Part shown: positions 1 through 49,495 of the stretch, piece by piece | Numbering within the stretch: the stretch's first letter is position 1 | Layout of the letters: each line of letters begins with the position of its first letter | Origin: Candidatus Woesearchaeota archaeon | GTDB lineage: Archaea > Nanobdellota > Nanobdellia > Woesearchaeales > JABIAG01 | Length of the DNA: 49,495 nucleotides | Assembly: GCA_018653365.1 (NCBI GenBank) | Contig: JABIAG010000001.1 | Coordinates: 161,031 to 210,525, forward strand | Reading direction: 5' to 3' | The notes under the pieces: generated by a model | The model's input: only the letters and a program-made list of their open reading frames with translations | What the model was told of the DNA's origin: nothing | The model's database searches: none | Position numbers and translations under genes: made by a program

Positions 1-127
1 AAACACCCTTATTATCCCCTAATAAAGCAGTTTTGGTAAGAAACGCATAAGCAAGAACATAAATTAATAGGAAAGTAAAAATAGGAGAAAAATGTCCTAA
101 TAATCCAACATCTAATAAAGTAGCCAT
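1..127 (-). CDS. Membrane protein, N-terminal part (runs off window)
   Basis: An open frame begins with ATG at 127 and runs to the window edge (about 42 codons, starting MATLLDVGLLGHFSPIFTF). It encodes a hydrophobic N-terminal segment followed by a short polar turn (LTKTALLGDNKG). The pattern of a small soluble start, a proline in the first helix and a K/E-rich turn matches the two upstream minus-strand genes (starts at 763 and 1395), so this looks like a third tandem paralog. It lies 9 bases after the stop of the 208-residue gene and is probably in the same operon. I see no family name I can defend. The C-terminus is outside the window. Confidence 0.7.
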   Translation of the reverse strand, partial: MATLLDVGLLGHFSPIFTFLLIYVLAYAFLTKTALLGDNKGV

Positions 128-136
128 TTTTTAAAA

Positions 137-763
137 TTAAGCGGGTTTATGCTCGTCTGCATTTCCTCCATTAGATAATGCTTCACCTATATGATGGCTT
201 AGTGCAGCCCTGTTGGGAAATGGTTGTCCACATTTACACTTATGATCTTTAATTCCACTTCCGGTAATAAATTTAACAAGTACACCAAATATTATAACAA
301 TGATAATTATGGCCTGAAATTCGGGATCGCCAAACCAACTAGTGAGTCCATATCCACTAACACTTCCAATACCAATATTATCAATGAATATTAAAGCTAC
401 CACTATGAGTGCGACCCATTTAATCCACCTCATATGAAAGGACATGTCGTCACTATTTGTGGATAATGCTCCAATTAACATTAGTGCCATAACTACGGCA
501 ATTATGAGTAATGCGACCTGGGGAATCGATGAATTAATGACTTGAACAACATCAACTTCACCATAATAATAATTACTTGTTACATGGGGAATGATAACTA
601 ATAATGCAATAACTAATGCAAGAACCATTTGCATTCTTGGTTTCTCTTTCATTTGCGGAATTTGAGAAGAGACAGCATAAACTACTGCAAAGACTAAAAT
701 GAATGGAAGAATAACTTCTATTAAATCAGGGCCAATTAGATTAAGTGCTTGTTGAAAATACAT
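137..763 (-). CDS. Multi-pass membrane protein with C-terminal zinc-finger-like motif
   Basis: 208 residues with about five hydrophobic segments (roughly 12-32, 46-60, 79-100, 113-133 and 150-168). After the last segment the cytosolic-looking tail has KCKCGQPFPNRAALSHHIG, which resembles a C2H2 finger (Cys-x-Cys, Phe and Leu at the usual hydrophobic positions, adjacent His residues). The Cys pair is one residue closer than canonical, so metal binding is inference. The gene is paralogous to the next upstream gene (starts at 1395): both share a 'DLIEVILPFILVF'-like first helix. A GGAGGA ribosome site at 775-780 and a TATA-like box at 801-810 suggest a short leader, unlike most first genes here. 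Function unknown. Confidence 0.75.
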   Translation of the reverse strand: MYFQQALNLIGPDLIEVILPFILVFAVVYAVSSQIPQMKEKPRMQMVLALVIALLVIIPHVTSNYYYGEVDVVQVINSSIPQVALLIIAVVMALMLIGALSTNSDDMSFHMRWIKWVALIVVALIFIDNIGIGSVSGYGLTSWFGDPEFQAIIIIVIIFGVLVKFITGSGIKDHKCKCGQPFPNRAALSHHIGEALSNGGNADEHKPA

Positions 764-816
764 TGTTTTTTCTGTCCTCCTTTTTTATTTTTGTTTCTTA
801 GTATATAAACTTTTCT

Positions 817-1395
817 TTAACTCTCTTCTTCATCAGTACTGCCTTTGTCCTTACTTAAGAAAAACATAAACCCACCAATTATAACTAAAAGAATAATTAC
901 TCCAACAAAAGAGCTGCTCCAATTACTTGCCATGAAACCCCATGCAATTTCTAACCAACTTTGTCCGTTAACTCTAATTGCGTCAAGGAAAATGAATATT
1001 ATTGCGATAAAAACAATTGCCATAAAGAAATTTCTCCATTTCTTTTCTAAGAAAATTCCCTCTTTCATCTCAGAAGGCTTGGTAAAACTTCCAACTAATA
1101 ATAAAAATGATGCGGATAAGATTAATAATAAAACCATATTGGCAACTGCACGATTTATTGCACCCACTAAATTAGTTGAGGCAACAACAAGAAATGCTAT
1201 AACAAAAGCAGCCATAGCATTAAGATTTCTTCTTGGATATTCTTTACCATTAATTTCCTCAAGACCAAAAATTTTGGACTTTTCAAGAAGAGCAAACGTA
1301 ATTGTGAATACTAATAAAAAAGGAAGAACTACATCATACACTCCAAGACGGTCTAAAAAACCAACTGCTCCGACTAGAGCACCTCCATCAGCCAT
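817..1395 (-). CDS. Multi-pass membrane protein, paralog of the 137-763 product
   Basis: 192 residues with about five hydrophobic segments. The first (YDVVLPFLLVFTITFAL) aligns by eye with the first helix of the following gene, and the two proteins keep the same spacing of a charged K/E loop, two helices, a polar region, and then two helices. The tail ends in acidic residues (DEEES) and has no zinc-finger motif. A TATA-like box (about 1418-1426) lies 27 bases upstream of the ATG, so the mRNA is probably leaderless. It heads a three-gene minus-strand cluster. Function unknown. An antisense open frame over the same bases reads as low-complexity shadow. Confidence 0.75.
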   Translation of the reverse strand: MADGGALVGAVGFLDRLGVYDVVLPFLLVFTITFALLEKSKIFGLEEINGKEYPRRNLNAMAAFVIAFLVVASTNLVGAINRAVANMVLLLILSASFLLLVGSFTKPSEMKEGIFLEKKWRNFFMAIVFIAIIFIFLDAIRVNGQSWLEIAWGFMASNWSSSFVGVIILLVIIGGFMFFLSKDKGSTDEEES

Positions 1396-1489
1396 TATTA
1401 AATAACCATTTATTTAGTATATAAACCTTTCGATTCCAGTTCTCGATAAAAACCAAAGTTATTTAAATCGATCTGATCTTCTAAGCTAT

Positions 1490-2035
1490 ATGTTCGAAAA
1501 ACTAACAAAAGAATACGAGAAGCACGATCTGGCTAGAGAGGGCGTTATAATAGTCTCTCGAGAGGTTATAAGATCTAGTAAAAAAATAATTTCTGCAGTA
1601 CACAATGATAAATTAGTTGATGCTGCAAAATACAAACAAAAAATATTAAAAGAAATTGGATTGATGCGAAAACAAAAAGATAAAGCTAAAACAGGAAGTT
1701 ATTCTGTAGCAATACAAGAGTATATCGAAGCAATACTATTATTAGAATATGCTAAAACTGGTAAAATATTAGAATTTAGTAATTTTGGCTGCACTCCAGA
1801 TGAATATATAATGGGGATTTGTGATTTTGTTGGAGAGTTACAACGAAGAGCGGTTTTAAAAGTATCAAAAGGAGATAAGAAAGAGATCAAAAAAATATAT
1901 GCTGACGTTCAAAAAATATATGATGGACTATTAGACTTTAGTTTTAGAGGCGAGGTTCGTAAAAAGTTTGATTTGGTTAAGTATGTGATGGTTAGATTAG
2001 AAGAAATACAGTTAGAATTAAAATTAAGAAAATGA
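1490..2035 (+). CDS. Translin family nucleic-acid-binding protein
   Basis: 181 residues, all-helical. The C-terminal half carries the translin signature: YIMGICDFVGELQRRAVL at about 106-123 and then RKKFDLVKYVMVRLEEIQ. Translin proteins form ring oligomers that bind single-stranded RNA/DNA; archaeal members act as RNA-binding or RNase subunits, but the role here is inferred. The ATG lies 25 bases after the centre of ATTTAAAT (1461-1468), consistent with a leaderless mRNA. The stop overlaps the start of the TrmJ-like gene (ATGA), so the two are translationally coupled. It diverges from the membrane-protein cluster. Confidence 0.85.
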   Translation: MFEKLTKEYEKHDLAREGVIIVSREVIRSSKKIISAVHNDKLVDAAKYKQKILKEIGLMRKQKDKAKTGSYSVAIQEYIEAILLLEYAKTGKILEFSNFGCTPDEYIMGICDFVGELQRRAVLKVSKGDKKEIKKIYADVQKIYDGLLDFSFRGEVRKKFDLVKYVMVRLEEIQLELKLRK

Positions 2036-2688
2036 TTTCTATTGTTTTGATAGAGCCTAAAACACAAGGAAATATTGGAGCAATTGCTAGAGTAATGAAA
2101 AACTTTGGGTTTAGTGAGCTAGTATTGGTAAACCCTAAATGTTCTTTGGGAGACGAAGCATATATTCGAGCAAAACATGCTAAAGATGTTTTGGATAATG
2201 TTAAGATTTTGAAAAGATGGCCAAAACTGGATTATTTAGTTGCAACATCTTCTAAAACTGGTCGAGATTATAATATCCCTCGAAATCCCATAACTCCTGC
2301 TGAGTTGGGCAAGGTATTGCCTTCTAAAGGAAAGATAGGGTTGGTTTTTGGGAGAGAGGAAGATGGACTGAATAATTTAGAATTAGCAAAATGTGATTTT
2401 ATGGTTAAAATTCCTACGGATAAGGATTATAAGGCAATGAATTTAAGTCATTCTGTTGCAGTGATGTTATATTCACTTAGTTCATTGTCAAATGATGTTG
2501 TCCCAATTTCTTTAGCTGAGAAAAAACAATTATTCAAAATGTTGGATAAAGCGTTGCTCAAAATGAAATTTGTTTTAGAAGACAAACGAGAAACACAAAG
2601 GTTAGTGTGGAAGAAAATGATTGGAAAATCGTTTTTATCTAAACGAGAAGCGTATGCATTAATGGGATTCTTTAAGAAGTTAGTGTAA
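2032..2688 (+). CDS. trmJ: TrmJ-like tRNA 2'-O-methyltransferase (SPOUT/SpoU)
   Basis: 218 residues. The N-terminus MISIVLIEPKTQGNIGAIAR is the SpoU first motif. GLVFGREEDGL (about 103-113) and MNLSHSVAVMLYSL (about 140-153) are motifs 2 and 3, which build the knotted SAM site. Archaeal TrmJ methylates the ribose of nucleotide 32 in the tRNA anticodon loop. A short helical C-terminal tail (about 165-218) is present, as in TrmJ. It overlaps the translin gene by 4 bases, an unusual pairing of a tRNA modification enzyme with an RNA-binding ring protein. Target nucleotide is inferred from the family. Confidence 0.88.
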   Translation: MISIVLIEPKTQGNIGAIARVMKNFGFSELVLVNPKCSLGDEAYIRAKHAKDVLDNVKILKRWPKLDYLVATSSKTGRDYNIPRNPITPAELGKVLPSKGKIGLVFGREEDGLNNLELAKCDFMVKIPTDKDYKAMNLSHSVAVMLYSLSSLSNDVVPISLAEKKQLFKMLDKALLKMKFVLEDKRETQRLVWKKMIGKSFLSKREAYALMGFFKKLV

Positions 2689-2727
2689 AAGAGAAAAATT
2701 TATTAATGATAGTGCTGGTTAAGAATC

Positions 2728-3798
2728 ATGGTTAAGAATCTTTTGGACGAAGATGGTATGAAATCAATACTTGCATGTTGTGACGGAAATGAAGAATCTG
2801 TGTTAAACGAAATTCTTAAAGCATTGGCATCTGGTGCTTCAAAATTTGAAGAAGCTTTTATGAATTTTTTAGAACCAACGAAGTTTAGAGCTTTAAAACA
2901 AAAATTTAGAGAGGCTAAAACGCATACTCAAGATGTAGATTTTGATGAACGTTTACATGAGTTTGATTTACAATATAATGTACAAGTTGTTTTTGGTGAG
3001 GCCGGTGAAGGGTTTACCCAGACAATAACTGACTGGTTAGATGATGAAGAACCATTTAATCAACATGCAAATATGCGTTTTCTTATTAAGTATTTCAAAT
3101 TTAATTATATCGAGGCTTTTGATTTCATGTTAACTAATATAAATCAGTTAAGAAAGAATAAAAAACGACAACTTATCTTAAGTATTTTACAACTTTTGCA
3201 TTTAGGAGATGAAAAAAAAATCTTAGCCGCGTATGCTAGTTTTCAAGCAAAACTTGTAACTCAGGGTTTTGGTTTTGAGGGGGTTGTTATAGGAAAACCC
3301 AGATTACCTAATGAAATTAAAAAGAAAGGCGTTGTTAAGAGAGCCGCTTTACTTATAGCTATGGCGTTTATTGGTGCAGGAGGAATGCGGGGTGCGCAGC
3401 ACTTTTTAGGAAAAGACGTTATGTCCATTGCACCTATTAAAAGAGTAGTTAATCATAGTGAAATAAAAAAGAATATAACCCCTTTTGAAGAAATAGTTCA
3501 AAAATCTATTAAAAAAGATTTTGAAAAAGAGTTAGATGAGCTAAGCGGATTTAAAAGTCGAAAAAAACACCTACTCAAATTATTTGGAAAAAATGCAGAT
3601 AAAGCTTTGAGACAAGTAGAAGAACTTGAAAAAGAAATTGCAAAAAAGATTGAGGGATTTAAAAGGTTTAGAGTTAATTTAACCACCCTTGGAGTAAGTA
3701 AAGAAGCTTTAATAATGCCAGATGCGATTATTCAAGCGTATGAAAATGTTTTAAGAGATGTTAAAGGACAAAAAGCAAGATTTACTCCGACTTCTTAA
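2728..3798 (+). CDS. Uncharacterised protein with mid-sequence hydrophobic segment
   Basis: 356 residues that I do not recognise. The first 190 residues look globular and helical. A short hydrophobic stretch (about 206-220, AALLIAMAFIGAGG) could be one membrane anchor or a buried glycine-rich helix. The last 130 residues are highly charged, with coiled-coil heptads around 265-320 (KKDFEKELDEL, LRQVEELEKEIAKK). A TATA-like AATTTATTA at 2697-2705 fits a leaderless start at 2728. It ends by overlapping the convergent winged-helix gene by 17 bases. Proximity to the translin-TrmJ operon is not evidence of shared function. Confidence 0.6.
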   Translation: MVKNLLDEDGMKSILACCDGNEESVLNEILKALASGASKFEEAFMNFLEPTKFRALKQKFREAKTHTQDVDFDERLHEFDLQYNVQVVFGEAGEGFTQTITDWLDDEEPFNQHANMRFLIKYFKFNYIEAFDFMLTNINQLRKNKKRQLILSILQLLHLGDEKKILAAYASFQAKLVTQGFGFEGVVIGKPRLPNEIKKKGVVKRAALLIAMAFIGAGGMRGAQHFLGKDVMSIAPIKRVVNHSEIKKNITPFEEIVQKSIKKDFEKELDELSGFKSRKKHLLKLFGKNADKALRQVEELEKEIAKKIEGFKRFRVNLTTLGVSKEALIMPDAIIQAYENVLRDVKGQKARFTPTS

Positions 3799-4096
3799 GA
3801 AAATAATTTAAAACACGCTTACTGTTCTTAGGTCGGGCATTAGAACCTAGTGTATAATATACTTTTTCTGCTTTATCCCCCCAAGAATAATTACCTTTTT
3901 CTTCTTTAACCTCTTTTATTTCAAGCTCTTTTAATGCAACGCCTTTCTTTAGATGATAATAAACTGACCTGATGTGAACTTTTGGAAAAATGTCAATGTA
4001 ATAAGTATACAACTCATACCCATACACCTTTTTTTTAACATTAATGATTTCAATAATGTTTTGACGTATAACTGATTTTGTGGGTCTTCCTCTCAT
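3782..4096 (-). CDS. Winged-helix DNA-binding protein, PadR-like
   Basis: 104 residues. The N-terminus RGRPTKSVIRQNIIEI and the following KKKVYGYELYTYYIDIFPKVHIRSVYYHLKKGVALKELEI read as a winged helix with a recognition helix at about 44-58. The 'YGYEL...VYYHLKKG' pattern is typical of PadR-like regulators, although it lacks the usual C-terminal dimerisation coiled coil. The tail is basic. A TTTTTTAATAAC box (about 4116-4128) lies 26 bases before the ATG. It diverges from the Wzz-like gene and could regulate it, which is inference from position only. The 3' end overlaps the upstream gene by 17 bases. Confidence 0.7.
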   Translation of the reverse strand: MRGRPTKSVIRQNIIEIINVKKKVYGYELYTYYIDIFPKVHIRSVYYHLKKGVALKELEIKEVKEEKGNYSWGDKAEKVYYTLGSNARPKNSKRVLNYFLKKSE

Positions 4097-4187
4097 AAAT
4101 TAACTCTATATTTTGTTTTTTAATAACTTTTTGTTTCACTTCTATTAAATACAAACATTTAAATACCTTTTAGACCAGAAAATATGT

Positions 4188-6464
4188 ATGGAATCCGTGC
4201 AGTATCAAGCACAACCAATGGCACAACCTCAAGTACAGCCACAAGTAGGTCAACCTCTAACAATTAAGGATTACATAAGCATAATTGGGAAAAGAAAAAA
4301 AATAATTCTAGTCCTGGCAGTGGTATTCATGATTATAGTTCTGGTCTTTCTAACTCTAGCAAAAGGAGGGAATGAGGTAAATTCACTAATCTCTCTAGTG
4401 GGCGAAAAGGGTGAAATTGGACCGATTGTAGAACAAAAAGTAATTCTGGAAGGAAGTGACGTGATTGAACCCGTAATTGCAAAAAACTTTCAAGAAGCAA
4501 TATCTCTTGATGATTTTAAATCAAGTCATATGACTGTCGAATTAGTCAGAGAACGAGTTGACAGAACAAAAGAACAATTAGTATCTTTCTTATCTTTAAC
4601 AACTAAAGCAGATACAAAAGAACAAGCTAAAAAAATAAATGATGATTTAGTGAAGCAGTTTTTTGAAATAATCGAACCAAGATATGGTGCACAAAAAGCA
4701 ATTAAAGAAAAAATAAGCGTATTTGAAGAAGAAGAACAAGCTCTAAAAGAATACATTACATTAATTGAACAAGTAATATTTGAATCCTCACAAGAAATAG
4801 AAAATGCAAATGAATTAGTAACAAAATTTAAAATACAAATTGATGCATATGTTAATAGATTTGAATCCGAGAATATTAAAGGAAAAACCTTGGATTATTA
4901 TCCTCTAATGCACACTAAAGTGTTAAATGATATTTCACGATTCAGAGAACAAGTTATTGAAGCAGAAGAGGCAACTTGGCACAGTTCACATCGAGATGCA
5001 GCAGCAGAACGATTCATAAAACAGCTTAATGCATATCAAGATAAGCTAACTTCACAAAATATAAGTGAAATGCCTGTAGAAAATTTTGTTTTAATGCAGT
5101 TTGAAATGGAAGAAGCACTAAACCAATTTCAAAAAGATGTCGTAGGTAATACCACTCAAGATGATTTTACAGGAGAGCAAGCAATGAATCAATTGTTAGA
5201 TAAACGAAAGGCGTTAAGTGACGTAAAAATACAAAAAGTACAATTTGAACAAGACTTATTATTGGAAAAGAATGCATATAGTGTTTTAAGTTCTCCTAGT
5301 TTAGCAAATTCATTAACTTCATCTTCAAATGCAGTAATTAAAGTATCTAAAGACTATGAAGACGTATATGCTGCTCTAGAGGCACAAGAGTTACTTACTT
5401 CTTCAGAAATTATGGAACCAGTAATAGTAAAATATTCCGATATGTCTTTTGAAACATTTATCGCTAGAAATTTGAATATTGACAAAGTGAAAGTTGTTAC
5501 AAACCAAGGAAACAATCAAATATTACCTTTCATTACAATTGATCTAGCTGGGCCTACTTCTGAAGAAAGTAAGCAAATGCTTCAAGAAGTTCTAGATAAC
5601 TTTTTTAATTATATTAACGAGCACAATAATTATGCAGATAAAGTAAAATTAGTTGAAGAAAAAATTGAACTAAAACAGGATGAAATAAACAACATCAAAA
5701 TTGATGTAAACTTGTTTGAAACAGACATTTATGGACAAAATTTAATGAAATTAAGAGAAATATCTTTACTAAAAACAAAGTTATTATTATCTGATTATAA
5801 AAAACGGCTTTCAGATATAAGTACTGAAAAAATAGATTTACAAGATCAATTAAGAAAACAGGGAACTTTTAATTTAATAAGTGCACCATTAACAATTCAA
5901 GGTCCTGGAGAAAAGTTTGCACCAAACAAAACTAATTTTATTCAAATAGGCATCACTGCGGTGGTAGGATTTTTTATTGCAATATTTTTAGTAATCGCAT
6001 ATGAGACAAAATTTCCAGAATATCAAGCGAGATATGCACAATTTGTACAAGCACAAAACCTCCCTGTTCAACAGGGTTCAGTTCAACCCGTTCAACCTGT
6101 CCAACAACCAATACAGCCAATTCAACAAATGCCACAACCAGTTCAACAACCTGCTGTACAGAAACAACCCTTGATATCAAAATTATTTGCCAAAGCACCC
6201 CCTGTTCAACAAATAGCCCAACCTGTTGCTCAAGCTCCAGCGCCACAACCTGTTGTTGAAAGAAAACCTTTCTTTCAAAACTTATTTGCAAATAAAACAA
6301 AAGATGTATATTATGTAACAAAGAATTCGTTTGATCAAACAGTACGAAACCAAGACCCTGGATTAGAAGAATTAAACCAATTAAAAACAACTAAGTTAGA
6401 TGATACTGTTAAAGATGAATTTGAAGTAATGAGTAAAATAAAGAAAAATTTGAAAGCAATATAA
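4188..6464 (+). CDS. Wzz-like polysaccharide co-polymerase / two-TM coiled-coil membrane protein
   Basis: 758 residues. After a Gln/Pro-rich leader (1-23), LTIKDYISIIGKRKKIILVL enters a first transmembrane helix (about 39-57). A long extracytoplasmic coiled-coil region of about 520 residues follows, with a second helix near 586-606 after a Pro/Gly stretch (LISAPLTIQGPGEKFAPNK). This is the topology and end-motif of Wzz/chain-length-determinant proteins, though it is longer than the usual 300-450 residues. The C-terminal tail (about 620-758) is Gln/Pro-rich and holds two copies of a short motif (KQPLISKLFAK and RKPFFQNLFAN). A TTTAAATA box at about 4159-4166 gives leaderless spacing. Role in surface glycan assembly is inference. 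Confidence 0.65.
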   Translation: MESVQYQAQPMAQPQVQPQVGQPLTIKDYISIIGKRKKIILVLAVVFMIIVLVFLTLAKGGNEVNSLISLVGEKGEIGPIVEQKVILEGSDVIEPVIAKNFQEAISLDDFKSSHMTVELVRERVDRTKEQLVSFLSLTTKADTKEQAKKINDDLVKQFFEIIEPRYGAQKAIKEKISVFEEEEQALKEYITLIEQVIFESSQEIENANELVTKFKIQIDAYVNRFESENIKGKTLDYYPLMHTKVLNDISRFREQVIEAEEATWHSSHRDAAAERFIKQLNAYQDKLTSQNISEMPVENFVLMQFEMEEALNQFQKDVVGNTTQDDFTGEQAMNQLLDKRKALSDVKIQKVQFEQDLLLEKNAYSVLSSPSLANSLTSSSNAVIKVSKDYEDVYAALEAQELLTSSEIMEPVIVKYSDMSFETFIARNLNIDKVKVVTNQGNNQILPFITIDLAGPTSEESKQMLQEVLDNFFNYINEHNNYADKVKLVEEKIELKQDEINNIKIDVNLFETDIYGQNLMKLREISLLKTKLLLSDYKKRLSDISTEKIDLQDQLRKQGTFNLISAPLTIQGPGEKFAPNKTNFIQIGITAVVGFFIAIFLVIAYETKFPEYQARYAQFVQAQNLPVQQGSVQPVQPVQQPIQPIQQMPQPVQQPAVQKQPLISKLFAKAPPVQQIAQPVAQAPAPQPVVERKPFFQNLFANKTKDVYYVTKNSFDQTVRNQDPGLEELNQLKTTKLDDTVKDEFEVMSKIKKNLKAI

Positions 6465-6469
6465 TTCGA

Positions 6470-8866
6470 CTATTTCTTTTCTGCTTCAGCAATTTTTAAT
6501 CTTGTTTTAAGAACAGTATCAGGGTTAAGAGAAATACTATCAATGTTTTGTTTTACAAGAAATTGAGCAAACTCTGGAAAATCACTTGGGGCTTGACCAC
6601 AAATCCCTATCTTTCTTTTATTCTTTTTGGCATGAGTTATAGCAATGGAAACCATGTCTTTTACTGCTTGATTCTGCTCATCATAAACATCACTTAAGAT
6701 TTCAGAATCTCTATCCACGCCCAAGGTAAGTTGAGTAAGATCATTACTACCTATACTAAACCCATCAAAAATCTTAGCAAAATCATCTGCAAGAATAACA
6801 TTAGAAGGAACTTCACACATAACATAAAGTTCTAACTTGTTTTTACCTTTCTTTAGACCATTTTGAGCCATGATTTTAATTACTTTCTTTCCTTCATTTA
6901 TTGTTCTACAAAAAGGGACCATTAGTTTAATATTGTTTAATCCAAATTCTTCTCTGGCTTTTTTCATAGCTTTGCATTCTAAAACAAAAGCTTCTTTATA
7001 ACCTGGTTTGTAATAACGGGAAGCGCCTCTCCAACCAATCATGGGATTATCTTCTTTAGGTTCAAACTGTTTTCCACCAATTAATGAAGCATACTCATTT
7101 GTTTTGAAGTCAGATAAACGCACAATTACATCTTTTGGATAAAAAGCAGCAGCGATAGTTCCCACCCCTCTTGCCAATTCATCAATGAAAAACTGTTTTT
7201 TATCTTTATAATTGTACGTAAGATCCTTAATTATTTTTCTTGTTTTCGAATCTTTTATTTTGTCAAAATGAATAAGCGCCATAGGATGAATCTTAATATA
7301 AGAATTTATTATGAATTCCTCTCTTGCTAAACCCACACCATCATTTGGTATGAATGAGAAGTTAAACGCTTCTTCAGGATTGCCAACATTCATCATAATC
7401 TTAGTTCTAGTCTTAGGAATAGTTTTTAGATTAGTCTTTTTAATTTTAAATGGTAAATTTCCTTTATACACAAAGCCCATCTCACCTTCAGCACAACTGA
7501 CGGTAACCATTTGTTTATTCTTTATTGCTTCAGTAGCATGATTTGTTCCAACTAAACAAGGAATGCCTAATTCTCTACTAATTATGGCAGCATGGCAGGT
7601 TCTTCCACCACGGTTAGTTACAATTGCGCTTGCTATTTTCATGATTGGTTCCCAATCAGGATCAGTCATATCAGTAACAAGAACTTCGCCTTTTTTGAAA
7701 CCATGAATTCCTTTAACATTCTTAATAATTCGAGCTTTTCCCTTACCAATTCTTTCACCAACGCTACTTCCAGTTATGAGAACAGGTCCATGTTTTATTA
7801 ATTGATATTCTTCTAATGTGTTAATATCTCTTTGTGAAGTAACTGTTTCAGGACGGGCCTGAACAATGAATAATTTTCCTGTGTTACCATCTTTAGCCCA
7901 TTCCATGTCCATTGGGGTGTAACACTTTCTTTTATTAGAATAATGATCTTCAATTATACATGCCCATTTGGCTAAAAGTAATATTTCTGATTCTGTTAAA
8001 ACAAATTTCTTTCTTTCAGTTTCATTTACACTTATTATCTTTGTAGGTTTTGAAGAATCATTAGAATAAATCATTTTGATCTTCTTTTCTCCAACTTTCT
8101 TTTTTATTATGGGTTTAAATTTGTTTAAAGTAGGTTTGAAAACATAATACTCATCTGGGTTAACAGAACCTTGAACTACTGTTTCTCCAAGTCCGTAGGC
8201 TGCAGTTATAAACGCAGCATTTTTGAATCCTGATTCAGTATCAATAGAAAACATAACTCCTGATGAAGCTAAATCGGATCGCACCATTTTTTGAACTCCT
8301 ATTGAAAGAGCAACCTTAAAATGATCAAAGCCTTTATCTTCACGGTATGAAATAGCTCTGTTTGTGAATAATGAAGCAAAACAATGTTTGCAAGATTCTA
8401 ATAAATTATTAATTCCTCTTATGTTAAGAAATGTTTCTTGTTGGCCAGCAAAGCTTGCATCAGGAAGATCTTCTGCAGTTGCACTGCTTCGTACCGCAGT
8501 ATCGCAATTTTTGCCATATTCTTTTTCTAATCTTTTGTATGCTTTAGCAATTTCAAATTTTAATTCATCTGGAAAAATTAAACTTCGTATGAGTGTTCTT
8601 ACTTGATCTCCTTTGCGTTGTAAGTTTCGTAAATTTTTAGTATTAAGTCCTTTTAGAATTGATTTAACTTTTTTTTCAGCGTCATTTGATCTTAATAAGA
8701 ATCGGTATGCCTCTGCAGTTATTGCAAAACCATTAGGAACGTTAACATGTTTCTTTTTTAGTTCACGATACATCTCACCAAGGGATGCATTTTTCCCCCC
8801 TACAATTGGAACCTCTCCAATTGAGAGTTCATTAAACCATAAAACTAATTTACTCTCTTTTTTCAT
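6470..8866 (-). CDS. ppsA: Phosphoenolpyruvate synthase
   Basis: 798 residues, full length for the family. The order is an N-terminal ATP-binding domain (GGKNASLGEM near 19, TAVRSSATAEDLPDASFAGQ near 124), the swivelling phosphohistidine domain (GGRTCHAAIISRELGIPCLV, catalytic His), and the PEP/pyruvate TIM barrel (CEVPSNVILADDFA, GFSIGSNDLTQL, ICGQAPSD). It converts pyruvate and ATP to PEP, AMP and phosphate, the gluconeogenic entry step. It has a ribosome site GGGTGAT at 8874-8880, 7 bases from the ATG, and a TATA box near 8930-8938, implying a leader of roughly 40 bases. Its stop is 5 bases from the convergent Wzz-like gene. Confidence 0.95.
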   Translation of the reverse strand: MKKESKLVLWFNELSIGEVPIVGGKNASLGEMYRELKKKHVNVPNGFAITAEAYRFLLRSNDAEKKVKSILKGLNTKNLRNLQRKGDQVRTLIRSLIFPDELKFEIAKAYKRLEKEYGKNCDTAVRSSATAEDLPDASFAGQQETFLNIRGINNLLESCKHCFASLFTNRAISYREDKGFDHFKVALSIGVQKMVRSDLASSGVMFSIDTESGFKNAAFITAAYGLGETVVQGSVNPDEYYVFKPTLNKFKPIIKKKVGEKKIKMIYSNDSSKPTKIISVNETERKKFVLTESEILLLAKWACIIEDHYSNKRKCYTPMDMEWAKDGNTGKLFIVQARPETVTSQRDINTLEEYQLIKHGPVLITGSSVGERIGKGKARIIKNVKGIHGFKKGEVLVTDMTDPDWEPIMKIASAIVTNRGGRTCHAAIISRELGIPCLVGTNHATEAIKNKQMVTVSCAEGEMGFVYKGNLPFKIKKTNLKTIPKTRTKIMMNVGNPEEAFNFSFIPNDGVGLAREEFIINSYIKIHPMALIHFDKIKDSKTRKIIKDLTYNYKDKKQFFIDELARGVGTIAAAFYPKDVIVRLSDFKTNEYASLIGGKQFEPKEDNPMIGWRGASRYYKPGYKEAFVLECKAMKKAREEFGLNNIKLMVPFCRTINEGKKVIKIMAQNGLKKGKNKLELYVMCEVPSNVILADDFAKIFDGFSIGSNDLTQLTLGVDRDSEILSDVYDEQNQAVKDMVSIAITHAKKNKRKIGICGQAPSDFPEFAQFLVKQNIDSISLNPDTVLKTRLKIAEAEKK

Positions 8867-8960
8867 TTATTCAATCACCCTTTTTCCCACACAAGTACTA
8901 CAATATTGATTTTTTAATAGAGGTAATGGTATATAAATGTTTTGAAAAGTGTATTCAACA

Positions 8961-9806
8961 TTATCTAATCTTTTTTTTAATAAATTCTGCAAGTTTATCT
9001 GCAATGTTGGCGTTTGATTTTTTTTCTGTAGAACTAAATACTGGAGAAAGATTACACTCAATAAAATAATGCTTATTTGTGTGATCAATTACGAAATCAA
9101 TACCACAAAAATCACAATTTAAACTTTTTGAAATTTTAATCGCATCTGTTTTTATTTTTTTAGATATTTGAATTTTAGATTCGACTTTAACACCAATCCT
9201 GGAAAAACCAGTTTGTTTTTTTATGTGTGGTGTGCGAGCAACGGATGCAATAATTTTATTGTTAAGAACAACAACTCGTAAATCAGTTTTTATGTTTTCA
9301 AAATCTTCAAGTAGGAATTCCGAGGGATCATTTTTTTTTAAGAATTTTGTAATTTCTTGTTTGTTTTTAATTAAAAAACTAAATCTGCCTTTACTTCCTA
9401 AACGTTTTTTAACAATTACAGGGAATTTTAGTTTGATTAACTTTTTGGATGAAACTTTTTGAAGAATGCGAGTGTTTGGCATATGAACCTTGTTTTTAAA
9501 GAACAAATATTGGAAAAGTTTGTCCTCAAAATAAGGATGCTTCTTGAGTGCATTTTCATCTAAAACTTTACACTTCAAACAATTAAGTAAATCATTTTGA
9601 AAAACTGAAAAGTTAAGATTTACGTCACGAGGATCCCTTAGAATAGCAAAAGACCATTTTTCATTACACACGTGTTCAATCTTTTTGAGAGTGAGCGAGG
9701 AGTAATTTAAAAAAGATACATTGAACTTTCGCTTTTTTAGCGCCGCAATTATTAATTTAACTGAACGTCCTTTTCTTGTTGCAACAATTAATATGTTTTT
9801 AGCCAT
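8961..9806 (-). CDS. RimK-like ATP-grasp ligase
   Basis: 281 residues. The first 100 form an alpha/beta pre-ATP-grasp domain (MAKNILIVATRKGRSVKLI). The ATP-grasp core follows: FPVIVKKRLGSKGRFSFLI (ATP-binding Lys and glycine loop), DLRVVVLNNKIIASVAR, and CGIDFVIDHTNKHYFIECNL with the Asp...Glu-x-Asn metal ligands. RimK/glutathione-synthase-type ligases join an amino acid or peptide to a carboxylate through an acyl phosphate. The start overlaps the stop of the DUF1704 gene by 8 bases, so the two proteins are made together. The partner suggests a ligase/peptidase cycle. Substrate unknown. Confidence 0.85.
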   Translation of the reverse strand: MAKNILIVATRKGRSVKLIIAALKKRKFNVSFLNYSSLTLKKIEHVCNEKWSFAILRDPRDVNLNFSVFQNDLLNCLKCKVLDENALKKHPYFEDKLFQYLFFKNKVHMPNTRILQKVSSKKLIKLKFPVIVKKRLGSKGRFSFLIKNKQEITKFLKKNDPSEFLLEDFENIKTDLRVVVLNNKIIASVARTPHIKKQTGFSRIGVKVESKIQISKKIKTDAIKISKSLNCDFCGIDFVIDHTNKHYFIECNLSPVFSSTEKKSNANIADKLAEFIKKKIR

Positions 9807-10881
9807 TTTTTTCCATTAATGTAAAACTTTCTGGAAGCAAGTCGGGTTTTTTTAGCTTCAATTCCTTTACAAATTTAACATCTTTAAGTCCAATTTTACC
9901 AAAATACAAATCATTAATGTTTCCTCCTCGCGAAACAAAGTTTTTAACTTGATAATAACCATCTAAATAAATATAATCTTTAGAAAAACCCCCTGGTAAA
10001 GAGGTATCAACCAATCCTCGTTTAGCTCTTAAAGTTAGTTGAAATGCCTTGTTCTTATCAAAGAACCTTCGAAGTTCTCTAAATGTTTTGAAAAAACTAT
10101 TTTTTTGAGCGGTATTAACAGCAATAACTCTGCCTGCATAATTCTGTAAGAAAACTTTTTTTAAAAGTCCAAATCGTTCCTCATTATAAACTGCAAGTCC
10201 TTCTTCTGTGATTAAATATTTTGCTAAACCCTTTTTAAAAATTTGTAATTCTTGTTTCTTCCCATTCTCATATCTAAAAGCATGAGTACCAATTTCATGA
10301 ACAATTAATCGATTAATAAAATTCTTTGAGAATCTTTCTTTTTGTTTAAGAATGATTAATTTTTTATCTGACTCAACAGAACAACTTGTAACCAAATCTT
10401 TGTTCTTGATTTTATAATCTAAATTAAACCTTCTCAAGTTTTCCATTAGAATCTTAACTGCATCTTTTTTAAGGATTTTCTTAGCAGGTTTTAGATTAAG
10501 TTTATCATTTAAAATACGATATGCTTTGTTAATTAGTTTTTTACTAGGAAGACCAAACACTTTAACACTTTTTTCAGTGAAATCAAAGCAGCCCAAGCTG
10601 TTAAGAAGATCCACGTGCCTAATTAATTCTCTTTGACGTTCTACAATAATTGTGTCGAGAAAATCTCTTTCCTCAATTGCAATTGAAGAAAGTTTTTGCC
10701 TTAAAGCAAGAAGTTTTGTTGTTGGAAGAGTATATTTTAATGTGGGGTTCTTAGATTTGTTACTCATAAATACTTTTTTAGCATAAGACGCGTTAATTGG
10801 ATTTATTAAAGAAAAGGGGAGTTGACTGGTTGCATCAGCTAAAATTTTATCTGCAGCCCTAATCTCCTTTCGAATCTTCAT
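9799..10881 (-). CDS. DUF1704 zincin peptidase (MATCAP/KIAA0895-like)
   Basis: 360 residues. The HExxxH metalloprotease motif is HEIGTH (His195, Glu196, His200), followed by AFRYENG and then TEEGLAVYNE with a Glu ligand candidate near 226-227. This HExxxH...EEGLA layout is the DUF1704 hallmark, also called the 'QEGLA motif' family. Eukaryotic relatives (MATCAP) remove the C-terminal tyrosine from alpha-tubulin. The archaeal substrate is unknown. The mRNA starts close to the ATG (TATA box about 10901-10910, 25 bases away). It is the first gene of a two-gene operon with the ATP-grasp ligase and diverges from the AP-endonuclease gene. Confidence 0.85.
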   Translation of the reverse strand: MKIRKEIRAADKILADATSQLPFSLINPINASYAKKVFMSNKSKNPTLKYTLPTTKLLALRQKLSSIAIEERDFLDTIIVERQRELIRHVDLLNSLGCFDFTEKSVKVFGLPSKKLINKAYRILNDKLNLKPAKKILKKDAVKILMENLRRFNLDYKIKNKDLVTSCSVESDKKLIILKQKERFSKNFINRLIVHEIGTHAFRYENGKKQELQIFKKGLAKYLITEEGLAVYNEERFGLLKKVFLQNYAGRVIAVNTAQKNSFFKTFRELRRFFDKNKAFQLTLRAKRGLVDTSLPGGFSKDYIYLDGYYQVKNFVSRGGNINDLYFGKIGLKDVKFVKELKLKKPDLLPESFTLMEKNG

Positions 10882-10900
10882 ATTTAACTATTTAGTCTAG

Positions 10901-10920
10901 TATATAAAAACTTTTTTATA
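10901..10920. promoter_or_regulatory. Back-to-back TATA boxes of divergent genes
   Basis: TATATAAAAAC and CTTTTTTATA abut between the DUF1704 start (10881) and the AP-endonuclease start (10942). The left element is about 24-25 bases from the minus-strand ATG. The right one is centred about 25 bases before the plus-strand ATG. The two core promoters are adjacent, so TBP/TFB binding at one could exclude the other. Confidence 0.6.
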
Positions 10921-10941
10921 AGTCTGAATTGTTTAGGTGAT

Positions 10942-11763
10942 ATGTTTAAGCGATTAAGGTTTGGAAATGCAGGAGCTCCACTGAGTTCGGTTTCTAGAAA
11001 AATTCCGGACGGGATCCAACGACAAAAAGAATTAAAGTTAGATGGACTAGAGATACAGTTTGTAAGACAGGTCTATCTTCACAAAGAACAATGCCCTGAA
11101 ATAAAAACATTGGCTAAAAAAGAAGATAAAGTGTTAACCTGTCATGCCTCTTTTTTTGTAAACCTAAGTTCTAATGATAAAGAAAAACAAACACAATCCC
11201 TGCAACGAATTTATGACGCTGCAATAATGGCAGATAAGTGTGGAGCTAAATTTGTAACCTTTCATGCAGGATATTATCACGATAACGATCATGAAGAGGT
11301 GTATCAAACAATTAAAAATAACCTCTCACAATTAAAAGACAAATTAGAACATGAGGGCTGTAAAATAAAATTAAGTCCAGAGACAACAGGCAAGATTTCT
11401 CAATTTGGGAGTTTGCATGAGCTAGTGAGATTGGGTAAAGAGATCGGAACACACCTCTGTGTAGACTTTGCACACTTACATGCGCGTGAAGGAAAGGTTA
11501 ATAGTTATGAAGAGTTTTGTAATGTTCTGAGTTTGTTGAAAACGGAGTTAAATTGTTTAGATAATATGCATATTCATATGGCGGGAATAAATTATGGGCC
11601 TAAAGGAGAAAGGAATCATTTGAATCTAAAAGATTCAGACTTTAAATGGAAAGAGTTAATGAAAGCCTTCAAAGAGTTTGGGGTTAGGGGGATAATTATT
11701 AGTGAAAGTCCTAATATTGAGGGAGATGCAATGTTAATGAGGGACTATTATGAATCACTCTAA
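10942..11763 (+). CDS. Endonuclease IV-like AP endonuclease (xylose-isomerase TIM barrel)
   Basis: 273 residues. Features of the AP endonuclease family 2 barrel are visible: LKLDGLEIQFV near 31, TCHASFFVNLSS (metal His), KFVTFHAGYYH (metal His), IKLSPETTG (metal Glu), HLCVDFAHLHAR (Asp and His ligands), NMHIHMAG, and IIISESPNIEGDAML. Endonuclease IV cleaves 5' of abasic sites using three metal ions. Sequence divergence means sugar-isomerase-like chemistry cannot be excluded, but overlap with endonuclease III (14 bases) strongly favours base-excision repair. The start has a TATA box at about 10913-10920. Confidence 0.82.
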   Translation: MFKRLRFGNAGAPLSSVSRKIPDGIQRQKELKLDGLEIQFVRQVYLHKEQCPEIKTLAKKEDKVLTCHASFFVNLSSNDKEKQTQSLQRIYDAAIMADKCGAKFVTFHAGYYHDNDHEEVYQTIKNNLSQLKDKLEHEGCKIKLSPETTGKISQFGSLHELVRLGKEIGTHLCVDFAHLHAREGKVNSYEEFCNVLSLLKTELNCLDNMHIHMAGINYGPKGERNHLNLKDSDFKWKELMKAFKEFGVRGIIISESPNIEGDAMLMRDYYESL

Positions 11764-12349
11764 GGCTTTAAGACAATTAAATGAGTTAAGTGAGCATAAT
11801 TCAGATCCGCGATTAGCTGCAGAAGGCTGGAGTGAAGATTGGCAAATTTTAATTGCAACATTGTTGTCAGCTAGGACTAGAGATACAGTAACAGTTAAGG
11901 TCGCCACAGCATTGTTTGAAAAATATAAAACTCTAAAAGAAATTTCAGAATTAAATTTGGAAGCGTTGGAACAGGAAATAAAATCCGTTAATTTTTATCG
12001 AAATAAAGCAAGATTTGTGTTGGGATGTGTAAAAGGAATTTTAGAACATTTTAGTGAAGGTTTGCCTTGCGATGCTTCGGAGTTAGTTAAGTTAACTGGT
12101 GTAGGAAGAAAGACGGCAAATGTGTTCATTGCATCAATGGGTGGAGATGCCATAGGTGTGGATACTCATGTGGGGCGGGTGGCGCGTAAGTTGGGATGGA
12201 CAACTCACACCGATCCTGATAAGGTTGAGAAAGATCTTTGTGAACTGTTTCCTCAATCTTCCTGGCGAAGTGTGAACTATATTTTAGTTAAGTTTGGACA
12301 AAGTAATAGAGGGAAAAAAGAAGATTTAATTTTAGAAAAGATAAAATAG
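11750..12349 (+). CDS. nth: Endonuclease III-like DNA glycosylase lacking the Fe-S tail
   Basis: 199 residues. The HhH-GPD core is intact: LTGVGRKTANVF with catalytic Lys121, and GVDTHVGRVARKLGW with catalytic Asp138, matching Escherichia coli Lys120/Asp138. It excises oxidised pyrimidines and nicks by beta-elimination. The usual C-terminal Cys-x6-Cys-x2-Cys-x5-Cys iron-sulfur loop is absent: the protein ends in a basic GQSNRGKKEDLILEKIK. It overlaps the upstream AP endonuclease gene by 14 bases, coupling glycosylase and AP-site cleavage. Confidence 0.9.
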   Translation: MNHSKALRQLNELSEHNSDPRLAAEGWSEDWQILIATLLSARTRDTVTVKVATALFEKYKTLKEISELNLEALEQEIKSVNFYRNKARFVLGCVKGILEHFSEGLPCDASELVKLTGVGRKTANVFIASMGGDAIGVDTHVGRVARKLGWTTHTDPDKVEKDLCELFPQSSWRSVNYILVKFGQSNRGKKEDLILEKIK

Positions 12350-12390
12350 AAAACAATCAACTTTATTAATCCTCATCATGATGGAGAGTT

Positions 12391-13197
12391 ATGGCAGGAA
12401 GAGTACAAAGTCCATCGTCAATTAATTTATTTAGACAGTGTCCAAGAAAATATTTCTATCAGTACATTCTTAAGTTAGTTACTGGTTCGAATATACATCT
12501 AGTTCGAGGAAAAGCAGTACACTCAGTGTTGGAAAATTTCTTTAAAGTCAATATATCACAAATTCATTCTGAAAACTTTGATTTTGAATTACGAACTTTA
12601 TTATTTGACATGTTTAGACAGGAATGGAGAAAATCAAAACCCGAATTAGAAAAAATAGGTATAACAATACATAACCAGATTTATTATTACAATGAAACCA
12701 AAAGAATGTTAACAAATTGGTTTGATGGATTTGTAGGTAAGTTACAGGGATTGATGGTTGATCGAGGACTAGTTGAGGGATTCAAATATTTAACTCCAAT
12801 AACTGAGCAGTATTATGAATCGTCTTCTCATAAGGTTAGAGGGTACATAGACGCAGTACACGAATGGGCAGAGGGAGTACACATAGTAGATTATAAAACT
12901 TCTTCACGAGATAAGATGAGCGATGATTATATGTTACAATTGGGGATATATGCAATGATGTACAAACAAAAACACGGAGTTGCACCCAAAAAAGTAGGAA
13001 TTAATTTTTTAAAATTTGGTGAAAAGTTCATAGATGTTGATGATGTGCTTATTAGAGATGCAGAAGCAGCATGTGAACAAATACAATTTGATACTCAAAG
13101 CGAAGAAAAAATAGATTATCCCAAAAAACAATCTGGATTGTGTAAATGGTCAACAGGACAGTGTGATTTCTATGAAACCTGCATTAAGGACAATTAA
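12391..13197 (+). CDS. RecB/AddB-like PD-(D/E)XK nuclease with probable 4Fe-4S cluster
   Basis: 268 residues. It opens with SPSSINLFRQCPRKYFYQY (Cys17), then GKAVHSVLENFF. The nuclease core is RGYIDAVHEW...VHIVDYKTSS (Asp, then Asp-x-Lys), then LQLGIYAMMYK. Cys251, Cys258 and Cys264 near the end pair with Cys17 to make the Cas4/AddB-type split Fe-S site; the Cys251-Cys258 gap of six is wider than the common two. The family resects or trims DNA ends in repair or CRISPR adaptation. No CRISPR array or cas gene is here, so repair is more likely. A TTTATTAAT box at 12362-12370 precedes a leaderless start. Confidence 0.82.
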   Translation: MAGRVQSPSSINLFRQCPRKYFYQYILKLVTGSNIHLVRGKAVHSVLENFFKVNISQIHSENFDFELRTLLFDMFRQEWRKSKPELEKIGITIHNQIYYYNETKRMLTNWFDGFVGKLQGLMVDRGLVEGFKYLTPITEQYYESSSHKVRGYIDAVHEWAEGVHIVDYKTSSRDKMSDDYMLQLGIYAMMYKQKHGVAPKKVGINFLKFGEKFIDVDDVLIRDAEAACEQIQFDTQSEEKIDYPKKQSGLCKWSTGQCDFYETCIKDN

Positions 13198-13232
13198 CTT
13201 TTTATTTATTAAAGTTTGATTAAGTTATAATC

Positions 13233-14072
13233 ATGAAATGTTATAATGTTTTAACTGAAAAAAATGAAGAATGTAACGAGTTAGTTGTAAGTAAAGAACG
13301 GGGTGTCGAATTTCTGGTATCTATTCCACATTCAGGGATATTAATTCCTGAAAATCTTAAAAAAAATATTGTTCTAGATTCTTTAAGAAAAGAGGGAGAC
13401 CTATATACTGATGAAATATTTACTTTGAGTAAAGGAATTGTGATCAAATCTAAATTAATGCCTTTAGTGCTTAATGTGAGTCGACACAAAACTGGGTTGA
13501 AAGGGGATGTGCCAAAACACCTCTTAAAAGATCCAATTCACACCTCGCGTTTAGGTGGACAAAAACATCCTTTAATTGAGTATACTTCTGTAGAAAAAGA
13601 AGAATTACTAGTATATTATGATCAATATCATTCCAAAATTAAAGAGAGTGTAATAAAGATAAAAGAAACAAACGGTTTCGTGGTTGTTTTAGATGGACAC
13701 TCACTACTTTCAGTCGGGTTAGAAAACACCCCTGATAAAGGAAAAGAAAGAGCAGATTTTATAGTTGGAACATTAGATGATACTTCTGCACATCCAAAAA
13801 TTATTGAAACTTTTTATGAAAGTTTGAAGCGTAATGCTGCGGAATACGATTTAACGGTTGTTAAAAACAAACCCTACAAAGGAGGATTTATTACCTCAAA
13901 TTATGCGAATCCCGCAGAAAAGGTGAACGTGATCCAATTAGAGATAAAACGAAGCATATATCTTAATGAAAAAACATTTGAAAAATATCCTAAAAAAATA
14001 GAAATGTTAAACTTGATTCTTGAAAAAGTAATGAGCGAAACTATTAAAGTTGCTAAACAAGTTTATGATTAG
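13233..14072 (+). CDS. N-formylglutamate amidohydrolase-like protein
   Basis: 279 residues. Signature segments are SIPHSGILIPENL (about 30-42), VNVSRHKTG, VVVLDGHSLL and NVIQLEIKRSIYL, which match the FGase/HutG family of zinc-dependent amidohydrolases. Classical members release formate from N-formylglutamate in histidine breakdown. I see no histidine-utilisation gene nearby, so hydrolysis of another N-acyl or gamma-linked glutamate substrate is possible. Distant family members occur beside DUF1704 peptidases and ATP-grasp ligases, both encoded 2-4 kb away here. A TTTATTAAA box about 25 bases upstream suggests its own promoter. Confidence 0.8.
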   Translation: MKCYNVLTEKNEECNELVVSKERGVEFLVSIPHSGILIPENLKKNIVLDSLRKEGDLYTDEIFTLSKGIVIKSKLMPLVLNVSRHKTGLKGDVPKHLLKDPIHTSRLGGQKHPLIEYTSVEKEELLVYYDQYHSKIKESVIKIKETNGFVVVLDGHSLLSVGLENTPDKGKERADFIVGTLDDTSAHPKIIETFYESLKRNAAEYDLTVVKNKPYKGGFITSNYANPAEKVNVIQLEIKRSIYLNEKTFEKYPKKIEMLNLILEKVMSETIKVAKQVYD

Positions 14073-14176
14073 GTTTTTGTTCTTATTTGTTAAATGAGTA
14101 AGTAAACGTCGGTCTATTAATGTTAAGGACGTTAGATATGATAATCGTTATAAATAATTCTACATTACTCTAAGTT

Positions 14177-14914
14177 ATGAATCCATACCATATTAGATTA
14201 ACCGAAGCAGGCACAATTTCAACGAGAATAAGAGAAGATGTGGGCACTGTTATGATTGTAGGTTCTGTTGCATATAATCCTCAAGCAGTTACTCCCGCAT
14301 CAGATCTAGATGAGGTCGCAATAGCGGATTTTACTCAAGTAGATTGGCAAGAATTTGAACGTAACTTGGGACAACCAATAAATCCTACTTGTGTAAAATA
14401 TGCGCGAAGTGGAGCAATAAACAGTTTTAGTGTTGTGTGGGATACCGAACATTTTGAAGTTGGACTTCATATGTGGGATTTGAGTGCATTAAGAAATGTA
14501 GTTAATCCAAAAGTGCACAATCATGTTTTTAGACCTGATAATTTTGATAGGGGTTTTTCAAGTACTGCAGATGAAGAAACATTGTTTAATTTAAGAGGGG
14601 AAAAGAGAAGTTTTTATAAAAATCCACAACAAGTAGAGGGGGGAACAATACTTGACTTTTATCCCTTGGTTGAAGCGGATGGAGATATTTATGTTGGAAT
14701 ACAATTGAACAATTTATTATTGGATCCTTGTTTCTTATTTTATCATGGAGAAGCTGAAAGTTTATTAAATTCTTGGAGTGTATCACTTAGAACAAGATTG
14801 ATTGCAACTTACGGAACCAGTTCAGAAGAAGTTAATTTAGTTAATTCTTTAGATCCAAGATTGAGAGCTAAACTAGGTCCTGAATTAGAAAGACGCCTAA
14901 AAACATTCTTCTAA
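14177..14914 (+). CDS. Putative nucleotidyltransferase-fold protein
   Basis: 245 residues. The segment VGSVAYNPQAVTPASDLDEV (about 32-51) resembles the Gly-Ser...Asp-x-Asp motif of Pol-beta-type nucleotidyltransferases, and HFEVGLHMWD could supply the third acidic strand. This may be catalytic, but the Gly-Ser to Asp-x-Asp spacing is longer than in MNT-type minimal transferases. The C-terminal 90 residues are helical (LLLDPCFLFYHGEAESLLNSW). It sits just upstream of the CCA-adding enzyme but has a separate promoter (TTATAAAT at about 14149-14156). Function unknown. Confidence 0.5.
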   Translation: MNPYHIRLTEAGTISTRIREDVGTVMIVGSVAYNPQAVTPASDLDEVAIADFTQVDWQEFERNLGQPINPTCVKYARSGAINSFSVVWDTEHFEVGLHMWDLSALRNVVNPKVHNHVFRPDNFDRGFSSTADEETLFNLRGEKRSFYKNPQQVEGGTILDFYPLVEADGDIYVGIQLNNLLLDPCFLFYHGEAESLLNSWSVSLRTRLIATYGTSSEEVNLVNSLDPRLRAKLGPELERRLKTFF

Positions 14915-14952
14915 TACGAACATTTTTAAACTAATTCTGCTTTTTATATTGC

Positions 14953-16134
14953 ATGGAAATATTGAATGAAGTATTGGAAAGAGTAAAACCTTCTGCAGCT
15001 GAAGCAAAAGCGGTAAAGAACAAGATAGCCAAATTTGTGAAAAGTCTAAAAATAAAAGATGCAACAATTGAGTTAGGTGGATCAGGAGCAAAAGGAACCT
15101 GGTTAAAAGACGTCTTTGATGTAGATCTATTTGTAAGATTTAACAAAAAATGTGTTGGAAAAGACATTTCAAGCATACTAGAACAATCATTAAAAGAATT
15201 TAAACCAGAAAAGTTTCATGGAAGTCGTGATTATTTTCAGGTTAAAAAAGATGGTTTTGTTTATGAATTAGTTCCAGTAATCAAAATAAATAAGGCAGAT
15301 GAAGCCCTAAACATAACTGATGTTTCCCCATTACATGCAAAATGGGTAAATAAAAAATCTTCTTCTCAAATTAAAGATCAAATCAGAATTGCAAAACAAT
15401 TCTTTAAGGCAAATGAATTATACGGTGCAGAATCTTATATTAAAGGATTCTCAGGCTATGTTCTAGAAATCTTAGTAATCTACTACGATGGTTTTGTGAA
15501 TTTGTTAAAAGCATGTGTAAAATGGAAAGAAAAAGAGATTATTGATCTTAGTAAATTTCACAAAGATGTAATGTTTGAAGTTAACTCATCTAAGTTGGAT
15601 TCTCCATTAATAGTAATAGACCCTGTTCAAGCAGGTCGAAATGCTTCAGCAGCATTATCTTTAGAAAAGTTTAGATTATTGAAAAAGTTAGCTCAAAAGT
15701 TTTTAGATAAACCTGCAATTAAATATTTTGAAAAAGAAAAAGTGGATGTTGATAAGCTGGGTGGATTGGTAATTGAACTTAAAGCAGTAAACGGAAAAGA
15801 AGATATTGTTGGTTGTAAAATTGAAAAAGCATTTAATTTTTTTGCACGTTCATTAACACATGAAGGCTTTACCATTAAAAAAAGCAAATGGTACTGGGAT
15901 GACACGATAGTGTTTAATTATGACGTTGAAGAAAAATTGAGCCCTGAACGAGAAATAATCGGCCCTCCACTAAAAATAAAAGCTGCAGTAAAAGATTTTA
16001 AAAAGAAATATAAAAAAACGTTTGAAAAGAAGGGCAAGATATATGCTAAAATAAAACGCAAATATTTAACTTCCGAGAGTGTGGTTGAAGCAGTACGAAC
16101 AGATAAATATCTAAAAGGAAAGGTAAAACTATGA
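14953..16134 (+). CDS. cca: Archaeal (class I) CCA-adding tRNA nucleotidyltransferase
   Basis: 393 residues, somewhat shorter than the usual 430-450. The catalytic motif is GGSGAKGTWLKDVFDVDLFV (Gly-Ser and Asp-x-Asp). HGSRDYFQV, VKINKADEALNITDVSPLH and IKGFSGYVLEILVIYY follow as in archaeal CCA enzymes. The enzyme builds or repairs the 3' CCA of tRNAs. The two tRNA genes in this window do not encode CCA, so it would be needed for them. A TTTTTAAA box at 14921-14928 fits a leaderless start. The stop overlaps the next start as ATGA. Confidence 0.92.
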   Translation: MEILNEVLERVKPSAAEAKAVKNKIAKFVKSLKIKDATIELGGSGAKGTWLKDVFDVDLFVRFNKKCVGKDISSILEQSLKEFKPEKFHGSRDYFQVKKDGFVYELVPVIKINKADEALNITDVSPLHAKWVNKKSSSQIKDQIRIAKQFFKANELYGAESYIKGFSGYVLEILVIYYDGFVNLLKACVKWKEKEIIDLSKFHKDVMFEVNSSKLDSPLIVIDPVQAGRNASAALSLEKFRLLKKLAQKFLDKPAIKYFEKEKVDVDKLGGLVIELKAVNGKEDIVGCKIEKAFNFFARSLTHEGFTIKKSKWYWDDTIVFNYDVEEKLSPEREIIGPPLKIKAAVKDFKKKYKKTFEKKGKIYAKIKRKYLTSESVVEAVRTDKYLKGKVKL

Positions 16135-16847
16135 AAGCTATTATTTTAGCAGCAGGATATGCTACGCGATTATATCCATTAACATTGAATAAAGCAAAAC
16201 CTTTGTTAGAAATCGGAGGGAAAACAGTAATAGATCATATTCTAGATAAAATAAAACAAACAGACATAACAGAAACAATCGTTGTAACAAATGATAAGTT
16301 CTATAAAGATTTTGAGACCTGGAATCCTGGAGTAACCGTGTTAAACGATGGAACAAAAAATGAACAAGATCGGTTAGAATCTATTGGGGACATAAACTTT
16401 GCTTTGAAAAACGTTGATGAAGATTTTATAATAATCGCAGGAGATAATCTGTTTACTTTTGATCTAAACGAATTATTGGATTTTGCAAAAGACAAACAAT
16501 ATGTAATAACTGGCAGGAATCTACCTAGTTTAGAAGAAGCAAAGAAACACGGAAGCATAGAAGAAATGGACGGAACTGGAAGAGTTATCCAGTTTGTAGA
16601 AAAACCTGAAAATCCAAAAACTAAATTATCTGCCATCATGATGTATTGTTTTAAAAAAGAGGGCAAACAAGAAATAATTAATTATCTTGAAACCGAATAT
16701 AAAAAAGAAAATCCAAAAACCCTTATTGAGTGGCTAACACAAAAAACAGAGGTGTATGCTTGGATAAATGATTCAACCTATTTTGATATTGGAGATAAAG
16801 AAAAACTAGACGAAGCAGAGAGGTGGGTGAATGAGCATACTTCTTAA
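16131..16847 (+). CDS. NDP-sugar pyrophosphorylase-like nucleotidyltransferase
   Basis: 238 residues. It has the classic start MKAIILAAGYATRLYPLT, then KAKPLLEIGGKTVIDHIL, IIAGDNLFTFDL (metal Asp) and FDIGDKEKLDEAERW. These motifs place it with RfbA/GalU/MurU-type enzymes that activate sugar phosphates with NTP. The sugar and nucleotide cannot be read from sequence; a glycan precursor for the cell surface or lipids is likely. It overlaps the CCA gene by 4 bases and the next membrane gene by 17, so all three are one operon. Confidence 0.85.
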   Translation: MKAIILAAGYATRLYPLTLNKAKPLLEIGGKTVIDHILDKIKQTDITETIVVTNDKFYKDFETWNPGVTVLNDGTKNEQDRLESIGDINFALKNVDEDFIIIAGDNLFTFDLNELLDFAKDKQYVITGRNLPSLEEAKKHGSIEEMDGTGRVIQFVEKPENPKTKLSAIMMYCFKKEGKQEIINYLETEYKKENPKTLIEWLTQKTEVYAWINDSTYFDIGDKEKLDEAERWVNEHTS

Positions 16848-17301
16848 AACGATTTTTTTAAGTTTATTACCCATATCAGAATTAAGGGGAGGGATTCCTT
16901 TCGCAGTTTTTAATGGAATGTCGCCATTGTTTGCTTATCTTATCTGTGTACTTGCAAATATTTGTGTAATTCCTATTGTTTATTTATTTTTAACATATCT
17001 ACATAATTGGTTTTTGAATATTAAACTTTATAATAAATTATTTTTGAAATATGTAGAAAGAAAACGAGGCAAGGTAGAAAAATATATTGGAACTAAATGG
17101 GAGTTTCTGATTTTAATGTTATTTGTAGCAATACCCCTTCCTATCACTGGGGCGTATACTGGAACTTTGTTAGCCTGGTTATTTAAAGTAAAGAAAAAAG
17201 AGGCATTCTTAGCATTAGCATTAGGGGTAGTAATTGCAGGCGTAATTGTGAGTTTAGTTACGTTAGGTTTAATATCTGGTGCAGAAGTATTTGTTAAATA
17301 A
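16831..17301 (+). CDS. Small multidrug export family (COG2426) membrane protein
   Basis: 156 residues. The opening LLPISELRGGIPFAV is the hallmark of this family, and FVAIPLPITGAYTGTLLAWL is the second conserved hairpin. Both halves carry re-entrant-looking hydrophobic segments, with about five membrane segments in all. The family is annotated as 'putative small multidrug exporter', but its transported substrate is not established. It overlaps the sugar-nucleotidyltransferase gene by 17 bases, hinting at a role in envelope assembly. Its stop directly abuts the stop of the convergent winged-helix gene. Confidence 0.8.
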   Translation: MSILLKTIFLSLLPISELRGGIPFAVFNGMSPLFAYLICVLANICVIPIVYLFLTYLHNWFLNIKLYNKLFLKYVERKRGKVEKYIGTKWEFLILMLFVAIPLPITGAYTGTLLAWLFKVKKKEAFLALALGVVIAGVIVSLVTLGLISGAEVFVK

Positions 17302-17574
17302 TTATTTTTTCTTAGAAGTTGCTTTTTTAACGGGTTTCTTTTTTGCTACAGGTTTTTTAGCAACACGTCTACGAGGAGTTTCATCCTTAAACTTGTATCT
17401 AAACTCATTTCTGTTCCCTGTAGTTTCAAAAGCAATAGTCTCAGTTCTTCGTAATTTCTTTAAACAAGCAGTAATGCTACCAATAGAAATTCCTAATGCT
17501 TTAGAAATCTCTTTAGAAGTGTACCATTTAGTTGGATGTTTCTTCAAAAAATCATAAACTTCTTGTTGTCCCAT
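17302..17574 (-). CDS. Winged-helix protein with lysine-rich tail
   Basis: 90 residues. Residues 1-60 form a winged helix (WYTSKEISKALGISIGSITA gives helices 2 and 3). A 20-residue tail of Lys, Pro, Ala and Val (RRRVAKKPVAKKKPVKKATS) resembles the H1-like protein at 27675-27914. The tail should bind DNA nonspecifically, so this could be a chromatin-associated regulator. The TATA box (about 17595-17604) is 26 bases from the ATG. Target unknown. Confidence 0.75.
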   Translation of the reverse strand: MGQQEVYDFLKKHPTKWYTSKEISKALGISIGSITACLKKLRRTETIAFETTGNRNEFRYKFKDETPRRRVAKKPVAKKKPVKKATSKKK

Positions 17575-17671
17575 GCTAAGATTGAGTGAAAGGTAGTATA
17601 TAAAACTATCTTTTTTTAGTGTCGATTCCAGAGTAGAAACGTTTAAATATTGGTTGAGTTATTGAATTGGT

Positions 17672-18001
17672 ATGAAGAAAGGAAAGAATAAAACTGCCCT
17701 GGTTAACGCAATAGTATTTGTTGTAATCCTTCTTGCGTTCGCAGGAATGATCTCAAGTTCTTCAACTGTTGTAACTAATGGTGGGGAATATTTTTCTCCT
17801 CCAGCAACACACATAATCTTGTTTAACTTTGCAGTTCTGATGTTAATCTCTCTTGTTGTTGCTTTGTTAGTTCACAATCACAAAATTCAACGAGCTTTTT
17901 GGAAAGTTGAACACAAAGTCGTAAAAGATGTGGTTAGTTTGGAAAAAGATATTAAAAAAGAGCTACAAGATATCGGTAAAAAGATAAAAAAAATAATGTA
18001 A
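17672..18001 (+). CDS. Small two-TM membrane protein
   Basis: 109 residues. A basic start (MKKGKNKTALVN) leads into a first helix (about 11-27), a Ser/Thr-rich outside loop, a second helix (about 50-68), and a charged amphipathic coiled-coil tail of about 40 residues ending KKIKKIM. No family recognised. Leaderless spacing from a TTTAAATA box (17641-17648). It is followed 112 bases later by MoxR, which has its own promoter. Confidence 0.65.
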   Translation: MKKGKNKTALVNAIVFVVILLAFAGMISSSSTVVTNGGEYFSPPATHIILFNFAVLMLISLVVALLVHNHKIQRAFWKVEHKVVKDVVSLEKDIKKELQDIGKKIKKIM

Positions 18002-18113
18002 TTCTAGCTTTAAAGGTAAGCTTTTTACAGCATCATTCCAATTTGTTTCATTCTGAGCAAAAAGCTTTTCTAACGCAAACCTTTTTAAATGGTCAGAAAG
18101 TATGCGGGAGTGT

Positions 18114-19073
18114 ATGGCATCCACAATAGAAGAATTAGGAAAAAAGTTGCTTGAAAAAGACGCATTTAAACAAGTTCTTGGACAAGGAGAGGCAAAAAAA
18201 CAGTTATGTTCAGCATTATTAACTGGGAGACATGTATTAATTCTAGGAAATCCTGGAATCGGTAAAACTACTTTAGCAAAAAATATTGCTGAATTGTTAC
18301 CTGATATGAATTCTAAAGGTAAGAAAATAAAAGGAATACATAGATTTGTAAGGGTACAAGGAAGTCCTGATTTAACTGTAGAAGACTTATTGGGAGACAT
18401 AGATCCTATTAAAGCATTAAAATTTGGACCTCTAAGTAAAGAGGCATTTACACATGGAAAGATATTCAAAGCAGATCAAGGAATATTGTTTTTTGATGAA
18501 CTAAACAGGTGTCCTGAAAAATTACAAAATGCATTATTACAAGTATTACAAGAGGGATATGCAACAATTGGAAGTTATGATGTGGATTTTCCAACGAATT
18601 TTATATTTATAGCAACCATGAATCCTGAAGATAGTTCAACAGAAAAAATTTCTGATGTATTGCTGGATAGATTTGATGTAGTTTACATGGATTACCCTGA
18701 AAGTTTAGAAATAGAAAAAGAGATTGTTGAAAATAACGGAAAAGAACTTGTAGCTGTGGATGACAAACTGTTAACTCTAATGATACACTTTGTAAGAGTA
18801 TTACGAGAAGACAAACGAATTGAAAAAAAGCCTTCTGTAAGAGCTTCATTAGGGCTTTACGAACGAAGCCAGGGAAATGCACTTTTAGCTGGAAGAAAAA
18901 ATGTAAACTTTAAAGATGTGAAAGATGCAGTTCTATCCGTATTAGCGCATAGAATACAATTAAGACCAAGTGCGAAATACGCAATGTCTCCTTCGGATAT
19001 AATTCAAGAAACCTTCAACGACTTTTTACGTTCAGAAGGAAAAGAATACAAAGAAGAAGGCGATGTTCCCTAA
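18114..19073 (+). CDS. MoxR-type AAA+ ATPase
   Basis: 319 residues from the preferred ATG at 18114 (MASTIEELGKK). An in-frame ATG lies 12 bases upstream, but only 18114 is at leaderless distance (27 bases) from the TATA box at 18083-18090. Walker A is GNPGIGKT, Walker B is ILFFDELNRCPEKLQNAL, and sensor 1 is FIATMNPED. MoxR ATPases act as chaperones that load cofactors or remodel complexes, usually with a VWA-domain partner. The next gene encodes exactly such a partner and overlaps by 11 bases. Confidence 0.93.
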   Translation: MASTIEELGKKLLEKDAFKQVLGQGEAKKQLCSALLTGRHVLILGNPGIGKTTLAKNIAELLPDMNSKGKKIKGIHRFVRVQGSPDLTVEDLLGDIDPIKALKFGPLSKEAFTHGKIFKADQGILFFDELNRCPEKLQNALLQVLQEGYATIGSYDVDFPTNFIFIATMNPEDSSTEKISDVLLDRFDVVYMDYPESLEIEKEIVENNGKELVAVDDKLLTLMIHFVRVLREDKRIEKKPSVRASLGLYERSQGNALLAGRKNVNFKDVKDAVLSVLAHRIQLRPSAKYAMSPSDIIQETFNDFLRSEGKEYKEEGDVP

Positions 19074-20250
19074 TGAACTAAGTGACGTCGAAAAAACAAA
19101 AAAGATTGAAGAATTAAAAGGCCAATTATCTTCCCAATTTGAAGAAGATAAATTAATGCATTCTATTCTAAAAGGCGATAAGAAAAAAATAGATGAAGCT
19201 AAACTAATTGAAGAGGGTATAAATAACAATGTTGGTGGCTTCACACCCGATTTAATGATGCAACAACTAGTACAGAATTATGCTAATGCTAAACGATTAT
19301 ATGGAGAAACTATACTTCGTTTGTTAAGTTCTTACAATCCTGATTATATTGAGAAAAATATTAAGATCCCCGAATTTCAAAGAGAATTAAAAGATAAAAT
19401 AACTAAAAAAGTAACAGACTTACAAAAAAAGAAAATACTAAATTCTGATGGAAGCTTTTCTAAAAAAGGCGAAGAAATGGCAGCATTAATCATGTATGTA
19501 GAAGAAGTGGATAATTTAACACCCAAAGGAATTATTGGAGAAAAAGTTCACAAGAAAAAAAGTTTCTATGGAACCAGATCTGAAGTTAACAAATACAAGA
19601 AAGGCGATAGATATGCAGATTTGGCTTTGAAAAAATCCATAACTAAAGCAATTAAGCGTGGACATACAACTCTGTTAAAAGATGATCTAATGACTTTTGA
19701 AAGAAAATCTAAAGGAAATGTTTATGTAATTTATGGATTGGATGCTTCTGGAAGTATGAAAGGAAAGAAAATCGAGGCAGCTAAAAAAGCAGGAATTGCT
19801 TTGGCATACAAAGCTATAGCTGAAAAAGATAAAGTGGGGATGGTAGTGTTTGAATCAGAAATAAAAGATTCAGTAGCACCCACAACAGACTTTCCATTGT
19901 TATTGAAGAAGATTTCAACAGTGCGCGCAACAAAACAAACAGACATGAAACAAATGATAAGAAAAGCGGTTGAGTTGTTTCCTGATATATCTGGAATTAC
20001 TAAACATTTGATATTGTTAACTGATGCAATGCCTACTGTTGGTTCAAATCCTGAAAAAGAAACCTTAGACATGGTTGCAGAAGCTAGAGCAGCGGGTGTT
20101 ACTATATCGCTTATTGGTGTGGGATTAGAGAAAAAAGGTGAGAAGTTAGGTAAAGAAATTACTGAACTAGGGAATGGCAGATTTCATATTGTGAAGAATT
20201 TGGATAGATTGGATGCAATAGTTCTAGAAGATTATTATGGGTATAGCTAA
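19063..20250 (+). CDS. VWA-domain protein, MoxR partner
   Basis: 395 residues. Residues 1-215 are charged and helical. A von Willebrand A domain follows (VYVIYGLDASGSM; MIDAS DASGS at 227-231), with TKQTDMKQ for the MIDAS Thr and LLTDAMPT later. MIDAS domains bind a divalent metal and a partner carboxylate. Overlap with the moxR stop shows coupled expression. The substrate complex is unknown. An AGAAGG purine run just before the ATG may act as ribosome site. Confidence 0.9.
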   Translation: MFPNELSDVEKTKKIEELKGQLSSQFEEDKLMHSILKGDKKKIDEAKLIEEGINNNVGGFTPDLMMQQLVQNYANAKRLYGETILRLLSSYNPDYIEKNIKIPEFQRELKDKITKKVTDLQKKKILNSDGSFSKKGEEMAALIMYVEEVDNLTPKGIIGEKVHKKKSFYGTRSEVNKYKKGDRYADLALKKSITKAIKRGHTTLLKDDLMTFERKSKGNVYVIYGLDASGSMKGKKIEAAKKAGIALAYKAIAEKDKVGMVVFESEIKDSVAPTTDFPLLLKKISTVRATKQTDMKQMIRKAVELFPDISGITKHLILLTDAMPTVGSNPEKETLDMVAEARAAGVTISLIGVGLEKKGEKLGKEITELGNGRFHIVKNLDRLDAIVLEDYYGYS

Positions 20251-20287
20251 ACGAAACAATTTTAAATGAAAACATTATTTAGTTCTT

Positions 20288-20872
20288 ATGATCTTATTAG
20301 CATTTGTAGACTTGCATGAACATGCACCTTTCTTAAAAGTGCTAAAACGAAAAGCAAAAAAGTGCGATGTAATTCTTTGTGCTGGTGATATGAGTATATT
20401 TGAAAACGATTTAGCAGGAATGGTGAAAGAAATAGCATCATTTGGAAAACCAGTTTACATAATCAATGGCAATCATGAAGAGGTATCCAATGTTCGTAAA
20501 GAGTGTGAAAAATATAAAAACGTGCACTTTGTCCATAAAAAAGTGGCTAAACTTGATAAAGAAATAGCATTATTTGGATATGGAGGTGGAGGATTTAGCT
20601 TTACAGATAAAGGATTTGAAAAATTCATTCAAACTAACAAAGGCAAGTTAGGAAAGAAAAATGTTCTATTAACACATGCACCTGCACACGGAACCAAAGT
20701 AGATTTGGTAAATGACGAACATGCAGGCTGCAAATCTATTAAGAAATATTTAAAACATTTTACCTTAGCAATAAGTGGACACATACACGAAACCATGAGC
20801 GAAAAAGAGGTAGTTGACAAAAAAACATTAGTAATCAATCCAGGACCTGCAGGAAAGTTATTAGAAATTTAA
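20288..20872 (+). CDS. Calcineurin-like metallophosphoesterase (MJ0936/YfcE type)
   Basis: 194 residues. Metal motifs are DLHEHAPF (in place of Asp-x-His), CAGDMSIF (Gly-Asp), INGNHEEV (Gly-Asn-His-Glu), LLTHAPAHG and AISGHIHE. The fold is a small single-domain phosphodiesterase; substrate range in this group is broad and not predictable. The TATA-like TTTTAAAT (20261-20268) is at leaderless distance. The 3' end overlaps the convergent taw1 gene by 12 bases. Confidence 0.88.
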   Translation: MILLAFVDLHEHAPFLKVLKRKAKKCDVILCAGDMSIFENDLAGMVKEIASFGKPVYIINGNHEEVSNVRKECEKYKNVHFVHKKVAKLDKEIALFGYGGGGFSFTDKGFEKFIQTNKGKLGKKNVLLTHAPAHGTKVDLVNDEHAGCKSIKKYLKHFTLAISGHIHETMSEKEVVDKKTLVINPGPAGKLLEI

Positions 20873-21781
20873 TTCTGAACTGATTTTCGAATTCTTATTT
20901 TTTAGTAAAACAACTCTAGAATTAGGTTTTTCATTAACAATTTCGTAATTGGAATTGTGTTTAACTAGTTCTTGTGCAAACTGTTTTACCTCTTCATGAT
21001 AAGGCATACATTTTGGATTAAGTCTAGCTTGTGAATGGCCTGCATACATGTAACCCTTAATCTCTATGAAATCTGAATTATTAGCTATTAGCTTAGCATA
21101 TTCTTCTGGTTTTAACATATTTTGTGATTTAGTTAAGGTGAGTCTGACTACAGAACGAGGGAATTGTTTTAGTAATGTTAATGATTGTAAAATCTTTTCC
21201 CAACCATCTTTTATTAATGGGTTGCAGACAGATTTGTAAACTATCTTGTTTGGTGCTGGAAGAGTAAGATAAATTTGAGTTGGAGGAGTTTGAATTAACT
21301 GAGTAATCATTTCAGGATTGGTTCCATTAGTCACTAAAAACGAGGTTAAATCTTGTTTTGTTAGTTCTTTGATTAGTTCTGGTAAGCGGGGGTAAAAGGT
21401 TGGTTCTCCTGAGAGAGAGATCGCAAAGTGTTTTGGTTGTTGAGACTTCTCAAACATTTTCTTTGAACTTCCCTTAAAACCCAAAAGAACTTTCTTGTGT
21501 TCTTTTATACAGCCAGAAATGATATCTTTTGGATCATCAATTGGTCCAGTCCATTCTTTACTAGTGTGTTCAATGTCTCGCCAACACCAATTACAACGCA
21601 GTGTACAAGTATTTAATGCAGGGGTCATCTGAACACATAGATTAGAACTAATTCCATAGAAAGTATTCTTGTAGCACGAATCAACCTCTCTGATACACTC
21701 CCTGGTCCAATAACATACTTTGATGGCGGAATGGTTACCAACTATTCTATACCCTTGTTTTTCCAGTGCTTTTTTATTCAT
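20861..21781 (-). CDS. taw1: tRNA 4-demethylwyosine synthase (radical SAM)
   Basis: 306 residues, typical of archaeal TYW1, which lacks the eukaryotic flavodoxin domain. The radical-SAM Cys-x3-Cys-x2-Cys is CTLRCNWC (Cys59, Cys63, Cys66). Upstream Cys23, Cys29 and Cys36 fit the second iron-sulfur cluster. WCWRDIEH, LSGEPTFYPRLPELI and GYMYAGHSQARL are family motifs. It makes the tricyclic base at G37 of tRNA-Phe from m1G and pyruvate. Its ATG lies 26 bases from a TATA box shared with the divergent gene at 21833. Confidence 0.94.
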   Translation of the reverse strand: MNKKALEKQGYRIVGNHSAIKVCYWTRECIREVDSCYKNTFYGISSNLCVQMTPALNTCTLRCNWCWRDIEHTSKEWTGPIDDPKDIISGCIKEHKKVLLGFKGSSKKMFEKSQQPKHFAISLSGEPTFYPRLPELIKELTKQDLTSFLVTNGTNPEMITQLIQTPPTQIYLTLPAPNKIVYKSVCNPLIKDGWEKILQSLTLLKQFPRSVVRLTLTKSQNMLKPEEYAKLIANNSDFIEIKGYMYAGHSQARLNPKCMPYHEEVKQFAQELVKHNSNYEIVNEKPNSRVVLLKNKNSKISSELNF

Positions 21782-21803
21782 AATTGATGTAGTAGGGAAA
21801 TGT

Positions 21804-21811
21804 TTTTAAAA
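21804..21811. promoter_or_regulatory. Shared bidirectional TATA box
   Basis: The self-complementary TTTTAAAA is centred at 21807.5, with divergent ATGs at 21781 (taw1, minus) and 21833 (plus). Each start is about 26 bases away, the distance expected for leaderless transcripts. No second TATA-like element is present in the 51 bases between the genes, so one box probably serves both directions. Confidence 0.6.
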
Positions 21812-21832
21812 GTTTAGGATTTTTCTGAGTTT

Positions 21833-22297
21833 ATGGAATTAAAAGAAGCAATTGAAACCGTGGAAAAATCAACAGAGTTCATTGATTGGAAAAAAGAACA
21901 TCCAACTTGGTACTTAGCACATGGATTTATGATAAGAGAAGATAATGAATGGCAGGTTGGTTACACTGAAGGAGAAAGGGTTGTTACATTCTTTTTAGAT
22001 CCAGTTAAACTAATGCCTGAACAAGAAGCCTGTAAAAAACCAGATGTGAAAATTTCAGAATTAGATAAAGAAGATCTGATATTAAGTTTAGAAGATGCAA
22101 TGAAGATATTTGAAGAAATTAAGGCAGAGAAGTATTCGGCTGAACAAATAATGAAGACAATAGTTCTAATCCAAAATGTTGAAGGAAATATCTATAACTT
22201 AACTGGGCTAACACAATCACTTAAAACGCTAAATGTTAGAATTGATATGACCGGAAAGATTAGAGAAGATTCTTGTCAAGGATTAGTTAGTGAATAA
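21833..22297 (+). CDS. Uncharacterised soluble protein
   Basis: 154 residues, acidic, no signal or membrane segment. The middle reads WQVGYTEGERVVTFFLDPVK, a beta-hairpin reminiscent of PepSY/DUF-type small domains, followed by two predicted helices. I do not recognise the family. Its promoter appears shared with taw1. The stop touches the stop of the convergent half-MFS gene. Confidence 0.6.
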   Translation: MELKEAIETVEKSTEFIDWKKEHPTWYLAHGFMIREDNEWQVGYTEGERVVTFFLDPVKLMPEQEACKKPDVKISELDKEDLILSLEDAMKIFEEIKAEKYSAEQIMKTIVLIQNVEGNIYNLTGLTQSLKTLNVRIDMTGKIREDSCQGLVSE

Positions 22298-22924
22298 TTA
22301 TTTCTTTTTAGGGCTTCGAATTAAATCATTATGAATTTGATGCTTTGGAATTGACTTTTTTGTTTTGCCTTGTTTTTTGTTGCTGTTTATTAAAAAGAAT
22401 GAAGAGATTAAACCCAATAAAGAAAAGCCAAACATGATCAAGAACAAAATAGTAAACCCTAAATTCTTAGCAATAAAACTTCCAATAACTGAAGCAACAC
22501 CAACTACAATCAAGGCCATACCTTCCCAATCTCCCCATTCAGAAGCACTTTTACCTTTATCTAAATGAGCAGAGTACGTAGCATCCCAGGAAGGATTCTT
22601 AACAGCATTAGCTAAACCAAAAACAATCTGAACCACAAATAGATGCATTGGAGATTTGATAAAAATATAACCTAAAAAACCTAAACACCCTAAAGAATAA
22701 CCCGCTATGATCATAGCATTACGATATTTTATTTTATCTTCAAACCTTGAAATTATAAAAGTTAAGACTCCTGCAATAATCGCAAAAATACTATATGCAA
22801 TACCTGCAGTAAGAATGTCGCCACCAATTTTTTCAACAAAAATAGCGTAGATTGGTGAGAACAAGCCACCAGCAAATAAGGTAAGCCCAGAAGTCATTAA
22901 TAATATTTTAAGTACTTTATGCAT
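22298..22924 (-). CDS. Six-TM (half-size) MFS-like transporter
   Basis: 208 residues with six hydrophobic helices, the size of one MFS half. FEDKIKYRNAMIIAGYSLG follows helix 2 and resembles the MFS motif A loop (charged Asp...Arg). SASEWGDWEGM between helices 4 and 5 fits the N-half of MFS sugar/drug carriers. The ATG is at leaderless distance from TTTATAAT (22946-22953), and the tail is basic and soluble, so this looks like a complete half gene rather than a truncation. It would need to dimerise to function. Substrate unknown. Confidence 0.72.
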   Translation of the reverse strand: MHKVLKILLMTSGLTLFAGGLFSPIYAIFVEKIGGDILTAGIAYSIFAIIAGVLTFIISRFEDKIKYRNAMIIAGYSLGCLGFLGYIFIKSPMHLFVVQIVFGLANAVKNPSWDATYSAHLDKGKSASEWGDWEGMALIVVGVASVIGSFIAKNLGFTILFLIMFGFSLLGLISSFFLINSNKKQGKTKKSIPKHQIHNDLIRSPKKK

Positions 22925-22996
22925 GAAGTTTATTTAGAATTGGAGTTTATAATTATTGTGATTTAGTTGATAACTTTTGTCTTTAACTTCTTACAA

Positions 22997-23015
22997 CAAA
23001 AATCAAAGATTTTTG
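22997..23015 (-). terminator. Perfect 8-bp hairpin after the decarboxylase gene
   Basis: CAAAAATC and GATTTTTG flank a three-base loop, starting 10 bases beyond the decarboxylase stop codon. On the minus strand the second arm is a T-run. Archaeal termination mostly needs only T-runs, so a terminator role is plausible but unproven. Confidence 0.35.
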
Positions 23016-23024
23016 AGCAAAAAG

Positions 23025-24053
23025 TTATTCAACAATTTTTGTCTCTAACTTTTTGTATCCAAAGAAATCAGTAGTGTAATTATATGCCCCTGCATTTAAG
23101 AAAGTAAGTTTGTCCCCGACTTTTGGACTGTTTAGTTTTACTTTGTAACGGAAGATGTCATCTCTTGTTGGAGAATTGCCTTTGATTAAGTAGAATTGGC
23201 CCTCTTCAGATTCTTGCTCTAACAACATTTTATGATGTCCAATCATCGTATCCAAGGCACAATTATAAATTGTAGTGTTAACAACTATTGTGTTCTGATT
23301 AATTTGAATAATCTCTGTTTCAAGTTTGGTACTGGGTGCAGCAATAAACCTTCCTGGCTCAATAATTGTTTTGATGTTGTTATTATCAAGGAATTCTTTA
23401 GTTTCTTTGATCTTTGAAAAAATGTAAGGAAGAACTTTTGCAGTATAACTTCGATACATGGAGGGCAGGCCACCCCCCAGGTTTAGGAACGAGATTGCTT
23501 CAAGAGTAGTTTTAGTTAAAGAATCTTCTAACTCTTGCTTAATTTCCCATTCAGTAACGTTTTGAGATTTACGATGAGTATGAATTCCTAATGCTTTAAT
23601 CTGTGGGTTATCTTTGATGTTAGCAATGATCTCATTCACTTTGTAGGATGACATACCATAAACAAAGTACTGACCAGCGCCAACGCGGTGCTCTTGGAAT
23701 TTCATTCTTAATGAAAGTGAGATTGAAGTTTTGGTTTGTTTGATTATGTTAAGGAGTCTAGAAAGATCAATCTCGTTGTCTATAACAAAATCACGAATAC
23801 CTTTATCTATTAATTCCTTAAGTTGTTGTTCAGATTCTGCTTGAGTAAAAAAAGAAATACGATTTTTATCTTTAATCATGTCGATTTCTTCTTCAGCATG
23901 AATAGAAATTTTGGAATCAGTACTGTCTTGAAGAATATTTCCAACTTCCCTATTAGTTTTGTAACTGTATGATACCTCTATTCCTAATTCTTTTAGCGTG
24001 TTATATTGTTCTAAAAGTTTACTCTTGCTTAGAATAAATTTAGCATTACTCAT
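23025..24053 (-). CDS. Fold-type III PLP decarboxylase, probable polyamine-related
   Basis: 342 residues of the alanine-racemase/ornithine decarboxylase fold. The PLP lysine is Lys32 in SYSYKTN (the family's A-x-K-A-N position). HTHRKSQN and LNLGGGLP (phosphate loop) follow, and FNAGAY-like LNAGAYNYTTDFFGY closes the active site. The C-terminal catalytic Cys of ornithine/DAP decarboxylases (usually Cys-Asp or Cys-x-Ser-Gly-Asp) appears replaced in NSPTRDDIF. Substrate could be ornithine, arginine, carboxynorspermidine or diaminopimelate. Overlap with the deoxyhypusine synthase gene (8 bases) argues for polyamine supply. Confidence 0.8.
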   Translation of the reverse strand: MSNAKFILSKSKLLEQYNTLKELGIEVSYSYKTNREVGNILQDSTDSKISIHAEEEIDMIKDKNRISFFTQAESEQQLKELIDKGIRDFVIDNEIDLSRLLNIIKQTKTSISLSLRMKFQEHRVGAGQYFVYGMSSYKVNEIIANIKDNPQIKALGIHTHRKSQNVTEWEIKQELEDSLTKTTLEAISFLNLGGGLPSMYRSYTAKVLPYIFSKIKETKEFLDNNNIKTIIEPGRFIAAPSTKLETEIIQINQNTIVVNTTIYNCALDTMIGHHKMLLEQESEEGQFYLIKGNSPTRDDIFRYKVKLNSPKVGDKLTFLNAGAYNYTTDFFGYKKLETKIVE

Positions 24054-24987
24054 CTAAAAAACCCTCTTTACTAAGTTTATCCAAAACACTAGTCATTACC
24101 AACGGAAAGTTGATAGATACGTCACCAATAACTGTAGCTGCTTCCGCATCATCTTTTATTTTCCCCCAAGATTTAGCTTCGTTAGTTGTAGCGCCAGCAA
24201 AACTTCCTGAGTAAGGATGAGAGGAGGTCATGTAAACAGCATAATCCATTCCTCCACTTAATAATGCAGAGAACACAGCATAATGTTTACTTATACTTCC
24301 ACCTAATGAGATAAGTCCTTTTTTATCATCAAAACTTAAATCAGTACATGCTTTCTTCATATCAGCTAAAGTGTCAACTACGAAGTCAGGATGTTTTTGT
24401 TGGAATAAAAATAAATGAAATCCAAAAGCACTGTCAGCAATACCTGGACAAAATATTGGGACATTATTCTTTGCTGCTTGATGGAGAATTGAGGCGGGCT
24501 TGTTAATTCTTAATCCAATTTCTTTTAATAGGTCCGCTGCAGCAATTCTTTTATGGGTTTTGTAAATATCTTCTAATGTAATAGACATCCAATCCTCAAA
24601 CTTCATATAAGACTCGTTTTTAATTACTAAATTACCAATTCTGTTTTCACCTTGCTCATGTAATTGATTATCATCCGCATTAAACGTTCTAATCTCAAAA
24701 TTATCACCTAATGATTTGATAATATCTTCTTCTATGCTGCCTGAAGTAGTTACAAGAATATCTGCCATCTTTAATTCTATTAATTGAGCAAAAAAACCTC
24801 TAAGTCCAGATGTAACCATGTTAGAAGTGAAGGTAAGGAATATCTTTGCACCTGACTTTTTCATCTTAAGAATGACCTGAGATGCTTCATAAAGTTCAAT
24901 AGCTTGATAGCCTACACTACCAAAATTGTCGACCAATTGTTCGACGGTCATATCTTGTTTCCATGTAAAATCTTTAACTGTTTTCAT
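24046..24987 (-). CDS. dys: Deoxyhypusine synthase
   Basis: 313 residues. Motifs: ILVTTSGSIEEDII (NAD site), FCPGIADSAFGFHLF, SLGGSISKHYAVFSALLSGGMDYAVYMT, and NEAKSWGKI with the presumed catalytic lysine (Lys276). It transfers the aminobutyl group of spermidine to a lysine of aIF5A using NAD. In some archaea homologues act with agmatine. It is translated with a PLP decarboxylase that could supply the polyamine. A GAGGT ribosome site lies 8 bases before the ATG, downstream of a 9-bp inverted repeat in the leader region. aIF5A itself is not in the window. Confidence 0.95.
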   Translation of the reverse strand: MKTVKDFTWKQDMTVEQLVDNFGSVGYQAIELYEASQVILKMKKSGAKIFLTFTSNMVTSGLRGFFAQLIELKMADILVTTSGSIEEDIIKSLGDNFEIRTFNADDNQLHEQGENRIGNLVIKNESYMKFEDWMSITLEDIYKTHKRIAAADLLKEIGLRINKPASILHQAAKNNVPIFCPGIADSAFGFHLFLFQQKHPDFVVDTLADMKKACTDLSFDDKKGLISLGGSISKHYAVFSALLSGGMDYAVYMTSSHPYSGSFAGATTNEAKSWGKIKDDAEAATVIGDVSINFPLVMTSVLDKLSKEGFLDE

Positions 24988-25001
24988 AATGATTACCTCA
25001 A

Positions 25002-25046
25002 AACACTGTCTAATAGAACTTATCTTCCTGACTGGCTGACAGTGTT
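25002..25046 (-). promoter_or_regulatory. Nine-bp inverted repeat upstream of deoxyhypusine synthase
   Basis: AACACTGTC (25002-25010) and GACAGTGTT (25038-25046) are perfect inverted arms separated by 27 bases, ending 14 bases before the dys ATG. If transcription starts from the TTTATAAA at about 25077-25084, the repeat folds in the 5' leader next to the GAGGT ribosome site. If it starts from the palindromic AACATATATGTT (25051-25062), one arm stays outside the mRNA and the repeat would instead be a DNA operator. Confidence 0.55.
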
Positions 25047-25078
25047 AAATAACATATATGTTAGAGAACTTAATTAGT

Positions 25079-25546
25079 TTATAAAGGTTTTTCTAAAGTC
25101 AATTCATAATCTTTGAATCCTGCTTTTCGGTAGAATCTTGTAGCTGCTTCGTTCTGAGCTGTTACCACAACTTTAATGAGTTTGACATTATTTTCTTTAC
25201 ACCATTTGTTGAATGCGTTGTTTAATTTAGTTCCTATTCCCTGACCGCGATACTTTTCTAAAACAAAAAAGCTCTCCATTTTCGCTTTTGTTGTTATTTT
25301 TCTCCATAACTCATTTTTTAATAATTCACCCATGATGTAACCAACAATCTTCTTATCTACTTCTGCAACAAAAGTGCAATGGGTGGGTTTGATAATATAA
25401 TTTTCTGTGTCTTCAACTCCTGCTTTACTAAAAATCCATTTTGGTTTCAATAATGGATCATAATCTTTGAATTCTTTTAAGATCAGTTTGTGAACTAGTT
25501 CTTGAACTGATTTAAAATCTTTTAGAGTGGCTTTTCTGATGATCAT
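25079..25546 (-). CDS. GNAT N-acetyltransferase
   Basis: 155 residues. The acetyl-CoA loop is FFVLEKYRGQGIGTKLNN (Arg-Gly-x-Gly-Ile-Gly) and the C-terminal motif is NEAATRFYRKAGFKDYEL. Acceptor unknown: protein N-termini, polyamines and aminoglycosides are all possible for this fold. It overlaps the upstream ferredoxin-thioredoxin gene by 4 bases and is in its operon. A polyamine acceptor is tempting given the downstream dys-decarboxylase pair, but that is speculation. Confidence 0.88.
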   Translation of the reverse strand: MIIRKATLKDFKSVQELVHKLILKEFKDYDPLLKPKWIFSKAGVEDTENYIIKPTHCTFVAEVDKKIVGYIMGELLKNELWRKITTKAKMESFFVLEKYRGQGIGTKLNNAFNKWCKENNVKLIKVVVTAQNEAATRFYRKAGFKDYELTLEKPL

Positions 25547-26148
25547 TTGATGATTTCATCAATTTTGTCTAATAAAAGTTTTTTCTTTTTATCATCATAA
25601 TATCCCTCAATCTTACCTAATAACTTTCCTTCTTTGAAGAAGAGAAGTGCAGGCAGAGTGGTGATGTCGTATTTGGTTGTGAGTTCAGGGTTAATGATTT
25701 CGAGTTTACGATATTTAATGTCTGTAAATGGGAACAGGTCTTTGATTGGCAAGGAGCAAAGAAGACAATTAATTGTCTCTTCTTCAAAAAATTCAACTAC
25801 TGTGAGCTGTTTTGATTGAAGAATTTCTAAATCAAACTTATCTTTCTTAATTAAGAAAGCAGGATGAACTGGCATAGCTCCATAGCGATCAATGTACAAA
25901 TCTTTTCGACTTCTTGGATCTGCTTCAAATTCTTTTTTTACTTGTTCAAATTCGTCTTTTGCTTTAGCAACCTTGATTGCATTAACCATACAAGAAGATT
26001 CACAAGCACCACAATTAGTACATTTAGAATTATCAATTCTTAGAGTGTTGTTCTCTTTGTCCCAGGTAATAGCACCTGTTTGACAGGTCTCAACACCAGC
26101 ACACTCCTCAACATTATCACAAATTTTGAAGTTAATTAAAACAGGCAT
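25543..26148 (-). CDS. Ferredoxin-thioredoxin fusion protein
   Basis: 201 residues. Residues 1-60 are a ferredoxin domain: Cys10, Cys16 and Cys22 with ETCQTGAI, then CTNCGACESSC (Cys43, 46, 49, 53). Only seven cysteines are seen, so either one 4Fe-4S cluster or a 3Fe plus 4Fe pair. Residues 110-201 are a thioredoxin fold with CLLC at 128-131, a cis-proline loop (DITTLPALLFF), and a C-terminal helix. The fusion could pass electrons from an iron-sulfur centre to a disulfide. The start is leaderless (TTTAATAA at about 26171-26179, 27 bases). It overlaps the GNAT gene by 4 bases. Confidence 0.82.
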   Translation of the reverse strand: MPVLINFKICDNVEECAGVETCQTGAITWDKENNTLRIDNSKCTNCGACESSCMVNAIKVAKAKDEFEQVKKEFEADPRSRKDLYIDRYGAMPVHPAFLIKKDKFDLEILQSKQLTVVEFFEEETINCLLCSLPIKDLFPFTDIKYRKLEIINPELTTKYDITTLPALLFFKEGKLLGKIEGYYDDKKKKLLLDKIDEIIK

Positions 26149-26424
26149 TAGGTTGGTAAGAGATGAACGTTATTAAAGTTTTTGTTTAATCCCTGAAAAG
26201 TTTTATTGACGATAAATGCAAAAAGGCGTTGGGTTGTTTTATTCATTCACCAATGATAACTCCATGTAATTCACTTAGTTCGTGAAGCCCTAATACCTGT
26301 AAATTTGTGGTACAGAATGGCTGAGAGACAAACCCTTATGTTGTACTCCATTATATCCTTTGTAACCTATATGTTGTAAACTGATCTACTTTTTAAATGG
26401 TTTTCTCAGTAATAAATATATAAA
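26149..26424. other. Non-coding interval with no convincing gene
   Basis: About 275 bases without an open frame longer than 20 codons. The left end holds the TATA box of the ferredoxin-thioredoxin gene (about 26171-26179) and the right end the TATA box of the 27-codon ORF (26391-26398). A weak GGGTTGT/ACAAACCC pairing encloses about 100 bases (roughly 26234-26336) and includes box-like TGATAA and CTGA, but these do not form a proper C/D sRNA. I see nothing firm here. Confidence 0.4.
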
Positions 26425-26508
26425 ATGACCGTGAGCTTTAATGCAATAAAACACAATACGACCCTTGAAGGTTTCATGGATGATGAAGCCGAACAAGAGG
26501 AAGAATAA
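26425..26508 (+). CDS. Candidate 27-residue acidic microprotein
   Basis: An ATG-to-TAA frame of 27 codons begins MTVSFNAIKHNTTLEGF and ends in an acidic run (DDEAEQEEE). TTTTAAAT at 26391-26398 is about 30 bases upstream, near the leaderless spacing used by known genes here. It ends 3 bases before the convergent YggU gene's stop. Length alone gives no proof; family unknown. Confidence 0.4.
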   Translation: MTVSFNAIKHNTTLEGFMDDEAEQEEE

Positions 26509-26511
26509 AGC

Positions 26512-26715
26512 TCAAAATTCTACTAACTTTTCTCGTGATTTAAGACCTGATCTAATTCTAACCTGCTTGTTGAAATGTTTTGTTAACAGTTTGATTAAAG
26601 AAAGGTTTGCTTTATTCTTATCTGCAGGGGCCTTGAGATGAACAAGTAAATGATCTGGTTGTTTAATTATTTTATTTTCTCTAGAACTTGGTTTGACAAT
26701 AATTTTAACTATCAT
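26512..26715 (-). CDS. DUF167/YggU family protein
   Basis: 67 residues from the ATG at 26715 (MIVKIIVKPSSRENKI). The family core is VHLKAPADKNKANLSLIKLL and ends VRIRSGLKSREKLVEF, a full short DUF167 domain. A longer upstream frame exists but reads through the TFS gene and is rejected. It overlaps the TFS gene by 11 bases. YggU function is not established. Confidence 0.85.
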   Translation of the reverse strand: MIVKIIVKPSSRENKIIKQPDHLLVHLKAPADKNKANLSLIKLLTKHFNKQVRIRSGLKSREKLVEF

Positions 26716-27019
26716 CTCTTTCAGTATGACCACATTTAGTACACTTAGTAAATTTACTTGGAGGTTCATCCGCTGAACGCATCTGCTTAATTTCGTAATA
26801 AGCTTTATCATTACCACACTTAACACAAAGCTGATCACAAACCGGAAGAACATTAACTTCTTTTTCAATAACTTCCACAAGTTTTTCTTCTTTAATATTT
26901 TTATCTTTTAATTGAATGCCTTCTTCTTTAATCTCTTTAAACCCACAACCACATTGAAGTACGGTCTTATTCTTTTCTTTTTTAGGGAACATAATACTCC
27001 CGCATTTTGGACAAAACAT
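26705..27019 (-). CDS. tfs: Transcription factor S (TFIIS-like)
   Basis: 104 residues with two zinc ribbons. The N-terminal one is MFCPKCG...CGCGF. The C-terminal one is CVKCGNDKAYYE...CTKCGH, and it carries the RSADEP loop whose Asp84 and Glu85 enter the polymerase active site to stimulate RNA cleavage by backtracked RNAP. It lies 1 base after the signal peptidase stop and overlaps YggU, so the three genes form one operon. Confidence 0.95.
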   Translation of the reverse strand: MFCPKCGSIMFPKKEKNKTVLQCGCGFKEIKEEGIQLKDKNIKEEKLVEVIEKEVNVLPVCDQLCVKCGNDKAYYEIKQMRSADEPPSKFTKCTKCGHTERDDS

Positions 27020-27020
27020 T

Positions 27021-27626
27021 TTATATGATCAGACTCCAGACATTAACTGCCCAGATCTTAATCCAACCAAGATACGGAATCTTAAATAAAGCTTTCCCTA
27101 TGATCTTATCTTTTTGGACTGGAGCGTCCACACCAGAATTATGATCTCCTTTAGTAACTATGTGAGTTTCATTAACTGCAACAACTCGGTGGATTATTGG
27201 ATAAACCCTTCCAGACCAATAAACAGGAATGTCTCCCTGGTTTATGGTTTTTTTACTTGAAAGAAAAATTATGTCACCCATGTTAAATCCATTCTTCATT
27301 TTAAATTTAGAAAATTTAGCCTGATCAATATTTCTATCCTCATAAAGATCGCCACAAATCTCCCAATAAGAATTAAAGTTTATGTGTTTATCAATATCAA
27401 AATGTTTTCCACAAATAATGTAATCCTCAGTTAACTGATCATAAATTAAATCATGCTCCATACTACTTGAAACAACTGCAACAATTGGATGGGTTGTTCC
27501 TAATACTAATCCCAGTGCAGGGTAAAATAAGAACTTAATAATTACAAATGCTAGTATGATGTTAACAATCCAGGAAGTTATAGAATCATCATGCCAAATG
27601 AACTTCCAGATTTTCTTTAAAGTCAT
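27021..27626 (-). CDS. Signal peptidase I (archaeal/ER type)
   Basis: 201 residues from ATG 27626, chosen because the TATA box at 27651-27658 is 27 bases away. A longer frame starting 24 bases upstream would begin with an unlikely FYFYYF run. One N-terminal membrane helix (about 19-43) precedes VVSSSMEHD with catalytic Ser55. TKGDHNSGVDAP has the His that replaces the bacterial Lys in ER-type enzymes. A second hydrophobic stretch ends the protein (IKIWAVNVWSLII). It cleaves signal peptides at the membrane outer face. Confidence 0.9.
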   Translation of the reverse strand: MTLKKIWKFIWHDDSITSWIVNIILAFVIIKFLFYPALGLVLGTTHPIVAVVSSSMEHDLIYDQLTEDYIICGKHFDIDKHINFNSYWEICGDLYEDRNIDQAKFSKFKMKNGFNMGDIIFLSSKKTINQGDIPVYWSGRVYPIIHRVVAVNETHIVTKGDHNSGVDAPVQKDKIIGKALFKIPYLGWIKIWAVNVWSLII

Positions 27627-27674
27627 AAAGAAATAATAAAAATAAAACAATAAAAAGCTTTTGTTTTTCTACCC

Positions 27675-27914
27675 TTATTTCTTTTTAGTTTTTTTCTTGG
27701 TAGCTTTCTTTTTAGCTGGTTTTTTCTTAGCTGCTTTTTTCTTGGTAGTTTTTTTAGCTGTTTTCTTAACTGCTTTCTTTTTAACTACTTTTTTCTTAGA
27801 AACTTTTTTAGCTGCTTTTTTCTTAACCGGCTTTTTTTTAGCTGCTTTTTTTACTGCCTTCTTCCTAGAAGGTTTCTTTTTAGCTGCTTTTTTAGTTGCT
27901 TTCTTTTTTGCCAT
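27675..27914 (-). CDS. Histone H1-like Lys/Ala/Pro-rich protein
   Basis: 79 residues from ATG 27914, almost entirely Lys, Ala, Pro, Val and Thr in AAKKKP / AVKK-type repeats, like the C-terminal tail of eukaryotic H1 or bacterial Hc1/AlgP. It is predicted to be disordered and bind DNA electrostatically. A strong ribosome site GGAGGTG (27919-27925) lies 4-5 bases before the ATG. A mirror open frame on the other strand is a shadow of the repeats. Confidence 0.85.
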   Translation of the reverse strand: MAKKKATKKAAKKKPSRKKAVKKAAKKKPVKKKAAKKVSKKKVVKKKAVKKTAKKTTKKKAAKKKPAKKKATKKKTKKK

Positions 27915-27943
27915 CACGCACCTCCTTTTTCAAAAAGTGAAAC

Positions 27944-27978
27944 TTTTTAAATGTAACTGCGTGTGGTAGTATTTAAAT
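27944..27978. promoter_or_regulatory. Two TATA boxes between divergent H1-like and NMD3-like genes
   Basis: TTTTTAAA (27944-27951) and ATTTAAAT (27971-27978) lie 27 bases apart. The right box is at a distance giving the minus-strand H1-like gene a leader that contains its GGAGGTG site; the left box could start the plus-strand mRNA near 27974. The core promoters therefore cross, and use by one may block the other. Confidence 0.4.
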
Positions 27979-27986
27979 GTTATGAT

Positions 27987-28412
27987 GTGATTTTTTTGGA
28001 AAAGAAAGCAGCAAATTATTTTGAGGGCACATTACAATTGAGAAAATGTAGTGATGAGATAATACTTTTTGTAGAAGGTTTATTCGAAGAATACAAAGTT
28101 GGAATTGCGTTAAAAACGAAATCTAAAAACGGATGGGATTACAAAGTAAGCTCAAACTCTTTTTTATCAAAGCTAAAAAATATTTTACAAAGAAAATACA
28201 ATGGCAGATGTATTATGTCTAGAAAACTATTTACGCGTCACAAACAAACAGGTAAAGAGGTTTATCGAATGACATTATTATTTGAAGAACTTCCATTTAA
28301 AGTAGGAGATATGATCTCGGATAGGGGCGATGAGGTTAAAGTGATCAAAATTGGTGAGAAGATAGTAGTTAAAAATGTAAAGACAGGGAAAAATTATTTC
28401 TTTAATCCATAA
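27987..28412 (+). CDS. NMD3-like protein without zinc ribbons
   Basis: About 141 residues if started at GTG 27987; an in-frame GTG at 27963 is also possible. NYFEGTLQLRKCSDEIILFV resembles the core of archaeal NMD3 (Y-[FY]-E-x-x-L-Q-[LV]-R), and DRGDEVKVIKIGEKIVVKNV resembles the C-terminal OB/SH3-like part. NMD3 binds 60S/50S subunits for export or quality control. The usual N-terminal Cys-x2-Cys zinc ribbons are missing. It is either a short paralog or a specialised adaptor. I could not see a full NMD3 in this window. Confidence 0.6.
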   Translation: MIFLEKKAANYFEGTLQLRKCSDEIILFVEGLFEEYKVGIALKTKSKNGWDYKVSSNSFLSKLKNILQRKYNGRCIMSRKLFTRHKQTGKEVYRMTLLFEELPFKVGDMISDRGDEVKVIKIGEKIVVKNVKTGKNYFFNP

Positions 28413-28467
28413 TACCAATTATAAACAATCAATAACTTTTTTAATTCTGAATAATTTAAATTTTTTT

Positions 28468-29505
28468 ATGATAGAATTAGATGGAAATTATATGGAGGGC
28501 GGGGGACAAATTGTACGAATAGCATTAGCACTTTCTTGTTTAACAAACAAACCATTTAAGATTAAAGATATTCGAAAAGGGCGAGGAGTGCCTGGATTGA
28601 AACATCAACACCTGAAAGCAGTCGAATTTCTTTCAGAAGTCACCCAGGCGTTTGTAGAGGGGGCAGAATTAAAAAGTACAAACCTAATTTTTTATCCCAG
28701 AAAAGAATTTTCAATAGGCAATATAGAAATTGATATAGAAACTGCGGGTTCAATAACGTTATTGTTACAATCAATACTTCCTTCTTGCATTTTTAGTGAA
28801 AGAAAAAAAATAGTTTTGAAAATAAAGGGGGGTACGGATGTCGCGTGGAGTATGCCCTACGATTACTTAGTTAATGTTCTATTTCCACAACTAACTTCCT
28901 GGGCAGATATTGAAAGCAAACTTGTTAAACGAGGTTATTACCCAAAAGGGGGTGGCGAGATAGAACTAATCATCAAACCAAAAGGAAAAAAAGAACTAAT
29001 TCTTTTAGAACAAGGAAAGTTAGTACAAATAAAAGGTGTTGTTAACGCATCAAAAAGCTTACAGGAAAAGGGGGTAGTTGAAAGAATTGCACAAACTAGT
29101 GAATTAATGTTAAAAAGATTTGATAATCCAATAAATGTACGTAGAGAGTATTGCGAAAGTTATTCTGATGGATGTGGAATTGTTTTATGGGGAGTGTTCT
29201 CAAAGAATGGGGATGCAAACATAGATCCGGTACGTGTTGGTTCAGATGCGTTGGGAGAAAAAAGAAAAAGTTCAGAACAAGTTGGTAAAGAGTGCGTTGA
29301 AAAATTAGTGAAAGAAATAGAATCGGGTGCGCCTGTTGATGTACACCTAGCAGACAACCTTATTATTTATTTAGGGATGGTAGGGGGTCAGATTAAAGTA
29401 AGTTCTGTTAGCGATCATGTTTTGAGTGCAATTTATGTGGTTGAACAATTTTTAGATGTAAAGTTTAAAGTAGAACAGAATTTAATCACAGTTGAGCAAG
29501 TTTAA
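28468..29505 (+). CDS. rtcA: RNA 3'-terminal phosphate cyclase
   Basis: 345 residues, full family length. MIELDGNYMEGGGQIVRIAL opens the protein, followed by RKGRGVPGLKHQHLKAVEF, ETAGSITLLLQSILP and RGYYPKGGGEIEL. VHLADNLIIYLGM carries the nucleotidyl-accepting His. It converts 3'-phosphate or 5'-phosphate ends to cyclic or adenylylated forms using ATP. No rtcB ligase is present here. The 3' end overlaps the convergent coiled-coil gene by 20 bases. Confidence 0.95.
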   Translation: MIELDGNYMEGGGQIVRIALALSCLTNKPFKIKDIRKGRGVPGLKHQHLKAVEFLSEVTQAFVEGAELKSTNLIFYPRKEFSIGNIEIDIETAGSITLLLQSILPSCIFSERKKIVLKIKGGTDVAWSMPYDYLVNVLFPQLTSWADIESKLVKRGYYPKGGGEIELIIKPKGKKELILLEQGKLVQIKGVVNASKSLQEKGVVERIAQTSELMLKRFDNPINVRREYCESYSDGCGIVLWGVFSKNGDANIDPVRVGSDALGEKRKSSEQVGKECVEKLVKEIESGAPVDVHLADNLIIYLGMVGGQIKVSSVSDHVLSAIYVVEQFLDVKFKVEQNLITVEQV

Positions 29506-31399
29506 TCTCAGTTTTTAATTGTCGTAAAGCATAATTAACCTTTCTTCGTTCATCAGCATTATCTATTTTTACTGAAATTCTTTCAGTTCGAGTTATTAAC
29601 TCATTAGCCTCATCAAATCTTCCAGATTTGATTAAAGAATCCGCAGTTGAAAGTAAACTATCAAAATCACTAACCTCTTCTAACATTGCAGTTTGAGGCA
29701 TTGCTTGTTGTGTGAACTGTTGTTGAACTGGTTGAGGTTGAAACTGTTGTTGGGGGATTGGTTGCGGAACAGGTTGAGGTTGTTGTTGGATTGGTTGAGT
29801 CGGAGGTTGTTGTACTTGTTGGGGGGGTTGTTTTTCTGTAAGAAGTTTTTTAATCTTATCAAACCTGCCCTGAACCTGTTGATGAGGTTGCGGTTGAACT
29901 AAACTCGCAGAAAGTTCTTGAAGTTTAGTTTCACGATCTGCAAGAACACGTGCTTTGTCCTCAACTAAGGTTCTGCCCTGTTCAATTTCCATAATATGAT
30001 TTTGTTTTTCAGCTCTAAGTCTGTCAATTTCGTTTTTTCTAGAAGCAATAGTCTGTTCAAGTAATACTTTTTGCCTTTGTAAATTTTCAACCTCAATTGC
30101 TGCAGAATCTCGAGTTTTTATAGAACCCTCAATGCTAACCCCTTTAGTTTTTAATTCTTGTTCTTTGGTTAATAATTCTTCAACTCTTGTTTCTGTTAAT
30201 CGTTTTAAAGATTCAAGGTTGCCTTTTGCTTCCATTAAATCAGAACCAATCTTTTTAAGATACATCTCTCGTTTTTCTAAATCTGCTAATTTTTTAAATT
30301 GAGAACCCATTGCACGCTTATCGGCATTAAGTTTTTGAATGGAAGCTTCCAGATCTCCTTTTTCAGCAATCAGCTGATTCATTCTTGCCTCTCTTGCTAG
30401 TAAGTTTTTATTTTTATTTTCAAACTGTTGATTAAGATAACCAATCATTTGTTTTAACTCCTCAATCTTTCGTTCTTTTCTAGCAAGACCCATCTCTTTT
30501 TCAGCAAGTTGTTTTTCAAATACGTGAAGTTGATTAACACGTTTAGGAGCATAACTAACATTTTCTCGAAGCTTAAGCTCTTTTTCTTTTTTAGAAAGAA
30601 TTTGCCTAACACTTTCTAACTTCTTAAGAATGCTATTAACTTCAGCATGTTTTTTCTTTAATGATAAATCCTGTTTTTGTGTTTGTTTTGGAAGCGGAAC
30701 TGCTTTTTTTAATTTAAGTTCTGATTCTTTTCTCTTTAACAACTTTCTAGCTTCAGAAAGTTTAACAACCATTTGTTTAACAGCTTCCTCTCTTTTTCTA
30801 AGTGTTTCAGCGGCTCGTTTAGAATTGTTATCAACGTTAGATATGTTAATTAACCCTCGTTTGTCTTTAATCGCTCTTTCAATAGCCTTCTTTTTTAATT
30901 CTAAAGACTTAGCTTCCTTTTCTAATCTGTTGATGTGCTTTTCTTTCTTTGAGATAACTTTTTCTCTAGCAGAAATAGTTTTAGTACTAGTTAAAAGTTC
31001 TTGTTGTTTCAAATTAACAATGTTTTTGATTTTTTTAAGATCTTCAAAAGCTAACTTAAATTCTTCTGCTCTAGCTTTAAGTTCTTGATCTTTTTTCTCT
31101 AAATTTCTAGCAGCTTTAATTTCCCTGGAGAATTCAACACTTTTAGTTTGTAAACCATCTAATTGATTTTTTAGTACGTCTTTTTTTGATTCTAATGCAT
31201 TCAATTCTTTTTCTTTAGTTCTTATACTCTGTTCTTTTTCTAAAATTTCTGAAGAGACCTGCGTGGGGGTTGCTTTTATGATTTTTTCTTTATTTAGAAG
31301 TGCTTTTTCTTTTTTTTCTAATTCTGCTTTCTTTTTAAGAAGTTGAGCTGAAAGTTTGTCAATTTCTTTAAGCTTTTGATCAACAGATTGCGATGCCAT
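29486..31399 (-). CDS. Long coiled-coil protein with Gln/Pro linker
   Basis: 637 residues from ATG 31399, which lies 27 bases from TTAATAAAG (about 31422-31431). Residues 1-495 are Lys/Glu/Leu heptads in one long coiled coil. Residues 500-570 are Gln/Pro-rich (PPQQVQQPPTQPIQQQPQPV). The last 60 residues (VSDFDSLLSTADSLIKSGRF then DEANELI) form a small helical domain resembling a TPR or spectrin-like end. It is probably a structural rod or scaffold, and its Gln/Pro linker is like the tail of the Wzz-like protein. Function unknown. Confidence 0.7.
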   Translation of the reverse strand: MASQSVDQKLKEIDKLSAQLLKKKAELEKKEKALLNKEKIIKATPTQVSSEILEKEQSIRTKEKELNALESKKDVLKNQLDGLQTKSVEFSREIKAARNLEKKDQELKARAEEFKLAFEDLKKIKNIVNLKQQELLTSTKTISAREKVISKKEKHINRLEKEAKSLELKKKAIERAIKDKRGLINISNVDNNSKRAAETLRKREEAVKQMVVKLSEARKLLKRKESELKLKKAVPLPKQTQKQDLSLKKKHAEVNSILKKLESVRQILSKKEKELKLRENVSYAPKRVNQLHVFEKQLAEKEMGLARKERKIEELKQMIGYLNQQFENKNKNLLAREARMNQLIAEKGDLEASIQKLNADKRAMGSQFKKLADLEKREMYLKKIGSDLMEAKGNLESLKRLTETRVEELLTKEQELKTKGVSIEGSIKTRDSAAIEVENLQRQKVLLEQTIASRKNEIDRLRAEKQNHIMEIEQGRTLVEDKARVLADRETKLQELSASLVQPQPHQQVQGRFDKIKKLLTEKQPPQQVQQPPTQPIQQQPQPVPQPIPQQQFQPQPVQQQFTQQAMPQTAMLEEVSDFDSLLSTADSLIKSGRFDEANELITRTERISVKIDNADERRKVNYALRQLKTEIKLAQL

Positions 31400-31492
31400 C
31401 AAATAATTAAGTGTTATTCTCCTTTATTAACTTTTGGTTTTTTAAAGGTTCTAAAGAAAAGTTTTTAAGTGTAAGAATAACTTAGATAGTTA

Positions 31493-32170
31493 ATGGTAAA
31501 AATAGTTTCAGTAAAAGAAGCATACAAACAATGGGCACATAGGTATGATAAAGACCTGCAGTATTTATTTGAAAGTGAAGAAGAAAAAATATTGCCTTTG
31601 ATTGGAAATGTAAAAGGAAAACAAGTATTAGATCTTGGTTGTGGTACTGGAAGGTATAGTGTTCTCTTAGCTAAAAGAGGGGCAATTGTAACTGCAATTG
31701 ATTTTTCTGAAGAAATGATTGAAGTAGCAAAGACTAGAGCTAAAAAAGAAGGAGTTAGAATAAACTTCATAGTTTTAGATATTAGAAAAAAATTACCTGT
31801 CTTGGAAAAGTTTGATTTAATATTATCCATGTTGGTTTTGAACCATTTTAAACATCCTAACCTGATTTTGAACAAAGTAAACAAAGCACTTAAGTTGGGG
31901 GGAGAATACATTATCTCAACACCCCATGTAAATAAAGGAAAAACATTTGCACTGGTTCAAAGTTTAGGATTAGATGCTAAAAAATATCAACAAACAAAAG
32001 AGGAGTATTTAGACTGGTTTAAAAAATCGAATTTTATTATTAAAACATATCTGGAAGTGAAGTTTTCTAAAAAGGCAGTGTTACATGCTGAAAAAGATGG
32101 AATTGATTTAAAACCTTATGCAAACAAACCCTTTCTTATGGTTTTTAAAATTAAGAAATTAAGCGTTTAA
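31493..32170 (+). CDS. Class I SAM-dependent methyltransferase
   Basis: 225 residues. Motif I is VLDLGCGTGRYSVLLAKRG, motif II is TAIDFSEEMIEVAK, and motif IV is KFDLILSMLVLNHFKHP. The C-terminal half (FKKSNFIIKTYLEV) is of the UbiE/COQ5 or small-molecule type. The substrate is not predictable. TTTTTAAG (31462-31469) gives leaderless spacing. The 3' end overlaps the convergent small gene by 12 bases. Confidence 0.88.
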   Translation: MVKIVSVKEAYKQWAHRYDKDLQYLFESEEEKILPLIGNVKGKQVLDLGCGTGRYSVLLAKRGAIVTAIDFSEEMIEVAKTRAKKEGVRINFIVLDIRKKLPVLEKFDLILSMLVLNHFKHPNLILNKVNKALKLGGEYIISTPHVNKGKTFALVQSLGLDAKKYQQTKEEYLDWFKKSNFIIKTYLEVKFSKKAVLHAEKDGIDLKPYANKPFLMVFKIKKLSV

Positions 32171-32437
32171 TTGGTTGTAAAGTGTTTGTTGTTCAGCTTC
32201 TGTTGGAGGAGTTAAGCTGCCTCTAACCATCATATAACCTATAGCTAATAATTCAGGATTTAAAGGGGGCACTTCCATATTGTCAACAAGTAATTTGCTC
32301 GCTTTTAATCCCTGACTTGTTTCAACCATTGCAATTCGGATCAAAGGAATTTTAGTGGGAAGGGGCTCTTGACTCATAAACATATCTACTAAATGGTCTA
32401 TTACTTTTTCTTCATTAGTTCTTTCTCTTTCAGCCAT
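32159..32437 (-). CDS. Uncharacterised 92-residue protein
   Basis: 92 residues, mostly helical, without membrane segment or metal motif (MAERERTNEEKVIDHLVDMF... then NPELLAIGYMMVRG). I do not recognise it. The TATA-like ATTTAAAG (32461-32468, read on the minus strand) is 27 bases from the ATG, so the gene is probably expressed. Confidence 0.6.
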   Translation of the reverse strand: MAERERTNEEKVIDHLVDMFMSQEPLPTKIPLIRIAMVETSQGLKASKLLVDNMEVPPLNPELLAIGYMMVRGSLTPPTEAEQQTLYNQLNA

Positions 32438-32526
32438 ATGTTTTGGGAAGGGAGAATTATATTTAAAGGTTTAGTATGAAGATGTGGTTCGAAACTTTTA
32501 TAAAGACATGCTTAGTTTTAGATAAA

Positions 32527-32694
32527 ATGGAAAGGAAATGCACATCATGTGGAAAAAGCTTAACAAATGATTCATCTAGTACAATCTTTAATTGTCCAGG
32601 ATGTGGAAAACAAGAAATTAATAGATGTAGTCATTGTAGAGAATTATCAGCAAAGTATAAATGTCCTGAATGTGGATTTGAGGGACCTAACTAA
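32527..32694 (+). CDS. Zn-ribbon RNA-binding protein (COG2888 type)
   Basis: 55 residues from ATG 32527, since TTTTATAAA (32496-32504) is 27 bases upstream. A longer frame from 32476 lacks a promoter. Eight cysteines in four Cys-x2-Cys pairs (CTSCG, CPGCG, CSHCR, CPECGFEGPN) make two zinc ribbons. The family is annotated as a predicted translation-associated RNA-binding protein. It is followed 2 bases later by aEF1-beta, and this gene order recurs in archaea. Confidence 0.85.
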   Translation: MERKCTSCGKSLTNDSSSTIFNCPGCGKQEINRCSHCRELSAKYKCPECGFEGPN

Positions 32695-32696
32695 AA

Positions 32697-32978
32697 ATGG
32701 CAAGAGTTATTATAACTTTTAAAATAATGCCTACTAGTCCTGAAGTAGATCTAGATGCTGTTGAAGCAGAAGTTAAAAAACTAATCTATGCCTTTGCAGA
32801 AGAAGAAGTTGAAACTAAAACTGAAATAGAACCTGTGGCATTTGGATTAAAAGCAATAAATTTACTATTCGTTTCTGATGAAGAAAAAGGAACAACCGAA
32901 GCTTTAGAACAACAAGTTACTGACTTGGAAGGTGTTAATTCTGTTGAAGTAACTGATGTAAGAAGAGTTATTGGATAA
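32697..32978 (+). CDS. ef1b: Elongation factor 1-beta
   Basis: 93 residues, complete. MARVIITFKIMPTSPEVDLD opens the protein, then EPVAFGLKAINLLFVSDEEK and the C-terminal VNSVEVTDVRRVIG. It is the guanine-nucleotide exchange factor for aEF1A. It is co-transcribed with the zinc-ribbon gene 2 bases upstream. EF1A is not in the window. Confidence 0.95.
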   Translation: MARVIITFKIMPTSPEVDLDAVEAEVKKLIYAFAEEEVETKTEIEPVAFGLKAINLLFVSDEEKGTTEALEQQVTDLEGVNSVEVTDVRRVIG

Positions 32979-33021
32979 AAATTCTTTTAATAAATTAAAA
33001 AATAAAAGTTTATGACTAAGT

Positions 33022-33138
33022 TTAGATAACTCGAGTCATAACTCTTTGCTTTATACGCATGAAAATTTTACCATTTCTAGTCTCGATTTGTTTCCAACGC
33101 ATAACACCATTTTTAGCTTTCATATAGTTTATTTGCAT
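33022..33138 (-). CDS. Candidate 38-residue basic microprotein downstream of orc1
   Basis: ATG 33138 to TAA, 38 codons beginning MQINYMKAKNGVMRWKQIET, very basic with two short beta-like segments (RNGKIFMRIKQR). GGGGGGAG lies 5 bases before the ATG. It begins 14 bases after the orc1 stop and is probably its operon partner. It is too short for family assignment. The ribosome site and position make it more than a chance frame. Confidence 0.5.
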   Translation of the reverse strand: MQINYMKAKNGVMRWKQIETRNGKIFMRIKQRVMTRVI

Positions 33139-33152
33139 TTTATCTCCCCCCT

Positions 33153-34319
33153 TTAAATTGAATCCCGTACTTTTTTCCTAATTTTGATCTTAATTGCACT
33201 ATCCAAATTTAATGAAATTTTTCTTGACTTTTTCTTTAAGTTAGTAACCCAACCCACCTCAGAATGAATAAGATCTAACTCATTAAAGAAAATAACGAAA
33301 GTTCTAATTCTTCTTTCAGATAATGGTGTTGCTTTAAATGATTTACAAGCTTTAACATAATTCAGATAAACTTCTGGTCCGGTAGTTTGAGCTTTACTCT
33401 TTAGTAATGTTAGATAAAGTATTTTTTGATGTTTAGTTAATCCAGTAAGAGTCTTAATTAAAGAATCCCTTTCTAAGTTCTTATCTGCCTCTTCAACAAC
33501 TTCAAGAGTTAAGCGTTTCTTTCCTCTAGCTAATGAGATTTTTCCACAAGCATCTAAAAGTTCCAGGGCTTTTCTAGCATCCCCACCACGTTCAGATTCG
33601 ATATCAGCAATTTTGCCTAATACCGCGCTAGAAACAACCTTTGGAAGATAAGCTTTGGCAGCTCTGTTCGCAAGTATAGCTTTTAGTTCTTGAGTTGTAT
33701 AAGGAGAAAAAATAATCTTAATTCTTCCAAAAGAAGATTGGGTCCTGGGAGACAGGTAGTCGTAAACCCTTAGGTCATTAGAGATTACAATCGAGGACAG
33801 TTTGGAGGTTAGGTTGTTGTTGATTCTACTAAGCCGATATAATATGTCGTCACCCGATTCTTTTAAGACGTAATCTATCTCGTCCAGGACCACTAACACA
33901 TTTGTGTTATTTTTTAATGAACTTCTAATCTCTGTCAATACTTTCTTGGTTGACCAACCCAGTTTGGGAACCTCGGTGTTCGAAAGACGGGTCAGTATCT
34001 CTAGTAAAATTGAGTATTCTGTTCTGTTTTCAGAACAGTTAATGTATACTACTTTAATTTCAATATGTTTCTTTTTTGACTCTCTCTTGAGTTCATTACA
34101 TATTTCTAATGTTAAAGCAGTTTTTCCAGTACCCGGTGTTCCATAAACGAACATTGAAGCAACTGGTGAATTGAGTAGTATTGGTGCAAGCTCCATAATT
34201 AAATCATTACGTTCACTCACTCGTCCAACCAAGCCTTCTTTAGGTAATAAATCGTATAAAGCATCACGATCTTTGTAAATACTTTTTTTTAATACCTTAT
34301 CGAAAGTTAGTTTTCTCAC
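33153..34319 (-). CDS. orc1: Orc1/Cdc6 replication initiator
   Basis: 388 residues. The AAA+ domain has Walker A GTPGTGKT (60-67), Walker B VLVVLDEIDYV and sensor 1 SSIVISNDL. A C-terminal winged helix (about 305-385) follows, with LTKHQKILYLTLLKSK and the recognition region SERRIRTFVIFFNEL. Initiators of this family bind origin recognition boxes and load MCM. The gene lies beside a repeat-bearing intergenic region, as is common for archaeal origins. A TATATA at about 34401-34408 could give it a leader of about 60 bases. Confidence 0.94.
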   Translation of the reverse strand: MRKLTFDKVLKKSIYKDRDALYDLLPKEGLVGRVSERNDLIMELAPILLNSPVASMFVYGTPGTGKTALTLEICNELKRESKKKHIEIKVVYINCSENRTEYSILLEILTRLSNTEVPKLGWSTKKVLTEIRSSLKNNTNVLVVLDEIDYVLKESGDDILYRLSRINNNLTSKLSSIVISNDLRVYDYLSPRTQSSFGRIKIIFSPYTTQELKAILANRAAKAYLPKVVSSAVLGKIADIESERGGDARKALELLDACGKISLARGKKRLTLEVVEEADKNLERDSLIKTLTGLTKHQKILYLTLLKSKAQTTGPEVYLNYVKACKSFKATPLSERRIRTFVIFFNELDLIHSEVGWVTNLKKKSRKISLNLDSAIKIKIRKKVRDSI

Positions 34320-34526
34320 TGATTAACACCCCTATTTTTGAAGAATAATATAAGTACACCCCCCGATGCTATCCTTCTAATTCTATTGAAGTATAGGTAC
34401 TATATAAAGGTTTCCTTTTGTTCCGTTGCTTCCGTTATTTCCGATGCTACCTTTTCGTATACTGGGAGGGGTCTTATGGTGTAAAGTCTACGAATACTTT
34501 TAAAGCAATATTAGTTACTTTTGGGT
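34320..34526. other. Candidate replication origin / Orc1 binding region
   Basis: A 207-base AT-rich gap next to orc1. Three exact-length 9-base units run in tandem at 34421-34447 (TTCCGTTGC, TTCCGTTAT, TTCCGATGC). CCGATGCTA occurs at 34363-34371 and again at 34441-34449, 78 bases apart. Runs CACCCCCC (34357-34364) and GGGAGGGG (34464-34471) resemble the G-strings of archaeal origin boxes in opposite orientations. I could not identify a canonical ORB consensus. Confidence 0.5.
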
Positions 34527-35027
34527 ATGTTATACGATGTTTTGATGAATCGAGAGGGAGTAAATGCCCTTAAATCATTATCTTCTCAGAAAGTAGTTGA
34601 TTTAAGCGAATTGGGAGCATCAAGAGGGGCAATTTTAGTTCTAGAACGAAACGAATTGGTACAGGTAGATGAGGACTCCATAAGCATATCTCTGAAAGGA
34701 AAACAGGTAATTAAATTATTAGATGAACTGAAAGCATTAGTAGACGGTAAACGAAAAGATCGTGTTGCGTTATCCTTTAACCTTAATGAGGAAGAAAAAG
34801 GATTGCTATTGTTATTAGCTAAGAATAAATTTAGTTTAGAGATGGATAAATTAGTTAAATTATTGAAAAAAGAGAAAAGAACCCGGGCTTTTAAGGTGAA
34901 TAAACTGGTGGGTGCACTGAAACAAATTAATTTGATCAAGATTGAGAAAGATAATGTTGTAATGACTGAGTTGGGTAAGAATACTATTAAAGACGATTTA
35001 TTACGAGAGTTTAATTTAGAAGGTTAA
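34527..35027 (+). CDS. Double winged-helix-like DNA-binding protein
   Basis: 166 residues from ATG 34527, 27 bases from CTTTTAAAG (about 34496-34504). An in-frame TTG 6 bases upstream is less likely. Two helical units of similar layout occur: SSQKVVDLSELGASRGAILV (about 17-36), ending in a wing-like ISISLKGKQ, and FSLEMDKLVKLLKKEKRTRA, ending in NVVMTELGK. Each resembles a winged helix. It faces orc1 across the candidate origin and may act there, which is inference. It overlaps the convergent trm1 by 17 bases. Confidence 0.65.
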   Translation: MLYDVLMNREGVNALKSLSSQKVVDLSELGASRGAILVLERNELVQVDEDSISISLKGKQVIKLLDELKALVDGKRKDRVALSFNLNEEEKGLLLLLAKNKFSLEMDKLVKLLKKEKRTRAFKVNKLVGALKQINLIKIEKDNVVMTELGKNTIKDDLLREFNLEG

Positions 35028-36057
35028 CTAATTCTTCATAACTAATATTGCTTCTAATGCCTTTATCAGAGAAATGAGTTCTAGCGACCTTGAAGCCGGC
35101 TTTTTTTATTTTTTCTATTAGGGTTGTGAAGTTTGGTATTGTTAGCTTTTCTTTCTTGCAGATTGAATGAAGTTGGTAGAACCCTACTTGTTCTATCTTT
35201 GATTCTGCTTCTAATATAGTTAAGAATTGTTTGGTTTCTTTATCTTCACATTCTTTTAACATTGCCTTTACTAACTTATGATTCCACAATTGTCCTGTCC
35301 ATAATGGACCTGCATCGTTGAATGTGTCGTGTTGTTTAATTATGTTGTCACATTCATCTTTGGATTTTAAGCAAGTGAAGAAAACTCTCATGTAATGATC
35401 TTTAGAATAAGAAAATATGGGAGTAAGGGCTTTCTGATGTGAAACACCTATTAATTGTACTCTTCTAATTAGAATTCTTAATCCTATTTCATGCATGATT
35501 GCATTTCTGTTTGGGGTTGCCCAATACTTTCTTTTACAAGCTTTAGGATATGTTCCAGAAAGTGCACTAGTATCAGTAGCAGTAACAGCCAATATTCCCT
35601 CTCTAGCTAAACGTTTAATTGAAGCATCAAGAAAGGGAGTTGGCGGACCAAAGGGGTCAATATCAATGTAATCAAAACCAGTACTGTTTAATAGAAATAA
35701 GTTGGCATCTTGGTTCTCTATATATACTAACCTTTTTTTTCGTAGTGCTTTGTGTTTAAGATTATTAAGTTTGAAGTTATCTTTGATTAATTTGATAGCT
35801 TCCGGAGAGTTATCATTGAATGAAATATTTTGTATTTTGTCTGCTTTTAATTCACGCATAAATCTTAGTCCACGTATTCCAGTACCCGAAAGTGGAAGTG
35901 CGATTTGCATTAAGTGCTTGTTGATACTGTTTAATAATAGTATAGATAGGTCTCTGTTAAGTTTCATAACTTCATTATAAAATACTGGAAGATCTTTAGA
36001 TACTTTTTCACTTTCATAAGTATATATAGATGTATTACCTTCTTTAATTGTTTTCAT
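35011..36057 (-). CDS. trm1: tRNA (guanine26-N2)-dimethyltransferase
   Basis: 348 residues. SAM motif I is LSGTGIRGLRFM, the NPPF-like motif is DIDPFGPPTPFLDASI, and TDTSALSGTYPKACKRKY is diagnostic for Trm1. The C-terminal domain includes IRRVQLIGVSHQKALTPIFS. It dimethylates G26 of tRNAs. The usual zinc-ribbon Cys pairs are not obvious in this copy (only scattered Cys around 230-265). Its promoter is shared with the divergent gene at 36109. Confidence 0.93.
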   Translation of the reverse strand: MKTIKEGNTSIYTYESEKVSKDLPVFYNEVMKLNRDLSILLLNSINKHLMQIALPLSGTGIRGLRFMRELKADKIQNISFNDNSPEAIKLIKDNFKLNNLKHKALRKKRLVYIENQDANLFLLNSTGFDYIDIDPFGPPTPFLDASIKRLAREGILAVTATDTSALSGTYPKACKRKYWATPNRNAIMHEIGLRILIRRVQLIGVSHQKALTPIFSYSKDHYMRVFFTCLKSKDECDNIIKQHDTFNDAGPLWTGQLWNHKLVKAMLKECEDKETKQFLTILEAESKIEQVGFYQLHSICKKEKLTIPNFTTLIEKIKKAGFKVARTHFSDKGIRSNISYEELVNLLN

Positions 36058-36078
36058 ACTATTAGTTATTAAGAAAGC

Positions 36079-36086
36079 TATATAAA
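36079..36086. promoter_or_regulatory. Shared bidirectional TATA box
   Basis: TATATAAA is centred at 36082.5, with ATGs at 36057 (trm1, minus) and 36109 (plus), 25.5 and 26.5 bases away. The 52-base start-to-start distance equals that of the taw1 pair. No second TATA-like element separates them. Confidence 0.6.
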
Positions 36087-36108
36087 AGTTATGAAGTTTC
36101 TCAATCTT

Positions 36109-36657
36109 ATGAGTATAAATTGTAATTGGACATTGAATGATGCACTTGAACGAATAGAGTTTATAGATGGAAATTATGGGATTTGGATAGTTTCAGAAAC
36201 CGAATCAGTAATTTCTGGAAGAGAACTTAGAGCTCCTAGCCTAAAAAAAAATGTGCTTGCAAGAGATGATATAATCACAAGATTGAGTGTTCATTTCAAG
36301 AAAGAGTTTGATAACCTATGGGGAGTTGTTGGCGCGTATTACGGACGACCTGTTGAAGAGTATGTTGGAGCAGATATCACTGCTTTTTTTAGCGAAGCAA
36401 ATCGAAATGCATTAATGCATTCATCAACAAAAATGGTTCATCGTATGCATCTTTGGATTGGGGCAAAAAGTTTTGTATTCGGAATCGAACAAAAAGGAGA
36501 GGGCTTTGATGCATTGATGATAGATCGGACTAGAACTTATAATCGTTTTGGACACGGTTTTGACGAATTTAGAAGAATAGAAAGTCAAGTATTCTTTGAT
36601 GATGCAAGAAATGCAAGAACAATCTTTATGGAGCAGTATCCTCCAATTAGGGATTAG
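36109..36657 (+). CDS. GHKL-like ATPase (RsbW/anti-sigma type) candidate
   Basis: 182 residues from ATG 36109, chosen by distance to TATATAAA; an ATG 18 bases upstream lies too close to the box. FSEANRNALMHSS matches the N-box (Glu-x3-Asn-Ala-x2-His) of histidine-kinase-like ATPases. FGIEQKGEGFDALMID matches the G1 box with Gln in place of the usual Asp, and GHGFDEFRRI fits the G2 box. This is a minimal ATPase of the RsbW/SpoIIAB kind. The Asp-to-Gln change may weaken adenine binding. No sensor domain or receiver is present. Its partner is unknown. Confidence 0.5.
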   Translation: MSINCNWTLNDALERIEFIDGNYGIWIVSETESVISGRELRAPSLKKNVLARDDIITRLSVHFKKEFDNLWGVVGAYYGRPVEEYVGADITAFFSEANRNALMHSSTKMVHRMHLWIGAKSFVFGIEQKGEGFDALMIDRTRTYNRFGHGFDEFRRIESQVFFDDARNARTIFMEQYPPIRD

Positions 36658-36690
36658 CTTTTTAAACCATTTTTGACTTCTTTTATACAT

Positions 36691-37263
36691 ATGATAAGAC
36701 GAGTAACATTAGACAGAAAACCAGAATTACAAAGAGGATACCGACTTCCTTTTGAGGGTGATGTTCAAATTAGTCAGGGCAATAACGGGCCGTGGAGTCA
36801 TTTTTCATTTCAGAATAATGGACGAAGAACACCAACAACATATGATTTCAGATTCTCAGTAGACTTCAAGGTTCCGCCTGGAACTCAGGTAATCGCAGCA
36901 AAAGATGGGATACAATGTGGATTTTATAACGCTCCTGAAGAGTGTTATGAAGGGGAGGACATAGAGGGGGGATGGGGAGTTAAAACAAATTTTGTATTCT
37001 TAAGACATGAAAATAATATGATGACTTGTTATTCCCATTTAAGTAGAGAGGGGTTTAGGTTTAGAGACGGAGAGTTTGTTAAACAGGGAGAGGTAATAGC
37101 AGAAACTGGAATGTCTGGATGGATAGGACCCACACCTCATTTACATTTTGGCGTATTTTCTTTATTAGTGGATTCAGTATACATGGCAACATTTCCAGTA
37201 AGTTTTGATAATTATCATGGAACTCTAGACCATGCAGAAGTATTCAGTGCGGCGTCCAATTAA
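36691..37263 (+). CDS. M23-like (LytM) peptidase-fold protein, cytosolic
   Basis: 190 residues from ATG 36691, 27 bases from TTTTTAAA (about 36660-36667). Visible M23 elements: [26 protein letters not shown] (Asp of the His...Asp pair), [23 protein letters not shown] and [12 protein letters not shown] (His-x-His). The His and Asp are about 20 residues apart, as in the 'SH...Asp-Phe' subgroup. There is no signal peptide or membrane segment. Archaea lack murein, so the substrate would be another peptide. The lasso fold may also serve non-catalytically. Confidence 0.75.
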
Positions 37264-37304
37264 TATCAGTTAGCTTTTTAAATCATGTTCTATTGAGTAT
37301 GGTT

Positions 37305-39203
37305 ATGGCTAAAACAAGTGAACTAAAATTTAAATCTACTTCTGAAATCAAAGTACCTGATAAATTAATAGATCAAATTCTAGGCCAAGATGATGCTGTA
37401 AACATAATGAAAAAAGCAGCTAAACAAAGAAGACACGTACTATTAATTGGCGAGCCAGGAACAGGTAAATCTTTGTTAGGAACAGCACTAGCCAATTTAA
37501 TGCCTGAAGAAAATTTACAAGACGTATTAGCATTTGCAAACCCAAACGATGAAAATTCTCCACTAATAAGAGTGGTACCAAAAGGACAAGGAAGAGAACT
37601 AGTAAGCAAATCTAAAGTGGGAAACCAAAGTATGTTTAAATTCCAAAACGTACTATTAATAATACTATTAATTTTTGTAATGGTTGGACCCTGGTGGGCA
37701 TTTAATTATTATCTAAGTTTATCATCAACAGTATCCGCAATAATGTTTGTAGCATTTTTCGTTGGAGGATTAATCTTCTTAGGAATGTTTATGATAATGA
37801 TGAACCTTGGAAAGCGTGGTGGAATGTTTCAACAAAAAACAGGAACACCAAAAGTTATCGTAGACAATTTTGAAAAAAAGAACGCACCATTTTATGATGC
37901 AACCGGAGCACACGCGGGAGCATTACTAGGAGATGTATTACACGACCCACTACAATCAGGAGGGCTAGGAACACCTGCAAACGAAAGAGTCATGGCAGGA
38001 ATGATACACAAAGCACATCTTGGAGTATTATTTGTAGATGAAATAGCAACACTACAACCACACACACAACAAGAACTACTAACTGCATTACAAGAGGGCA
38101 AATATGAAATAACCGGACAGTCAGAAAGGTCTGCAGGCGCAATGGTAAGAACCGAGGCAGTACCTTGTAATTTCGTATTAGTTGCAGCAGGAAACGTAGA
38201 AACAGTAAAAAATCTACACCCTGCATTACGAAGTAGAATTAGAGGATACGGATATGAAATCTTCATGAAAGAAACCATGAAAGACACAACTGAAAATCAA
38301 AATAAACTCTACCAATTTATTGCACAAGAAGTAAAAAAAGACGGCAGAATTCCACACTTTTCAAAAGAAGCAGCAGATGAAATAATCAACGAAGCAAGGA
38401 AAAGAGCAAGTCGAAAAGGACATCTAACTCTACGATTAAGAGGATTGGGAGGGTTAATACGCGCTTCTGGAGACTTAGCAAAAGAAGAGGGTGCAAAACA
38501 AGTACAATTAGAACACATTCAAAAAGCAAGAAAAACAGCAAGATCACTAGAAACACAAATGGCAGATGTTTACATCGAAAGAAAAAAAGAGTATGAAGTA
38601 ATAAAAACAACTGGCAAGGCAGTTGGACGAGTAAACGGACTTGCAGTAATGGGAAGTGGTGAAAGTTATTCTGGAATCATACTCCCAATTGAGGCCGAAG
38701 TAACTCCTGGTGGAAAAGAAAAAGAAATAATTGCAACAGGAAAACTTGGCGAAATAGCAAAAGAGGCAATAAAAAATGTTTCAGCAATAGTCAAAAAATA
38801 CTTCGGAGAAGACATACGAGAAAAATATGACGTATATGTCCAATTCTTACAAACTTACGAGGGCGTAGAGGGCGATTCAGCCTCAATTGCAGCAGCAACC
38901 GCAATGATCTCAGCACTCAAAAAGATACCTGTAAAACAAGATTTAGCAATGACTGGTTCATTATCAGTTCGAGGAGATGTTCTACCTATTGGGGGAGTTT
39001 CTTCTAAAATTGAGGCAATAATTGGAACAGGTATAAAAACAGTAATAGTACCAAAATCAAACCTTCAAGACGTAGTTATAGACGAAACCAAGCTTAAAGG
39101 TATAAAGATAGTTGCAGTAGAGCGAATTGAAGAAGTTCTGAAAGAAGCACTAGTATGGAAAGGAAAAGAGAACATCTTAAAAAGGATTCTAGCCAAAAAG
39201 TAG
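37305..39203 (+). CDS. lonB: Archaeal membrane Lon protease
   Basis: 632 residues from ATG 37305 (MAKTSELKF), at 26 bases from TTTTAAAT (37276-37283); in-frame ATG 37299 and TTG 37293 are too close to the box. Walker A is GEPGTGKS (about 49-56). Two membrane helices are inserted in the AAA+ domain (around 110-170), typical of LonB. The protease domain has [17 protein letters not shown] (catalytic Ser) and [10 protein letters not shown] (catalytic Lys). It degrades unfolded and regulatory proteins at the membrane. Confidence 0.95.
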
Positions 39204-39229
39204 TCTTTCCTCTTTAATAAACGGAAGCT

Positions 39230-39341
39230 TTATAAATGCTTTGCGATTTCCCAAAAAGATGAGCATAATATTCTCTCTAGACACAAATACGCAATTTACA
39301 GAAGAAAACTAAGGTCTAGTGAGAGGACTAAAAAAATTTAT
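39230..39341 (+). promoter_or_regulatory. Promoter and structured leader of the tRNA-rpoH operon
   Basis: TTTATAAA near 39230-39237 should start transcription close to 39258. The leader then holds a 12-pair stem with a 2-base bulge: 39271-39282 pairs with 39314-39327 (CTCTC/GAGAG and TAGAC/GTCTA), loop of about 31 bases. A leaderless 17-codon frame (39259-39312, MSIIFSLDTNTQFTEEN) lies on its 5' arm and loop. No TATA box is seen between this stem and tRNA-Asp. Confidence 0.5.
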
Positions 39342-39432
39342 GCCCTGGTAGTGTAGTGGTTTATCATGAAGCCCTGTCGCGATCAAAAATCATAGAAAGG
39401 CTTCGACTCGGGTTCAACTCCCGGCCAGGGCG
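39342..39432 (+). tRNA. tRNA-Asp (GTC) with short anticodon-loop intron
   Basis: Acceptor GCCCTGG pairs with CCAGGGC (39425-39431), discriminator G39432. The anticodon stem AAGCC/GGCTT (39369-39373, 39399-39403) encloses CTGTC with anticodon GTC at 39376-39378. The T arm is TCGGG TTCAACT CCCGG. The loop is 25 bases, so an intron of about 18 bases (39380-39397) after position 37 must be removed; I did not verify a bulge-helix-bulge. CCA is not encoded. Confidence 0.88.
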
Positions 39433-39434
39433 TT

Positions 39435-39540
39435 GGGCCGGTAGCTCAGCCTGGTAGAGCACTTCACTTTTAAACGAAAAGAGGAAAATCATTTCGTGTC
39501 AGAAATGAAGTGGTCGCGAGTTCAAATCTCGTCCGGCCCG
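39435..39540 (+). tRNA. tRNA-Lys (TTT) with anticodon-loop intron
   Basis: Acceptor GGGCCGG (39435-39441) pairs with CCGGCCC (39533-39539), discriminator G39540. The anticodon stem is CTTCA/TGAAG (39462-39466, 39506-39510), with CTTTTA giving anticodon TTT at 39469-39471. About 32 bases (39473-39504) intervene after position 37, the canonical archaeal intron site. The T arm is GCGAG TTCAAAT CTCGT. It begins 2 bases after tRNA-Asp and ends a few bases before rpoH. CCA is not encoded. Confidence 0.88.
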
Positions 39541-39573
39541 CTAATGTTTACAAATACAAAAAAGGTTCCAAAG

Positions 39574-39816
39574 ATGGCAAAGAAAAAAATAAAAATTAAC
39601 AAACACGCTCTGATCCCGGAGCACAAAAAGCTCTCTGAACCAGATAAAAAACAAATTCTAGAAAAATTAGGCATCACAATTAAAGAACTACCCCTTATCT
39701 TAGTGAGCGATCCAGCACTAGAGGGATTGAACGTAGATGTAAATGACGTAATCAAAATCGAAAGAACAAGTCCAACAGCAGGAAAAACAATATTTTATAG
39801 GTGCGTTGTAGAATGA
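39574..39816 (+). CDS. rpoH: RNA polymerase subunit H (Rpb5)
   Basis: 80 residues from ATG 39574, with AGGT 9 bases upstream. An in-frame ATG at 39544 would add ten non-conserved residues and start 3 bases after the tRNA. ALIPEHKKLSEPDKKQILEK and IKIERTSPTAGKTIFYRCVV are the conserved Rpb5 assembly motifs. No TATA box lies between tRNA-Lys and this gene, so the mRNA is probably released by tRNA 3' processing. It overlaps rpoB2 by ATGA. Confidence 0.93.
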   Translation: MAKKKIKINKHALIPEHKKLSEPDKKQILEKLGITIKELPLILVSDPALEGLNVDVNDVIKIERTSPTAGKTIFYRCVVE

Positions 39817-41300
39817 ATAAAACAAAACTATTACTCGAAAGATTTTTTGAAGAAAACTCTTTAGTAGCTTCAGATATTAATTCATTTAATCACTTTGTAG
39901 ACATAGGAATACAAAAAGTAATAGATGAAAATAAAGAATTAGAACCCCCAATTCTACCTGCCAACATTGACGATTTAAAAATAAGATTAGACAAAGTTTG
40001 GTTAACCAAACCTGAAGTAATAGAAGCTGACGGAAGTAAAAGAGAAATCCTACCAATCGAAGCTAGACTAAGAAAACTAACATATGCAGCACCAATAATG
40101 CTAAGTATATCTGCTCATATAAATGGCGTTCAAAGAGAAAGTTTCACAACACAAATTGCAAGCATGCCAGTAATGCTAAAAAGTAAAAAATGCTTTTTAC
40201 ATGGATTAAATAGAGACGAATTAATCGACAAAGGGGAAGACCCAGATGATCCGGGAGGATACTTTATCATAAACGGAACAGAAAAAGTACTAATTTCAGT
40301 AGAAGACCTAATGCCAAACAATTTCTTAGTAGAACAAGAAGCAGTAAGTGGAAACTTTATCGGGAAAATATTCTCAGAACATGGCGCATTCAAAATACCT
40401 CACACAATCACAAAGAAAAAAGACGGAATATTCTACATCTCATTTACAAGAGTAAAAGAGGTACCTCTAGTTGTATTACTAAAAGCACTAGGATTAATTA
40501 AAGACGAAGATATAGTAAAAGCAATATCCACTGACGAACAATTCGATGAAGTACTAGTAAACCTATATGAATTCGTAAACATAAAAACCAAAGAAGATGC
40601 AATCGATTACGTTTCTAAAAAAGTAAACATCACACAACCAAAAATAGTTCGAATGGAAAGAACACGAGAAATGTTAGACAGATACTTACTTCCACATATT
40701 GGAATAACTGAAGACTTCCAAATAGAAAAAGCATACAACCTATGTAAAGTTCTAAAAAAATACATTTATGTAGCACAAGGAAAACTACCAAAAGACGATA
40801 AAGATCATTATAAAAATAAAAAATTAAAATTAAGCGGCGAATTATTAATGGATCTTTTCAGAGCAAACTTAAGAATCCTAATTGGCGACATGTTATACAA
40901 TTTCCAAAGAATTGTAAAACGAGGAAAAATGCCCTCAATAAGAGTAATCATAAGAGAAAAACTACTAACATCAAGAATTTATAGTAGTATGGCAACAGGA
41001 TCCTGGGTAGGCGGACGAAAAGGAATTTCACAAAGACTATCCAGAATAAACTTTTTAGACATGTTATCACACTTACAAAGAGTAGTATCCCCTCTTTCAT
41101 CTTCACAAGAAAACTTCCAAGCAAGAGAACTACACCCAACACACCTAGGAAGATTATGTCCTGCTGAAACACCAGAAGGAACAAACATAGGATTAAGAAA
41201 AAACCTATCTTTATTATCACAAATTTCACAAGATGGAAACGAAGAAGAACTAGTTACACAATTAACTGCACTAGGACTTAAAGGGGTGAAAAATGAGTGA
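39813..41300 (+). CDS. rpoB2: RNA polymerase subunit B'' (N-terminal half of B)
   Basis: 495 residues from ATG 39813, overlapping the rpoH stop. GGYFIINGTEKVLISVEDL, MPSIRVIIREKLLTSRIYSS and RLCPAETPEGTNIGLRKNL are the lobe and fork motifs of the B N-terminal half. The protein ends before the hybrid-binding domain, which is encoded by the next gene, so the split follows the usual archaeal B''/B' point. Confidence 0.96.
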   Translation: MNKTKLLLERFFEENSLVASDINSFNHFVDIGIQKVIDENKELEPPILPANIDDLKIRLDKVWLTKPEVIEADGSKREILPIEARLRKLTYAAPIMLSISAHINGVQRESFTTQIASMPVMLKSKKCFLHGLNRDELIDKGEDPDDPGGYFIINGTEKVLISVEDLMPNNFLVEQEAVSGNFIGKIFSEHGAFKIPHTITKKKDGIFYISFTRVKEVPLVVLLKALGLIKDEDIVKAISTDEQFDEVLVNLYEFVNIKTKEDAIDYVSKKVNITQPKIVRMERTREMLDRYLLPHIGITEDFQIEKAYNLCKVLKKYIYVAQGKLPKDDKDHYKNKKLKLSGELLMDLFRANLRILIGDMLYNFQRIVKRGKMPSIRVIIREKLLTSRIYSSMATGSWVGGRKGISQRLSRINFLDMLSHLQRVVSPLSSSQENFQARELHPTHLGRLCPAETPEGTNIGLRKNLSLLSQISQDGNEEELVTQLTALGLKGVKNE

Positions 41301-43095
41301 TGTATTCTTAAACGGAAAATACCTTGGAAAAGTAGATGATCCTAAAGCATTCGTAGCTAGTATAAAAGATGAACGAAGAAAAAATAAACTAGCTGGAAGC
41401 GCTAACGTATTATACAATGATGAACAAAATGAGGTTTACGTATTTAGTGCAGGTGGAAGACTAAGAAAACCACTAATCCTTGTAAAAGATGGAAAGTCAT
41501 TAATGACTGAACAACACGAAAAACAATTAGAAAAAAAAGAAATAAGCTGGACAGACCTGGTAAAACAAGGAGTAATAGAATACTTAGATGCATCAGAAGA
41601 AGAATCAGCATATGTTGCTTTTACTGAAGAAGAAGTAACCGCCGATCACACTCACTTAGAAATTTCACCACTAGTAATGTTTGGATTATGTACCTCACTA
41701 TTTCCTTTTGCAAATTTTACACAAGGAACCAGAGTTTCTATCGGATCCAAAAACCAGAAACAAGCATTAGGATTTTACGCAGCAAATTATCAATTAAGAA
41801 TAGACATGGATATAAGTTTATTACACACACCTCAAGTTCCAATAGTAAAATCAGTAATGCATGACGTAGCCGAATATGAAAAACACCCTTCAGGCCAAAA
41901 CGTAATAGTTGCCATAATGGGTTATGACGGATACAACATGGATGACGCATTAGTTATCAATAAAGCAAGTGTTGATCGAGGATTAGCAAGAAGTACTTAT
42001 TACAGACCTGTAGTTTCAGAAGAATTAAGATACTCTGGTGGACTAACTGATGAAATAAGCATACCTGATAAAGAAGTAAAAGGTTACAAAAGCGAAAAAG
42101 ATTACGCATTCTTAGAAGAAGACGGAATTATTAGCGTTGAATCAAATGTAAAAGAGGGCGACGTGATTATAGGGAAAACCTCTCCTCCAAGATTTTTATC
42201 TGGCTTAGACGAATATAACTTAGCAAGTTCTACTAGAAGAGAATCAAGTTCATCATTAAAACATGGCGAAAAAGGAATTGTTGATTTTGTACTAGTAAGT
42301 GAAAGTTCAAACGGAAACAGACTAATACAGGTAAGATTAAGAGAACAAAGAATACCCGAAGTGGGCGACAAGTTCACATCTCGACATGGACAAAAAGGAG
42401 TAATTGGATTAATCGTTAATCCAGGAGACATGCCATTTACAGCATCAGGATTAACACCTGACTTAATATTCTCACCTCACGGAATTCCAACCAGAATGAC
42501 TGTATCCCACTTACTAGAATTATTGGGTGGAAAAATTGGAGCTCTAGCTGGACGATTTGTAGATGGAACAACCTTCGAATCAGAAAAAGAAGCAGACCTA
42601 AGAAAAGAATTAGCCTCACTAGGATTTAGAGATAACGGAACTGAAACCATGTACAATGGAATTACAGGAAAAAAATACAAAGCACGAATTTTCGTTGGAA
42701 ACATGTACTACTTAAAACTAAGACACATGGTATCAAACAAACTTCATGCAAGAGCACGAGGACCAATCCAACTATTAACCAGACAACCAACCGAAGGAAG
42801 AGCAAAAGAGGGAGGATTACGGTTAGGAGAAATGGAGAAAGATACATTCGTAGCACACGGCGCATCACTATTATTAAAAGAAAGATTCGACTCTGATAAA
42901 ACAATAGTGCCAGTATGTGAAGAGTGCGGACTTATTGCAGTTTATGATAATTATAAAGACAAAACATTCTGCCCAACCTGTGGTGGAGACGTAAACATAT
43001 CAAACATAGAACTAAGTTATGCTTTCAAATTATTATTAGATGAATTTAAAACACTAGGGGTTTACCCAAAACTAAACCTATCCAACAAATATTGA
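41293..43095 (+). CDS. rpoB1: RNA polymerase subunit B' (C-terminal half of B)
   Basis: 600 residues. GYDGYNMDDALVINKASVDR, GDKFTSRHGQKGVIGLI and SPHGIPTRMTVSHLLELLGG are the hybrid-binding and catalytic-side motifs. The C-terminal clamp has a zinc site CEECGLI...CPTCGG. A GGGGTGA ribosome site sits 4 bases before the ATG, inside the end of rpoB2, and the genes overlap by 8 bases. Confidence 0.96.
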   Translation: MSDVFLNGKYLGKVDDPKAFVASIKDERRKNKLAGSANVLYNDEQNEVYVFSAGGRLRKPLILVKDGKSLMTEQHEKQLEKKEISWTDLVKQGVIEYLDASEEESAYVAFTEEEVTADHTHLEISPLVMFGLCTSLFPFANFTQGTRVSIGSKNQKQALGFYAANYQLRIDMDISLLHTPQVPIVKSVMHDVAEYEKHPSGQNVIVAIMGYDGYNMDDALVINKASVDRGLARSTYYRPVVSEELRYSGGLTDEISIPDKEVKGYKSEKDYAFLEEDGIISVESNVKEGDVIIGKTSPPRFLSGLDEYNLASSTRRESSSSLKHGEKGIVDFVLVSESSNGNRLIQVRLREQRIPEVGDKFTSRHGQKGVIGLIVNPGDMPFTASGLTPDLIFSPHGIPTRMTVSHLLELLGGKIGALAGRFVDGTTFESEKEADLRKELASLGFRDNGTETMYNGITGKKYKARIFVGNMYYLKLRHMVSNKLHARARGPIQLLTRQPTEGRAKEGGLRLGEMEKDTFVAHGASLLLKERFDSDKTIVPVCEECGLIAVYDNYKDKTFCPTCGGDVNISNIELSYAFKLLLDEFKTLGVYPKLNLSNKY

Positions 43096-43102
43096 GGAAA
43101 AA

Positions 43103-45679
43103 ATGGAAGAATCAGAAAAATACGTATACAAACGAGTAAGATTCATAGACTTTGGAGTACTATCCCCTAAAAAAATTAAGGAGATGGCCTCAGCAAAAGT
43201 TGTAACTCCTGAATTATATGATAAAGAAGGTTACCCTGTAGATGGAGGCCTAATGGATGTAAGACTAGGAGTTATCGATCCAGGTCTAAACTGTAAAACT
43301 TGCGGATCAAAACTAAAAGAATGTCTAGGACACTTTGGATTCATAGAATTAGCAAGACCATTAATTCACATCAAATTCGTATCACAAATACAAGCACTAC
43401 TTGCAGGAACCTGCAGAGAGTGTGGAATACCTCTAATGACACAAGCTAAAATCGAAAAAGAATTAGCAAACATAAAAAAATTAGAAAAAGAGGTTAACCA
43501 AACAATCGTTGCAAAATACATTAAAAAAATAATTGCAAGACTAAAAACACAAACTGCTTGTCCACACTGTAAAGCAAAACAACCAAAAATCAAAATCGAA
43601 AAACCAACAACCTTCTTTGAAGCAGAAAAAAGAGTAACACCAATTGAGATAAGAACCAGATTAGAAAAAGTATCTGATGAACATCTACCTTTGTTTGGAA
43701 TGAATCCAGAAACTGTAAGACCTGAATGGCTAGTATTAACACTCTTACCCATTCCTCCAGTAACAATGAGACCTTCTATCACTTTAGAATCAGGAGAACG
43801 ATCTGAAGACGATTTAACTCACAAATTGGGAGACATTGTACGTATAAATCAAAGACTTTTTGAAAATATTAATGCAGGAGCACCAGAAATTATCATCGAA
43901 GACCTGTGGGATCTCTTACAATATCACGTAACAACATTTTTCGATAATGCAGTAGCACAATTACCTCCAGCAAGACACAGATCTGGACAACCACTAAAAA
44001 CCATTACTGAAAGAATAAAAAGTAAAGAGGGTCGTATTCGTCATAACCTTGCAGGAAAAAGAACAAACTTTTCAGCAAGAACCGCAATCAGTCCAGACTC
44101 AAAATTAAAAATTAATGAAGTAGGAGTTCCCAAAATAATTGCAATGAAACTATCAGTTCCAGAAAAAGTAACTGAATGGAACATGGAATACATGAAACAA
44201 TTTGTAGAAAATGGACCAAAAAAATACCCTGGAGCAAATTACATAGAAAGACCTGATGGAAAAAAGAAAAAAGTAACCTCTGAAACTAAAGAAGCAGCAC
44301 TTGAGGAACTACAACCCGGATATGTAATTGAAAGACATCTAATGGACGGAGATATTGCAATCTTTAACAGACAACCCTCTCTACACAGAATGAGTATGAT
44401 GTGTCACAAAGTACGAGTTTTACCCTACAAAACATTCAGAATGAACCCTGCAGTAAACCATCCCTACAACGCAGATTATGATGGAGATGAGATGAACCTG
44501 CACATACCACAAACAGAAGAAGCAAGAGCAGAAGCAGAAATACTGATGCAAGTACAAACACAATTAATTTCACCAAGATACGGAAGTTCAGTAATCGGAT
44601 GTATCCAAGATGCAGTAAGTGGAAATTATGTACTTACAAAATACATGAAAATAACAAAACAAGAAGCAATAGATTTACTTTACGCAATTGGCGTAGATGA
44701 AATTAACATTACTAAAGAAATATTAGACGGAAAAGAATTAGTATCAGAATTATTCCCAAAAGACTTTGATTTTAAAGGAGAATCCAAAACTGGAGAAGAA
44801 ATCGAAATCAAAAAAGGGAAACTAGTACATGGAGTACTTGACAACGCTAACTTAGGAGGCGGCGGAGCAGGATTGCTACTAAGAAGAATACATCAAAAAT
44901 ACGGCGAAGAACTAGCAGTAGACCTATTATACAAATTATTCCGACTAGGAATTGAGGTTATAACAAGATACGGCTTTACAGCATCACTATCTGATCTAGA
45001 CCTTCCAGAAACTGCAGAAGAAAAAATTCAAAATGTTCTAAAAGAATCAGAAGGAAAAGTAAAAGAATTCATCACACAATATGAAGAAAAAACACTAGAG
45101 TTAATTGCAGGTAAAACCCTAAAAGAAACACTAGAACTAAGAATTTTAGAAGCACTAAACAAATCAAGAAATGAGGCAGGGGAGTTAGTAGCAGAATATT
45201 CCAAAAAAGATTCAAACCTAATGGTAATGGCAACATCAGGAGCAAAAGGAAAGATGATAAACTTTACTCAGATGTGCGGTTGTGTAGGACAACAGGCTTT
45301 AAGAGGACAAAGAATCAATAAAGGATTTAAAAACAGAACTCTATCAGTATTTAAAGTTGGAGAACTAAGTCCAAAAGCACACGGATTTGTAAGATCAGGA
45401 TTCAAGGGCGGACTAGGACCTTCAGAATTCTTCTTCCAAGCAATGGTAGGAAGAGATTCACTAATGGATACTGCTTTGCGTACACCAAAATCAGGATATC
45501 TTTACAGAAGATTAGCAAACGCAATGCAAGACTTGAAGGTAGAATATGATGGTACTGTAAGAGACGCATCAAACAAAATTATTCAATTCAGTTATGGTGA
45601 AGATAACATTGACGTATCAAAATCAGAAAAAGGAATAATCAACGTAAAAAGAATCATACACGAGGTTGAACAATCATGA
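43103..45679 (+). CDS. rpoA1: RNA polymerase subunit A' (N-terminal part of A)
   Basis: 858 residues. The clamp zinc motif is CKTCGSKLKECLGHFGF with a second Cys pair at CRECG and CPHCK. The catalytic loop is NADYDGDEMNLH. GPSEFFFQAMVGRDSLMDTA marks the bridge-helix/trigger-loop region. The start has GAGG 6 bases upstream. The stop overlaps rpoA2 by ATGA. Confidence 0.97.
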   Translation: MEESEKYVYKRVRFIDFGVLSPKKIKEMASAKVVTPELYDKEGYPVDGGLMDVRLGVIDPGLNCKTCGSKLKECLGHFGFIELARPLIHIKFVSQIQALLAGTCRECGIPLMTQAKIEKELANIKKLEKEVNQTIVAKYIKKIIARLKTQTACPHCKAKQPKIKIEKPTTFFEAEKRVTPIEIRTRLEKVSDEHLPLFGMNPETVRPEWLVLTLLPIPPVTMRPSITLESGERSEDDLTHKLGDIVRINQRLFENINAGAPEIIIEDLWDLLQYHVTTFFDNAVAQLPPARHRSGQPLKTITERIKSKEGRIRHNLAGKRTNFSARTAISPDSKLKINEVGVPKIIAMKLSVPEKVTEWNMEYMKQFVENGPKKYPGANYIERPDGKKKKVTSETKEAALEELQPGYVIERHLMDGDIAIFNRQPSLHRMSMMCHKVRVLPYKTFRMNPAVNHPYNADYDGDEMNLHIPQTEEARAEAEILMQVQTQLISPRYGSSVIGCIQDAVSGNYVLTKYMKITKQEAIDLLYAIGVDEINITKEILDGKELVSELFPKDFDFKGESKTGEEIEIKKGKLVHGVLDNANLGGGGAGLLLRRIHQKYGEELAVDLLYKLFRLGIEVITRYGFTASLSDLDLPETAEEKIQNVLKESEGKVKEFITQYEEKTLELIAGKTLKETLELRILEALNKSRNEAGELVAEYSKKDSNLMVMATSGAKGKMINFTQMCGCVGQQALRGQRINKGFKNRTLSVFKVGELSPKAHGFVRSGFKGGLGPSEFFFQAMVGRDSLMDTALRTPKSGYLYRRLANAMQDLKVEYDGTVRDASNKIIQFSYGEDNIDVSKSEKGIINVKRIIHEVEQS

Positions 45680-46800
45680 ATATTCCAAAAGAATACCTGA
45701 ACGAATTTCCTGAAAAAATAATTGACGATTTAAAAGAATCAGGAAAAGGATTGACAGATTCAAAATTCAAAAAAGTGTTAGAAAAAACACTAGAAGAATA
45801 CAAAAAAGCAAGAATAACCCCTGGAGAATGTGTTGGCCTAGTTGGAGCTGAAAGTATAGGAGAACCAGGAACACAGATGACCTTAAACACATTCCACTTT
45901 GCAGGAGTCTCTGAAATGAACGTAACAATGGGACTGCCAAGAATTATTGAAATCCTAGATGGAAGAAAAACCATCTCTACACCAATGATGGAAGTATACC
46001 TGAAAGGAAAGTTAAGTGGTGAAAAAGTAAAAGCTCACGCTCTAATGCTAAAAGAAACACTATTGGGTGTTGTAGTTGATGAATTCAATATCGACATAGC
46101 AGACCTAAAAATTGATGTACTATTAAAAGAAGATAAACTAACTGAAAGAAGTTTAACCTCTGCAACAGTAGCAAACGTAATCAAAAAAGCAATCAAAAAA
46201 GCAACAGTAACAAAAGAAGACAATACCGTTACTGTTAAACTAACTGGAAAAGATGCATCACTAAACGAATTATACAGAACAAAAGAAAAATTAAAAGACG
46301 TATTCGTAAGTGGAATAAAAGGAATAAAAGAAGTACTTCCAGTAAAAAGAAAAGAAGAATTCATAATAATTACTGCAGGCTCAAACCTGAACGAAGTAAT
46401 GGCACTAGACTTTGTAGACACTACTAGAACCACTAGTAATGATTTATACGAAGTACACGCCGTGCTAGGAGTAGAAGCAGCAAGACAACTAATCATAGAC
46501 GAAGTAATGAAAGTTATGGAGAATCAAGGTTTAAACGTTGATGTTAGACACATAATGCTAGTAGCAGATACAATGTGTGTAAACGGAAACATAAAAGGAA
46601 TTACACGATACGGTGTAGTAAGTGAAAAATCATCCGCTCTAGCAAGAGCATCATTCGAAACTCCAGTAAAACATATACTGGCAGCTGCACTGACTGGTGA
46701 AAGAGACGAATTAACTTCAGTAGTAGAAAATGTAATGTTAAATCAACCAGTTCCATTAGGAACAGGACTTCCAGGATTGGTAACTGAGGTGAAAAAGTAA
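45676..46800 (+). CDS. rpoA2: RNA polymerase subunit A'' (C-terminal part of A)
   Basis: 374 residues. VGLVGAESIGEPGTQMTLNT is the trigger-loop motif. GVSEMNVTMGLPRIIEILDG, YGVVSEKSSALARASFETPV and PLGTGLPGLVTEV close the subunit. Together with A' it makes the second large subunit. Coupled to rpoA1 by the 4-base overlap. Confidence 0.97.
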   Translation: MNIPKEYLNEFPEKIIDDLKESGKGLTDSKFKKVLEKTLEEYKKARITPGECVGLVGAESIGEPGTQMTLNTFHFAGVSEMNVTMGLPRIIEILDGRKTISTPMMEVYLKGKLSGEKVKAHALMLKETLLGVVVDEFNIDIADLKIDVLLKEDKLTERSLTSATVANVIKKAIKKATVTKEDNTVTVKLTGKDASLNELYRTKEKLKDVFVSGIKGIKEVLPVKRKEEFIIITAGSNLNEVMALDFVDTTRTTSNDLYEVHAVLGVEAARQLIIDEVMKVMENQGLNVDVRHIMLVADTMCVNGNIKGITRYGVVSEKSSALARASFETPVKHILAAALTGERDELTSVVENVMLNQPVPLGTGLPGLVTEVKK

Positions 46801-46801
46801 A

Positions 46802-47092
46802 ATGGCTAAAAAGAAAAAAGCAATTGAAGAAAATGTTTTAAAAATAAAAAAAGCATTAGAAGAAGAAAAAGTTATTCTTGGAACCAAACAAGTACTGGAA
46901 GGACTACGTGAAGGAAAAGTAAAAGAAGTATACGTATCTACAAATTGCCCTCAAGATGTTCTTAAAGACATTGAACAACTAGCATCAATTTCTGCAATAG
47001 GGGTAATTAATTTGACTCAAGCAAACGACGAACTAGGAGTTGTTTGTAAAAAGCCATTCTCTATTTCAGTAATGGCAATCAAAAATGAGTAA
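46802..47092 (+). CDS. rpl30e: Ribosomal protein L30e
   Basis: 96 residues. VILGTKQVLEGLREGKVKEV and IGVINLTQANDELGVVCKKP are L7Ae/L30e-family RNA-binding motifs, and position after rpoA2 is the standard archaeal place of L30e. It starts 1 base after rpoA2 and overlaps nusA by 8 bases. Confidence 0.93.
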   Translation: MAKKKKAIEENVLKIKKALEEEKVILGTKQVLEGLREGKVKEVYVSTNCPQDVLKDIEQLASISAIGVINLTQANDELGVVCKKPFSISVMAIKNE

Positions 47093-47492
47093 AATTCTAT
47101 ACGATATGGAAACAATGAAGTTTTCCACCCTATTTGAATCTATGACTCGATCACGTCTAAAAGATTGCTTTAAAGACGAAGGATCAATCGTTTTTGTAGT
47201 AATGCCAGGTTATATGGCAAAAGCAATAGGCAAAGGTGGAGTAAATGTTAAAAAAGTTAGTTTTAAAATTAAGAAAGAAATTAAAATAGTCGAATTCAAA
47301 TCAAATGTTCTAGAATTCGTAAAAGGACTAGTTAGAGTTCCAGGAGTAGAAATTTTTGAAGAAAATGGAATAGTAATTAAATGTCCAAATTCAAAAATAA
47401 AAGGCCAGGTATTTGGACGAGAACGAGAAAACCTGAAATGGATGAATACATTAGTAAGCAGATATTTTAAGACAGAAATTAGGGTTGAGTAA
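47085..47492 (+). CDS. nusA: NusA-like KH-domain transcription factor
   Basis: 135 residues with two KH domains. The first has FVVMPGYMAKAIGKGGVNVK; the second has the VIKCPNSKIKGQVFGREREN loop. Archaeal NusA is this short form, lacking the bacterial N-terminal and S1 domains. It associates with transcription elongation and rRNA. A T-run (about 47499-47507) follows the stop and could end the rpo transcript. Confidence 0.92.
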   Translation: MSKILYDMETMKFSTLFESMTRSRLKDCFKDEGSIVFVVMPGYMAKAIGKGGVNVKKVSFKIKKEIKIVEFKSNVLEFVKGLVRVPGVEIFEENGIVIKCPNSKIKGQVFGRERENLKWMNTLVSRYFKTEIRVE

Positions 47493-47668
47493 TTCTTAGT
47501 GTTTTTTTAATGTAATTAAATAAGAAGGGGGGGTGATAACTTTTTATCCTCTTTAAACCACAACCTTTTTACAAACATCATTTTGTCATAGACTGACTTC
47601 ATTCTGGGTATAAAACTTTCGCATTAGCTACGAAAGCTTTATAAAGGGTTTGAGATTGCTTTTATTTA
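47493..47668 (+). promoter_or_regulatory. rps12-rps7 promoter with inverted repeat
   Basis: This 176-base gap has a T-run after nusA. CTTTCG (47616-47621) and CGAAAG (47631-47636) are inverted arms with a 9-base spacer, directly 5' of TTTATAAA (47638-47645), which is 27 bases from the S12 ATG. An arm pair touching the TATA box is placed like an operator or BRE-overlapping site. Confidence 0.5.
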
Positions 47669-48106
47669 ATGGGAAAGAAAACTAATGGTATAAATGCAGC
47701 TCAAAAGCTGAAGAAACGAAGAAATAGTTCTAACTGGCTTAGCAGAAGTTATAAAAATAAAGTTTTAGGTCTAAAAGTTAAAGCAGATCCATTAGAAGGA
47801 AGTTCACAAGCAAAAGGCATAGTTCTAGAAAAAGTACAAATAGAGGCAAAACAGCCAAACTCAGCAATGAGAAAATGTGTAAGAGTCCAATTAGTAAAAA
47901 ACGGAAAACAAATCACAGCATTCTGTCCAGGAGACGGAGCATCAAAAATGATCGATGAACACGACGAAGTAAACGTAGAGTGCATCGGTGGAAAGATGGG
48001 AAAAACCAAAGGAGACCTATCTGGAATAAGATGGCAAGTAATTAAAGTTAATGATCAAAGTCTAACTGCACTACTACATGGTAAACTGGAGAAAGCAAGA
48101 AGATGA
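47669..48106 (+). CDS. rps12: Ribosomal protein S12
   Basis: 145 residues, archaeal S23e-type length. The conserved core is [20 protein letters not shown] followed by [17 protein letters not shown]. It forms part of the decoding centre. It has its own promoter and overlaps rps7 by 4 bases. Confidence 0.97.
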
Positions 48107-48696
48107 TAAAGTTCTTTGGAAGATGGGATGGCGAAGGAGTAATCGTACAAGATCCTGGACTAAAAGACTACATAATTTTAACTCCAAGACTAGTACCAAA
48201 AAGATATGGTAGATTCGCAAGTAACAGATTCCACAAATCAAAATGTTCAATCGTAGAAAGACTAGTAAATAAAGTAATGGTACCCGGGCATAAAGCAAAA
48301 AAACACAAAGCAAGCTCAGGACACATTACTGGAATGAACATACAAGCACTAAGAATCGTAGAAAAAGCATTCGAAATCATAGAACAAAGAACAAAACAAA
48401 ATCCTCTTGCAGTATTTGCTAAAGCTGTTGAAAATGGGGCTCCTAGAGAAGAAATAGTAGCAATCGAATACGGCGGAGCAAGATACCCAAAAGCAGTAGA
48501 ATGCGCACCACAAAGAAGAATAGATCTAGTAATGAGATATGTAACACAAGGAGCATATCAAAAAGCATTCAAAAAGAAAAAATCAATCTCAGAAACACTA
48601 GCAGACGAAATTTTAGCAGCATCTGCAATGAAATCAGAAAGTAACGTACTAGCAAAAAAACACGATTTAGAAAGACAAGCAGACGCTAGTAGATAA
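48103..48696 (+). CDS. rps7: Ribosomal protein S7
   Basis: 197 residues. [20 protein letters not shown] and the start [20 protein letters not shown] are S7 signatures, with the C-terminal [15 protein letters not shown] helix. It nucleates assembly of the small-subunit head. In many archaea EF-2 and EF-1A follow, but here an unrelated membrane gene comes next. Confidence 0.97.
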
Positions 48697-48762
48697 ACAA
48701 ATTTCTTAGTAGTTAAGTGAGGAATAGAAATATTTATTAAGATTTTATTCTTAATTCCAATT

Positions 48763-49101
48763 ATGAATTGGGCAATGGTTCTAATAGGGGTGTTAATAGC
48801 TATACTCTTAGCAGTATTCTTATACACTCGCAAAGGTAAAAAACAAAAAACAGACTACTACTCCCTTTTTACAATAGGTATAATCTGGGTTGCAATTGGA
48901 ATTCCCTTAAAAAATGTTGGATTATGGGGATTGGGACTAGCATTCATGGTTGTTGGGCTGGTACATAAAAGTGAGTGGAAACAAAATATCAAGGATAGAA
49001 AAAAGCTAAACACAAAAGAAAGAAAAAAATTACTGTGGATTTTAACAATATTAGGAATTGTAGTATTGTTAGGGTTTGTAGCTTTCTCAATATTTAATTA
49101 G
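48763..49101 (+). CDS. Small membrane protein, 4 TM segments
   Basis: 112 residues. Hydrophobic segments lie at about 2-22, 36-50, 51-69 and 91-111, with a very basic cytosolic loop (KNIKDRKKLNTKERKK-like) before the last. No family recognised. TATTTATTAAG (about 48729-48739) is at leaderless distance. Its stop overlaps the convergent gene by 8 bases. Confidence 0.65.
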   Translation: MNWAMVLIGVLIAILLAVFLYTRKGKKQKTDYYSLFTIGIIWVAIGIPLKNVGLWGLGLAFMVVGLVHKSEWKQNIKDRKKLNTKERKKLLWILTILGIVVLLGFVAFSIFN

Positions 49102-49351
49102 AATATAAAGGATCTGGAGTTTCTTCATGAAGTTCATCCCAGTGTTTATCCTCATCCAATTGAGTTCTAATTCGGTTATATGAATTAAGTAAAGATAGGT
49201 TTGGTGAGGGCGAATAAGTAAACCACATTTCTTTTTCATCTTCTTGAACTCTGTTAACCGAATATAATGCTTGGGAATTTTCTTCTGTTTTCACTACAGG
49301 AAGCTTTCTTTCTGTTTGTGGTAGAATTGCATGAGATTGTAGTTTTTTCAT
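49094..49351 (-). CDS. Uncharacterised 85-residue protein
   Basis: 85 residues from ATG 49351 (MKKLQSHAILPQTERKLPVV), 28 bases from the minus-strand CTTTTTAAAAC (about 49375-49385). A GTG 18 bases upstream is less likely. The protein is polar, Tyr/Ser/Pro-rich (FTYSPSPNLSLLNSYNRIR), with no membrane segment. No family recognised. Confidence 0.55.
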   Translation of the reverse strand: MKKLQSHAILPQTERKLPVVKTEENSQALYSVNRVQEDEKEMWFTYSPSPNLSLLNSYNRIRTQLDEDKHWDELHEETPDPLYSN

Positions 49352-49392
49352 AGTTTTGAGAAGTTCCACTTGTTTTAAAAAGGTAACTGATA

Positions 49393-49495
49393 TTAATTAT
49401 CTTGATAGAAATCCAGGGCTTTTTTTAGCTCTTTTTTGTCTAAATCATTAAATTCGACCTTAGAAAAGTGATGTTTAGAATTATGTGAATCCCAG
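49393..49495 (-). CDS. Protein C-terminus (runs off window)
   Basis: An open frame of 33 codons enters from the right edge and stops at 49393. The end reads FNDLDKKELKKALDFYQDN, a charged amphipathic helix. The remainder is outside the window, so no assignment is possible. Confidence 0.5.
   Translation of the reverse strand, partial: WDSHNSKHHFSKVEFNDLDKKELKKALDFYQDN

Follow-up and report, generated by a model that had tools for sequence, protein, structure and literature searches.

Overlapping genes for an ATP-grasp ligase and a MATCAP-family zincin in a Woesearchaeota genome: a candidate pair for adding and removing a terminal amino acid

Reversible C-terminal tagging with amino acids is well known for tubulin, and enzymes of the ATP-grasp superfamily in general form an acyl-phosphate from a carboxylate at the expense of ATP. 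In prokaryotes, C-terminal protein extension is documented essentially for the ribosomal protein S6 alone (PMC11957791), and no established role for prokaryotic homologues of MATCAP was found in the literature searched. A stretch of 49,495 nucleotides from Candidatus Woesearchaeota archaeon (assembly GCA_018653365.1, contig JABIAG010000001.1; hereafter the window) encodes an ATP-grasp ligase and a MATCAP/DUF1704 zincin in overlapping genes, which raises the question whether the two enzymes act against each other and on what substrate. An initial annotation of this DNA had proposed an amino-acid tagging and untagging system with an N-formylglutamate amidohydrolase (FGase)-like enzyme as a possible third component. 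Its three open reading frames were confirmed exactly, and the features of the locus are the following:

8961-9806, minus strand: ATP-grasp ligase, 281 aa
9051-9059, minus strand: Mg/ATP-binding ECN motif of the ligase, residues 250-252, read from the sequence (E250 and N252 invariant)
9384-9398, minus strand: ATP-grasp flexible loop GSKGR of the ligase, residues 137-141, read from the sequence (G137 and G140 invariant)
9799-9806, minus strand: overlap of ligase start and MATCAP end, 8 nt
9799-10881, minus strand: MATCAP/DUF1704 zincin, 360 aa
10192-10206, minus strand: EEGLA motif of the zincin with the putative third metal ligand, residues 226-230, read from the sequence
10282-10299, minus strand: HEIGTH metal-binding/catalytic motif of the zincin, residues 195-200, read from the sequence
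10882-10941, strand not applicable: divergent intergenic candidate promoter region, read from the sequence by eye
13233-14072, plus strand: FGase-family gene, 279 aa

The coordinates bear out both the 8-nt overlap and the distance of about 2.3 kb to the FGase gene that had been noted before. Co-translation of MATCAP and ligase would be expected from this overlap, and a TATA-like element, TTTTTATATAC, can be read by eye approximately 19-29 nt upstream of the MATCAP start. The FGase gene lies 2.35 kb from the pair on the opposite strand, and since three unrelated genes assigned by Pfam (a TIM-barrel AP_endonuc_2 protein, endonuclease III and a Cas4-like nuclease) are located in between, it stands outside the MATCAP operon. 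The PEP synthase gene (6470-8866) was considered as third operon member and rejected, given a 94-nt gap and a TATA-like element of its own; it is of the full housekeeping type (TIGR01418, 1186 bits). PEP-utilizer domains close to MATCAP in another locus (L013) are of a different type. A defence system was likewise rejected, PADLOC giving no match for the ligase-MATCAP pair or the FGase. The host genome (1.09 Mb in 3 contigs, completeness approximately 95%) contains one MATCAP gene, one FGase gene and three RimK-family genes.

Judged by its sequence, the product of 8961-9806 is predicted to be a RimK/LysX-type ATP-grasp carboxylate-amine ligase, the writer of the pair. It scores 82.2 bits with the Pfam RimK model (PF08443; cut-off 21) and 101.2 bits with rimK_fam (TIGR00768), which is under the curated cut-off of 143.4 and therefore lowers a claim to RimK subfamily membership while the claim that the enzyme may work like RimK is kept. 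The LysX model TIGR02144 gives 60.7 bits, far under its cut-off of 275.6, and the tubulin-tyrosine-ligase model PF03133 (TTL) is matched partially with 21.7 bits (cut-off 20.1), RimK being by far the better model. Best Foldseek matches of the AF2 model (pLDDT 82.6) are ArgX-LysW, LysX and RimK-RpsF, and the modelled fold thus appears nearest to ligases whose substrate is the C-terminal Glu of a protein (ArgX and LysX with LysW, RimK with RpsF). The ATP-grasp catalytic residues are conserved: K96, K133, G137, G140, D175, R177, R191, D237, E250 and N252 are invariant in an alignment of 8 related ligases, the majority of which are MATCAP-linked.

The product of 9799-10881 is predicted, from sequence and model, to be a MATCAP/DUF1704 zincin metallocarboxypeptidase and the eraser of the pair. 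It scores 167 bits with PF08014 (MATCAP; Pfam cut-off 27), is related to human MATCAP 7z5g with E 1.2e-14 (phmmer), and reaches 187.4 bits with the QEGLA model TIGR02421, under the curated cut-off of 338.65. Its AF2 model (pLDDT 93.3) matches human MATCAP over the full length (Foldseek against 7z5g_B: TM 0.66/0.72, 349 columns, E 7.9e-11), followed by M32 carboxypeptidases as next-best matches. Residues H195, E196, H200, E226 and E227 are invariant in 15 archaeal sequences, as is G228, and the set of metal ligands is full. This includes the putative third ligand within EEGLA, whose lack the initial annotation had named as an argument against its proposal; in human TMCP1 the putative third metal ligand is carried by the EEG motif (PMC10499314). 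Human MATCAP relatives remove a C-terminal Tyr first and then Glu, and protein tails are the substrates of all characterised MATCAPs (PMC10499314).

The third gene is assigned less closely. With 110 bits for PF05013 (Pfam cut-off 28.9) and 79.4 bits for the HutG N-formylglutamate deformylase model TIGR02017 (cut-off 278.75), its product falls into the broad PF05013 family alone. Relatives of it are MATCAP-linked in four loci (L082, L196, L122 and L168). The closest relative (G442, 43%) is without such linkage, and no MATCAP was found in the genome that carries it. The FGase family is part of the wider system; the membership of the window FGase, which had been doubted from the start, is uncertain because of this genome without detected MATCAP.

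The coupling of ligase and MATCAP is real and recurs in other genomes. An initial survey of nine relatives gave no ATP-grasp neighbour and was overturned by a broader search, in which an ATP-grasp gene abuts MATCAP in at least six loci of the same archaeal order besides the window. With the window counted, 7/128 direct MATCAP neighbours are ATP-grasp genes compared to 3/691, a 13-fold enrichment (Fisher p 1.6e-4) in a test that overstates independence, as the archaeal loci come from MAGs and are in part related to each other. By the ATP-grasp profile used, 7/66 MATCAP loci of the order have an adjacent ATP-grasp gene and 59/66 (approximately 90%) do not, which indicates that the peptidase can function without a dedicated neighbour. 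Unpaired MATCAPs adjoin translation genes such as PTH2 and RsmB/F, and others. On the MATCAP tree, ATP-grasp linkage must have changed at least five separate times to satisfy the well-supported splits. In two genomes (L122 and L168), the genes for FGase, ligase and MATCAP overlap within a single operon (overlaps of 4 and 20 nt), and a MATCAP-ligase pair has an FGase nearby in L082/L188 and L196. Two further candidate ATP-grasp/FGase pairs were rejected and not counted, since one contains a carbamoyl-phosphate synthase (L183) and the other a DUF1246/DUF1297 protein (L169).

Linkage reaches beyond archaea. The check proposed earlier, whether relatives pair these genes, found pairing in the same order, in CPR bacteria and in rhizobia. 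In one CPR clade an ATPgrasp_ST ligase is fused to MATCAP in one polypeptide in 24/24 loci, with a 7TM_transglut gene upstream in 22/24. Pfam and PDB profile searches of the fusion linker found no retropepsin, and a comparison with RloA (hhalign P 0.0037) makes it weakly RloA-like, suggestive at most. Rhizobial plasmids, including pSymB, carry operons of FGase, QEGLA (MATCAP) and a "glutathione synthetase", in which the ligase is a full GSH-S_N plus GSH-S_ATP protein and the peptidase is extended N-terminally by approximately 270 aa that carry no Pfam domain. The MATCAP-linked ligase of L108 and the ATP-grasp domain of L138, also MATCAP-linked, are GSH-S-like, too, as is the ligase adjoining an FGase in L171; partners drawn from several subfamilies indicate repeated recruitment. 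In Photobacterium, GshB and QEGLA are co-induced (PMC10308900), which shows co-expression and not opposition.

We propose, with a probability of roughly one in two, that the overlapping genes encode an opposing pair in which the ligase adds and the MATCAP carboxypeptidase removes a terminal amino acid. In this reading, the ligase would use ATP to convert a carboxylate on a protein or peptide tail, either C-terminal or gamma, into an acyl-phosphate and couple it with the amino group of an incoming amino acid; glutamate or another acidic residue is the most likely candidate. MATCAP would then take the terminal residue back off, so that tag length may reflect the balance of both activities as is the case for RimK and its partner protease RimB. 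An auxiliary amidase function within the wider system could fall to the FGase-family enzyme, whose substrate might be a residue that is released or attached through another linkage. Of the earlier tagging and untagging interpretation, the part that ATP-grasp and MATCAP work together is supported by archaeal adjacency, the FGase operons of archaea and rhizobia and the CPR fusion, while its analogy to tyrosine and tubulin is weak.

The strongest competitor, which keeps a substantial minority of our credence, places the genes in small-peptide or coenzyme metabolism: the product of the ligase would be small, either a peptide resembling glutathione or a coenzyme with a glutamyl tail, MATCAP and FGase would trim, activate or recycle it, and no protein would be tagged. 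N-acyl amino acids are the classical substrates of FGase-family enzymes, and the glutathione-synthetase-like character of part of the MATCAP-linked ligases suggests a small-peptide product and counts against a protein tail. S6, the bacterial target of RimK, is to our knowledge not known from archaea, which counts against the opposing pair proposed above. The ATP-grasp alpha-L-glutamate ligases MptN and MyfB, moreover, modify coenzymes (PMC8141765). Against this stand the window ligase itself, closer to RimK/LysX than to GSH-S in sequence and fold, with protein-bound ArgX and RimK among the best structure matches; the protein tails on which every characterised MATCAP acts; and the CPR fusions, whose ATPgrasp_ST ligase is of Rlo type and is accompanied by a membrane partner.

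It is improbable that the two enzymes are independent, MATCAP serving as a general metallopeptidase that lies close to ATP-grasp genes in this lineage by coincidence. The low share of paired loci and the translation genes beside unpaired MATCAPs would fit such independence, but the adjacency enrichment, the repeated linkage changes on the tree, the rhizobial triad operons and the diversity of partner subfamilies argue against it, and the 24 CPR fusions disfavour it strongly. Slightly less probable still is a carrier system like LysX/ArgX-LysW, in which biosynthesis would run on a carrier protein that the ligase charges with an amino acid and from which the zincin, like LysK, frees the product. 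ArgX and LysX are indeed the top structure and sequence matches of the ligase, and the likeness extends to fold, size and the logic of a ligase plus metallopeptidase on a protein carboxylate. However, the LysX score is far under its cut-off, the peptidase is of another family, the operon lacks lysine or arginine synthesis genes, and a model search of the host genome found no LysW homologue where the same model was positive in four control genomes, an absence that is not absolute at approximately 95% completeness. Finally, a detyrosination-like cycle on the tail of an archaeal tubulin/FtsZ protein is scarcely credible: MATCAP is homologous to the tubulin detyrosinase and the ligase matches TTL weakly, but the ligase is of RimK/LysX type in sequence and fold, none of 20 FtsZ-family proteins from 10 genomes has an acid-rich or tyrosine terminus (tails are mostly of ELGIEFVD or ELGIEIVR type), FtsZ occurs in 10/10 genomes searched with or without a ligase partner for MATCAP, and nothing points to tyrosine or tubulin as target.

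Among known systems, RimABK, which polyglutamylates S6, offers the closest logic: RimB takes off the Glu tail added by RimK, and the two also occur fused as RimBK (PMC11957791). Ligase and peptidase are co-encoded, and ligase-peptidase fusions occur, on both sides. RimB is, however, a retropepsin-like aspartic endopeptidase, its target S6 is bacterial, and RimA was not seen in the window system; by analogy, the window pair may work like RimK-RimB without being a member, its peptidase being a zincin. Rlo is a known ligase/peptidase operon with RloB-RloC pairing (PMC12239564), composed of the peptidase RloA, the inactive transglutaminase-7TM protein RloB and the ATP-grasp enzyme RloC. The CPR 7TM_transglut gene and ATPgrasp_ST ligase pair in the same way, but the CPR ligase is fused to MATCAP, and the window has a RimK-type ligase and no RloB or RloA neighbour. 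Eukaryotic MATCAP/TMCP enzymes (KIAA0895L, KIAA0895) share the zincin family, HExxxH, EEG and the fold, and are opposed by the ATP-grasp ligases TTL/TTLL; the window differs in having no tubulin, a RimK/LysX-type ligase and physically coupled genes. Bacterial QEGLA operons contain the same three families, in rhizobia as a single operon, but with a GSH-S-like ligase, an N-terminally extended peptidase and the FGase within the operon.

No paper treating DUF1704 together with ATP-grasp was found in the literature searched. ATP-grasp/peptidase neighbourhoods were reportedly treated by Iyer et al. in 2009, the likeliest earlier description, and prior knowledge may thus be underrated here. Tentatively, and with more doubt than confidence, the pair could represent an undescribed, widespread prokaryotic module for the reversible modification of a cellular protein at its C-terminus by an ATP-grasp ligase and MATCAP, present in DPANN archaea, in CPR bacteria as one polypeptide and on rhizobial plasmids, with a logic parallel to the eukaryotic TTL/MATCAP tubulin code. 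Because of the linkage, and above all of the single-chain fusions, the substrate of the ligase should equal that of the peptidase, and the function of prokaryotic MATCAPs becomes directly assayable through this shared substrate. Should a protein turn out to be the target, prokaryotes would have, outside tubulin, their own parallels to the writer-eraser logic of the tubulin code.

The ORF calls place all three genes where the initial annotation had put them, and each product scores well over the curated Pfam cut-off:

8961-9806, minus strand: RimK/LysX-type ATP-grasp ligase
9799-10881, minus strand: zincin of the MATCAP/DUF1704 family (MATCAP), overlapping the ligase gene by 8 nt
13233-14072, plus strand: FGase-family hydrolase

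The 1.09-Mb genome contains one MATCAP and one FGase gene. Judged from the sequence, the operon is probably just MATCAP-ligase, because the PEP synthase gene downstream of the ligase lies 94 nt away and has a separate TATA-like element, and another such element precedes the MATCAP start (both putative, found by eye). Elsewhere in the window, 4188-6464 encodes a 758-aa protein with two hydrophobic segments, long coiled-coil-like and PQ-rich stretches, and no Pfam match.

The zincin carries HEIGTH at residues 195-200 and EEGLA at residues 226-230. Its metal-ligand residues are invariant among 15 aligned sequences, and the third ligand, on which the initial annotation had made its proposal depend, is present in EEGLA. 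In a structure search, human MATCAP (7z5g) matched the AlphaFold2 model (pLDDT 93.3) along its full length with TM 0.66/0.72, followed by M32 carboxypeptidases, which points to a MATCAP-like fold. For the ligase, the ATP and Mg ligands are intact in the alignment, and the predicted structure (pLDDT 82.6) matches ArgX with LysW, LysX/ArgX with LysW-gamma-AAA and RimK with RpsF, all ligases working on a protein C-terminal carboxylate; LysW was not found in the window's genome. Among other MATCAP loci, L091:1323-4427 encodes a 1034-aa protein with a C-terminal MATCAP, in which no Pfam domain matches the roughly 730 residues at the N-terminus (the match is reported with one in-frame stop), and L133:7071-9364 (genome G327) holds a tandem pair of MATCAP genes with a 4-nt overlap.

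MATCAP is carried by 64 of the 353 genomes of the order and FGase by 39; 16 genomes have both (Fisher p 3e-4 with an odds ratio of 3.9, uncorrected for phylogeny). The initial annotation had tied its proposal to the pairing of MATCAP and ATP-grasp genes in relatives. This pairing is absent from a first sample of nine and recurs in the broader neighbourhood search:

L082 (also L188), genome G274: MATCAP-ligase with 11-nt overlap, then a same-strand FGase 1.3 kb downstream
L122 (G069) and L168 (G068): FGase-ligase-MATCAP, the genes overlapping by 4 and 20 nt; the G068 contig breaks off within MATCAP
L196: MATCAP-ligase, FGase convergent

An ATP-grasp gene adjoins MATCAP in L108, L131, L136 and L138 too. 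Across the order, ATP-grasp genes detected by the profile used make up 7 of 128 direct MATCAP neighbours, the window locus included, versus 3 of 691 genes lying farther off (p 1.6e-4 by Fisher test). Most MATCAPs, at 59 of 66 loci, have no such ATP-grasp gene beside them; neighbours of these unpaired genes include PTH2 (peptidyl-tRNA hydrolase; 8 of 70 same-strand neighbours in the locus alignment A3), RsmB/F and RNase HII, a hint that MATCAP without a ligase has a setting linked to translation. Upstream of MATCAP in L013:1671-8832 (G016) lie four proteins matching the window PEP synthase and not typical PEP synthase, with PEP-utilizer mobile domains in both of the two checked.

That FGase belongs to the wider ligase/MATCAP system is borne out by single operons with both genes in L122, L168 and rhizobia and by its proximity in L082 and L196, the loci that also hold the best relatives of the window FGase among those collected (192 and 200 bits; next 91 bits). 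Membership in this window stays uncertain, as in the initial annotation: its place may be historical, since the closest relative in the phylum sample (G442, 43%) keeps the same AP_endonuc_2 and CCA-enzyme neighbours and no MATCAP was found in that 87% complete genome. An FGase gene of G442 overlaps a second gene (L296:8987-9832 and 9819-10802), whose start, APHSG...DDHSE, appears FGase-like by eye and has no Pfam match.

On rhizobial plasmids, pSymB among them, the order is FGase-QEGLA(MATCAP)-glutathione synthetase, with a 4-nt FGase/QEGLA overlap; the rhizobial QEGLA proteins (L289:4257-6155, L288:4257-6143) are extended at the N-terminus by about 270 residues that match no Pfam domain. In Photobacterium damselae, GshB and the QEGLA protein, with neighbouring locus tags, are co-expressed, being induced 38-fold and 27-fold, respectively, in 1% versus 3% NaCl (PMC10308900).

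In one MATCAP clade of candidate phyla radiation (CPR) bacteria, including Peregrinibacteria, Gracilibacteria and Parcubacteria, an N-terminal ATPgrasp_ST is fused to MATCAP in 24/24 loci (within L221-L260; in L240:1907-4267, ATPgrasp_ST, linker and MATCAP form one polypeptide), and in 22 of them a gene for a PKD-7TM_transglut protein precedes the fusion gene. The linker, which has a degenerate DTG motif, weakly resembles the retropepsin RloA (P 0.0037 in hhalign). The gene order matches RloB-RloC of the Pseudomonas rlo operon, an arrangement also found in Legionella, whereas the Pseudomonas peptidase is the aspartic RloA instead of MATCAP (PMC12239564). An unannotated 584-aa protein on a Halobacterium sp. 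DL1 plasmid (L300:3164-4918) joins 7TM_transglut and ATPgrasp_ST and is an archaeal RloB-RloC fusion.

MATCAP is partnered by RimK, GSH-S (glutathione synthetase) and ATPgrasp_ST subfamilies, the pattern to be expected if ligases were recruited repeatedly for one purpose. Mapped onto the MATCAP tree, linkage to ATP-grasp genes requires about nine changes, of which well-supported branches force at least five, in a count that scored the fusions L221, L224 and L232 as having none and set L131 and L136 to GSH-S without a Pfam test.

ATP-grasp ligases form an acyl-phosphate and then couple an amine. Human MATCAPs cleave Tyr and Glu off C-termini (PMC10499314); Glu is added by RimK and removed by RimB, and RimBK fusions exist (PMC11957791). 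Ligase and MATCAP very probably act in one process. At a probability of roughly one half, we propose that the ligase would add a terminal, probably acidic, residue to a protein or peptide tail and that MATCAP would take it off the same target. A small-molecule route for the pair is a less likely but plausible alternative. The tyrosine/tubulin analogy of the initial annotation is not supported, as the tails of 20 FtsZ-family proteins from 10 genomes do not resemble those of tubulin and the ligase lacks likeness to TTL. As a terminal-residue ligase-peptidase pair, the window genes would be of the same kind as RimK-RimB, Rlo and TTL-MATCAP, in a MATCAP version. An older survey may hold priority; as far as the literature searched shows, this archaeal version and the CPR fusions represent an undescribed variant of such pairs.
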